Under the pieces are notes generated by a model. The model was not told where the DNA came from. It searched no databases and was given only the letters and a program-made list of their open reading frames with translations. A program made the position numbers and the translations under genes. Shown here one piece after another: positions 1 to 41,893 of a DNA stretch of 41,893 bases; position 1 is the stretch's first letter, and each line of letters starts with the position of its first letter. The DNA is from Chloroflexota bacterium (GTDB lineage: Bacteria > Chloroflexota > Anaerolineae > Aggregatilineales > Phototrophicaceae), in assembly GCA_003695675.1 (NCBI GenBank), contig RFIA01000010.1, positions 1 to 41,893 on the forward strand. The letters are read 5' to 3'.

Positions 1-73
1 AACGGCAATATGTCAATCGAACCAATCGAAGCCGTATTGTCGGTAAGAATTTCGGTGGGGATGCACAGCAAAT

Positions 74-829
74 TCACAAGCCAAGCGGGCGCCCGCCATC
101 AACCGGGATAATCGCGCCGGTTGTGAAGCGAAGCTGCGTCGCGACGGCATAAACGGCGGCGGCGACATCTTCGGCTTCGGCGATACGCCGCAGTGGGGTG
201 AAGTCGCGCTGCTGCTGAAGGATTTCTGGCGGCATACGTTGGGCATATTCCCCATTAACCCAACCCGGCGAGACGCTGACGACACGAATCGTCGGGGCTA
301 AGGCGCGGGCTAGGCTCATCGTGATATTGTCCAACGCCGCTTTGCTGGCGCAATAAGCCACATTGCTCCCCACAGCAGTGCGCCCCGCAATCGAACTGAT
401 ATTCACGACCAACCCATCACCACTCGCCTCAAGCAGCGACCGCATCGCCCGAATCGAAGCAATCGCACCGCGAACATTGACGCGAAAAATCTCATCGATG
501 AGTGAATCGCTGAGCATGTCGAGGTCGTCATGAGGCACAGGCTTGGTGATGCCCGCGTTATTGACGAGAATGTCGAGTTTGCCGTACTTTTGCGCGACAA
601 CTTCGGCAAGCCGAGTCTGTGCGTCGGTGTCATCGACCGGCGTTTGTGAGACGAGATGATTGCCGCCGCGCAACGATGCGGCAACACCTTCGGCTTGGTC
701 TTTGTTGCGCTTATAGGTGATGACGATTGACGCGCCCGCGTCCGCAAAACGGCGACAGATCGCGCTGCCAATACCGCCGCCGCCGCCCGTCACAAGAACG
801 ACTTTGCTTTGTAGCGTGTTGTCTGACAT
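74..829 (-). CDS. SDR family NAD(P)-dependent oxidoreductase
   Basis: Classical short-chain dehydrogenase of 251 residues, the usual family length. The Rossmann motif TGGGGGIG is at residues 14-21, NNAG at 90-93, the catalytic Ser in NISS near 145, and the YxxxK pair at Y159/K163. It should interconvert a secondary alcohol and a ketone with NAD(P) in the cytoplasm; the substrate cannot be read from sequence. The reading frame extends upstream to about 928, but that extension lies inside the upstream HisD-like gene, so I start at the ATG at 829, 10 bases after that gene's stop. It is the last gene of the leftward catabolic block, and the tight spacing implies co-transcription with the HisD-like gene, so the two may act on consecutive steps. 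Confidence 0.9.
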   Translation of the reverse strand: MSDNTLQSKVVLVTGGGGGIGSAICRRFADAGASIVITYKRNKDQAEGVAASLRGGNHLVSQTPVDDTDAQTRLAEVVAQKYGKLDILVNNAGITKPVPHDDLDMLSDSLIDEIFRVNVRGAIASIRAMRSLLEASGDGLVVNISSIAGRTAVGSNVAYCASKAALDNITMSLARALAPTIRVVSVSPGWVNGEYAQRMPPEILQQQRDFTPLRRIAEAEDVAAAVYAVATQLRFTTGAIIPVDGGRPLGL

Positions 830-839
830 AGCGTTGCCT

Positions 840-2126
840 TTATTCTTCGACCTTGTAACGGCGCACACGCAAATCACATTGCTCTTTGTGGCCGAGAAAG
901 CCCTCAATCGCGCACAAACGCGAGCCATATTCGCCGATCATCACACTAGCTTCGTCGGTGGTGACACGTTGATACGTCACCGTTTTGATGAACTTGCCGA
1001 CCCACAAGCCGCCCGTATAACGCGCCGCTTTTTTCGTCGGCAATGTGTGATTGGTGCCGATGACTTTGTCGCCATAAGCGACATTCGTGCGCGGCCCAAG
1101 AAACAACGCGCCGTAATTTCTCATATTATCGAGGAAATATTGCGGATTGCGCGTCAACACTTCGACATGTTCGCTGGCGATTTCATCAGCCACTTGCACC
1201 ATTTCTTCGTCAGTGTCAACGAGAATGACCTCGCCGTAATCTCGCCACGCGACGCTGGCTAAATCGGCGGTCGGCAATATGGCGAGTTGCCGTTCAATTT
1301 CGGCTTCGATCCCTTCGGCCAGCTCACGACTCGTCGTTAGAAAAACAGCCGGTGATGTCGGGCCGTGTTCGGCCTGCCCCAACAAATCGGTCGCGCAGAT
1401 TTCGACGTCAGACGTCTCATCAGCAATCACCAAAACTTCCGTCGGCCCCGCCAACAAATCGATGCCCACGACGCCAAAAAGTTGTCGCTTCGCTTCTGCC
1501 ACATAAGCATTGCCGGGGCCGACAAGCAAATCGACCGGCTCAATGCCGACCGCCCCATACGCCATTGCCGCGAGCGCTTGCACACCGCCCAAAATGTAGA
1601 TTTCGTCCGCACCGGCTAAGTGCATCGCGGCAATCGTCGCTGCGGACGGCTCACCCTGAATCGGTGGCGTGCAAGCCACCACATAATCAACACCCGCCGT
1701 CTTCGCCGTGACGATGCTCATGTGGGCAGAAGCAATCATCGGGTAACGTCCGCCGGGGACATAACACCCGACCCGGCTGACCGGAATATTCTTGTGACCA
1801 AGCACAACACCCGGCAGGGTTTCGACTTCAATATCTTGCAACGCTGCGCGTTGGGCTACCGCGAAATTGCGCACCTGTTCCTGAGCGAATTGAATATCAG
1901 CAATCGCTTGCTGAGGCAACGATGCGATGAGCGCTTGAATCTGCGTATCTGAAAGCCTGAAATCATCCGGATTCCAATTGTCGAATTTCTGCGACAATTC
2001 TCGCACGGCAGCGTCTTTGCGCTCGCGAATATCCGTCAGAATCGCCCTCACGGTTTCTTGTACGGCGGCATCGGCCTGCATTTTTTCGTCGACACTCTTG
2101 CCCCGCTTGAGATAGGTAATGGTCAT
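840..2126 (-). CDS. Histidinol dehydrogenase family protein (HisD/HpsN-like)
   Basis: Zinc-dependent NAD dehydrogenase of the histidinol dehydrogenase fold, 428 residues. Conserved positions are the zinc ligands Q251 and H254 (in LLGQAEHGP), D353, and H413 in EGFLGH; the catalytic Glu-His pair E319/H320; and H360 in GTNHTLPT. Family members oxidise an alcohol through an aldehyde to a carboxylate. No other histidine-biosynthesis gene is nearby. The segment after H360 ([12 protein letters not shown]) resembles, from memory, catabolic homologues such as sulfopropanediol dehydrogenase HpsN rather than biosynthetic HisD. The start ATG has a strong GAGGGG ribosome binding site. It lies between an SDR and an alpha/beta hydrolase in a catabolic block, so a catabolic polyol or sulfonate dehydrogenase is my preferred reading. 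The family is certain, the substrate is not. Confidence 0.85.
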
Positions 2127-2175
2127 TTTTCCCCTCGATTCATGATGAATGATTGTTGTTTTGTGACATATTTAT

Positions 2176-2904
2176 TCAAGTTACACGTTCTTTCCAGATA
2201 CCATCGCCTGTGAGCCAATCGCGCAGCGCCTGTGTGACGACTTCCGGTTGTTCGAGTGTGCTCAAGTGGCCGCACTGCTCAACGATGACCAAGCGACTAT
2301 TCGGCAGCATCTCCGCCATTTTGATGTGAACGGGCAAGGGAACAACCTGATCTTCCCGGCCTGTTAAAACGAGTGTGGGACAAGTGATATTTGGCAAATC
2401 TTGCATCGCACTTGGTCGCGCGAGTTGCGCCTTGATTTGATTCATAAATCCATCGATGCCAATTGATTCTGCCATCATGAGTACCGTTTCTCGTAAGGCA
2501 AGATTTTTTCGATGGTCAGGATGCAGCATCGCGTCCTTGAGAAAGTCGGTGGTGATTTCGCGAAATTGCCCGTGATGCGTCATCTCGACAAAGCGGCGCT
2601 GTCTTTCCCGAATTTGCGCGGACGCTTCGTGCGGGTTGGTGTTCAAAAGCGCCATTTTCGTGATGCGGGGCGCAGCCTGTCGCCAAAGTTCAAAAGCGAC
2701 AATGCCCCCATAAGACAAACCGGCGACAGCGAATTCACCTTCCACTTGTCGCAAGATATATTGCGCAACGGCGTGCAAATTGTCGTGTAGATGTACCGCA
2801 ATTACTTTTGGCGACGACACATCGGCCAGATTTTGCACCTGATGCACAAATAAAGCCACCGAGCACAACGTTCCCGGCAACAAGATGAGTGGTATTTTTG
2901 ACAC
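2176..2904 (-). CDS. Alpha/beta hydrolase
   Basis: Cytoplasmic alpha/beta-fold hydrolase of 242 residues. The nucleophile elbow GLSYGG puts the Ser at 64; the acid is probably D185 in GREDQVVPL and the base H213 in CGHLSTLEQP, followed by the usual C-terminal helix. The oxyanion region is LLPGTLC near residue 10. I chose the GTG at 2904: it lies 2 bases past the stop of the upstream MetE-like gene and has a GGGG ribosome binding site at 2911-2914. A TTG at 2916 is in frame but would overlap that gene. It could cleave an ester, lactone or thioester intermediate of the cluster's pathway; no close subfamily is recognisable. Confidence 0.85.
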   Translation of the reverse strand: MSKIPLILLPGTLCSVALFVHQVQNLADVSSPKVIAVHLHDNLHAVAQYILRQVEGEFAVAGLSYGGIVAFELWRQAAPRITKMALLNTNPHEASAQIRERQRRFVEMTHHGQFREITTDFLKDAMLHPDHRKNLALRETVLMMAESIGIDGFMNQIKAQLARPSAMQDLPNITCPTLVLTGREDQVVPLPVHIKMAEMLPNSRLVIVEQCGHLSTLEQPEVVTQALRDWLTGDGIWKERVT

Positions 2905-2906
2905 AC

Positions 2907-4055
2907 TTATCCCCAAAGTTGCTCGCTCGCCCGGCGTGCCCCTTCCGCCAGCGATTCGAGCTTAGCAAAAGCGATGTCGGGATGCACGGCGCCAAACCCA
3001 GCGAATGTGCCGAAGCCACAATCCGTTCCGGCGATGACGCGCTCTTTGCCAACGATAGCGGCAAATCGTCCGATACGTTCCGCGACCAAATCGGGATGCT
3101 CAACGAAATTGGTCGTCGTATCGAGCACGCCCGGAATCAAGATTTTGTCGTCGGGGATATTGGCCTCTGCCCAGACTTTCCATTCATGTGCATGGCGCGG
3201 GTTCGAGGCTTCAAATTGAATCGCTTGCGGCTTGGCACTGAGGACAATGTCAATAATCTCGGCAAGATCGACATCGTGTGTGTGCGGGCCTTCATAATTG
3301 CCCCAACACAAGTGCAATCGCACGCGCTCTGCCGGAACATTTTCCAGCGCATAATTGAGCGCTTCGACTTGACGCTGTGCCGCTTTTTTGAAGGTGGCTG
3401 TGTCATCATCACGAAAGCGAATATGCCGCCCCATCGCCAAATCAGGACAATCGACTTGTAGAAGCAACCCCGCCTCTGTGATTTTTTCGTATTCAACGCG
3501 CATCACCTCGGCCAGCGCCTGCAAATAATCTTCTTCGCTTTGATAGTATTCGTTGGGTTGGAAGACAGCAATCACACCCGGCGAAGCCGCATTCATAAAT
3601 GCTTCGGTGGCGCCAACACGCTCTGCGGCGGTCTTCAAATTAGCAATATCTTTTTCGAGGGGCGCGAGGTCTTTGATTTTGATCGCACCGCGCACTACCG
3701 GACGATGATATTTTGGCGTGCCGCCCGCTTTGGCGAGGCGTTCTTTGTATGCAGGAAAATCGTCCAAATCTTTTGGCGTAGCACGCGGCACTTCGTCGAT
3801 TTCAAAGCCGGTGAGTCGATGGCGAATATACGTCGCATAGCTGATCTTACTCATTTCGCCGTCGCTGATAATATCGACTCCAGAACGTGCCTGCTTTTCG
3901 GCAATTTCGGCGACAGCTCTTGTCATCACGCGGTCGAATTCGTCCGGGTCGTAGGCCTCATCACGATCTTGCGCGAAAAGTTGGTCAACCACATATTGTG
4001 GGCGCGGCATACTGCCGACATGGGTTGTGAGTATACGGTCTGTGCTTGTTTTCAT
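2907..4055 (-). CDS. Cobalamin-independent methionine synthase (MetE C-terminal domain) family protein
   Basis: Single-domain MetE/UROD-superfamily barrel protein, 382 residues, about half of full MetE because the N-terminal barrel is absent. The methionine-synthase zinc ligands are all recognisable: H248 and C250 in LHLCWGNYEG, E282 in FEASNPRHAH, and C346 in GTDCGF. Such short proteins activate a thiol on zinc and move a methyl or alkyl group; some act in methionine synthesis, others in catabolism (coenzyme M alkyl transferases belong to the same fold). Next to a sarcosine-oxidase-like flavoenzyme and a HisD-like dehydrogenase, a catabolic thiol-alkyl or methyl transfer is plausible. The start ATG has a GGTGG ribosome binding site. 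The methyl donor and acceptor are not evident. Confidence 0.85.
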   Translation of the reverse strand: MKTSTDRILTTHVGSMPRPQYVVDQLFAQDRDEAYDPDEFDRVMTRAVAEIAEKQARSGVDIISDGEMSKISYATYIRHRLTGFEIDEVPRATPKDLDDFPAYKERLAKAGGTPKYHRPVVRGAIKIKDLAPLEKDIANLKTAAERVGATEAFMNAASPGVIAVFQPNEYYQSEEDYLQALAEVMRVEYEKITEAGLLLQVDCPDLAMGRHIRFRDDDTATFKKAAQRQVEALNYALENVPAERVRLHLCWGNYEGPHTHDVDLAEIIDIVLSAKPQAIQFEASNPRHAHEWKVWAEANIPDDKILIPGVLDTTTNFVEHPDLVAERIGRFAAIVGKERVIAGTDCGFGTFAGFGAVHPDIAFAKLESLAEGARRASEQLWG

Positions 4056-4094
4056 AATCCACCACTATTAATCTTTCGCTTTTGATGTTTGAAA

Positions 4095-4751
4095 TTATCG
4101 GGGCGGGTGAAAGTCTTTCAGATCGACTCCCATCCGTTCTTTGAAAATCTGAAGCAAGTTTTCTTTCTGCGCTGCTTTTTGTGCTTCATAATCATCGGGA
4201 TGGATCATTTTGCCTTTTTCGTCGGCATGATACCCGTTTGCTGCTGCTTGTTGCTCAACTTTGGGCGACCAATAGGGGTCTTTGCCCTCGAAGACTTGGT
4301 GTGATTCAAGTACAGCGAAGAACCAGCCAATTTCTTCCCCGATATATTCAAAGCGACGATACATACCGGGCGGCAGAGAAATCATGTCCCATTCGGAGAG
4401 ATCGAAATAGCCCTCGTGTTGATCGGGATCGTCAGAATTGCCCCAATAGAATCGCCACGGCCCTTTGAGAATGAAGAAGCTCTCGATGTAATCATGGGTG
4501 TGCCACGCCGGGCCGCATCCGGGCGGCGCCCACCCCATCCCAATCTGATAATTATGCGGCTCAGTAATCGCACGTTGAACTTCAAAGTCAGGATTTTCGC
4601 TGGCTGTGTCCCCGATGACGGCGTAATTCATGCGATAATGGCCGGGCAGCATACTGTCGATGAACATAATCGGAATGCCGTTTTCTTTGAATTCCTCGAA
4701 GCGCATGATTCGTTTCGCCATACTCTCGGCAGTTTGTCGTGGGTGCTCCAT
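4095..4751 (-). CDS. Cupin domain-containing protein
   Basis: Protein of 218 residues with one cupin barrel in the middle (about 70-150). The first cupin motif is intact, with H84, H86 and E90 in AWHTHDYIESFF. The second motif (LPPGMYRRFEY, near 127-137) lacks the usual metal-binding His, so the metal site has three conserved ligands at most. The C-terminal 60 residues are charged and probably helical. The frame stays open to 4808, but the ATG at 4751 has a GAGAGG ribosome binding site 9 bases upstream. It lies between the MetE-like and flavoenzyme genes and may be an isomerase, lyase or dioxygenase of the pathway, or a small-molecule-binding protein. No specific function is assigned. Confidence 0.8.
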   Translation of the reverse strand: MEHPRQTAESMAKRIMRFEEFKENGIPIMFIDSMLPGHYRMNYAVIGDTASENPDFEVQRAITEPHNYQIGMGWAPPGCGPAWHTHDYIESFFILKGPWRFYWGNSDDPDQHEGYFDLSEWDMISLPPGMYRRFEYIGEEIGWFFAVLESHQVFEGKDPYWSPKVEQQAAANGYHADEKGKMIHPDDYEAQKAAQKENLLQIFKERMGVDLKDFHPPR

Positions 4752-4879
4752 AAGATTTTTCCTCTCAAAATTGTCGAATAAGTCATGCTGCATTTGACGC
4801 AGAATCAATTATCTGGTCAAAATTTCCTCGAACAGACTGTGCTCGGTGTGTAGGATAAACGCACTCATCACAACACGCC

Positions 4880-6022
4880 TTATAATCTCGCGAGTTGGTG
4901 CAACGAGATGTCGTGCCGCGTTTGCCCATCTTCAGCGAGGTCGGCCATGATTTCACCAATCACGCTCGCCATTTTGAAGCCGTGCCCACTAAACCCGGCT
5001 GCAACAGCAACCTGCGGCATGTCGGGCAGTGTTTGCAAAATCCAGTGTTCGTCAGATGTATTCGTGAACATGCACGTTTTCATCATCAGCGTTTTCCCCG
5101 CGCCGTCGGGAAAATATTTTTCGGCGAAGTCGCGCAACAGCGCTTCATCCTCTGGATGCACATCGCGGTCAACTGTATCGGGGTCGCATATCTCATCCCG
5201 ATGATGCCAGCGCCCAAATTTCATACCGGGTGTTTGCCCGGTCGGGTTGAACTCGGGGAAGCCGTAATAGCGCCCTTCATCAACCTGTGCATTCCAAACG
5301 GGGAAATTTTGCGGGACGAACCACTGCGGCTGTTTCGTTTCGAGCCAGATGAGCACCTGACGTTCGGGCACGGCCTTCCCAGCAAGTTCAGGCACCAGTT
5401 TGTATGCCCATGGGCCGCCGCACACAACCAGCTTTTCGGTCATATAAGTCGCTTGATTTGTTGTCACCTTCACACGACCGTCCACGACGACATCCCAGCC
5501 TTGTACGCGCTCTCTGGTATGCAAAGCAGCGCCATGATGTTGCGCGATGTGCGCGTGTGCTTGAATACATTTTTCCGGCACAAGCAATCCGCCTTGCGGT
5601 TGAAACACGGCCATCGTCGCAGGCGGAAAGCGATAACCCGGATAATGCTGAGTCATTTGTTCACTGGTGAGCACGCGATGTTCAAGATTGTGTTCCTCGC
5701 AACTGCGCAAACTGCCGGAAAAAGTCTCGCTCGCTTCAACACCAATATCCAAACTACCCGTCTGGTAGAAGAGCTGCTCGCCGAATTCTTGCTCAAGCTG
5801 ATACCAAAGCTGATAAGCGCGGCGCAATAACGGGACATAGGATGGGTCTTCATAGTATGCGAGTCGAATAATTCGGGTGAGGCCATGCGACGATCCCATC
5901 TCGTGCGGCACATCAAACTGCTCAAGCCCCAAAACTTTTTTGCCGCGTTTTGCCAAATGATACAGCGTCGCGCTTCCCATCCCACCAACACCGACGACAA
6001 TGACATCGTATGTCTGCCCCAT
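4880..6022 (-). CDS. solA: FAD-dependent sarcosine / N-methyltryptophan oxidase-like amine oxidase
   Basis: Monomeric sarcosine oxidase/N-methyltryptophan oxidase family flavoenzyme, 380 residues, the normal length. The dinucleotide motif GVGGMGSATL is at 11-20 and the acidic end of the second strand at E34. R49 and C317 (in KTCMFTNT) occupy the positions of the arginine and the covalently flavinylated cysteine of monomeric sarcosine oxidase; SGHGFK is at 345-350. It should oxidise an N-methyl (secondary) amine, giving an amine, formaldehyde and H2O2. The frame runs on to 6232, but the ATG at 6022 has an AGGAG ribosome binding site and matches the family start. It is the first gene of the leftward block, about 95 bases from the palindromic operator shared with the divergent LacI gene. 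The exact substrate is unknown. Confidence 0.87.
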   Translation of the reverse strand: MGQTYDVIVVGVGGMGSATLYHLAKRGKKVLGLEQFDVPHEMGSSHGLTRIIRLAYYEDPSYVPLLRRAYQLWYQLEQEFGEQLFYQTGSLDIGVEASETFSGSLRSCEEHNLEHRVLTSEQMTQHYPGYRFPPATMAVFQPQGGLLVPEKCIQAHAHIAQHHGAALHTRERVQGWDVVVDGRVKVTTNQATYMTEKLVVCGGPWAYKLVPELAGKAVPERQVLIWLETKQPQWFVPQNFPVWNAQVDEGRYYGFPEFNPTGQTPGMKFGRWHHRDEICDPDTVDRDVHPEDEALLRDFAEKYFPDGAGKTLMMKTCMFTNTSDEHWILQTLPDMPQVAVAAGFSGHGFKMASVIGEIMADLAEDGQTRHDISLHQLARL

Positions 6023-6077
6023 CCTTGCTCTCCTGCGTGGGTTATTTTCGTCACGACAATCGATTCGCGAAAGGCAT

Positions 6078-6106
6078 TTGCATTTCGCAACAAAAGGTGT
6101 TATCCT
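6078..6106 (+). promoter_or_regulatory. Sigma70-like promoter of the LacI-family gene
   Basis: TTGCAT at 6078-6083 and TATCCT at 6101-6106 are separated by exactly 17 bases. The predicted start of transcription falls at about 6113, immediately before the 16-bp palindrome. This layout suits an autorepressed regulator gene. The call is from sequence pattern only. Confidence 0.5.
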
Positions 6107-6116
6107 TACTATTATT

Positions 6117-6132
6117 CCGAAACCGGTTTCGG
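6117..6132. promoter_or_regulatory. LacI-family operator O1
   Basis: CCGAAACCGGTTTCGG is a perfect 16-bp palindrome with the central CG typical of LacI/GalR-family operators. It lies 14 bases before the LacI-family ATG and just downstream of its predicted promoter, in the divergent region shared with the amine-oxidase gene. A near copy recurs at 7180-7195. It is probably bound by the adjacent regulator. Confidence 0.8.
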
Positions 6133-6146
6133 TCAAGGGCGATTTC

Positions 6147-7142
6147 ATGTCTACCACAATCATCGACATTGCACAACAACTCAATTTGTCGAAATCAACC
6201 GTTTCAAAGGCGCTCAACGGATATTCTGACATTTCTGCCGAAACACGAGAACTTGTGCTGCGAAAAGCGGCTGAACTCGGCTACCAACCCAGTTCGGCAG
6301 CGCTCAACCTGTCGCGAGGGCGCACCGACAAAATCGGTCTGTTTCTCAATACATCGATCAATTATGTGATCGATTATCTCTCAGGAATTATTTCGGGCGC
6401 TGTTCGCCAAGCCAATCAACTCGGCAAGCATCTTGTGCTCTACACCATTACGGACAACGACCCCGCCTATCTGCTTCAAATATGTCGTGGCAGAGAGATC
6501 GACGGCGTTATCCTGTTTTCAACACATTACGACAGCGACTTAACATCGACGATGCTACGGGACAATTTCCCATTTGTCGTTATGGGGCGGCGCATCCTTG
6601 ATGAACGGATCTCGTATGTCGTGCCGGATTATTACGACGGAGTCTATCGGTCAACACAATATTTGATGAATCAAGGACATCGGCGCATTGGTTTCATGAC
6701 GCGGCCCGAACTCGAAACCGCCAATGACGAACACCTCAATGGGTATCTCGACGCGCTAGCGGATGCAGGGCTTGCCGTCGACGATGACCTCATCGTCGAA
6801 ACGCGACTCGAGCCGAATAGCGGCGTTGAACCGACACGCAAATTATTGGCGCTCCCCAACCGCCCCACGGCTATTCTCGCCTTTCACGATTTGTTGGCTG
6901 TCGATGCGATTCGGGTGATACACGAACATGGTCTACACGTTCCAAACGATATTGCTGTGATGGGCTTCGATGGCTTGTCAGCCGGGTTGATCTCATCGCC
7001 GCGCATCTCTACGGTGCAACAACCTTTTGAACAGATAGGCCGCCGCGTCATCGAAATTGTCAATATGCAAATCGAAAACCAAGAAACTTCACCGATTCAG
7101 GAAACCGTCCCCGTTGAATTAGTCATTCGCGAATCAACTTAA
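6147..7142 (+). CDS. LacI family transcriptional regulator
   Basis: LacI/GalR regulator of 331 residues, full family length. The N-terminal helix-turn-helix (IIDIAQQLNLSKSTVSKALN, about 5-24) is followed by the hinge (PSSAALNLSRGRTDKIGL) and a periplasmic-binding-protein-like sensor domain ending with the conserved GFDG and ISTVQQPFEQIGR segments. The frame is open from 6000, but the HTH defines the ATG at 6147 as start. It is divergent from the six-gene catabolic block and upstream of the SnoaL/ABC block. A perfect palindrome lies in its promoter and a second near copy follows its stop, so it probably represses itself and both arms and is released by a sugar-like ligand. Confidence 0.92.
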   Translation: MSTTIIDIAQQLNLSKSTVSKALNGYSDISAETRELVLRKAAELGYQPSSAALNLSRGRTDKIGLFLNTSINYVIDYLSGIISGAVRQANQLGKHLVLYTITDNDPAYLLQICRGREIDGVILFSTHYDSDLTSTMLRDNFPFVVMGRRILDERISYVVPDYYDGVYRSTQYLMNQGHRRIGFMTRPELETANDEHLNGYLDALADAGLAVDDDLIVETRLEPNSGVEPTRKLLALPNRPTAILAFHDLLAVDAIRVIHEHGLHVPNDIAVMGFDGLSAGLISSPRISTVQQPFEQIGRRVIEIVNMQIENQETSPIQETVPVELVIREST

Positions 7143-7179
7143 TTCATGAATTGGGCTAGTGGGAATATTTTCGCCATTT

Positions 7180-7195
7180 ACGAAACCGGTTTAGG
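7180..7195. promoter_or_regulatory. LacI-family operator O2
   Basis: ACGAAACCGGTTTAGG matches operator O1 at 14 of 16 positions, with the 10-bp core AAACCGGTTT intact. It lies 12-27 bases before the SnoaL-like ATG and overlaps that gene's ribosome binding region. It is about 1.06 kb from O1, so one regulator could repress both promoters, possibly by looping. Confidence 0.72.
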
Positions 7196-7206
7196 AACTG
7201 CATTCA

Positions 7207-8301
7207 ATGAGCAACAACGACTCAGAAGCAAACCAAGAGCAAGCAAACATCACTTTGCAAAACAAGGTGGACATTCAGTTTATGAAAGACGCCGATGGGC
7301 AGCGTAACCACCGTATGAACGGGTTTGATCCTAAATTTTCCGATATTGTGGACTACATCATTCGCATCACGCATGAAATCTGGGAAGAGAAAGCGATTGG
7401 CAAGCTCTACGATTATTATGCGAACACGGTTCGCATTCACACATCGAATGGGGAGATTTACGGGCGCGAAGCTGTTCTGGCTTCAACAATTGGCACCCTC
7501 GCCGCCTATCCAGACCGACGTCTGTATGGAGACGAAGTGATTTGGACGGGTGACGATGTGCAGGGATTCTATACGTCACATCGCCTGACTCATGCTGGAA
7601 CCAATCGAGGTTGGTCGATATATGGCCCGCCGACCGGCAACAAAGTCCACTATCGCGCCATCGCAGATTGTTTATGTAAACGCAACATGATTGTCGAAGA
7701 GTGGCTTGTCCGCGACGAGTTGACACTGATCTATCAACTAGGGCTGAATCCGGTTGAAACAGCCAAAAAAATGGTACGGCGTGATATGGACAACGGCTTA
7801 CAACTACAAATTGCTGGCGATATTTCACGCGGGACAGGTCAACTCCCCCCGCTAACGATACCTGAGCCTGAGACCGACCAGTTTGACCCAGAATATTTTA
7901 TCCGCCGAGTGATCCACGAAGTATGGAATTGGCGATTAATCAACAAAGTGCGCGAATATTTTGCCGAGTCAATTTTGCTGGAGGGGGCTTCGATGCGCCA
8001 AAGTCATGGGCACGAAGATTACCAGACGTATGTTTTGTCGTTGCTATCCCCCTTCCCAGACTTAGCCATAACGGTTGAACATTTCGCCGCCATTGGCGAC
8101 GAGACGACAGGGTATCGAACCTCGACCCGATGGAAACTTCATGGCACACACACGGGGTACGGCATATACGGCGAACCGACAGGAAACCCGATCAAAATGA
8201 TGGGGATCAGCCATCATCTCATCAAAGATGGCAAGATTCAAAATGAATGGACGCTGTTTGATGAATTCGCCCTACTCAAGCAAATTCATCGGCCAACTTA
8301 A
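7207..8301 (+). CDS. SnoaL-like (NTF2-fold, ester cyclase-type) protein with two domains
   Basis: Protein of 364 residues with no signal peptide. I read two NTF2/SnoaL-like halves, about 45-190 and 220-362. Each starts with a helix before a YY/YF-containing strand (IWEEKAIGKLYDYYAN and VWNWRLINKVREYFAE) and contains the GIYG/SIYGPPTGN-type turn common in SnoaL-like ester cyclases (YGPPTGNKV and YGEPTGNPI). Single SnoaL domains are about 130-150 residues, so this is a fused dimer. Family members are cyclases, isomerases, hydrolases or binding proteins. It follows operator O2 and precedes the ABC transporter, so it probably acts on the imported compound. Two more double-domain relatives end the operon. 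Confidence 0.75.
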   Translation: MSNNDSEANQEQANITLQNKVDIQFMKDADGQRNHRMNGFDPKFSDIVDYIIRITHEIWEEKAIGKLYDYYANTVRIHTSNGEIYGREAVLASTIGTLAAYPDRRLYGDEVIWTGDDVQGFYTSHRLTHAGTNRGWSIYGPPTGNKVHYRAIADCLCKRNMIVEEWLVRDELTLIYQLGLNPVETAKKMVRRDMDNGLQLQIAGDISRGTGQLPPLTIPEPETDQFDPEYFIRRVIHEVWNWRLINKVREYFAESILLEGASMRQSHGHEDYQTYVLSLLSPFPDLAITVEHFAAIGDETTGYRTSTRWKLHGTHTGYGIYGEPTGNPIKMMGISHHLIKDGKIQNEWTLFDEFALLKQIHRPT

Positions 8302-8320
8302 GATACAGGTTATGTTTTGG

Positions 8321-8357
8321 AAAAGGTGGTGGCGTATCTCAATAGACGCACCTTTTT
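8321..8357 (+). terminator. Hairpin with T-run after the first SnoaL-like gene
   Basis: AAAAGGTG plus GCGT (with a 3-base bulge) pair with ACGCACCTTTT around a loop, and the 3' arm ends in five T. It looks like an intrinsic terminator or partial attenuator that could separate the level of the SnoaL-like gene from that of the ABC genes. Confidence 0.5.
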
Positions 8358-8396
8358 ACAAATCGTTTCAACATATTTTCACGAAAGGGTAAACTC

Positions 8397-9686
8397 ATGA
8401 GGAAAATCGTTCTTGTTTTAATTATGCTGGGGCTTTTAACCGGCGTCCCAGTGCTCGCACAAGAGGGTGGCACATGTAATATTGATCCCCCAGCAGAAGC
8501 TGTCGAGATCAACATGATTGGCTGGTCATTCCCCATTACCGATTTTTACGCAGCAGAATTGGAAGAATGCAACTCGGTCGAGAACCTCACGGTCAACACC
8601 CAGTTGCTCGCCAGCACCGATGCCCAAGAGCAAGTCCGCCTTGCGCTATCAACCGGTGGCGACTCGCCATTTGATATTGTGCATGGCGCCAACGGCCAAG
8701 TCGCCGACTGGGGCGGTCCCGGTTGGTTGATGCCACTCAACGATCTCGTTGAAAAATATTGGGATGAGTACAATCTTGGCGACATCCCCGAAGCCGCGTG
8801 GGAAGGCGCAACGATTGACGGCAATATTTATGGCGTCCCAATCGTCGGCAACACACTCCATCTGATTTATCGCCAAGATGTGTTTGATGAGTTGGGTCTG
8901 CAAGTGCCGGACACTTACGCAGATGTGATAGAACTTTGCAATACCATTGGCCTCGACAACTCCGCTTTTGATATGCCATTTACGATCAATCTTTCGGCCA
9001 CATGGTCGTGGGAAATTGAATTCTTCCAAATGATTCGCGCTTTGGGTGGTGATTATCTGGATGCGAACAATATGCCCGCGTTCAACGGCCCCGAAGGTGT
9101 CAACGCAGTCAACACGTTGCTCGACATCGCCAACAATTGCATGGGCGTCGATGGCTACTCCTTCAGCCTCAACGATCAAGAAGTCGCAATGCAAATTGGC
9201 ACCCTGCCAGCGACCAATATGTGGGCCAGCCGCGCCGCAAACATGAGCGACCCGGAACGCACAGAGCTGAGCGACGTGATTGCTTATGCGCCGGCGCCGC
9301 GTGCGGTTGAAGGTGGCCCGCGTGCAGGCTCGGCATGGAACGATTTCTATATGATCCCGGCTAACACGACCAACGACCCGGACTTGATCTTCCGCATCAT
9401 CATGGAAGCAGCCGATGAAGAAAGCCAACGCGATGCCGCCGCAGTCGGCATGACGACACGTCTATCGGCTGCTGAGTTCGGTGGGCCATACCTGCCTGCT
9501 GCCAATCAAACAATCATCGAAGGCATCGGCATCTATGACAAGAATCCTGCCATTGGTATCGTCCGTACCCAATTAGGCAATTTCTTGCCGTTGGTCGGCA
9601 CAGGTGAGATGACGCCGCAAGAAGCGCTCGACGCCGCCGCAGAAGCCTACATTGAAGAGGCCACCGCTCAAGGTTTCATTGAATAA
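8397..9686 (+). CDS. ABC transporter sugar-type substrate-binding protein
   Basis: Extracellular solute-binding protein family 1 member, 429 residues. A Sec signal peptide occupies residues 1-21 (MRKIVLVLIMLGLLTGVPVLA); there is no lipobox cysteine at the cleavage site, so it is not an obvious lipoprotein. The mature part has the two-lobe pattern of maltose-type binding proteins, with segments such as DIVHGANGQ, NIYGVPIVGNT and GSAWNDFYMIP. It should capture a sugar or sugar-like compound outside the membrane and deliver it to the two permeases downstream. The start has an AAAGGG ribosome binding site. The gene is separated from its permeases by a hairpin and a MITE-like insertion, which is unusual for such an operon. 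Confidence 0.9.
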   Translation: MRKIVLVLIMLGLLTGVPVLAQEGGTCNIDPPAEAVEINMIGWSFPITDFYAAELEECNSVENLTVNTQLLASTDAQEQVRLALSTGGDSPFDIVHGANGQVADWGGPGWLMPLNDLVEKYWDEYNLGDIPEAAWEGATIDGNIYGVPIVGNTLHLIYRQDVFDELGLQVPDTYADVIELCNTIGLDNSAFDMPFTINLSATWSWEIEFFQMIRALGGDYLDANNMPAFNGPEGVNAVNTLLDIANNCMGVDGYSFSLNDQEVAMQIGTLPATNMWASRAANMSDPERTELSDVIAYAPAPRAVEGGPRAGSAWNDFYMIPANTTNDPDLIFRIIMEAADEESQRDAAAVGMTTRLSAAEFGGPYLPAANQTIIEGIGIYDKNPAIGIVRTQLGNFLPLVGTGEMTPQEALDAAAEAYIEEATAQGFIE

Positions 9687-9707
9687 CCAATTCGTTTGTC
9701 TCACATC

Positions 9708-9742
9708 GAGAAGCATGAGGGCATACACGCTTCATGCTTCTC
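9708..9742 (+). terminator. Stem-loop after the binding-protein gene
   Basis: GAGAAGCATGA at 9708-9718 pairs perfectly with TCATGCTTCTC at 9732-9742. No T-tract follows. Such stem-loops after binding-protein genes often stabilise the upstream transcript or partly terminate, which would keep binding protein above permease levels. Confidence 0.6.
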
Positions 9743-9747
9743 TATAT

Positions 9748-9953
9748 CAGGACTTACGTAATCGGGTATCTTGTACCGTGCCGCCGGACAGTAAAACGTC
9801 CGGCTGCCGATGTACCAACTAATGCAGTATCCTTCAGGGCACTTGGTTTGTGGTAGCCGGAAGCCGCTATGTCTACGTGCGGACACCGCTATGTCTACGT
9901 GCGGAGCATTTATGTTCTGGCTGCCTGATGATAGCTCAACTGCGTAAGTCCTG
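9748..9953. mobile_element. MITE-like element, 206 bp
   Basis: The ends are perfect 11-bp inverted repeats: CAGGACTTACG at 9748-9758 and CGTAAGTCCTG at 9943-9953. A TAT triplet flanks both sides and may be a target duplication. No transposase frame fits inside. Internal features are a CCGGAC/GTCCGG hairpin and a 20-base direct repeat. The inverted repeats resemble ends I recall from insertion sequences in other bacteria, but I cannot name the family. It sits inside the ABC operon. Confidence 0.65.
9864..9905. repeat. 20-base direct repeat (two copies, 22-base period)
   Basis: CCGCTATGTCTACGTGCGGA occurs at 9864-9883 and 9886-9905, separated by CA. Each copy can also fold, as CCGC pairs with GCGG. 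It lies within the MITE-like element and, with only two units, is not a CRISPR array. Confidence 0.8.
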
Positions 9954-10001
9954 TATGTGTTATGAATCAGTACCGTCCCATAAAAAGTAGATAGGTTCTT
10001 T

Positions 10002-10865
10002 ATGAAACGGCACACTTTTTTTCAATTCACCGCCCCAAGTATCATCATCATGACACTCCTGATGGTGATTCCACTCATCATGGCAATTTGGCTCGGAATG
10101 CACTTTCTGACATTTAACAATATCACCGAGCCTCAATTCGTCGGCCTGCGCAATTATATCGATGTGCTCCATGATGCGCGGTTCTGGCAAGCGTTCAACT
10201 TCACCGTCCTCTACATCGCCATCGTTGTGCCCTCATTGATCGTGATTGGCTTTGTGATGGCGCTGTTTTTAGATCAAGTATCCGGCTTCGCACGGGGCAT
10301 CTATTTGTCAATCTTTTTGCTGCCGTTTATCATTGTGCCGATTGTCGGTACGATCATGTTCAAACAGCTCTTTGAAGCCTCCGGCTTGATTACGTGGATA
10401 TATCAAACGTTGTTCGACACGCGATTTCGTTATAACGAACAGTCGGTCAAAGCGTTGATCATTTTCTTTGGCATTTGGTATGTGACCCCCTTCACGCTTG
10501 TGGTGTACTTTGCTGGGTTACAAACGCTGTCACAAGATTTATTAGAAGCGGCCTCGATTGATGGTGCATCGCGCCTACAGAAAATTCGGCACATTGTTAT
10601 CCCGCATGTGAGATCGTTGACTCTCTTCATCCTTCTATTCTCGATCATGGATGCTTATCGTGTTTTTGATAGCGTTTTTGTGCTTTCCGAACTCAACCCG
10701 ATTTACAAAGCCAACACGATCATGACTTACACCTTTCAGACAGCAATCAGCGTGCAGCGTCTTGGCAAAGCCAACGCGATGGCTGTTCTGACAGTCGTCG
10801 GCATTATGATCGTCTTAGTACCATTTCTCATTCAGTCGTACAAAGAACAAATTGCGGAGCGTTAA
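10002..10865 (+). CDS. ABC transporter permease, sugar type (MalF/UgpA-like)
   Basis: Inner-membrane permease of 287 residues with about six transmembrane segments (first at about 10-32). The cytoplasmic EAA loop EAASIDGASRLQKIRHIVIP, near residues 183-202, is the ATPase docking motif of binding-protein-dependent transporters. It pairs with the MalG-like permease 5 bases downstream. The probable ligand is that of the binding protein at 8397-9686. No ATP-binding subunit is encoded in the window, so a shared MsmK/UgpC-type ATPase from elsewhere is probably used. Confidence 0.92.
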   Translation: MKRHTFFQFTAPSIIIMTLLMVIPLIMAIWLGMHFLTFNNITEPQFVGLRNYIDVLHDARFWQAFNFTVLYIAIVVPSLIVIGFVMALFLDQVSGFARGIYLSIFLLPFIIVPIVGTIMFKQLFEASGLITWIYQTLFDTRFRYNEQSVKALIIFFGIWYVTPFTLVVYFAGLQTLSQDLLEAASIDGASRLQKIRHIVIPHVRSLTLFILLFSIMDAYRVFDSVFVLSELNPIYKANTIMTYTFQTAISVQRLGKANAMAVLTVVGIMIVLVPFLIQSYKEQIAER

Positions 10866-10870
10866 ACAAC

Positions 10871-11875
10871 ATGGAAAAAGTAAAAAGCCCTGCCGGGCGC
10901 GTGTTCATTCATGCTGTTTTGATTGTTTTTGCCATTTATAGTGTCGTACCATTTTTGTGGACAGTGCTGCAATCGTTCAAAACACTACGAGACGCGAACT
11001 CGCGAACGCCAAAATTTATTTTTGACCCAATCTTAGATAATTACGAAGAATTATGGCTGCGTTCAGTGCCCGAAAACGGCGCGACAATCGCTTTTTTTCT
11101 GTTGCTTGCGCTCGTTATTCTCATCGGTTTGCTTCTGTTCGCGCGGTATATTCCGGTACGCAATAGTTGGATTTATCTTTTCGTGACAATCGGTTTTGCC
11201 GCGTTGCTGTGGGGTATCCCGCGCGTTGTCGATACCGCTAAATTTTACGACTATTTCATCAACACAATCATCATTACAACGGGCACCATCGTTATCTCGA
11301 TCAGTATCGGCTGCCTCGCCGGATATGGATTGGCACGCTATACAGGCTATGCTAGCGTTGTGATTCTTATTGCGGCGTTGGCATTTCGGGCGCTGCCACG
11401 TCTGGCATTTATTTTGCCATATTTCTGGATTGGCACAGCCACCCATTTAATCGACACACACATTTTGGTCATCATCACCTTGGTAGCCGTGAACCAACCC
11501 TTTACCATTTGGATGTTACGCAGCTTCTTCATGGAAATCCCCAAAGATATAGAAGAATCGGCCATGGTGGACGGTGCAAACCGGCTGACGGCTTTCCTCA
11601 AGGTCATCATCCCAATCATGTGGCCGGGCATTATATCGACCGCGCTGTTCACGTTACTGTTGGCATACAACGAATTTCTGCTGGTGCGCATCCTCACACA
11701 ATCGAATTGGACACTGCCGGTTGCAATCTCACGCTTCACCGGTGGCGAAGACCCGCGCCATCTGACATTGGCAGCCGCATCTTCCGTTTCAGCGACGATT
11801 CCGATCATTCTGGTGATTCTCTTTTTCCAAAAACAACTCGTCAAAGGCTTAGCCGCGGGCGCTGTCAAAGGATAG
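10871..11875 (+). CDS. ABC transporter permease, sugar type (MalG/UgpE-like)
   Basis: Second membrane subunit of the importer, 334 residues. The EAA-type loop EESAMVDGANRLTAFLKVI lies near residues 230-248, and the C-terminal segment ends in QLVKGLAAGAVKG, a standard MalG-type tail. It is longer than typical MalG-type permeases (about 280): an extra hydrophobic hairpin follows the first transmembrane segment (FFLLLALVILIGLLLF, then LFVTIGFAALLWGI), which may add two membrane segments. It is 5 bases after the first permease and 3 bases before the SnoaL-like gene, so all are co-transcribed. Confidence 0.92.
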   Translation: MEKVKSPAGRVFIHAVLIVFAIYSVVPFLWTVLQSFKTLRDANSRTPKFIFDPILDNYEELWLRSVPENGATIAFFLLLALVILIGLLLFARYIPVRNSWIYLFVTIGFAALLWGIPRVVDTAKFYDYFINTIIITTGTIVISISIGCLAGYGLARYTGYASVVILIAALAFRALPRLAFILPYFWIGTATHLIDTHILVIITLVAVNQPFTIWMLRSFFMEIPKDIEESAMVDGANRLTAFLKVIIPIMWPGIISTALFTLLLAYNEFLLVRILTQSNWTLPVAISRFTGGEDPRHLTLAAASSVSATIPIILVILFFQKQLVKGLAAGAVKG

Positions 11876-11878
11876 AAG

Positions 11879-12895
11879 ATGGCCGTCGATATTCACCAAC
11901 ACAACAAAGAACGCATCGGCGTATTTCGATCTGCGCTTTACGATTGTGATGCGACGATGTTGAAACAGCAATTACACGAGGTGTTCGCCCCAAAGTGCGA
12001 AATTCATCTCGCCTTTCCGTTTGAAGATTTGGACGGGCCAGACGCACTTTTTGAACAAGCGTATCAACCGTTGTTGAAAGCTGTCCCCGATTTAGAACGA
12101 CGCGACTATATTGTCATGGCGGGCGAATCATTAGGCAACCATTGGGTCGGCTGTGCTGGATTTTACACCGGCGTCTTTGAACATGCGTGGCTCGATATTC
12201 CGCCGACACAGCACGCCGTGGCGATGCGTTATCACGAATTTTTCCGCATCGAAGAGGGCCAAGTCGTCGAGATGCAGGCGCTTTGGGACATTCCCGAAGT
12301 GATGATGCAAGCGAATGCGTGGCCGATGACGCCGAGTCTCGGTGTTGAATGGCTTGTGCCCGGCCCGGCGACGCAAGACGGCATCGTCACAACACCGTAT
12401 GATACAGCCAAGTCCGATGCAAGTGTGCAACTTGTTGGCGCGATGTTGACCGCGTTGAAACGTTCGCCACAGGGCGTCGAAGCGATGGAGTTAGACCGGT
12501 ACTGGCATCCTAAAATGTTCTGGTATGGCCCCGCCGGGATTGGCACCTCGCGACGTATATCTGGCTTCCGTAATTGGCATCAGATACCATTTCTGAAAGC
12601 CATGCCCGACCGCGACGCTATTTTGGACGCCGGAGCATTTTTTGGCGACGGCGACTATGTGGGTTATACAGCGTGGCCGGGTATGCACATGACCATCACC
12701 GGCGACGGCTGGCTGGGTATTGCGCCCTCGAAGCAAAAAATTACAATGCGGAGCTTAGACTTTTGGCGCTGCAAAGACAATCTCATTCGTGAAAATTGGG
12801 TGTTGGTTGATCTGCTGCATGTTTATGACCAAATCGGCGTCGATGTCTTTTCGCGAATGCGCGAGCTAACCTACGCCCGTCAGCCGCGTATATAA
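11879..12895 (+). CDS. SnoaL-like (NTF2-fold) double-domain protein
   Basis: Protein of 338 residues without a signal peptide, with two SnoaL-like halves (about 10-150 and 180-325). The second half carries YWHPKMFWYGPAGIGTSR and NWHQIPFLKAMPDR, which recur almost unchanged in the next gene (HWHPNFMWFGPAGIGTTR and DYHQIPFLVAFPDR), so the two are tandem paralogues. Conserved Trp, His and Asp residues in these blocks may line the pocket. The ATG follows the permease stop by 3 bases. Context suggests it modifies or hydrolyses the imported compound; the reaction is unknown. Confidence 0.78.
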   Translation: MAVDIHQHNKERIGVFRSALYDCDATMLKQQLHEVFAPKCEIHLAFPFEDLDGPDALFEQAYQPLLKAVPDLERRDYIVMAGESLGNHWVGCAGFYTGVFEHAWLDIPPTQHAVAMRYHEFFRIEEGQVVEMQALWDIPEVMMQANAWPMTPSLGVEWLVPGPATQDGIVTTPYDTAKSDASVQLVGAMLTALKRSPQGVEAMELDRYWHPKMFWYGPAGIGTSRRISGFRNWHQIPFLKAMPDRDAILDAGAFFGDGDYVGYTAWPGMHMTITGDGWLGIAPSKQKITMRSLDFWRCKDNLIRENWVLVDLLHVYDQIGVDVFSRMRELTYARQPRI

Positions 12896-12974
12896 TTGAC
12901 ACGAATCATCTCTTGCGCACGCTTGAGCGATTATCACTTTCATAAGCAAGCGCAAAAACCGGAGATGCAAATCA

Positions 12975-14087
12975 ATGTCACCCCATGACGACAAATATCG
13001 CACAGCAACTTTTCGATACACACCGGTCGATCAAACGCAGAATATCGCCAACAAGCAGCGCATCATCGACATCATGCAAATGATGGTGACTGCCCCACTG
13101 ACTGAATTGGACGACGCGATCCATGATGGTTACCATACTGATGCGAACATCAATGTCACGCATCCGATCAATGCATTGCACAATCTCGACGCGCTCGCCG
13201 AAAAACTTTGGAACCCCCTGCGCCACGCCTTCCCGGATGTCGAACGGCGCGATGATCTAGTGGCCGGTGGACGTTATCGCAACGCCAATTGGATTGGCTG
13301 CTTCGGGCATTACGTCGGCACATTTGAACATGATTGGCTTGGTATACCCGGGACTCGCGGAGTCGTCGCCGTGCGTTATGCCGAAGGGCACGAACTACGC
13401 GAAGGAAAAATCGCGACAAGTTATGTCTTCATTGACTTTCTCGATTTGATGCGTCAGGTTGGTTACTGGCCGCTTGCGCCGAGTCTTGGGCGCGAAATGC
13501 ACTGGTTGCCGCCACGGACGCACGATGGGGTTATCTTAACACCACAAGACGAAGCGCGGTCGAAACAAACGATAGAGACAATCCTCAAAATGCACGTGGC
13601 GCTCGGATATTATAATGGGCAACCGCCTACTCGCGAGGTGCTTGATGAAATGGAAATGGCTCAACATTGGCATCCCAACTTTATGTGGTTTGGGCCTGCG
13701 GGAATCGGCACAACGCGCGGATTAAAAGGTTTTGAAGATTACCATCAGATTCCATTTTTGGTGGCATTTCCTGATCGCGGCGGTTCCGATATTGGGCATT
13801 TCATCCGCATCGGTGACGGCTACTATGGAGTCACCGGTGGGTGGGGTTATTTGCAAGCCACCCACACGGGTCACGGATTTCTTGGTCTGCCGCCAACGGG
13901 CAAGCGCATCGCGATGCGGGTGATGGACTTTTACCGTTGCGATGATGAGACGATTGTCGAAAATTGGGTGCCTATCGATATTCCTCATGTGTTGCTCCAG
14001 ATGGGGGTCGATATTTTCGGGCGGATGCGACATCAACTCCGGCAGCACGACCGCCTCAGCGTCAACGATTGGTTAGTAGAGAGATAG
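12975..14087 (+). CDS. SnoaL-like (NTF2-fold) double-domain protein, paralogue
   Basis: Protein of 370 residues, paralogous over most of its length to the product of 11879-12895. Shared blocks include the first-half segment WIGCFGHYVGTFEHDWLGIP (WVGCAGFYTGVFEHAWLDIP in the paralogue) and the second-half block HWHPNFMWFGPAGIGTTRG, plus the ending VPIDIPHVLLQMGVDIFGRM. The N-terminus is about 25 residues longer. The ATG follows a GGAGATG-type ribosome binding region. Two similar but diverged copies suggest heteromeric assembly or two successive related substrates. It is the last gene of the operon. Confidence 0.78.
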   Translation: MSPHDDKYRTATFRYTPVDQTQNIANKQRIIDIMQMMVTAPLTELDDAIHDGYHTDANINVTHPINALHNLDALAEKLWNPLRHAFPDVERRDDLVAGGRYRNANWIGCFGHYVGTFEHDWLGIPGTRGVVAVRYAEGHELREGKIATSYVFIDFLDLMRQVGYWPLAPSLGREMHWLPPRTHDGVILTPQDEARSKQTIETILKMHVALGYYNGQPPTREVLDEMEMAQHWHPNFMWFGPAGIGTTRGLKGFEDYHQIPFLVAFPDRGGSDIGHFIRIGDGYYGVTGGWGYLQATHTGHGFLGLPPTGKRIAMRVMDFYRCDDETIVENWVPIDIPHVLLQMGVDIFGRMRHQLRQHDRLSVNDWLVER

Positions 14088-14303
14088 ACAAGCAACAATC
14101 GATATATAGAATCAAAGCATGACGACGGCGTTCAATTCTGATAATATGGTCTAGGAAATTCCAAATTATTCGCAGTGCAGGTACTCCCATTCCTTATCGT
14201 CAACTCCCCATTTGGCAAGCACGTTCGACATCAGCATGGTGTTAGGCTGGATTGAGAAATTCGAGCAACCATTGGGCAATCATATTATGGAGTGTCATCT
14301 ATC

Positions 14304-15542
14304 GTGCGAGCTTTTGTCGTCATCCTTCTCATACTATTTGCCATTGTGACCAATAAGACATCAAATATCAAAGCCGATCCATCGCTTCTTGCGTGTGCAA
14401 ATTGTCTTCAGATCATGCCACAAACCGCAACACAATGGAATAGATTGACAGAAGCAACATGGGCGGGTTACAAAAATCGCTATATTTACTGTGGCGCAGA
14501 TTGTGCAAACAATGTTGGGCTTGTATTCGACCCAAGCATTGGCTTTCAGGCGACAAGTGAAGGGGTCGGTTATGGATTGTTGATGGCCGTGATGATGAAT
14601 GACCAAGCCAATTTCAACATCATTTACGAAGCGGCTCAGGCAATTTTATTCGACCCTTCAAGTGGCCTGTTCAATTGGCGCGCCAATAACGACTTGAATA
14701 TCAATGGGTTCGGTTCGGCAACGGATGCCGATCAAGACATTGCGGCGGCATTGGTGTTTGCGCAATCACGGGTGGATGCAGGCGATTGGCAGCAACACAC
14801 AACATTGCCTTATGACAAACAAGCTGAATCCCTCATTGACGCCATCTGGTCATCCGAAATCGTTGATGGTCGTTATATTTTGCCGGGAAATCGCTTCGGT
14901 GGAGGTGGTCAAGCAATCACGAATCCGTCGTATTTTTCACCGGCGTGGTATCGCTTATTCGATCAATTTCAATCGACCCAACGCTGGCAGCCCGTGATCG
15001 ATCAAGGATATAGAACGCTATTTCAATCTCCCGGCAGTTCGCTTGGATTAGCCCCAGATTGGTCGGACGCGCGTGGGCAAAGTTCGAGCGCGTATTGCCA
15101 ACGTACAGGCATTGAGGCCGCAAAATGCCGTTACGATATGTTTTATGATGCGATTCGCGTGCCATGGCGCATTGGCCTCGATTGTTTGTGGTTTGGTGAT
15201 GAACGAGCTTGTGAGTGGTCGCGAAGAAGCGCTAATTTCCTACGCGGGTTACCTGACGACCAATTCGCTATCATGTATACACTTGATGGCACCCCTATTG
15301 TCAACTATCGCGATGAGACGATGATTGCCATGTGGCTTGTGGCGGCAGTGGCTGCATCAGACCCATCGTTGCAAGAACGGATTGAATCACAGCTTGCCAC
15401 GCTCGGCGAAAACGCCATCACCAATGGATATTGGGGCAACTCACCCGAGTCATATTACAATCAAAGTTTGGCTTGGTTCGCCTCGGCCCTACTATCCGGC
15501 GATTTCGTCAATCTCTTCGCGCTAGAAACACAATCGGAATAA
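14304..15542 (+). CDS. Glycoside hydrolase family 8 protein (secreted endoglucanase/BcsZ-like)
   Basis: Secreted GH8 enzyme of 412 residues. A signal peptide or anchor spans about 1-24. The family's general acid is E86 in TSEGVGYG, and the acidic block SATDADQDIAAAL contains D141 and D143. A GTG at 14292 also opens the frame but overlaps the only GGAG ribosome binding site (14289-14292), so I prefer the GTG at 14304. GH8 enzymes cut beta-1,4-glucans, xylan or chitosan, and BcsZ is the periplasmic cellulase of cellulose synthase operons. It precedes a cellulose-synthase-like GT2 gene, which supports a role in trimming or releasing a secreted polymer. Confidence 0.87.
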   Translation: MRAFVVILLILFAIVTNKTSNIKADPSLLACANCLQIMPQTATQWNRLTEATWAGYKNRYIYCGADCANNVGLVFDPSIGFQATSEGVGYGLLMAVMMNDQANFNIIYEAAQAILFDPSSGLFNWRANNDLNINGFGSATDADQDIAAALVFAQSRVDAGDWQQHTTLPYDKQAESLIDAIWSSEIVDGRYILPGNRFGGGGQAITNPSYFSPAWYRLFDQFQSTQRWQPVIDQGYRTLFQSPGSSLGLAPDWSDARGQSSSAYCQRTGIEAAKCRYDMFYDAIRVPWRIGLDCLWFGDERACEWSRRSANFLRGLPDDQFAIMYTLDGTPIVNYRDETMIAMWLVAAVAASDPSLQERIESQLATLGENAITNGYWGNSPESYYNQSLAWFASALLSGDFVNLFALETQSE

Positions 15543-15979
15543 ACCAAGCGATGATTTGATTGCAGCTCCCCCGCTTGCGGTTCGCTTATCATTGTTGAAT
15601 CAAGCCTCGTGGCTCTCACATTAATATTAACTCCAGACTAACATAACATTTTATATACATTTTACAAATGTTCGTGAAATTTCTATGAATAATTCAATGC
15701 TCCCCTTGAACTCGAAGAGGCTTTTCTGTATGCTCAGGACGAATCATTTTTCTATTAGTAACCCTATATCAATAAAAGTTGGTGTTTTCGATTTCAACAT
15801 CTCATTATGGTGGCATAACATGTTTTATTAACGATTCCGTTATTTTATGCGAGTAAGCGAGCCAACCCGACCGATAGAAAGCTAAATTACGGAGTTGTCC
15901 CTTGCAAAACATCCATGTTGCATCTCGTCAATCAATGAACATTCGAGAGCTGTGTTCATAGGGAAAGGCATTATTTAGG
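15543..15979. other. Long AT-rich intergenic region before the GT2 gene
   Basis: This 437-base stretch has no credible gene. It contains a small CCGC/GCGG hairpin near 15570, an AT-rich zone at 15620-15700 and a candidate promoter at 15706-15734. The remaining 240 bases would be transcribed leader of the GT2 gene. No T-tract terminator for the GH8 gene was seen. Confidence 0.55.
15706..15734 (+). promoter_or_regulatory. Candidate sigma70 promoter for the GT2/GT39 genes
   Basis: TTGAAC at 15706-15711 and TATGCT at 15729-15734 are spaced by exactly 17 bases in an AT-rich context. Transcription would start near 15741, giving a 5' leader of about 239 bases before the GT2 gene. Pattern-based only. 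Confidence 0.45.
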
Positions 15980-18715
15980 ATGATGAAAACCAAAAGGGTA
16001 GCAGTCCACATAATGATGATGCTGGCAATGGTGTTCATTCCTGTTATGGGGGTGGCCGTTGCGAGCGATTCATTTGATGAAGAAGAAATTCCCGTATTCC
16101 TCGAACTCATTGCACAGGGCGATGCGCATACAGAAATATTCTCCGAGCCAGATGCTAATAGCGAAATCATCGGTATTCTGGGCGCGGACGATGTGGTTCT
16201 GGCGCTAGAGCCAACCGAAGTTTTATTCCCGAAATTGATCGATACAACGGCATGGCTGAGAATTCGAACCGCCGAACAACTCGATGGTTATGTCGCTTCT
16301 GGGCAATTCCAAGTTGCTCCGATGCCAGAATGGGCCATCGAAGCTGCCCGTGAATCCGCCGCATCTGCCTCATCAGAAGAATTCGTGAACAATCTGGTTG
16401 ACGGCAGCTCGGTTCTCACCACAATTGACCCATTGGATGAAAATGAGCTGGTAGATACCGATCCTGAACTCATCGCCCCGCCACCGGCGGCGCCTCTGGT
16501 CGTGCAATCGATGATGGACGTTTCACGCATCAACATGCGTGCCGAACCCAATATCACCGGCGCAGTCGTCGACAGTGTCGCACCCGGCGAATACGTGATT
16601 GTCGTCGAGGATTTTGATGCGGCACGCGAAAAGATCGCCGACGCCGAAGGCTGGCTTCTTGTCCGCAACGAAAATGATGTTGAAGCCTATGTCGCGGCTC
16701 GATTTTTTGATGAAACCGACGATATGCCTGAATGGGCAACAACGGGCGGCAACCTGCCCAATTACGATCAACTCATTCCGCAAGATGCGACCATATCGAC
16801 CGATATAGCGCCGCTCAGCGATCTTGTTTTTACAGAGGGCGTTGCGACGACAGAAACCGAAGAAACAGGAGATGTTGCTGGGACTTCGCTTGATCTTTCG
16901 CAGGAATTAACAAGCAGTCTGATTCCGATTCGCATCTTCGTTGACGAATCGGTTGAAATTACCGAAGCCAAATTGATGTTGAATGGCGAAACATTGAGAC
17001 GATTCGACTCCCCGCCATTTGAATACGATCTCGACACAAGCCTGCTTAGTCCGGGACTTTACAGACTAGAATTTGCCATAACACACGCTGGCGACATCAC
17101 CACCACGACGGTGTCCGAATACGAATTTGAAGTGCAGCTAACAAATCAACTCCTTGACTCAGAAGCGCCGGTTGTCGAAACTGCACCGGCCAACTCGAAT
17201 AATTTCGTCGTTTTTGCCTCGTCCCACATCGCTCAACTCAATGGCGAAGCGCAAGCCTTCGATTTGCAATTTTCGCCCGAAGACGGATTGTCGCCATTGT
17301 CCTCGGCGGTCAACACAGCTACCATCGGCGGAACAAAATCGCTCGGCGAAATTCTGTCTCGCACGTATGATTTGCTCCCACCACAGGTGCAAGAATTTTT
17401 GGCGAAACCACGCCCTGTATTTTCAGCGATTGTTATTGTCATATTGACACTCATCCTGTTGCCACAGGGTATCTTCACGATCTACTGGTTGACCTACACA
17501 TGGAACAATCCTGAAGTTCGCGATGCGTATCGCTCACCGAAGGAATTTGCTCAGCCGCAATATTCATTCACGGCGCTATTACCGGCACGTCGTGAAAAAG
17601 ATGTGATTAAAGATACGATCAAGGCCGTCAATCGAATCAATTATCCCGATCATTTGAAAGAAATCTTGATCTTGATTCGTGATGAGGATGACGACGAAAC
17701 CATCGCAAAAGCCAAAGAAGCCATGGCGGAACTCAACAACGAAAGAATTCGATTGGTCACATTCACCGATGGCCCCAAAAACAAACCGAATGGCCTAAAT
17801 CGAGGGCTACGGGTTGCTTCTAACGACGTGGTTTGTATTTTTGATGCTGAGGATGAACCACACGAGGATATTTACAACGTCGTCAACACCGTCATGCAAA
17901 AAGAGAATGCCGATGTTGTACAGTCTGGCGTTCAGCTGATGAACTTCCGTTCAACATGGTTTTCATCGTTCAATGTGCTGGAATACTTTTTCTGGTTCAA
18001 GTCAGGGTTGCATGCGTTTACTCGCGAATTTAAGGTGACGCCGCTCGGCGGCAATACGGTATTCTTCAAGCGCGAATTGCTGCAACAAATCGATGGATGG
18101 GACGAACAGTGCCTCACAGAAGATGCCGACGTTGGCATCCGCTTGACAATACTCGGCGCAAAAATTCAGATTGTCTATGATGAAAAACACGCGACGCAAG
18201 AAGAAACACCAGCAAATGTTGAGCAATTCATCAAGCAGCGCACACGATGGTCGCAAGGTTTCTATCAAATATTTTTCAAAGGCGACTGGCTCAGTTTACC
18301 CACATTGACACAAAAAGTAGCGGCGGTTTACATCTTGTTGAATTCGTTGTTACAAGCTGCGACGTTGTTGTTCATTCCGTTAGGCTTGTACATTTCGCTT
18401 ACACAGACGCTTCCCGTTCCACTAGCGCTCTTCTCGTACTTGCCCATTTACATTCTCGTGATTCAGTTGGTCATCAATCTGATTGGCATCAAAGAATTCA
18501 CCGAAGCGTATGAGGAAAAATTGCCATTTTTGTTTCGGATGAAGATGGCCCTTTACTACTACCCATATCAATTACTACTCGCCATCGCAGCGATGCGAGC
18601 GGTCTATCGCTTCGTCATTCGCGAGCAAGCGTGGGAAAAGACATCGCACGCCAATTTGCATCGCCAAAGCCAGCCAACTACAAGTGCCGTCTCGTCAATT
18701 CCAGAGGGGGTGTAG
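15980..18715 (+). CDS. Membrane GT2 cellulose synthase-like glycosyltransferase with extracytoplasmic SH3-like/Ig-like N-terminal region
   Basis: Multidomain protein of 911 residues. In order: signal peptide or anchor (1-29); two SH3-like repeats (about 40-112 and 180-243, the second with INMRAEPN and GWLLVRN); an Ig-like beta domain (about 313-390); a long linker; a transmembrane segment (about 478-505); a cytoplasmic GT2 domain (about 525-780) with DAEDE at 622-626, TEDAD at 713-717 and QRTRW at 753-757, the D,D,D,QxxRW signature of processive beta-glycosyltransferases; then about three transmembrane segments. It should polymerise a sugar nucleotide and export the chain. The fused extracytoplasmic wall-binding-type domains are unusual, and no PilZ domain is present. 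The next gene starts 1 base after its stop. Confidence 0.88.
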   Translation: MMKTKRVAVHIMMMLAMVFIPVMGVAVASDSFDEEEIPVFLELIAQGDAHTEIFSEPDANSEIIGILGADDVVLALEPTEVLFPKLIDTTAWLRIRTAEQLDGYVASGQFQVAPMPEWAIEAARESAASASSEEFVNNLVDGSSVLTTIDPLDENELVDTDPELIAPPPAAPLVVQSMMDVSRINMRAEPNITGAVVDSVAPGEYVIVVEDFDAAREKIADAEGWLLVRNENDVEAYVAARFFDETDDMPEWATTGGNLPNYDQLIPQDATISTDIAPLSDLVFTEGVATTETEETGDVAGTSLDLSQELTSSLIPIRIFVDESVEITEAKLMLNGETLRRFDSPPFEYDLDTSLLSPGLYRLEFAITHAGDITTTTVSEYEFEVQLTNQLLDSEAPVVETAPANSNNFVVFASSHIAQLNGEAQAFDLQFSPEDGLSPLSSAVNTATIGGTKSLGEILSRTYDLLPPQVQEFLAKPRPVFSAIVIVILTLILLPQGIFTIYWLTYTWNNPEVRDAYRSPKEFAQPQYSFTALLPARREKDVIKDTIKAVNRINYPDHLKEILILIRDEDDDETIAKAKEAMAELNNERIRLVTFTDGPKNKPNGLNRGLRVASNDVVCIFDAEDEPHEDIYNVVNTVMQKENADVVQSGVQLMNFRSTWFSSFNVLEYFFWFKSGLHAFTREFKVTPLGGNTVFFKRELLQQIDGWDEQCLTEDADVGIRLTILGAKIQIVYDEKHATQEETPANVEQFIKQRTRWSQGFYQIFFKGDWLSLPTLTQKVAAVYILLNSLLQAATLLFIPLGLYISLTQTLPVPLALFSYLPIYILVIQLVINLIGIKEFTEAYEEKLPFLFRMKMALYYYPYQLLLAIAAMRAVYRFVIREQAWEKTSHANLHRQSQPTTSAVSSIPEGV

Positions 18716-18716
18716 G

Positions 18717-20306
18717 ATGCTGTCACATATCGCACGCGACAAAAAGACAACCTTTTTGCTCATCATCATCTTGCTCGTTGCCGGTGTTGCGCAATCGCAA
18801 AATATGTTTTCATTTCCATATTATGGGGATGCCGAGGGCGGGCATCTTGCCAATGCGTGGGCGCTCGACACACTCGGAGACCTCTCGCCCTACACGTATG
18901 CTTATGAAAATCCTCCACTCGGTTCTGTTTTCTTGAGTATATGGTCGAATTTGAGCGGTGGTAATACGTCATTCGGTTTTTCGTTAAACTCCGGTCGCGT
19001 CTTCATGCTCGGCCTGCACATCATCACGGTGGCGCTCATTTTTAGTATCGCGCATCGCGTTTCTGAAAATCGGTTTGCGGGTATGCTTGCAGCGCTGGTC
19101 TTCGCATTCTCGCCGCTTGTGACAACACTCCAAAGACGGATCCTCCTCGACAACATCATGATTGTCTGGCTGCTATTGGCAATGTGGTTTATCGTTGGCT
19201 CGAATCGCAAACTCAATCATTATTTTGCCAGCGCAATCGCTTTCAGCCTCGCCGTACTCACCAAAGGCGGCGCCATTTTCTTTTTGCCGATTATATTCCT
19301 CACCATCAGAAACCAAGCACATACCTTTCATCGTCGGTTCGCGACCAATCTGTGGTTTGTGATGTCTGGCCTTGTCATTTTGCTGTTCCCCCTCTATGCC
19401 TTCATGCGCGAGGAATTATTCCCCGAAGGTTGGTTCTTGGGGGGCGATTTCCCACACGTGAGTCTGCTTGAGCGCATAGCCGACCGCGGCCCCGAATCGG
19501 GATGGCTATTGAACATCGGTGTCGGTGTGCGCAACAGTTTTGATCTCTGGACAGATGTGCAAAACCTCATGGCCGACCCAATTATCATCTATGGCGGTTT
19601 GATTAGTCTGCTGTTCATCGCTGTGTTGGCTATCGACAACAAAAAGCTGCGCCCTCTGTTCGCGATGAATATCGGTAATATAGCCTATTTGATCTTTGCT
19701 GGTCAGATCAACAATACCGATGTGGTATCCATGCTCGCATTCTTCGCCATCAATATCGGTGTGTTGATTTACTTGGCGACGGATATGGTCACCTCATTTT
19801 TGTCATTTTTAGAGGCCCCCGTCATTCGATACGGATTGGCGGCCTTGACGCCTCTTGTGTTGCTCTATCCATTTTATGCCTTCTATTCCGGCAGAACAGA
19901 GATTTATACGATCAATCAGGTTGAGGGGCAGCTTCAGGCGATTGATTGGGTCAACAACAATATTCCAGATGACTCGATAGTCGTGACGGATAACTTCGCC
20001 TTCATCGAATTACGCGAAGATTTACCCAATATCCATGATTATTGGAAGGTAGATACCGATCCTGACATCAAGTTCACGTTGTTGGCCGACGACCCCTGCA
20101 ACATCGACTTTATGATCTCAACACCACAGGTTATCAGCGATATCGAAGCATTCAACTTAGACCTCATGCGGCGAACATTCGAAGATTCAGAATTGCTCTT
20201 GACATTTCCCAACAACGGGTGGCCGGTTGAAATCCGGCAAATCAATCATACCAATTGTGAGTCAAGCGGTATCGCGAGGCAATTCGAGGAATCCGGTCGT
20301 AGTTAG
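18717..20306 (+). CDS. Membrane glycosyltransferase, GT39/PMT-like (ArnT-type)
   Basis: Polytopic membrane protein of 529 residues with about eleven hydrophobic segments. The first extracytoplasmic loop contains YGDAEGGH (D38, E40) and YENPPLGS (E64 and the PP pair), as in the dolichyl/undecaprenyl-phosphate mannosyltransferase superfamily (PMT_2). A hydrophilic C-terminal domain follows from about 400. Such enzymes move a sugar from a polyprenyl-phosphate carrier to protein, lipid or glycan outside the membrane. I start at the ATG at 18717, 1 base after the GT2 stop, with GAGGGGG at 18704-18710 as ribosome binding site; the frame opens earlier inside the GT2 gene. It probably decorates the same polymer or a surface partner. 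Confidence 0.85.
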   Translation: MLSHIARDKKTTFLLIIILLVAGVAQSQNMFSFPYYGDAEGGHLANAWALDTLGDLSPYTYAYENPPLGSVFLSIWSNLSGGNTSFGFSLNSGRVFMLGLHIITVALIFSIAHRVSENRFAGMLAALVFAFSPLVTTLQRRILLDNIMIVWLLLAMWFIVGSNRKLNHYFASAIAFSLAVLTKGGAIFFLPIIFLTIRNQAHTFHRRFATNLWFVMSGLVILLFPLYAFMREELFPEGWFLGGDFPHVSLLERIADRGPESGWLLNIGVGVRNSFDLWTDVQNLMADPIIIYGGLISLLFIAVLAIDNKKLRPLFAMNIGNIAYLIFAGQINNTDVVSMLAFFAINIGVLIYLATDMVTSFLSFLEAPVIRYGLAALTPLVLLYPFYAFYSGRTEIYTINQVEGQLQAIDWVNNNIPDDSIVVTDNFAFIELREDLPNIHDYWKVDTDPDIKFTLLADDPCNIDFMISTPQVISDIEAFNLDLMRRTFEDSELLLTFPNNGWPVEIRQINHTNCESSGIARQFEESGRS

Positions 20307-20371
20307 ATTTCACTCATGTCGCTATCATCGTTCTAACAACGCTTGTTTTTCGAGTCTTTGTGAGGATTGCT

Positions 20372-21613
20372 ATGTGGAAGCGGTGGCTTGTTCGTATTTT
20401 GTGTGCAGTGTTTCTTGTCGGTCTCACATCTATCGCGATGGCTCAAGAGGTGGGACAATCATACCGACTTGTCGGCAGTTTTACTTCTTATAGTATCTAT
20501 GATGCGGCATATTTCGTGACAGATATTCCGGCAGAGCGCCTCACCCATCTGAATTATGAATCGATCAATGTGTCCGCAAACGGCCAGTGCGAGTCGTCCG
20601 ACGCATGGGCAGACACCGGCTTCCGCTATCCCGGAGACCGGCCAAACGAACCCTTGCGCGGCAACTTCAAGCAACTGCGATTGTTGAAGCAATTGTATCC
20701 CGATCTGCAAATTTTGATGACTGTCGGCGGATGGGATCACTCAGCGCATTTTTCCGACGCTGCGCTAACATCACAATCGCGTACTCGTTTCGCGCGGTCG
20801 TGCATCGCCTTCATGCGAAATAACAACTTCGATGGAATCAACATCGATTGGCGCTATCCGGTTGCAGGGGGCAAAAATCCAGAAGCGGCTCGGCCAGAAG
20901 ACTCAGAAAATTTCACGCTTTTGTTGGCCGAGTTGCGGAGTCAAATCAACGAAGCAAGTTTGCGCGACAATCGAAATTATCAACTAACGATCACCGCACC
21001 AGCCGTCCCTGAACTGATGGAAAATATCCAAATTGATGAGATACACGGCGATTTAGACTGGATTAATCTAACAACCTTCGGTTTTCAAGGCAATTGGAGC
21101 GAAATAGCCAGTCACCACGCGCCATTATTCGGCAATCAACGCGACCCAAGAGGCGAACCGACAACAACCGCATACAACGTCGATGGAGCAGTCAACGCTT
21201 ATCTCGATGCCGGTGTGCCAGCCGATAAAATTGTGATTGGTGTGCCCCTATATGCGCAAAGCTGGCGTGGTGTGCGCCCCAACAACTATTTTGGCATCTA
21301 TCAAGAGGCCGATGGGGTGCCCAATGGTACGCGTGATGGGGGTATATTATATTATCGTGATTTGTTGCCGTTGATTGACAACGAGAATTACATTCGTTTC
21401 TTCGATGAGGAAACTGGTGTGCCATGGTTGTATAATGCTGACGCTAGAATTGCCATCAGCTATGAAGATGCGCAATCCATACAAACTAAAGGCAATTACG
21501 TCAGGCGCATGAGGCTTGGCGGCATGATGTTATGGGAACTGAGCTTCGACGACAATGAGCAAACATTGGTGGATGCCGCCTATGAAGCGCTCATTCCAAT
21601 CAATCAAAACTAG
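20372..21613 (+). CDS. Secreted GH18 (chitinase-like) protein lacking catalytic residues
   Basis: Protein of 413 residues with a signal peptide (about 1-24, ending AMAQ). The GH18 barrel is clear: YRLVGSF on strand 1, LMTVGGW on strand 3, FDGINIDWRYP at 153-163, and GGMMLWELSFDD near the end. The family signature is DxxDxDxE. Here N157 replaces the middle Asp and R161 (codon CGC, 20852-20854) replaces the catalytic Glu. The usual MxYD substrate motif is TTFG at 234-237. It is therefore probably not a hydrolase but a glycan-binding protein or scaffold. I prefer the ATG at 20372 (AGGA 5 bases upstream) over the in-frame GTG at 20360. It follows the polysaccharide synthesis genes. Confidence 0.87.
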   Translation: MWKRWLVRILCAVFLVGLTSIAMAQEVGQSYRLVGSFTSYSIYDAAYFVTDIPAERLTHLNYESINVSANGQCESSDAWADTGFRYPGDRPNEPLRGNFKQLRLLKQLYPDLQILMTVGGWDHSAHFSDAALTSQSRTRFARSCIAFMRNNNFDGINIDWRYPVAGGKNPEAARPEDSENFTLLLAELRSQINEASLRDNRNYQLTITAPAVPELMENIQIDEIHGDLDWINLTTFGFQGNWSEIASHHAPLFGNQRDPRGEPTTTAYNVDGAVNAYLDAGVPADKIVIGVPLYAQSWRGVRPNNYFGIYQEADGVPNGTRDGGILYYRDLLPLIDNENYIRFFDEETGVPWLYNADARIAISYEDAQSIQTKGNYVRRMRLGGMMLWELSFDDNEQTLVDAAYEALIPINQN

Positions 21614-21643
21614 CTGGCAAAATGACATAAGCAAGCCGCCAAG

Positions 21644-21736
21644 ATAGATTCAACGCAGAGGCGCAAAGACGCAAGGAACGCAGATCATATTGACGGTCTG
21701 GTTTTGTGGTCTTTGCGCCTTTATGGTTTAATCTAT
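21644..21736. repeat. Palindromic intergenic repeat (GCGCAAAG type), copy 1
   Basis: The left arm ATAGATTCAACGCAGAGG continuing to GCGCAAAG pairs imperfectly with the right arm CTTTGCGCC followed by TTTAATCTAT. Between them lie further GCAAGGAACGCAG-type units. A related element occurs at 40001-40086. It sits between the GH18-like and DUF3179 genes and could fold as a long hairpin in RNA. Confidence 0.7.
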
Positions 21737-21764
21737 TTTATTTTCAAAGGTTGGAGAAGCAAAT

Positions 21765-22964
21765 TTGTATCGATTGCGGCAGAGATGTAATCATTGCATT
21801 GCTGATACACGTGATACACGGGTTGCAGTTTTTATTTTTGTGTTGGGATTTTTGCTATTGACACTGCGCTCACCCGCACAGGCGCAACTCAGTTGCGATA
21901 ATCCATTCGAGGGGCAAATTGTCCCCTTCTCGCGGCAGCATTGGGACTTAACCGACTTCTGCCAACATACAGTCCCTTTCAGCGAAATATTTGATGCTGG
22001 CCCATCGCGGGACACGATTCCTCCAATTGACAATCCAATGTTTGTCTCGGCTGATGCGGCTTCGGCATGGCTGAGGCCGCAGTCGCCCGTCATCGCCATT
22101 GAAGTCGGCGGCCTAGCGAGGGCCTATCCACTCGAAATCATGATCTGGCACGAAATCGTCAATGACGTGATTGCGGATATTCCGGTCGTGATTACTTACT
22201 GCCCACTGTGCAACAGCGCCCTCGTCTTCGACCGGCGCGTTGGGGATGATGTTTTGCGCTTTGGCACCACCGGCAAATTGCGCAACAGCGATTTAATCAT
22301 GTGGGACGACAAAACCCAAAGTTGGTGGCAGCAATTCACAGGCGATGCGATTGTCGGCGCATATAGCGGAACACAACTCGCCTTCATCCCTTCACAGATG
22401 GTTAGCTTCGGCGCATTTGCCGAACAATTCCCTGACGGTGAGATTTTATCGCGCAATACAGGCGCAATCCGTGAATATGGAATCAATCCCTATCTCGAAT
22501 ATGACAACAAAGAGCGTCCACCGGGATTTTTAGCCGAGATTGACGAACGCCTCCCGGCTACCGAGCGTGTCTTGGCAGGAATCGTCGATGGCGAACCGAT
22601 TGCCTATCCATTCACGTTGCTTGCTGAGCAACAAGTCGTCAACGACATCATCGGCACCAAGCCTGTCGTTGCCATCTGGCAGCCGGGGGTTGCAAGCGCT
22701 CTCGATGAAGCAGACATCAACACCTCGCGAGACATCGGCATGGCAGCTTTGTACTCGCGTGCAGTCGAAGACGCAATCTTAACCTTTTGGGTGGACGAAG
22801 AAGCCAACATCCGCGATATGGAGACTGGCAGCACTTGGAATATTTTCGGCGAAGCGATTGCCGGCGACTTGGCGGGCACACAACTACGACCCCTGCTCGC
22901 CGCGCCTCACTTCTGGTTTGCATGGGCTGGCTTTCAACCACAAACGGCTGTTTATGGTCAATGA
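21765..22964 (+). CDS. DUF3179 domain-containing protein
   Basis: Exported or membrane-anchored protein of 399 residues with a hydrophobic segment at about 22-37 followed by AQAQ, probably a signal peptide with a basic N-region. The DUF3179 hallmarks are clear: EIMIWHEIVNDVIADIPV, TYCPLCNSALVFDR with a CPLC pair, RFGTTGKLRNSDL, and a second repeat ending in HFWFAWAGFQPQT. The start is taken as the TTG at 21765 with GGAG about 8 bases upstream; other starts are possible. The function of the family is unknown to me; the CxxC suggests a metal or redox site. It is flanked by the GH18-like gene and a two-component system. Confidence 0.87.
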   Translation: MYRLRQRCNHCIADTRDTRVAVFIFVLGFLLLTLRSPAQAQLSCDNPFEGQIVPFSRQHWDLTDFCQHTVPFSEIFDAGPSRDTIPPIDNPMFVSADAASAWLRPQSPVIAIEVGGLARAYPLEIMIWHEIVNDVIADIPVVITYCPLCNSALVFDRRVGDDVLRFGTTGKLRNSDLIMWDDKTQSWWQQFTGDAIVGAYSGTQLAFIPSQMVSFGAFAEQFPDGEILSRNTGAIREYGINPYLEYDNKERPPGFLAEIDERLPATERVLAGIVDGEPIAYPFTLLAEQQVVNDIIGTKPVVAIWQPGVASALDEADINTSRDIGMAALYSRAVEDAILTFWVDEEANIRDMETGSTWNIFGEAIAGDLAGTQLRPLLAAPHFWFAWAGFQPQTAVYGQ

Positions 22965-23100
22965 TTGAGGGCATACGCTGCCGCAAATTGGTGACATTTA
23001 TCCCGTATTCGATCTACACTTATCACAAATCGCTGTTAAGCAAGCAACAAAACGCATAAAATAGTTGAAACGGCGGATTCAGAAAAGGGGATGGCAACTC

Positions 23101-24852
23101 GTGCGCTTACGAATTCTACGCTGGCTCACGATTTCTCTGCCGATCTTATTCTTCATCGGCCTCGAATTATTTGAGGACTTTGTCCTCGAACCCAAGATAG
23201 GACGTTGGCCAGCGCATCTTGTCGCGTTCATCTTGGTGGGCAGCAGCGCCACACTGTTGACGATTATCGTCTTTAGAGCGTTCGAACGCATCGAGAATTT
23301 ACTCCGTTTGCAAAATCGCGAACTTGCTGTTCTGAATGAAGTCAGTCGTGTCATCAGCGGCAGTCTTGAGATCGACGAGATTTTGTCGCTTTCACTCGAC
23401 AAGGTGTTGGATGTCACCAATTCTGAAGCCGGGGAAATTTTCTTACTAGACGCCGACACCAATGCGTTGGTCTTTAAGTTTCATAAAGGACTATTTCCCG
23501 AAGCCTTTCGTGAAATAACAAGTTTCAAAGCGGGTAGTGGTATACCGGGTCTCGTCTTGCAATCTGGGCAAGAAATCATCGTCTCTGACTTGCAATCGGA
23601 GACACGCTTCAAGCGCAGGGAATTAGTCAAACTGGGATTCCAATCGTTTGTCTGTGTGCCACTTTGTGCTAAAGATCGTGTCGTCGGCGTGATGAGCATT
23701 GCTGACCGTCATCAAATCTATGACAAAGATAGCGCGAGTCTCTTGAGCGCTATCGGCAATCAAATCGGCCTCGCATTAGAAAATGCCCGGCTTTATACAC
23801 AAGCCGAAGAAGCGCGAGGGTATCTCAATGGTATGATTGAAAGTTCGGGCGATGCGATCATCACGACATATCTCGATGGCTGCATCCGCTCGTGGAATCA
23901 TGCGGCGGAAGAAATCTATGGTTGGAAGGCCGATGAGGTCATCAATCAATATCTCCCCATGGTGCCCGAACATTTGCAAGACGAGCTAGAAGACATCATC
24001 GCCCGTTTGAAGCAAGGGGAAACGATTCGCAATCTCGAAACGGAACGGCTACACAAATCGGGGCGTTTGATTTCAGTGGTGGTCACCGCGTCGCCCGTGC
24101 GAGACACAACCGGAAATATCATCGGCTTGCTAGGCATTTCAAAAGACATCAGCGAAAACAAGCGACTCCAAGCAGAGATTGCGCATCAAAAACAGAGCGT
24201 CGCCGTTTTAGAAGAACGCGAACGCATCGCCAGAGAGATGCACGACGGCTTGGCGCAGGTACTCGGTTATGTCAACACCAAGGCACAGGCCGTACATCGC
24301 TTCCTCGAAGTTAAGAAATTTGAAGAGGCCGAAGCACATCTGACACAATTGGAAGAAGCGGCACGCGCTGTGTATGCCGATGTCCGCGAAGCTATTCTCG
24401 GTTTGAGGACTCCAATTGGTGATAATGGGAATCTGATGAAAATTCTTGAAGATTATCTGTCTAATTTTGAACAGCAGTCCAATATCAAGACGGCATTGCA
24501 CATCGCTACACCATCCCTGTTTGATGAATTCGAGCTGCCGGTTGAAGTCCAGTTGATTCGCATTGTACAAGAAGCATTGACCAATGTGCGGAAGCACAGC
24601 CAAGCGCAATCGGTGTGCATCAAATTTGAACGGGTTCATCACTTCGCCCGTATCACCATTGAGGACGATGGACAAGGGTTCAACACACAAGCGGTGCATT
24701 ATGATGGCGAGTGGCCGCGCTTTGGTTTGCAAACGATGCGTGAACGCGCTGAAGGTGTAGATGGTTCGCTCACGATTCACAGTGTGCCGGGTAGCGGGAC
24801 TCGAATTTGCGTCACCCTCCCATTAAGTAAAAAAGAGGACAGCGATGGATAA
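23101..24852 (+). CDS. Sensor histidine kinase with GAF and PAS domains (NarL-type partner)
   Basis: Membrane-anchored histidine kinase of 583 residues. Two transmembrane segments (about 6-25 and 40-60) flank a short loop; then a GAF domain (about 90-235), a PAS domain (about 245-355) with a PAC-like end, a HisKA_3 dimerisation domain with the phospho-acceptor in EREMHDGLAQ (H381), and a HATPase domain with an N-box (ALTNVRKHS) and DDGQGF. This is the NarX/DegS type. A TTG at 23065 would add 12 residues but has no ribosome binding site; the GTG at 23101 follows AAAAGGGG. Its last 8 bases overlap the response-regulator gene, so they form a pair. The signal is unknown. Confidence 0.88.
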   Translation: MRLRILRWLTISLPILFFIGLELFEDFVLEPKIGRWPAHLVAFILVGSSATLLTIIVFRAFERIENLLRLQNRELAVLNEVSRVISGSLEIDEILSLSLDKVLDVTNSEAGEIFLLDADTNALVFKFHKGLFPEAFREITSFKAGSGIPGLVLQSGQEIIVSDLQSETRFKRRELVKLGFQSFVCVPLCAKDRVVGVMSIADRHQIYDKDSASLLSAIGNQIGLALENARLYTQAEEARGYLNGMIESSGDAIITTYLDGCIRSWNHAAEEIYGWKADEVINQYLPMVPEHLQDELEDIIARLKQGETIRNLETERLHKSGRLISVVVTASPVRDTTGNIIGLLGISKDISENKRLQAEIAHQKQSVAVLEERERIAREMHDGLAQVLGYVNTKAQAVHRFLEVKKFEEAEAHLTQLEEAARAVYADVREAILGLRTPIGDNGNLMKILEDYLSNFEQQSNIKTALHIATPSLFDEFELPVEVQLIRIVQEALTNVRKHSQAQSVCIKFERVHHFARITIEDDGQGFNTQAVHYDGEWPRFGLQTMRERAEGVDGSLTIHSVPGSGTRICVTLPLSKKEDSDG

Positions 24853-25513
24853 ATTACGGGTATTATTAGCAGACGACCACGCTTTGTTTCGTGATGGCAT
24901 TGCCAGCTTGTTGACGGCGTGGGATATAGAGGTCGTGGCGCAAGTTGCCAACGGCGCAGAGGCCATCAAAAAAGCGGGTGAACTTCGGCCAGATTTGATT
25001 CTAATGGACATCAACATGCCCGAAGTTGACGGACTTGAAGCAACGTGTCGCATCAAAGCGCAATGGCCTGAAATTCAGATCGCTATTCTGACTGCATCGG
25101 ACGATGACGAAAATCTCTTCGAGGCCATTAAGTGTGGTGCGCAGGGTTATTTGTTGAAGAACTTAGACGCAAAGGAATTCGGCGAATTACTCTCCGACTT
25201 AGCAAGAGGTGAAGCTGCCTTGCCCAAGACACTCGCAGCCCGGATACTGACCGAATTCGCACGGCAATCGCAAAAGCCTGAAGCGCAATCTGACGAAGAG
25301 GCCGACGAATTAACCCCTCGTGAGCGGGATGTCCTCAAATTGCTCGCCAATGGCATGAGCAACAAAGAAATTGGCGCTCAGCTTTCCGTCAGTGAAAATA
25401 CAGTCAAATACCACGTTCGCAATATCCTCTCAAAATTGCACCTTCGCAGCCGCACCCAAGCCGCAACTTATGCCATTCGCAAGGGCTTGGCCAACGATAA
25501 TACGGCCAACTAA
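24845..25513 (+). CDS. NarL/LuxR-family response regulator
   Basis: Response regulator of 222 residues. The receiver domain (1-120) has acidic residues D10 and D11, the phospho-acceptor D55 (LILMDINMP) and the Lys of LLKN. The C-terminal LuxR/NarL helix-turn-helix lies at about 153-215 (LTPRERDVLKLLANGMSNKE). It overlaps the kinase gene by 8 bases and is surely its partner. Two hairpins follow its stop, so it ends the transcript. Target genes are unknown; the polysaccharide genes upstream or the redox operon downstream are the nearest candidates. Confidence 0.93.
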   Translation: MDKLRVLLADDHALFRDGIASLLTAWDIEVVAQVANGAEAIKKAGELRPDLILMDINMPEVDGLEATCRIKAQWPEIQIAILTASDDDENLFEAIKCGAQGYLLKNLDAKEFGELLSDLARGEAALPKTLAARILTEFARQSQKPEAQSDEEADELTPRERDVLKLLANGMSNKEIGAQLSVSENTVKYHVRNILSKLHLRSRTQAATYAIRKGLANDNTAN

Positions 25514-25535
25514 TCCTATTCTTTCGGATAGGATT
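25512..25535 (+). terminator. Hairpin at the response-regulator stop
   Basis: AATCCTAT at 25512-25519 pairs with ATAGGATT at 25528-25535 around an 8-base loop. There is no T-tract. It precedes a stronger hairpin and may protect the transcript end. Confidence 0.45.
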
Positions 25536-25556
25536 TCGGATACAAACACCCATCCC

Positions 25557-25592
25557 AAAGGACGGTTTATCGTGCCTAAAAAACCGTCCTTT
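25557..25592. terminator. Terminator-like hairpin after the two-component genes
   Basis: AAAGGACGGTTT at 25557-25568 pairs perfectly with AAACCGTCCTTT at 25581-25592. The A-rich 5' arm and T-ended 3' arm are typical of an intrinsic terminator, followed by TGTGTG. Confidence 0.7.
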
Positions 25593-25791
25593 TGTGTGCC
25601 GAAAACCACCCGCTAGATGGTCGATGTTTTACGCATTTTCATCGACAATCGAGATGTAGAAATCAGCGACAGGCACACAATCATGAACGCAACCACGCGG
25701 TCGATATTTCAACAAACTCTAACTATAGTGCGATCTTACTCACACACATGGTGTCGGCACGCAACTGACGTGTGTCCGTCGATCATACCGC

Positions 25792-25824
25792 AAGAGGCGA
25801 GCCGAGACTCGCCTCTTTATTTCT
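25792..25824 (+). terminator. Terminator- or attenuator-like hairpin before the propeller gene
   Basis: AAGAGGCGAG at 25792-25801 pairs with CTCGCCTCTT at 25808-25817 around the loop CCGAGA, followed by TATTTCT. It lies 34 bases before the propeller ATG, downstream of a candidate promoter, so it could attenuate the redox operon or end readthrough from upstream. Confidence 0.6.
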
Positions 25825-25858
25825 ATACATGTAAATCCACCATTTGGAGGAGGATCAA

Positions 25859-27301
25859 ATGACCAAACACAAACTTTTTATCGGCCTCGTTATCGCCCTA
25901 TTGGTCGGGCTGGCGGTGTTCGGTAGCACACTGGCACAAGACACCGGCCCGATGGGCGAAGAACCCGTATTCCAGCCACTCACACAAGAAGAGTGGGCCA
26001 CCGAATTCTCTGAACGACTCGATATTCAACTGCTGGCACACTTCGACTCAAGCGGCCCACCAGCGTGGGATTATGAAGAACATCCGTTGGTATTTATCAC
26101 GACTGAGGGGCCCGGTTATGGTGGTTTCTTGTCAACCGTAACGACACCGGGCTTGACGATTATCGACGCCGACACGCATGAGATCGTCGCCACCCGGCAT
26201 TATGATCTTGGCATTGAAGAATACTTTGAGTCGCACGGTCTTGGGGTATCGCCAGATGGGCGCTTTATCTATTTGCCAACCGGCGACTTACGACTTCGCG
26301 ATCAAGGCAATGCCGGACGTATATTAATCATCAACGCACAGACGCTCGAAATTGACATGGTTTTGAGCACGAAGAGTATGCCGCATCACTTCAAATCGTT
26401 CACCAATGCGGATGGTGTCCCCCTCGTGATGGGTGAAGATTTCAACTGGCAAGCGCCGCAATTCGGTGTTCGACCGGGTTCGGGCATCTACGTCTTCGAC
26501 CCGGCAGACAACAACCGTGTCGTTGGTGGTGTGAATGCCGACACACTGCAAGCCAACCCATATCTCGCATTCGCGCATCCCAGTGGCGAGACAATCTGGA
26601 TCGGCTTACCCCCCGGCCCAATCCGCGACTCCGACTTGCGGCATCATCTCGAAGGCACGTGGGCTGTTGTCAGCACCGAAACATGGGAACCGGTCGATTA
26701 TTTCCTCGGCGGTTTCGACCCCATCTGGACGGCATTCTCGTCGGACGGTGAATTCGCCTATCTGTGCGACGGCGGTTCTGATCTCGTCTGGAAAGTCGAT
26801 GTCGAAACGATGACCGTGCTCGGCGAAAATCGCTCTGCCGTACACGGCGCCTATGGTTGCCATCTCGGCTGGGACGAAACCCAACTGTGGATGATCGAAA
26901 AAGGCGAAGCATCGCACAATCGTGGCAAGAATATCGGTTTATACGACACCGTCTTGCAGACCCCGCGCGACATTTTCAATACCGGCTGGTTACGCGCCGA
27001 TCATGGCACCCTGCACCCCGACCCCGAAGTCAACGAATTGTGGGTCACATCGAACTCAAGTTTTGAAGTCGTCGTCTGGAATATGGGGACGATGGAAGTG
27101 ACGGATCGTATTCCAATGCCGAACGGTGGGAGCACACACTCCGGCGCATTCGTCTTCTACGATGGTGATTTCAACGGCATGGTACTAGCCGACCAAAATG
27201 GCACGCATGGCCCGGCCCGCGAAGCGCAGATCGCTATCGCCGATGCCGTTGGTGGAGAGGCGCCAGTCCTACCCGTTCTCCCCTTCCGTCAAGGCAGCTA
27301 A
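25859..27301 (+). CDS. Secreted YVTN/cytochrome d1-type beta-propeller protein, His-rich
   Basis: Exported protein of 480 residues. The signal peptide is about 1-27 (ending STLAQ). The rest consists of propeller blades with turns such as GVSPDGRFIYLPTGD, AFAHPSGETIWIG and AFSSDGEFAYLCDGG. Histidines recur at blade-start positions: H126, H176/H177, H240, H262/H263, H329, H335, H353, H382, H386 and H427, which could point into the central channel. Similar folds include cytochrome d1, nitrous oxide reductase and methanethiol oxidase-type propellers; no haem-c motif is present here. The ATG at 25859 has a strong GGAGGAGG site. A terminator-like hairpin follows. Its neighbours are copper and cytochrome genes, so a metal enzyme is possible but unproven. 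Confidence 0.78.
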   Translation: MTKHKLFIGLVIALLVGLAVFGSTLAQDTGPMGEEPVFQPLTQEEWATEFSERLDIQLLAHFDSSGPPAWDYEEHPLVFITTEGPGYGGFLSTVTTPGLTIIDADTHEIVATRHYDLGIEEYFESHGLGVSPDGRFIYLPTGDLRLRDQGNAGRILIINAQTLEIDMVLSTKSMPHHFKSFTNADGVPLVMGEDFNWQAPQFGVRPGSGIYVFDPADNNRVVGGVNADTLQANPYLAFAHPSGETIWIGLPPGPIRDSDLRHHLEGTWAVVSTETWEPVDYFLGGFDPIWTAFSSDGEFAYLCDGGSDLVWKVDVETMTVLGENRSAVHGAYGCHLGWDETQLWMIEKGEASHNRGKNIGLYDTVLQTPRDIFNTGWLRADHGTLHPDPEVNELWVTSNSSFEVVVWNMGTMEVTDRIPMPNGGSTHSGAFVFYDGDFNGMVLADQNGTHGPAREAQIAIADAVGGEAPVLPVLPFRQGS

Positions 27302-27321
27302 TGTAAATTAATTTATTTCGT

Positions 27322-27356
27322 TTTCCCGGTCATATTGACCTGATATGACCGGGAAA
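27322..27356. terminator. Strong terminator-like hairpin after the propeller gene
   Basis: TTTCCCGGTCATAT at 27322-27335 pairs perfectly over 14 bp with ATATGACCGGGAAA at 27343-27356 around a 7-base loop. Only short T-runs follow. It could make the propeller transcript more abundant than the downstream genes. Confidence 0.7.
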
Positions 27357-27439
27357 CCTCTTTAGAAGCATGTTTTTGAAAAAGTTATTTGAAACAAAAA
27401 TGGCAACAATTTTCGATAACAAATAGATGGAGCGCAGGA

Positions 27440-28456
27440 ATGAACACTCGACAACAGCGAACGACTATCCACTTCAATCCAATCTTCATGACATCAATGT
27501 TTTTTGTCACCCTCGCCACAACATTGCTCATCTATTTTGCATTCTCAGGCATGACAGGCATCGCGGTCGCGCAATCGGATGGCGAGTTTGACCCCGATCT
27601 GTTGGCTCGTGGCGAAGCGCTGTTTCAGCGTGAAGCGGGTGGCATTGGCTGTCAATATTGTCATGGTCAAGATGCACGCGGCGACATCGGCCCCAATATT
27701 CTTGGCAAATCGCCCGAAGCAATTTTACAGGCTATCGGCACGGTACAGATGATGGAAGTTGTGACTGATGTCACGGCAGAAGATGCCGAAGCGCTTTCGA
27801 TTTATCTGGCATTTTTAGATGCGCAAAGCACAACATCGTCGAGCGACGACACATCTGACACATCTCAAGATGGCGACACATCCGCCAATAATCAAACCAT
27901 CGCGATTGACCTGAGCGCTGCCACAGGCGATAACGACACATCGGGCGGTTCGGATAACAACGAAGTCATAAGCGTGGATTTAGGAGCTGCGACAGGCAAT
28001 AGCGCGTCGGATAGCTCGGACAACAACGAAACCATCACGGTTGACCTGAGCAATCTCGGCAGGCAAGACGATGACTCGTCAGATGCAGAAACGCTCCTAG
28101 AAATTGACGGCGATGCAGAAAATGGCGCGGCGCTCTTTACAGCCAATGGATGTTCGGCTTGTCATAATTTTGACTCAGATGACGCCCTCGTCGGTCCCGG
28201 TTTGTTGACGATTGCTGAACGCGCCGCGTTGCGCGTCGAAGGACTAGATGCGGTCGAATATATCCGGCAGTCGATTGTTGAGCCAAGTGCATTTGTCGTC
28301 GAAGGCTTTCCGCCTGCCATGCCTCCCTTCACGACACTCAGCGAAGAGGAAGTCAACGATCTCATTGCGTATTTATTCACATTGAATGCCGACGCTGAAC
28401 ACGCGGATAACACCGACGCAGTAGAACCTGTAGCGACCGAAGAAGTCTCGCCCTAA
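27440..28456 (+). CDS. Di-haem cytochrome c protein with Ser/Asp-rich repeat linker
   Basis: Exported protein of 338 residues with an N-terminal signal or anchor (about 15-45). Two cytochrome c domains are visible: CQYCH at 71-75 and CSACH at 238-242. The second has the candidate axial Met in MPPF (M294); for the first, M104 or M105 is possible. The linker (about 130-215) is rich in Ser, Asp, Thr and Asn and contains three copies of a unit centred on IAIDLSAATG, VISVDLGAATG and TITVDLSNLG. The ATG at 27440 follows GCAGGA; the open frame extends upstream but lacks a site. It should carry electrons outside the membrane for the redox proteins of the operon. Confidence 0.85.
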   Translation: MNTRQQRTTIHFNPIFMTSMFFVTLATTLLIYFAFSGMTGIAVAQSDGEFDPDLLARGEALFQREAGGIGCQYCHGQDARGDIGPNILGKSPEAILQAIGTVQMMEVVTDVTAEDAEALSIYLAFLDAQSTTSSSDDTSDTSQDGDTSANNQTIAIDLSAATGDNDTSGGSDNNEVISVDLGAATGNSASDSSDNNETITVDLSNLGRQDDDSSDAETLLEIDGDAENGAALFTANGCSACHNFDSDDALVGPGLLTIAERAALRVEGLDAVEYIRQSIVEPSAFVVEGFPPAMPPFTTLSEEEVNDLIAYLFTLNADAEHADNTDAVEPVATEEVSP

Positions 28457-28483
28457 CGTAACAGAGATGGAGGATTGGTAATC

Positions 28484-29074
28484 ATGAACAAAAGTGGCAC
28501 ATTGATGTTCATTGTTTTAACGGCACTCGTTCCAATTATTGGCGGCTTATTCTTATTCGGTTCAAACGACCCACAACCGACGATAGTCAACGATGTTGTC
28601 AGCGTAGATTTAGGCGAAGAGCAGGCCATCTCCAATGAAGTCATGCAATCCGTGCTCAGCAGACCGGATGATGCCGCGCTCGAACCGATTGAGAATTCGC
28701 GCATCGACATCATGCAAGATGGGTCGCCCGTCCCCATCCGTAACGGACAGACCGTCCAAATTACAGACAATCTGCAAGCCAATCTTCAAATTTCGCCATA
28801 CCCGCCGACCGATTTTGAAGCAGACATCGACATTTATTTGACGACCGAAGATGGCACGCCAGTCAACGATGCAGAGTTTGATCTTGATTACGATATGCTC
28901 TTCATGCGGCACGGCGAATCAGAAGCCGTCTTTGAAAATCTCGGTGATGGTCATTATCAAACATCGGTCGATTTCTTGATGTATGGCTCGTGGGCGATGG
29001 ACACAAATATCACACTGCCAGGACAAGATGAGCCAATACCGATGCCCTTTGTTATCAAAGTATGGCCGTCATAA
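28484..29074 (+). CDS. YtkA/FixH-like membrane-anchored protein, copy 1
   Basis: Protein of 196 residues with an N-terminal transmembrane anchor or signal (about 5-26), the segment VVSVDLG at 38-44, and a beta-sandwich domain (about 75-196) with YPPTDFEADIDIYLTT, MLFMRHG, GDGHYQTSV and MYGSWAMD. The pattern of GxY and GxW turns fits YtkA/FixH-like domains, several of which sit in copper or cytochrome oxidase assembly operons. The Met/His cluster MLFMRHG could bind copper. The ATG at 28484 follows GGAGG. The next gene encodes a paralogue. Confidence 0.75.
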   Translation: MNKSGTLMFIVLTALVPIIGGLFLFGSNDPQPTIVNDVVSVDLGEEQAISNEVMQSVLSRPDDAALEPIENSRIDIMQDGSPVPIRNGQTVQITDNLQANLQISPYPPTDFEADIDIYLTTEDGTPVNDAEFDLDYDMLFMRHGESEAVFENLGDGHYQTSVDFLMYGSWAMDTNITLPGQDEPIPMPFVIKVWPS

Positions 29075-29129
29075 ATTTGAAGATAGCCTATGTATTCGAT
29101 GATATTCGATGAATGGGGAGGCAGCAGCA

Positions 29130-29798
29130 ATGCGCACCAATAATCTCATCAATCGCACAACATTATTGATTATCGCGATTGTGTTGGTTATTGCTGCTGC
29201 CTCGCGCTTTGTCATCTCATCACAAACACGGTCAACGCCGCAATCTGTGGCAAATTCAGAAACTGCGCCGGTGAACGCAACAACCGAAGATCAAGCGGCA
29301 GAGCCAGCAGCCAACGGCAGCGAAAATAATCTCGTCGTCAAAGTTGATCTCAGCAGCTTAGGGTCGGCGAGTTCGTCGAATACCGATGAAACATCAGAGC
29401 GCGAGTCCACACGCATTGAAATCATGAAAGACGGTGTATCAGTCCCGGTCAACAATGGCGAAGCTGTTCCGCTTGGCGACGACTTGCAAATCGAGGTCTT
29501 CGTCTCGCCCTATCCACCCAACAGTTTCAATGCAGATGTTGATTTTTATTTGACGACAACCGATGGCGAACCCGTCACGGACGCGACTTTCGATCTCGAA
29601 TATGACATGTTGTATATGTTTCATGGCGCGGCAGAAGCGCCGTTCAACAATCTCGGCAATGGTCATTATTTGACGTCGTTGTATTTCTTGATGTATGGCT
29701 CGTGGACACTCGATACGGTGATTGAAGTCCCCAATCATGATGACCGCTTGACATTGCCGATGGTCTTATACGTTTGGCCAACAGAGCAGGATGGTTAG
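29130..29798 (+). CDS. YtkA/FixH-like membrane-anchored protein, copy 2
   Basis: Protein of 222 residues, paralogous to the previous product (EYDMLYMFHG, NLGNGHYLTSL and FLMYGSWTLD in matching places). A transmembrane anchor (about 10-30) is followed by a Ser/Thr/Glu-rich linker containing NNLVVKVDLSSLG at 66-78, then the beta-sandwich domain (about 95-222). The ATG at 29130 has GGGGAGG about 8 bases upstream; an in-frame ATG at 29109 has none. The Met/His block could bind copper. The second copy suggests a heterodimer or a duplicated chaperone. Confidence 0.75.
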   Translation: MRTNNLINRTTLLIIAIVLVIAAASRFVISSQTRSTPQSVANSETAPVNATTEDQAAEPAANGSENNLVVKVDLSSLGSASSSNTDETSERESTRIEIMKDGVSVPVNNGEAVPLGDDLQIEVFVSPYPPNSFNADVDFYLTTTDGEPVTDATFDLEYDMLYMFHGAAEAPFNNLGNGHYLTSLYFLMYGSWTLDTVIEVPNHDDRLTLPMVLYVWPTEQDG

Positions 29799-29802
29799 TA
29801 TC

Positions 29803-30795
29803 ATGAATAGGCGACGCTTGATTATCTATTCATTATTCTTCATCTGTGGGGTGATGTTTTTCAGTATCGGTTATCCCGTTTACAGTCATGGCAAAGAAGT
29901 GAATATTAGCATTTCATCGCTCTTCCCGGACTCATCACAACCGTTGACGAGATTGTATCGCGTGGTCGTCACATTCGATGATGGTGACCCGGTTGAAGAC
30001 GCCGTCATCGAGATGCGGGCGGTACGGCAAGAAGGTGGGCAAACCATCGATGGGATTGTTTTTCATGCTCTCGGCGAACCGGGTTTATACGCGACCGAAG
30101 TCACTTACGAACGCTTCGGCAATTGGGACATCACCGTGATTGTCAGCGAACCGGGCGAGGGCGAAGCAACTTTTACGGACGCGATTGTCCCCGGCGCGTC
30201 GGCCTCCGGCGAAGAGCAAACCACCACCGCAAGTATCCCGACTGACCTATCCGTGTTTTTCACATTTAATGTTCGAGATTTCGTCAATATCGTTTTCCGC
30301 TTTGTGCATTCGCTGGCTGGAGTCGCATGGTTCGGTCTCATCGCCGTCGTGCTGGTCGCGCACCGCTTTATGGAACCAGAAGCCGAATACCGGACACTGC
30401 TGCGACTCAAAACGATTTTCTGGCCAGCGGCGGTGGCGAGTCTCTCGATATTGCTTTCAAGTGGTATCTACAACGCCATTTGGGACGCCCCGATTCGCGC
30501 ACCCGGCGTGTTCAATTTAGATACGATGCTCTCGATTCCATTTGGCGATGTGTATCTGGCCGCCTTCGCTGGAAAAGTCATCGCTTACGGGCTGCTCGTC
30601 GTCTCGACGATTCGGCTGGGGCGCTCGCTGTCAACTATACCCGAAACGATTCCCGAAAACCCAATTGACGAAATTCAACCGGTGACTCGCACGGCGTTCA
30701 TCGCCGCCGGTATCGGGGCCCTTCTAGCAATCAATATCGCCGTGCTGATTTATATGCACTACATCAGCCATTTGAGTATCGTCATTCCGCAATAG
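29803..30795 (+). CDS. CopD-like membrane protein with N-terminal extracytoplasmic domain
   Basis: Protein of 330 residues: signal segment (about 5-24), an extracytoplasmic beta domain (about 30-145, with DDGDPVEDAVIEMRA and YERFGNWDITVIV, similar in pattern to YtkA-like domains), then four transmembrane segments (from RFVHSLAGVAWFGLIAVVLV to the C-terminus). The membrane part resembles CopD copper-resistance proteins, in which membrane His residues near HSLAG are conserved. The N-terminal domain may replace CopC or YtkA. I use the ATG at 29803; an in-frame ATG at 29791 overlaps the previous gene. It may import copper or handle a small molecule for the propeller or cytochrome proteins. Confidence 0.72.
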   Translation: MNRRRLIIYSLFFICGVMFFSIGYPVYSHGKEVNISISSLFPDSSQPLTRLYRVVVTFDDGDPVEDAVIEMRAVRQEGGQTIDGIVFHALGEPGLYATEVTYERFGNWDITVIVSEPGEGEATFTDAIVPGASASGEEQTTTASIPTDLSVFFTFNVRDFVNIVFRFVHSLAGVAWFGLIAVVLVAHRFMEPEAEYRTLLRLKTIFWPAAVASLSILLSSGIYNAIWDAPIRAPGVFNLDTMLSIPFGDVYLAAFAGKVIAYGLLVVSTIRLGRSLSTIPETIPENPIDEIQPVTRTAFIAAGIGALLAINIAVLIYMHYISHLSIVIPQ

Positions 30796-30812
30796 ATCAC
30801 AAAAGGTGTATT

Positions 30813-32213
30813 ATGGCTACCTTAATCCAAACATCAAAAAATCAAATCAAATTCTCACCACCATCGCCACTTTCTTATAAAAAGCCGCTTTTCGTAGCGC
30901 TGGTGATTGTCGCCATGATGGTCGGGTCATTTCTCTACCTCTCGGATGACACATTGATGCAAGGCGCAGCCGCAACCACGTCAACAGTTGATGCGGAAAT
31001 CGCCGCGCTGACACCGAACGAAGTCGGCGAAATATTGCTGCGCAACGGCGTTGGCCCCAACGATACTGCGTTAGACATCTTGTACGCGCCGACATGGTAC
31101 TTCGACTGGAATCAACGCACACTGCCGGACACAACAGAGCCGGTGTTAGCCTTCTTCGTCATGGAAACGATTCACAGTGGGCAACTGATTGACGAACCCC
31201 CACAAGCCTTGCTACAAGTTGACGACAAGCTTCTCGAACCGCTTCGGTCTGAAGTCGTCAGCGATGCGCCGCATCATCGTGTTTCGCAAGTGCTCTTCAA
31301 TCTGTTCGACGCAGACGGCAAACCATACATCACCGATGACAGCGAACAAATCACGCTCGTGACGCCAATTGATGGCCTGATTTCAAGCGGCAATACGTAT
31401 CGCTGGGATTTACCGTTACCTTACGGTCTGGGCGCGTTGAATACCCCCAATGAATTCGGCAGCCCGGTGCGGGGTGCGCTGACGTGGACGGCTTTCTTCG
31501 CCATCATGGGTGGGATGCTGTCGGCGCTGTCGCCATGTTTGTTACAACTGGCCGTGTATTACACTGCCGTATTAACCGGCACAGAAGCGAGTGTCGGTGC
31601 GCAGGCCGGGCAACCGAACGCTGCACGACTCGAATTGATGAAGACGAGCTTCTACTTTGTCGGCGGTTTCACGCTTGTCTATACGGCTGGCGGTGTGTTG
31701 GCCGGTTATGTCGGTCAATCGTTGGAACAACTCGCCGGATTGGAGCAATGGTTCCGCCCGATTTCAGTTGTATCCGGCGTTCTGATTATCATCATGGCGG
31801 TTCGAGTCGCGTTGCAGGCAAAAGCGCCGCTCGTCTGCCGCATACCGATGCGCGTCGGCGCAGGCACGGGGCGAATCGCATCGGCCACGATGGGACTCAG
31901 CTTTGCGATTGGTTGCTTGTCCTGCTTCAGCGCGACGGTGCTGTCGGCTCTGCTGCTGTACGCCGGTTCAACCGGTTCGCCGATTTCTGGCGGGATGCTG
32001 CTGTTCTTATTCTCGTCGGGTGTCGGGTTGGTCTTCCTCACGGCTGCTTGGGGTATCGGGTCAGCCACGCCGCAGATGACCGATTGGCTGCAACGGTCGC
32101 GGCCACTCATCGGCGGCATCAGCGCATTGGTGATGGTCGTCTTCGGTCTCTTGATGATTACTTATGAATTCCACACGGTTAGTGGTTTTCTGTTCAAGTT
32201 GTTCAATTCATAG
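30813..32213 (+). CDS. CcdA/DsbD-type cytochrome c biogenesis transmembrane protein
   Basis: Membrane protein of 466 residues. A first transmembrane segment (about 25-44) is followed by an extracytoplasmic region (about 45-215) of unknown fold. A CcdA/DsbD-like core of six or so transmembrane segments then begins at about 220, with the conserved Pro-Cys LSPCLLQ and the second Cys block GCLSCFSA. These cysteines would pass electrons from cytoplasmic thioredoxin across the membrane, for haem-c maturation or for reducing copper chaperones. The start ATG has an AAAGGTG site. The long N-terminal domain is more than a plain CcdA carries. Confidence 0.82.
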   Translation: MATLIQTSKNQIKFSPPSPLSYKKPLFVALVIVAMMVGSFLYLSDDTLMQGAAATTSTVDAEIAALTPNEVGEILLRNGVGPNDTALDILYAPTWYFDWNQRTLPDTTEPVLAFFVMETIHSGQLIDEPPQALLQVDDKLLEPLRSEVVSDAPHHRVSQVLFNLFDADGKPYITDDSEQITLVTPIDGLISSGNTYRWDLPLPYGLGALNTPNEFGSPVRGALTWTAFFAIMGGMLSALSPCLLQLAVYYTAVLTGTEASVGAQAGQPNAARLELMKTSFYFVGGFTLVYTAGGVLAGYVGQSLEQLAGLEQWFRPISVVSGVLIIIMAVRVALQAKAPLVCRIPMRVGAGTGRIASATMGLSFAIGCLSCFSATVLSALLLYAGSTGSPISGGMLLFLFSSGVGLVFLTAAWGIGSATPQMTDWLQRSRPLIGGISALVMVVFGLLMITYEFHTVSGFLFKLFNS

Positions 32214-32231
32214 GCGAAAAGGACATGGACG

Positions 32232-33113
32232 ATGAACGCATCATTTCGTCTATCATCGCAAAAGCAGAATGTGTGGCCAGTTGTGCTGATTGTGGGTACG
32301 GTGCTCATTGGATTGGTCGTGCGCTTTGCAATCGTCCCAACATCGGGTCTCGGCGCATCGGTATCGTCATTCCTACCGTGGCTCAATCAAACCGAGATCA
32401 CAACATTTTATGCCGACGACAGTGGCGTCATCATTCCGGTATCGCAACGTGTCGTGTCAGACAGCCAACCGGACGCATTGCTCAGTTTGTTCAATACGAC
32501 AGCAGGTATCAACACTGATGTCATCAGTCAGGTGTCCGTAGAAAATGGTGTCGCGCAGGTTGACCTCTCGCCGCAATTCAGCCAGTCGGCTTCGGAACTC
32601 GCATTGTGGAGCGTAGCACAATCGGTCGCGACATGGCCCGGTGTCGATAGGGTGCAACTTTCTGCAAATGGCACAACAATCGACTTCACAGCAGAGAACA
32701 TCACGCCGGTTTATTACGTCCGCGATGAATTGATTGTCGGCGTGCCGGTCACAGCGAGTACACCGCGTGAAGCGTTGGACGCTTATCTCGACTTGACGAC
32801 CGCGCCGGAATTGACGGCGCTGCCGGATGATGTGCAATTGTTGGATTATAACTTCAACCCGGCCAACGGTTTACTCGCGTTAGACTTCAGCTATACACCG
32901 ACGCTGCGCGAATTCGCCATCGCCGAACCGGACGCGATGCGCAGTGTATTGACGGGTCTCATCGCCACGATGACAACCTTCCCCGAAGTCTCAGCCGTGA
33001 CGCTCGACTTTGAAGGCCATTCGCAGCTCGGTCTCGGTCAATGTTCCAATCTGCTGCGTGCGCCACAAACCCATCCGACGATATTAAACGATGCCCGGTT
33101 ATTCAATCGCTGA
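32232..33113 (+). CDS. GerMN domain-containing membrane-anchored protein
   Basis: Protein of 293 residues with one N-terminal transmembrane segment (about 15-36), no lipobox, and two GerMN-like halves (about 50-150 and 165-270). The motif pattern VENGVAQVDLSPQF with LLSLFN and the VAQSVATWPGVDRVQLSANG strand-helix-strand fits GerMN/sporulation-spore-germination domains. Similar domains occur in LpqB and in many Gram-positive and Chloroflexota envelope proteins. It is 5 bases before the cysteine desulfurase gene and is the last of the extracytoplasmic genes of this operon. The function is unknown. Confidence 0.75.
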   Translation: MNASFRLSSQKQNVWPVVLIVGTVLIGLVVRFAIVPTSGLGASVSSFLPWLNQTEITTFYADDSGVIIPVSQRVVSDSQPDALLSLFNTTAGINTDVISQVSVENGVAQVDLSPQFSQSASELALWSVAQSVATWPGVDRVQLSANGTTIDFTAENITPVYYVRDELIVGVPVTASTPREALDAYLDLTTAPELTALPDDVQLLDYNFNPANGLLALDFSYTPTLREFAIAEPDAMRSVLTGLIATMTTFPEVSAVTLDFEGHSQLGLGQCSNLLRAPQTHPTILNDARLFNR

Positions 33114-33118
33114 GGAGC

Positions 33119-34294
33119 ATGATGATGTCCACAATATATTTTGACAATGCCGCAACATCTTGGCCGAAGCCGGATGTTGTGCAAGTAGCAATCGGTCATT
33201 ACTTTGGTTTGGCGGGTGGCAATCCGGGGCGGTCGGGTCATCGCATGTCGATTGCGGCCTCGCAGGTGGTCGAAGATGCCCGCGATGCACTGGCCGACTT
33301 ATTCAACGTCGCAGACCCGGCGCAAATCGTATTCGCGAAGAATGCGACCGAAGCGCTCAATTTGGCAATTTACGGCTGGCTGCAACCGGGCGACCACGCC
33401 ATCACGACAAGTCTGGAACACAACTCGGTCATGCGGCCCTTACGCCATCTCGAATCAAAGGGGCTTGAACTCACCGTTATCAATTGTGCGGCAGATGGCA
33501 CCCTTGATGTTGAGGCTGTGCGACAGGCGTTCAAAAGCAATACGAAATTATTGGTGACAACACACGGCTCTAACGTTGTCGGCACCGTGATGCCAATCAA
33601 ACAATTGGCTGAAATCGCGCATGAGCATGACGTGCCGTATCTCATTGACGCCGCACAAACGGCCGGTGTGCTGCCGATTGATGTCGAAGCACTTGGCATC
33701 GATATATTGACCTTCACTGGGCACAAAGGCTTGTACGGCCTGACGGGAACAGGCGGCCTCTACATTCGCGAGGGGTTGACGCTCAAGCCGTTGATGCGCG
33801 GCGGCACCGGCAGCGACTCGGCCTACGAATATCAACCGACGTTTTTGCCGGACATTTATGAAAGCGGCACGCCGAACGTCGCGGGATTGACCGGGCTGGC
33901 AGCTGGTGTGAATTTTTTGCTAGAAACGGGCATTGAACAAGTCGCGGCACACGAACGCCGACTCATGACGCGCTTTCTCGACGGCACACGCAATATACGC
34001 GGCGTGACGGTCTATGGCCCGGATGATGTCGGTATCCGATGTGGTGTCGTTTCTTTCAATATCGATGGTCTCGTACCGTCCGAAGTCGCGCTGCTGCTCG
34101 ACCGCGAGTATAGCATTATGTGCCGACCGGGACTGCATTGTGCGCCCCGTGCGCATCACTCACTCGGCACATTTCCAACAGGGACGGTGCGCTTTAGTTT
34201 CGGATATTTCAATACGCTGGCCGAAATCGATACAGCAGTCAACGCGCTGCGCGAATTGATAACCGTTGCCGAACAACAAAAAGTATCCTCGTGA
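33119..34294 (+). CDS. Cysteine desulfurase family protein (class V aminotransferase)
   Basis: PLP-dependent class V aminotransferase of 391 residues, the family length. H101 (SLEHNS), D177 and Q180 (LIDAAQ), the PLP lysine K203 (TGHKG) and the catalytic cysteine C341 in RPGLHCAPRAHHS are all present, so it should release sulfur (or selenium) from cysteine (or selenocysteine) as a persulfide. The RPGLHCAP signature belongs to the subgroup often found beside selenium or sulfur transport genes. Three consecutive ATG codons (33119, 33122, 33125) follow GAGGAG; the third has the best spacing. The next genes encode a DUF3343 Se/S carrier-like protein and YedE halves, so it probably feeds sulfur or selenium to that path. 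Confidence 0.88.
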   Translation: MMMSTIYFDNAATSWPKPDVVQVAIGHYFGLAGGNPGRSGHRMSIAASQVVEDARDALADLFNVADPAQIVFAKNATEALNLAIYGWLQPGDHAITTSLEHNSVMRPLRHLESKGLELTVINCAADGTLDVEAVRQAFKSNTKLLVTTHGSNVVGTVMPIKQLAEIAHEHDVPYLIDAAQTAGVLPIDVEALGIDILTFTGHKGLYGLTGTGGLYIREGLTLKPLMRGGTGSDSAYEYQPTFLPDIYESGTPNVAGLTGLAAGVNFLLETGIEQVAAHERRLMTRFLDGTRNIRGVTVYGPDDVGIRCGVVSFNIDGLVPSEVALLLDREYSIMCRPGLHCAPRAHHSLGTFPTGTVRFSFGYFNTLAEIDTAVNALRELITVAEQQKVSS

Positions 34295-34305
34295 AGGAGG
34301 TTTTC

Positions 34306-34626
34306 ATGGCAGTCTCATTAGATGGTCTTTTCAGTTTCTTCGCTTCACATCATGCAATCCGCGCTGAGCGCGTGCTGTCTCGCAGTGGTTTCGCTGTTGA
34401 GTTGATACCGGGGCCGAAAGAACTCAGCCCGAATTGCGGTATCGCCTTGCGCTTTGAGTATGACCGGCGCGATGAGGCGACTGCCCTGCTGGCAAGCAAG
34501 CGCGTACAAATTGACGAAGTGCATTTTTATCAACCGCGCATTGATGGCATGTCGCCGAGAAAAGCAGAAACCGCAACCGTAAAGCCTGAACCGAAGAGGA
34601 AGTGGAAATGGCTGCCACAGAGTTAA
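34306..34626 (+). CDS. DUF3343 (putative Se/S carrier-like) protein
   Basis: Small cytoplasmic protein of 106 residues. The DUF3343 pattern includes FASHHAIRAERVL, IPGPKELSPNCGIALRF and a C-terminal beta strand EVHF. The single cysteine C44 in NCG is the proposed persulfide or perselenide carrier site in this family. A perfect AAGGAGG ribosome binding site precedes the ATG at 34306. The last 19 bases overlap the first YedE half. Its place between a desulfurase and a YedE transporter matches reported selenium and sulfur gene clusters (family knowledge, not shown here). Confidence 0.85.
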   Translation: MAVSLDGLFSFFASHHAIRAERVLSRSGFAVELIPGPKELSPNCGIALRFEYDRRDEATALLASKRVQIDEVHFYQPRIDGMSPRKAETATVKPEPKRKWKWLPQS

Positions 34627-35120
34627 AGCATTGGGTTGCCAACAGACCGCGTGCGAAGGTTCGCGTCACCGGCTTACAGACGGGCATCGTCATGGCGCTG
34701 CTAGCCGTCATCGTCGGCACATTCTTCGCCGTGCGCCCGCCCGAAGCCTATGGCATCTGCATGGCCTGTCATGGACGCGACCTCATCAATTCGCTATTGA
34801 ACAGCAATATTGGGACGCGGTTGACGGTCTCGCAAGCATCGCTGGTATTCCCCTTGCTGACGACGGTCGGCGTCGTCATCGGAGCGGGCATCGGCGCGGT
34901 GTCGAGTGGCGAATTCAAGCGCCGGACACCGGACAATCCGGTGCGCACGTTCATCTACGGCGTACTCGTCATGAATTTTGCCTTGCTTGCGGCGGGCTGC
35001 TCGATTCGTTTGTTGCTGCGTTTTGCACACGGCGAGTTGCTCGGCTTTCTCGGTTTCGGCGGGATGGTACTCGGCGTCGTCACCGCAACCTATTGGCTAC
35101 AATGGAGGGCGCAGCGATGA
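34608..35120 (+). CDS. YeeE/YedE family transporter, N-terminal half
   Basis: Membrane protein of 170 residues with about four hydrophobic segments. The YedE/YeeE signature blocks are GICMACHGRDL (C51, C54) after the first membrane segment and AAGCSIRLL (C131). Full YedE/TsuA proteins have about 330-400 residues with two pseudo-symmetric halves; here the second half is the next gene. The family imports thiosulfate (TsuA) or is proposed to import selenium compounds (seleno-YedE). The CMACH sequence resembles a haem-c site, but it is at the position of the conserved cysteines of this family. The start is set by AGGA 7 bases before the ATG at 34608. Confidence 0.82.
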   Translation: MAATELKHWVANRPRAKVRVTGLQTGIVMALLAVIVGTFFAVRPPEAYGICMACHGRDLINSLLNSNIGTRLTVSQASLVFPLLTTVGVVIGAGIGAVSSGEFKRRTPDNPVRTFIYGVLVMNFALLAAGCSIRLLLRFAHGELLGFLGFGGMVLGVVTATYWLQWRAQR

Positions 35121-35536
35121 CAACAGCAGCAGTTGCGAGTCTCATCGTCGGGTTGATTATCGGTTATCTGGGGCAGCGTTCGCGGATGTGCTTTGTCGGC
35201 GGTATTCGGGATTTTATTCTCGTGCGGGACACATTCTTGCTCAAGGGCTTGATTGCTTTCGGGCTTGTGGCGTGGATTGCATTCCCCATTGCGGAACAAC
35301 TTGCAGGCAATCTATCTACATTGGATGCGTCGTTGGATACGACGACACTGATTTTCACGCTCGTCGGCGGTCTCGGCGTCGGGTATTTGTCGGTGTTGGC
35401 GAACGGCTGCCCCTTTCGGCAGCACGTGTTAGCCGGGCAAGGCATCATGAGTTCGGTGACGTATCTAGCAGGTTTCTACGTCGGCGCGGTCATCTTTCAT
35501 CTGGTCGTGCTGCCCTTGCTGTTGCGGATTTCGTAG
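35117..35536 (+). CDS. YeeE/YedE family transporter, C-terminal half
   Basis: Membrane protein of 139 residues with about four hydrophobic segments. The signature blocks are GYLGQRSRMCFVGGIRD (C25) and LANGCPFRQH (C98), matching the repeat of the YedE/YeeE fold. The ATGA overlap with the previous gene (GGAGG 8 bases upstream) shows translational coupling. Together the two proteins total 309 residues, close to one full-length transporter, so they probably form a heterodimeric channel for a small sulfur or selenium anion. It ends the rightward array; the next genes point the other way 22 bases later. Confidence 0.85.
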   Translation: MTTAAVASLIVGLIIGYLGQRSRMCFVGGIRDFILVRDTFLLKGLIAFGLVAWIAFPIAEQLAGNLSTLDASLDTTTLIFTLVGGLGVGYLSVLANGCPFRQHVLAGQGIMSSVTYLAGFYVGAVIFHLVVLPLLLRIS

Positions 35537-35558
35537 CGCAGCAACCCGCCGCACAGCG

Positions 35559-36536
35559 TCATCTTTGTACTACATTGCGGACGGCCTGCGCGATACGATT
35601 AGCATTTGGTATAATTTCGTCTTCAAGTGGTGGACTGTAGGCGACGAGTGTGTGCCCCATGTTGACACGAATCACCGGCGCGTCAAGCCAATAGAGTCCT
35701 TCGTTGGCCGCCAACGAAACGATGTCGCCGCCCCATCCCGCAGCATGAGGCGCTTCTTCAACGACGACAAGCCGCGATGTTTTCTTAATTGAAGTCAGCA
35801 CGGTTTCAGTATCCATCGGCACCATAGAACGCAGGTCAATCACTTCGACATCAATGCCTTCATCGGCTAATGTTTCGGCGGCTTCAAGCGCCCGGTGCAT
35901 CATCAGTTGCGTAGCGACAACCGTGACATCGCCACCTTCACGTCGGATTTGTGCCTCGCCGAGTCTCATCGGTTGGATGTTGTCCGCCACATCTTCCTTC
36001 ATGTTATAGAGCATTTTGTGTTCAAGCACGAAGACCGGATTGTCCTCGCGGATCGCACCGCGCAGCAGGCCATACATATCGGTCGGCGTCGAAGGACTGA
36101 CGACCATGATACCCGGATGCTGCATCAGCCACGCCTCGGCACAGGCCGAGTGCTGCGTCCCGAAACCGGCACCGCCGCCTTGTGCCGCTCGAATCGTGAG
36201 CGGTATCGTGAACTGCCCGCCGCTCATATAACGATATTTGGCAATTTGATTGACAATTTGATCCATCGCGACCGGGATGAAGTCGGCGAACATCAATTCA
36301 GCCACCGGACGCAAGCCGGTGATAGCCGCACCCAAAGCCGCCCCGATGATGGCCTGTTCCGCAATCGGTGTATCGCGCACACGATTGCCGCCGAATTCGT
36401 CATACAAACCGGGCGTGACTTTGAACGCGCCGCCCGCTTTCGCCACATCCTCGCCGAAGAAGATGACATTGTCGTCGCTGCGCAATTCGTCTGCTAACGC
36501 TTTTTGTACGGCTTCACGATAGGTCATTTCCGGCAT
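35559..36536 (-). CDS. 2-oxoacid/acetoin dehydrogenase E1 component, beta subunit
   Basis: Thiamine diphosphate-dependent E1 beta subunit, 325 residues, normal for PdhB/AcoB-type proteins. The N-terminal EDVAKAGGAFKVTPGL block, AEQAIIGAALGAA and the central block of Ala/Gly-rich strands (FGTQHSACAEAWL) are conserved. It forms the active site with the alpha subunit, whose gene lies 6 bases upstream (36543). The start ATG has GGGGGGAGA, inside the end of the alpha gene. No E2, E3 or lipoyl-protein gene is present nearby, so the complex must use partners encoded elsewhere, or the pair acts as an acetoin or branched-chain type E1. Confidence 0.9.
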   Translation of the reverse strand: MPEMTYREAVQKALADELRSDDNVIFFGEDVAKAGGAFKVTPGLYDEFGGNRVRDTPIAEQAIIGAALGAAITGLRPVAELMFADFIPVAMDQIVNQIAKYRYMSGGQFTIPLTIRAAQGGGAGFGTQHSACAEAWLMQHPGIMVVSPSTPTDMYGLLRGAIREDNPVFVLEHKMLYNMKEDVADNIQPMRLGEAQIRREGGDVTVVATQLMMHRALEAAETLADEGIDVEVIDLRSMVPMDTETVLTSIKKTSRLVVVEEAPHAAGWGGDIVSLAANEGLYWLDAPVIRVNMGHTLVAYSPPLEDEIIPNANRIAQAVRNVVQR

Positions 36537-36542
36537 GATGGT

Positions 36543-37526
36543 TTATCTCCCCCCTGCGTAGACATCTTGATAAGCGGCTTCAAGCAGCGGGAAGGGTTCG
36601 TTCTTCGCCCACTCCAACGCTTCGGCAACTTTGCGCTCGGTGGCCTGTTGCAATTCTTCAAATTCGACAGCATCCAGTTGACCGTCTTCAATCATCCGGT
36701 CGCGTAGAATGTGAATCGGGTCGCGTTGCAACCATGCTTCGAGTTCGCCTTCAGGACGATACGGCCCGGTGTCGGTGCGTGAATGCCCACGATAACGATA
36801 CGTTTTGAGTTCAACCAGCGAGGGGCCATCCCCGGCGCGGGCGCGTTCGACAGCCGCGCTGACATGAGCATGAACCACCTCGACATCTTGCCCGTCAACG
36901 ATGAGGCCGGGGATGTTATAGGCACAGGCGCGGTCGGCAATATTTTCGACGGCGGTGGTTGTGTGCAATGGGCTGTATTCGCCATAAAGATTATTCTCAC
37001 AAATGAAGACAACCGGCAACTTCCAAACAGCAGCCATATTGAGCGCTTCATGAAACGCACCGATGTTGACCGCGCCGTCGCCGAATAACGCCACTGTGAC
37101 ATGATGACTGCCTTTGACCTGTGACGTTAACGCGGCGCCAACCGCAATTGGCAAGCCCGCGCCGACAATTGCGTTCGCGCCCAGCAAACCGACCGAGGCA
37201 TCGGTCATGTGCATACTCCCCCCCTTGCCACCACAACAGCCGCTCGCCTTGCCCATCATCTCGGCCATCAGCGTCTTAATCGAAATCCCCATCGCCAGCG
37301 CGTGGCCATGCCCGCGATAGGTACAGGTCATCATGTCGCCTGGTTTGAGCGCCCATGCGACACCGACCGAACACGCTTCTTGCCCATCACAAAGATGCGT
37401 CGTGCCGCGCACCAGATTGGCGAGAAATAAGCCTTGAATCTGCTCCTCGGAATAGCGGATGTCGAGCATACGTTGAAGCATGTCCATTCGTGTTTGTTCG
37501 TCTAACGCTTTGACCGTGATGTCCAT
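36543..37526 (-). CDS. 2-oxoacid/acetoin dehydrogenase E1 component, alpha subunit
   Basis: E1 alpha subunit of 327 residues. The thiamine diphosphate motif runs from GDG at 149-151 to NN at 178-179. Other conserved parts are TYRGHGHALAMG (RGHGHA at 71-76), GKGGSMHM near 101 and TYRYRGHSRTD in the regulatory loop. PdhA and AcoA are the closest well-known types; the substrate (pyruvate, acetoin or another 2-oxoacid) is not decidable. The gene is 11 bases after the Gfo/Idh/MocA gene, which is first in this leftward operon, so it serves the same sugar-acid type pathway. Confidence 0.9.
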   Translation of the reverse strand: MDITVKALDEQTRMDMLQRMLDIRYSEEQIQGLFLANLVRGTTHLCDGQEACSVGVAWALKPGDMMTCTYRGHGHALAMGISIKTLMAEMMGKASGCCGGKGGSMHMTDASVGLLGANAIVGAGLPIAVGAALTSQVKGSHHVTVALFGDGAVNIGAFHEALNMAAVWKLPVVFICENNLYGEYSPLHTTTAVENIADRACAYNIPGLIVDGQDVEVVHAHVSAAVERARAGDGPSLVELKTYRYRGHSRTDTGPYRPEGELEAWLQRDPIHILRDRMIEDGQLDAVEFEELQQATERKVAEALEWAKNEPFPLLEAAYQDVYAGGR

Positions 37527-37537
37527 GAGTGTTCTCT

Positions 37538-38611
37538 CTATTCGTATAATTCAGCGATGTGTACCGGCAGGCCCTCTTGTGCAGCCGAACGATAGGCAGC
37601 GTCGAGCAATTCGACAGTATACAAGCCGACAGTCTTGCCGGGGAATTCATTGGGCGCCTCATCGAGGATTAAATCGACAAAGCGTTTACTTGGCTCAGCC
37701 GCCGGGTAGTCCGGATAGGTTGGCGCAATCCGTTCTTCCGTGCCATCGTGCAAACGCATGTAGACGAGGCCGGAGATTGCATCGGCGCGGAGTCTGCCCT
37801 TGCTGCCATGCAGATGCACTTCAACGATACCGCCATCGCCTTTGCCGAGATTGCCGGTGCTGCCGACAGTCGCTACCGCGCCGTTTTCCATCCGCACCGC
37901 CATCGCGTCGGCCACATCGACTTCGCAATCGAGGTTGTTCATGAACGCGGTGACGGTCTTCGCCCGCAGGCCGTCCGCGAGATAAAACATCATGCCCGCC
38001 GAGTGCGTGATTTGGAGATGTGCCTGCCCCCCACCAGCAAAAGCGGGATTGCTATACGTGTCATTTGTCGGGCCGGTGACGGGATAATTGAAGAGGTCGT
38101 CGTAGGCCGCCGGTTTGCCACGCAAGAATTCAATCGTCATCGACGACATGCTGCACGTCACATATTCAATATCGCCGAGCAAATCATCTTCGACTCGTTT
38201 TTTAGCTGCCTGCATCGGCGCGAGATACGGGAATGTATAGCCGATGAGAATCTGTCGTTGCTGTCGTTCCGCCAACTCGACGAGGGCTTTCGCATCTTTT
38301 GCCCTGAGCGTCATCGGTTTCTCCAACAGCAGGTGGAGGCCGTTTTCAAGCACCCCTTTGGCGGCTGTATAATGCGCACTGTGATGCACGGCGACAATCG
38401 CACCCGCAATGTCGCTGTGGGCATCAAGCGCGTCATTCAGGCTGGTATAAGCAGCGTCAATCTGATATTTGTTCGCAGCACGTTGCAACGCATCAGGATT
38501 GGTATCGACGAGCACCGGAGTCGCTCTCGGATTTTCAAGCAGTGCGGGGATGTGGGCTTGTGTCGCCCACCATCCGGTTCCCACGACGGCAATTTTGAGT
38601 GATGAAGCCAT
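37538..38611 (-). CDS. Gfo/Idh/MocA family oxidoreductase
   Basis: NAD(P)-dependent oxidoreductase of 357 residues. The Rossmann motif VVGTGWWATQAHIPAL is at 9-24, and the EKP signature of the family is E97-K98-P99 (LLLEKPM). The C-terminal beta-sheet domain (about 130-350) binds a sugar or inositol type substrate. It is first in a leftward operon with E1 alpha and beta. A TGGAA site precedes the ATG. The promoter region upstream contains a palindromic AT-rich site that may bind the GntR regulator. It probably oxidises a sugar or sugar acid at C2 or C3. Confidence 0.9.
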   Translation of the reverse strand: MASSLKIAVVGTGWWATQAHIPALLENPRATPVLVDTNPDALQRAANKYQIDAAYTSLNDALDAHSDIAGAIVAVHHSAHYTAAKGVLENGLHLLLEKPMTLRAKDAKALVELAERQQRQILIGYTFPYLAPMQAAKKRVEDDLLGDIEYVTCSMSSMTIEFLRGKPAAYDDLFNYPVTGPTNDTYSNPAFAGGGQAHLQITHSAGMMFYLADGLRAKTVTAFMNNLDCEVDVADAMAVRMENGAVATVGSTGNLGKGDGGIVEVHLHGSKGRLRADAISGLVYMRLHDGTEERIAPTYPDYPAAEPSKRFVDLILDEAPNEFPGKTVGLYTVELLDAAYRSAAQEGLPVHIAELYE

Positions 38612-38681
38612 GAGCTATTCCAGAACAAAATGCGTTTCTTGGTCAAAGGACTGAAATGGTTTAATGCACAGATCGCCGATT

Positions 38682-38714
38682 AAATTATATAATCTCTGAA
38701 AGTGTATATAATTT
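38682..38714. promoter_or_regulatory. AT-rich palindromic site between Gfo/Idh/MocA and cupin genes
   Basis: AAATTATATA at 38682-38691 is inverted as TATATAATTT at 38705-38714, with 13 bases between. The 10-mer TGTATATAAT at 38703-38712 recurs inverted at 39954-39963. It also contains a TATAAT box for the rightward cupin gene. On the minus strand a TTGACA-like -35 box lies at 38734-38739. It is a candidate GntR operator. Confidence 0.5.
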
Positions 38715-38797
38715 TGTCGCAGACCAATCGAGTTGTCAAGAAATCTGGTGAACGCATCATGCGATAGATATGTAGACTCCACAAGGAATAAGACATC

Positions 38798-39160
38798 ATG
38801 AACGAGCCTGTAGTCGTCGATTTTGATGAGATGCCGTGGGAAGCGCACCCCACAATCGCCGGGATACACATCAAAATGACTCCGCACGACCGCGCCTATT
38901 CGCCAGATGACATCCTCATCGCCCGTGTTGAAGGCGGTGGGGAAATCCCGTGGCATGTTCATGAAGGCCAAAGTGAAATTGTTTATGTTTTGCAAGGCAC
39001 AGGAGTCCTCTACTGCGCAGAAAGCCAAGACCTCAATGCCATAAGCAAATATTCACTTAAGCCGGGCTTGGCTGCCGTAGTGCCGCCCGATGTATGGCAT
39101 CGAGTCGAAAATACGGACACAATCGAGATGTTGCTGTTCGCTTCGCACGTCGCAGGATAA
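38798..39160 (+). CDS. Small cupin domain protein
   Basis: Single cupin of 120 residues with a complete metal site: H53, H55 and E60 in WHVHEGQSE, and H101 in PDVWHRV. It probably binds Fe, Mn, Zn or Ni and could be an isomerase, dioxygenase or ligand-binding protein. The ATG follows CAAGGAATAAG. It is divergent from the Gfo/Idh/MocA gene across a shared regulatory region and converges with the SDR gene, 7 bases apart. In sugar-acid clusters such cupins are often isomerases or uronate-processing proteins; the substrate is not clear here. Confidence 0.85.
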   Translation: MNEPVVVDFDEMPWEAHPTIAGIHIKMTPHDRAYSPDDILIARVEGGGEIPWHVHEGQSEIVYVLQGTGVLYCAESQDLNAISKYSLKPGLAAVVPPDVWHRVENTDTIEMLLFASHVAG

Positions 39161-39167
39161 CAGCACG

Positions 39168-39911
39168 CTAATCCATTCTGAAGCCGCCGTTGATGTCCAC
39201 CGTTGCGCCGGTCATATAACTCGCGTAATCCGATGCGAGAAAAACCGCAATCCCTTTATAATCTGCCGGTTGGCCAAGCCGCTTGAGCGGAATCGTTTGT
39301 TCGAGCGCTTTGAGCGCGTGGTCGGCATCCCATGCGTCGGTCAATGGTGTGTACGATGGGCCGGGCGCGATGGTATTCACCGTGCCATACGGCGCGAGAT
39401 AAGTGGCGAACGACTTGGTTACAGAAAACAACGCCGCCTTCGTCGCCGCATAGACCGAGACCGCAAGCGTACCGCCCGTCCGTCCGCCGACCGAGCTGAT
39501 ATTGATGATACGGCCCGTTTGTCGCGCTTTCATGTGTTGAGCGGCAGCCTGCGACAAAAAATAAGCGCCACGCACATTGACGGCGAACAACAAATCAAAA
39601 AATTCTTGATCGACTTCATCTGTCGGGCGTAGCGGGCAAATACCGGCGTTGTTGACGAGAATATCAAGCTGACCGAATTGGGCGATTGTATCGTCAACGA
39701 GACGCTTACAAGCGGCGACATCAGCCACATCAACTTGCATCGCAACGGCTCGGTCTCCGAATGCCGACGCGGTACGCTCAGCAGCTTCAAGATTAATATC
39801 AGCGATGACGACCTGCGCACCGGATTCGCACAAGCCTTCGGCGATGGCCTGCCCGATTCCACTCGCTGCGCCAGTGACGATGGCGACTTTACCATCGAGA
39901 CGAATGTCCAT
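39168..39911 (-). CDS. SDR family oxidoreductase (glucose 1-dehydrogenase-like)
   Basis: Classical SDR of 247 residues. TGAASGIG at 13-20, NNAG at 87-90, Ser at 139/140 in NISS, Y154 and K158 are all present, and D38 after the second beta strand (IADIN) suggests NAD preference. It should oxidise a sugar or sugar-acid hydroxyl to a ketone. The gene is divergent from the enolase-superfamily gene, and the intergenic region carries a candidate GntR site. It resembles the SDRs of uronate and deoxy-sugar acid pathways but is not specific. Confidence 0.9.
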   Translation of the reverse strand: MDIRLDGKVAIVTGAASGIGQAIAEGLCESGAQVVIADINLEAAERTASAFGDRAVAMQVDVADVAACKRLVDDTIAQFGQLDILVNNAGICPLRPTDEVDQEFFDLLFAVNVRGAYFLSQAAAQHMKARQTGRIINISSVGGRTGGTLAVSVYAATKAALFSVTKSFATYLAPYGTVNTIAPGPSYTPLTDAWDADHALKALEQTIPLKRLGQPADYKGIAVFLASDYASYMTGATVDINGGFRMD

Positions 39912-39953
39912 CCATACATCCTTTCAAAGCACATTTCTGATAACGATATGCAG

Positions 39954-39965
39954 ATTATATACAAT
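39954..39965. promoter_or_regulatory. Second copy of the AT-rich GntR-type site
   Basis: ATTATATACAAT is a near-palindrome; its inverse contains TGTATATAAT, identical to 38703-38712. It lies 42 bases before the SDR start, in the SDR/enolase divergent region. FCD-GntR regulators often bind TTGTATACAA-like sites. Confidence 0.5.
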
Positions 39966-40000
39966 TTGGGTATGCTATACCTTGATTGAGGGAAAAACAA

Positions 40001-40086
40001 AAAGATGCAACGCAAAGGCGCAGGGAACGCAGTGAAAATTTACAATTTCTTTGCGCCCTTTGCGCCTCTGCGGTTCAATATCTTTT
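40001..40086. repeat. Palindromic intergenic repeat (GCGCAAAG type), copy 2
   Basis: AAAGATGCAACGCAAAGGCG continuing to CAGGGAACGCAG is answered by TTTGCGCCCTTTGCGCCTCT and GCGGTTCAATATCTTT. It is related to the element at 21644-21736 and is imperfectly palindromic, so it can fold as a long hairpin. It lies between the SDR promoter region and the enolase-superfamily gene. Confidence 0.75.
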
Positions 40087-40130
40087 ATGTCAGTCAATAC
40101 ACCCCTCATTTAGCATAGGAGAAGAAACCC

Positions 40131-41264
40131 ATGCCCGTGAAAAAAATCGATGTGTTCCCGCTACAATATCAAGAAACGAATGATCGACTCGCCGACCGTC
40201 AGATCACGCTCGTCAGAATGGAAACTGATGACGGCATCGTCGGTTGGGGCGAAGGCATCACCATGTTCACCCCAGCGACATTGGCGACGACGGCGATGCT
40301 TGAAAACGGTCTCGCCGATTTAGTCATCGGGCGCGACCCGCTCGACAACGAAGCCATCTGGCATGATCTCGTCCGCGAAGTATGGTGGTATGGCGATGTC
40401 GGCGGCATCGCGGCTTTCGCCATCAGCGCGCTCGATATGGCGCTGTGGGACCTCAAAGGCAAAATCTTAAACGCGCCACTGTACACCTTACTCGGCGGCA
40501 AAAAGCACGAACGCCTCCCGGCGTGTGCAAGCACACACCCAAGCCACGCCAAGATTGACGATCTCGCCAAAGAACTCGGCGATCATGTCGCCAACGGCTA
40601 TCAGCTTGTGAAAGCCGGTTTCGGCAAAAAAGGCGAGGCCAATCTCGGCGTCGATGCGGGGCGCGACATTGCCTATGTCCGCGCTGTGCGCGAAGCCATC
40701 GGCCCGGATGCCGGTTTTATCATCGATGTCGGCGCGAAAATGTTTTGGGATGTGCCGTATGCCATCAAAATGGCGCGTGCCTTCAACGAATCGAATCTGA
40801 CATGGCTCGAAGACGTCTTCCATCCCGACAATATGCACGCTCATACATATCTGCGACAAGCTGTCCCCGACTTGCGCATCGGCTTCGGTGAGCGTTACTG
40901 GAATCTCGACGATTATCAACGCTTACTCGAAGCGCATATCTGCGATGTCATTTTGGTGGATCCCGGTCGTGCGCTCGGCGTCACGGGGATGCACCGCATC
41001 ACCCAACTAGCGGCGCGGTATCACGTCAAGATGGATCCGCATAGTTGGAGCAGCGCGGTCAACGGCGCCGCCAGCATTCATGTCGCGCTCTCGAATCCCA
41101 ACGCGAGCATCTTCGAACTCAAACCGGTCGAGAACCCGATGCAGCACGAACTCGTCACCAATCCGATTGGACATGTCGATGGTTGGGTGTATGCGCCGGA
41201 AGGGCCGGGTCTCGGCGTGGATGTGATTGAAGACGTAGTGCATAAGTACCACTTGCGAAGTTAA
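40131..41264 (+). CDS. Enolase-superfamily enzyme (mandelate racemase / sugar-acid dehydratase type)
   Basis: Enolase-superfamily protein of 377 residues with the usual N-terminal capping domain and a beta-barrel. Metal ligands are D199 (IIDVG), E227 (WLEDVF) and E254 (GFGERY). H304 (MDPHSW) with D277 (LVDPGR) forms the His-Asp dyad of the mandelate racemase subgroup. In the KxK motif K161 is present but the second Lys is G163 (LVKAGFG), so the His-Asp dyad probably does the proton abstraction, as in acid-sugar dehydratases rather than racemases. An AGGAGAAG site precedes the ATG. It probably dehydrates a sugar acid made by the SDR and Gfo/Idh enzymes next to it. Confidence 0.9.
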   Translation: MPVKKIDVFPLQYQETNDRLADRQITLVRMETDDGIVGWGEGITMFTPATLATTAMLENGLADLVIGRDPLDNEAIWHDLVREVWWYGDVGGIAAFAISALDMALWDLKGKILNAPLYTLLGGKKHERLPACASTHPSHAKIDDLAKELGDHVANGYQLVKAGFGKKGEANLGVDAGRDIAYVRAVREAIGPDAGFIIDVGAKMFWDVPYAIKMARAFNESNLTWLEDVFHPDNMHAHTYLRQAVPDLRIGFGERYWNLDDYQRLLEAHICDVILVDPGRALGVTGMHRITQLAARYHVKMDPHSWSSAVNGAASIHVALSNPNASIFELKPVENPMQHELVTNPIGHVDGWVYAPEGPGLGVDVIEDVVHKYHLRS

Positions 41265-41284
41265 GCGCGTGTTCTTCCAAGAAA

Positions 41285-41893
41285 TCATTGATTTTCTTCG
41301 AGATACGTGGTCAATGTCTTCCAACCATTCTCGATGTGAATGCGCATCCCCGCACCGGCGCGGTCGGCATCGCCATCGTCAATGGCATCCAAAATCGCTT
41401 GATGTTCATCGATGGCTTGCTGTGCCCGTCGCGGGATGACATACAACGAATCGAGCGGCGATTTCATCCATAGACCGCGAATAATGCGCAGCAGTTCCGG
41501 CATATTGGCTGTCTCGTAAATGAGGATATGGAAATTGTAATTGACTTTGCGAATCGCCTTACGTTCACCGGCTTCGAGATGATCGCAGATTGTTTGATGA
41601 TATGCGTGCAATTGCTTGATGTCCATGATGCGCAGACGCGGCACGGCAAGTTTTGTCGCCAATTCTTCAACGACAGCGCGGATGAGATAAATTTCGTGGG
41701 CATCTTCGAGATTGACTTCGGCAACGTGGACGCCTTTGTATGGACTGTGGCTGAGGACGCCCTCGGCCACGAGTTGTTTAATCGCCTCGCGAATCGGAGT
41801 CGGACTCACGTCGAAGCGTTTGGCGAGTTCTTCCTGTAGCAACCGTTCGCCCGGGCCCAAGTCTCCCGCGAGGATGATGTCTCGCAACACATC
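41285..41893 (-). CDS. GntR family (FCD) transcriptional regulator, truncated by the window edge
   Basis: At least 201 residues are visible; the N-terminus lies beyond the window. The visible part begins near the first helices of the winged HTH (LGPGERLLQEELAKRFDVSP, then TPIREAIKQL) and continues with an FCD sensor domain (about 70-195 of the visible part, with EIYLIRAVVEELA and NFHILIYETA). It converges with the enolase-superfamily gene, 20 bases apart. FCD regulators respond to small organic acids; the shared TGTATATAAT sites at 38703-38712 and 39954-39963 are plausible targets. The first in-frame ATG seen is at 41890, but the family start should lie upstream. Confidence 0.88.
   Translation of the reverse strand, partial: DVLRDIILAGDLGPGERLLQEELAKRFDVSPTPIREAIKQLVAEGVLSHSPYKGVHVAEVNLEDAHEIYLIRAVVEELATKLAVPRLRIMDIKQLHAYHQTICDHLEAGERKAIRKVNYNFHILIYETANMPELLRIIRGLWMKSPLDSLYVIPRRAQQAIDEHQAILDAIDDGDADRAGAGMRIHIENGWKTLTTYLEENQ

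Follow-up and report, generated by a model that had tools for sequence, protein, structure and literature searches.

A predicted secreted seven-bladed propeller and a CcdA/DsbD-type membrane protein mark a putative redox gene module shared by distant bacteria and archaea

Results

Gene content of the locus

The stretch of DNA analysed, called the window in the following, comprises 41,893 nucleotides from a Chloroflexota metagenome-assembled genome (MAG) of 4.7 Mb in 421 contigs. A preliminary description, made from the sequence alone, had proposed that eleven ORFs, from a propeller gene to a split YedE, form one system that couples extracytoplasmic oxidation of a sulfur or selenium compound to its uptake. 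All eleven ORFs could be verified on the plus strand with the coordinates given there, and their family assignments agree with our domain scan (Table 1). With ATG or GTG starts, the propeller gene is separated from the cytochrome c gene by 138 bases, while the later gaps in operon order are 27, 55, 4, 17, 18, 5, -4, -19 and -4 bases. This upholds the described spacing of 4-55 bases with terminal overlaps (two of 4 bases, one of 19 bases). The hairpin ahead of the cytochrome gene is not a standard terminator, and no T-run follows its stem; it is possibly an attenuator or stabiliser. A search of a plasmid collection gave no match.

Table 1 Features of the module region. Coordinates refer to the window.
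Feature	Coordinates	Strand	Basis and remarks
GAF/PAS sensor histidine kinase	23065..24852	+	GAF_2, PAS, HisKA_3, HATPase; propeller-adjacent homologues in many module loci
Response regulator	24845..25513	+	51-57% identical homologues adjoin propeller or kinase in L031, L033, L048, L056
Terminator-like hairpin, 5' of propeller	25792..25817	+	10-pair stem, then T-rich tail; consensus match only
Secreted seven-bladed propeller, predicted copper-type redox protein	25859..27301	+	AF2 model, PDB fold matches, invariant His
Inverted repeat between propeller and cytochrome genes	27324..27358		15-bp stem, -22.8 kcal/mol, T-run absent
Di-haem cytochrome c, predicted electron partner	27440..28456	+	Two cytochrome c stretches; elsewhere adjacent or fused to propeller
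YtkA-like protein	28484..29074	+	PF13115, E 6.9e-9; homologues in L032, L053
YtkA-like protein	29130..29798	+	PF13115, E 1.7e-7; homologues in L048, L051
YtkA + CopD-like membrane protein	29803..30795	+	PF13115 just under cut-off; membrane helices
CcdA/DsbD-type membrane protein with three-His extracytoplasmic domain	30813..32213	+	DsbD_TM; phyletic match to propeller
GerMN-domain protein	32232..33113	+	PF10646 (Germane), E 1.3e-16
Cysteine desulfurase/selenocysteine lyase type, probable accessory	33119..34294	+	TIGR01977, 481 bits (cut-off 377)
DUF3343 Se/S carrier (Se_S_carrier), probable accessory	34291..34626	+	PF11823, E 4.5e-17
Split selenium-type YedE, N-terminal half	34608..35120	+	TIGR04112 positions 4-134, 58.8 bits
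Split selenium-type YedE, C-terminal half	35117..35536	+	TIGR04112 positions 183-307, 86.7 bits

Fold and invariant histidines of the propeller

The propeller matches no Pfam family at E<=0.001, and a phmmer search of the window protein against PDB sequences found nothing. Its AF2 model (pLDDT 85) has seven blades with seven inner strands. The nearest PDB chains belong to generic propellers of the YVTN and lactonase kind; N2O reductase (Z 27.4, 307 residues aligned, rmsd 3.0) and thiocyanate dehydrogenase (TcDH; Z 25.8 over 319 residues) score in the same range, and therefore the fold alone leaves the function undecided. By sequence, too, its closest PDB relatives are generic YVTN propellers, some of which are not redox enzymes.

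More can be learned from residue conservation. Among 28-29 homologues, 14 residues between positions 80 and 450 are fully invariant (numbering of the ORF 25844-27301), and five of these are histidines: H131, H181, H182, H387 and H432. All five are located within -3 to +2 of the start of an inner strand in the model, at the channel end of the strand, where N2O reductase has its copper ligands. Assuming that 11% of the propeller falls into such zones, the chance of four independent matches is about 2e-4. Listed by blade, the invariant pattern of the family is HH,-,-,-,H,H,H; the window propeller carries an extra histidine (H334) on a further blade, and some other members also add histidines. We infer that this cluster binds copper.

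In several loci the propeller is fused to a redox domain, either a cupredoxin (L033, L034, L035, L015; L numbers denote loci) or a cytochrome c (L045, L049, L037), and thus it is likely, as judged from sequence, to be a redox protein. Its signal is of Sec type or lipoprotein type. The earlier view of an extracytoplasmic redox protein is thus supported; its partner is a cytochrome or cupredoxin, and copper-type proteins are encoded around it.

The CcdA/DsbD-type fusion is the signature partner of the propeller

The CcdA/DsbD-type protein (DsbD_TM, E 1.4e-12) is a fusion with an N-terminal extracytoplasmic domain. In this domain H121 and H155 are invariant and H154 is found in 17 of 18 sequences; among the membrane cysteines C242 is present in all 18, and C368 and C371, which form a CxxC motif, in 17 of 18. 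The predicted structure of the domain is an Ig-like sandwich, for which no significant structural match was obtained (best Z 7.2), the copper protein CrdA being among several ties at 7.0.

Among 400 Chloroflexota genomes, the propeller was found in seven (with a profile built from two propellers; an alignment of nine divergent ones proved too variable for scanning contigs) and the fusion, also by profile search, in six. All six are among the seven propeller genomes (hypergeometric P 1.3e-12). The seventh genome has a completeness of 74%, and the contig in question stops just past the propeller. Only two further genomes among 150 of the class have a strong orthologue of the fusion, and in both of them the propeller adjoins it. 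The fusion is thus the signature partner of the propeller. It had been assumed that the propeller, being set apart by a hairpin, is the gene with the weaker link to the others; its link has turned out to be firmer than that.

The module is found in distant phyla

A scan restricted to one genome per species yielded 20 module loci, most of them on MAG contigs, some of which are short. The hosts are Chloroflexota (including SAR202), Thaumarchaeota, Alpha-, Beta- and Deltaproteobacteria, Woeseiaceae, Fraserbacteria, Acetothermia, Tectomicrobia and Trueperaceae. The recurrent order is propeller, then cytochrome c or cupredoxin or YtkA/CopD, then CcdA fusion, and hosts with adjacent propeller and fusion genes include Thaumarchaeota, Proteobacteria, Fraserbacteria and Acetothermia; genes for cytochrome c, cupredoxin, YtkA or CopD-like proteins are located between the two or behind them. 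A search for the same gene order elsewhere, which had been recommended, has thus recovered the order of the redox core across phyla, and the arrangement is therefore not due to chance. Divergence of the propeller is correlated with that of the fusion (r=0.48, Mantel p=4e-4, computed with no control for the species tree). The fusion is missing from the four genomes of the class sample that belong to the same family; together with the scattered host phyla, this suggests that the module spread horizontally between distant bacteria and archaea.

A GAF/PAS kinase and/or a regulator similar to those of the window occur near the module in most loci with sufficient flanking sequence. The two-component pair at 23065-25513, which lies upstream of the region considered in the preliminary description, is part of the same conserved neighbourhood. 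The YtkA/CopD-like protein has homologues with 33-35% identity at the equivalent position in L032 and L051. A Sco1, PCuAC or HMA-like protein is encoded near the module in some hosts; L040 and L044 are the loci with the copper chaperones SCO1 and PCuAC. No GerMN gene was seen at the other module loci examined. In agreement with the preliminary description, we found no described system with this gene set in the open-access literature searched.

The sulfur/selenium genes are probably a lineage-specific addition

The last genes of the operon encode a desulfurase, a DUF3343 protein and a split YedE. Both YedE pieces match Sulf_transp. On TIGR04112, the model of the selenium-type YedE, which is the nearest type, one piece corresponds to the N-terminal and the other to the C-terminal half; their scores of 58.8 and 86.7 bits compare with a cut-off of 200 bits that was set for the full-length protein. 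The two halves (34608-35536) overlap and follow each other in N-to-C order. In the first half, the stretch CMACHGRD happens to read as a CxxCH motif.

The same three families make up a described selenium-trafficking set of YedE, DUF3343 and Sec lyase (PMC5322559). A SelD-containing genome is expected for that set, and the host encodes a selenocysteine-containing SelD (E 1e-107) with one in-frame TGA. The window trio differs from the described set in that YedE is split in two and the genes are located behind a redox operon. Two adjacent half-length transporter genes are also known from the YeeE/YedE pair PmpA/PmpB (PMC11582611), whereas the window halves score better against selenium-type YedE and are in N-to-C order by that model.

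DUF3343 is found in 48 of the 150 genomes of the class, but beside the module only in the genome of the window. A TIGR01977-like desulfurase adjoins DUF3343 in 19 of the 30 loci read, and the window desulfurase has homologues with 49-59% identity next to DUF3343 genes elsewhere, where the module is absent. Two genomes of the same family (G018, G052) have SelD and lack DUF3343, and therefore the trio is not needed for selenium use there. Selenium dependence of the whole module was rejected, as SelD over the cut-off is missing from several module genomes (Thaumarchaeota, Acetothermia, Trueperaceae, Woeseiaceae and Deltaproteobacteria).

Sulfur-related genes of other kinds occur near some module loci: a YedE-family gene in L050, SufS with a SufU-like gene in L031, and a gene for a predicted secreted rhodanese, which directly follows the CcdA fusion in L014 and is close to it in L043. 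No sulfur genes were noticed nearby in L035, L039, L040, L045, L047, L048 and L053. A looser link of the module to sulfur is thus possible. Of the preliminary reading, the extracytoplasmic redox propeller with its electron partner stands, while the sulfur/selenium genes as a built-in part are not borne out: at most homologous loci the redox genes occur without them, which had been named beforehand as a refuting outcome, and DUF3343 is common without the module. Desulfurase, DUF3343 and split YedE are probably, on sequence grounds, an accessory add-on particular to this lineage.

Comparison with known propeller enzymes

Profile searches against the methanethiol oxidase, N2O reductase and cytochrome d1 families had been proposed; none of them gave convincing membership. 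The eight-bladed d1-haem propeller of cytochrome cd1, NirF and NirN does not agree with the seven-bladed model, and we attribute the weak Cytochrom_D1 matches of 11 among 25 members to similarity of the repeats. SELENBP1/methanethiol oxidase is a copper-dependent seven-bladed propeller with an HH pair and further channel histidines (PMC10362175), but has other acidic ligands. Its family SBP56 (PF05694) is not matched by the window propeller and is not among the 25 listed of 47 families that the 25 members match at E<=1, so that SBP56 membership is not convincing.

Features are also shared with N2O reductase (NosZ). Both proteins are seven-bladed, Sec export is as in clade II, both have histidines, including an HH pair, at the entry of inner strands, and in some module members a cupredoxin is fused or adjacent. 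In 35 clade II NosZ sequences the propeller histidines, found at the same kind of sequence position, follow the pattern HH,H,-,H,H,H,H. The pattern of the window family is a subset of these seven invariant CuZ histidines, with two blades not invariant. As a random choice would give such a subset about half the time, the location of the histidines is telling and the pattern is weak evidence. NosZ has a C-terminal CuA domain, whereas the window protein ends after the propeller, and the fused cupredoxins of L033-L035 lack a CxxxC pair and look like the blue-copper type rather than CuA. No nosD/F/Y/L accessory genes were noticed in the module neighbourhoods, and in a profile-profile alignment with NosZ the repeats were out of register. 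Among recently named groups, lactonase-type NosZ (NF052460, equivalog cut-off 700 bits) is the nearest. It is matched weakly by 17 of the 25 members (best E 4.8e-15; window propeller E 0.011, 14 bits), and no protein in the 400 Chloroflexota genomes exceeds its cut-off. NosZ membership was rejected since all 25 members stay under every NosZ cut-off in the Pfam and NCBIfam scan.

The gene for TcDH, a secreted copper propeller of seven blades, has copCD, cytochrome c and two-component genes in its vicinity (PMC5328954, PMC6504805, PMC9456337). Its active-site list (K103, H135, H136, Q156, H206, E288, D314, H381, H437, H482, H528, D529, R544; PMC6504805) contains an adjacent HH pair, and the histidines come in the same order. 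Compared by list, TcDH has seven histidines plus Lys, Gln, Glu, Asp and Arg, whereas the window family has five invariant histidines. TcDH carries a Tat signal and the window propeller a Sec-type one, and a CcdA fusion is not mentioned in the TcDH literature searched. A profile of 25 propellers matches TcDH in the PDB marginally (8q9x, E 4e-4; 5f75, 0.5), but generic propellers match better. To judge by sequence, the propeller is not recognisably a thiocyanate dehydrogenase.

Discussion

Proposed function of the module

We consider it rather probable that this horizontally spread module encodes a secreted, seven-bladed propeller oxidoreductase of copper type, which would form a new family and for which the module would also provide the electron and copper supply. 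The histidine cluster would hold copper, and the cytochrome or cupredoxin would shuttle electrons between this site and the respiratory chain. Copper would be supplied by the YtkA/CopD-type proteins, and in some hosts by Sco1, PCuAC or HMA-like proteins. The CcdA-type protein would transfer thiol reducing power or copper through the membrane, its three-histidine domain would touch copper on the outside, and the kinase-regulator pair would switch the gene set on. Desulfurase, DUF3343 and split YedE would be a set for selenium/sulfur trafficking acquired by the operon in this lineage. By analogy with the other copper propellers, the substrate of the propeller would most likely be a small molecule that contains sulfur or nitrogen; that a sulfur compound is oxidised is one of several possibilities.

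That all these genes serve one pathway appears unlikely to us. Here the propeller would oxidise a reduced sulfur or selenium compound outside the cell, as TcDH does, and the sulfane sulfur (or selenium) set free would enter through the split YedE and be passed by DUF3343 to the desulfurase. The overlapping genes at the operon end, the rhodanese, YedE-family and SufS genes near other module loci and the gene neighbourhood of TcDH as a precedent (PMC5328954, PMC6504805) argue for it. Against this, most module loci lack such genes, DUF3343 is widespread without the module, and rhodaneses are common genes. Cyanase, which would point to the use of thiocyanate, is missing from 19 of the 20 module genomes; this is a weak point as Thioalkalivibrio also lacks it.

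Somewhat less likely still is a module for copper homeostasis or copper sensing, with the propeller as a copper-binding protein and not an enzyme. YtkA, CopD-like, SCO1, PCuAC and cupredoxin proteins nearby as well as the two-component pair would fit, but the adjacency to cytochrome c and the fusions indicate electron transfer, and five invariant histidines in one channel fit an active site.

We regard it as improbable that the metal site of the propeller incorporates sulfur or selenium supplied by the trio. CuZ of N2O reductase carries sulfide, the invariant histidines are at NosZ-like positions, and sulfur-donor genes of different kinds adjoin the module in different phyla. However, desulfurase and carrier are cytoplasmic while the propeller carries a signal of Sec or lipoprotein type, an exporter resembling NosDFY was not seen, most loci have no sulfur genes, and only five histidines are invariant. 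An outlying nitrous oxide reductase or other N-oxide reductase, to which the fold match, the weak lactonase-type NosZ matches and a CuA-like cupredoxin in L014 could point, is just as improbable, given that no match comes near 700 bits, generic propellers score equally or higher, two NosZ histidine blades have no invariant histidine here and nosD/F/Y/L were not noticed.

The favoured reading, a secreted propeller oxidoreductase, can be carried further, at the price of becoming speculative: the family might be a further class of copper propellers with a substrate of its own, a dedicated maturation membrane protein and repeatedly recruited sulfur- or selenium-donor genes of different kinds for making or servicing the metal site. 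We hold this to be rather unlikely. If true, the class would join N2O reductase, thiocyanate dehydrogenase and methanethiol oxidase. The known copper propellers carry out environmentally weighty reactions, namely N2O removal, thiocyanate breakdown and methanethiol oxidation, and a further family with an invariant histidine site in subsurface and marine bacteria and archaea hints at an as yet unassigned periplasmic reaction. The pair of propeller and CcdA fusion is a clear genomic marker that allows direct tests of substrate and metal.

Additional propellers and neighbouring genes

More than one module propeller is present in some genomes, either in tandem or at separate loci (L031, L030, L042/L043). 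A YncE-like second propeller is located behind the module in three proteobacterial loci (L040:14631-15800, L044:7883-9142, L045:3631-4746) and is accompanied by SCO1 or PCuAC in two of the three. Behind the module of L014 (8688-10972), two CuA-like cupredoxins surround a NapH-like membrane iron-sulfur protein, an arrangement which recalls the electron supply of NosZ. A DUF3179 gene is located 5' of the kinase in the window (21765-22964), and in L039 (Thaumarchaeota) and L047 (Acetothermia) such genes also occur no more than about 6 kb from the module. At the other end of the operon, genes named by eye as pyruvate dehydrogenase-type E1 beta and alpha (35559-37526) are encoded on the opposite strand, convergent with the operon.
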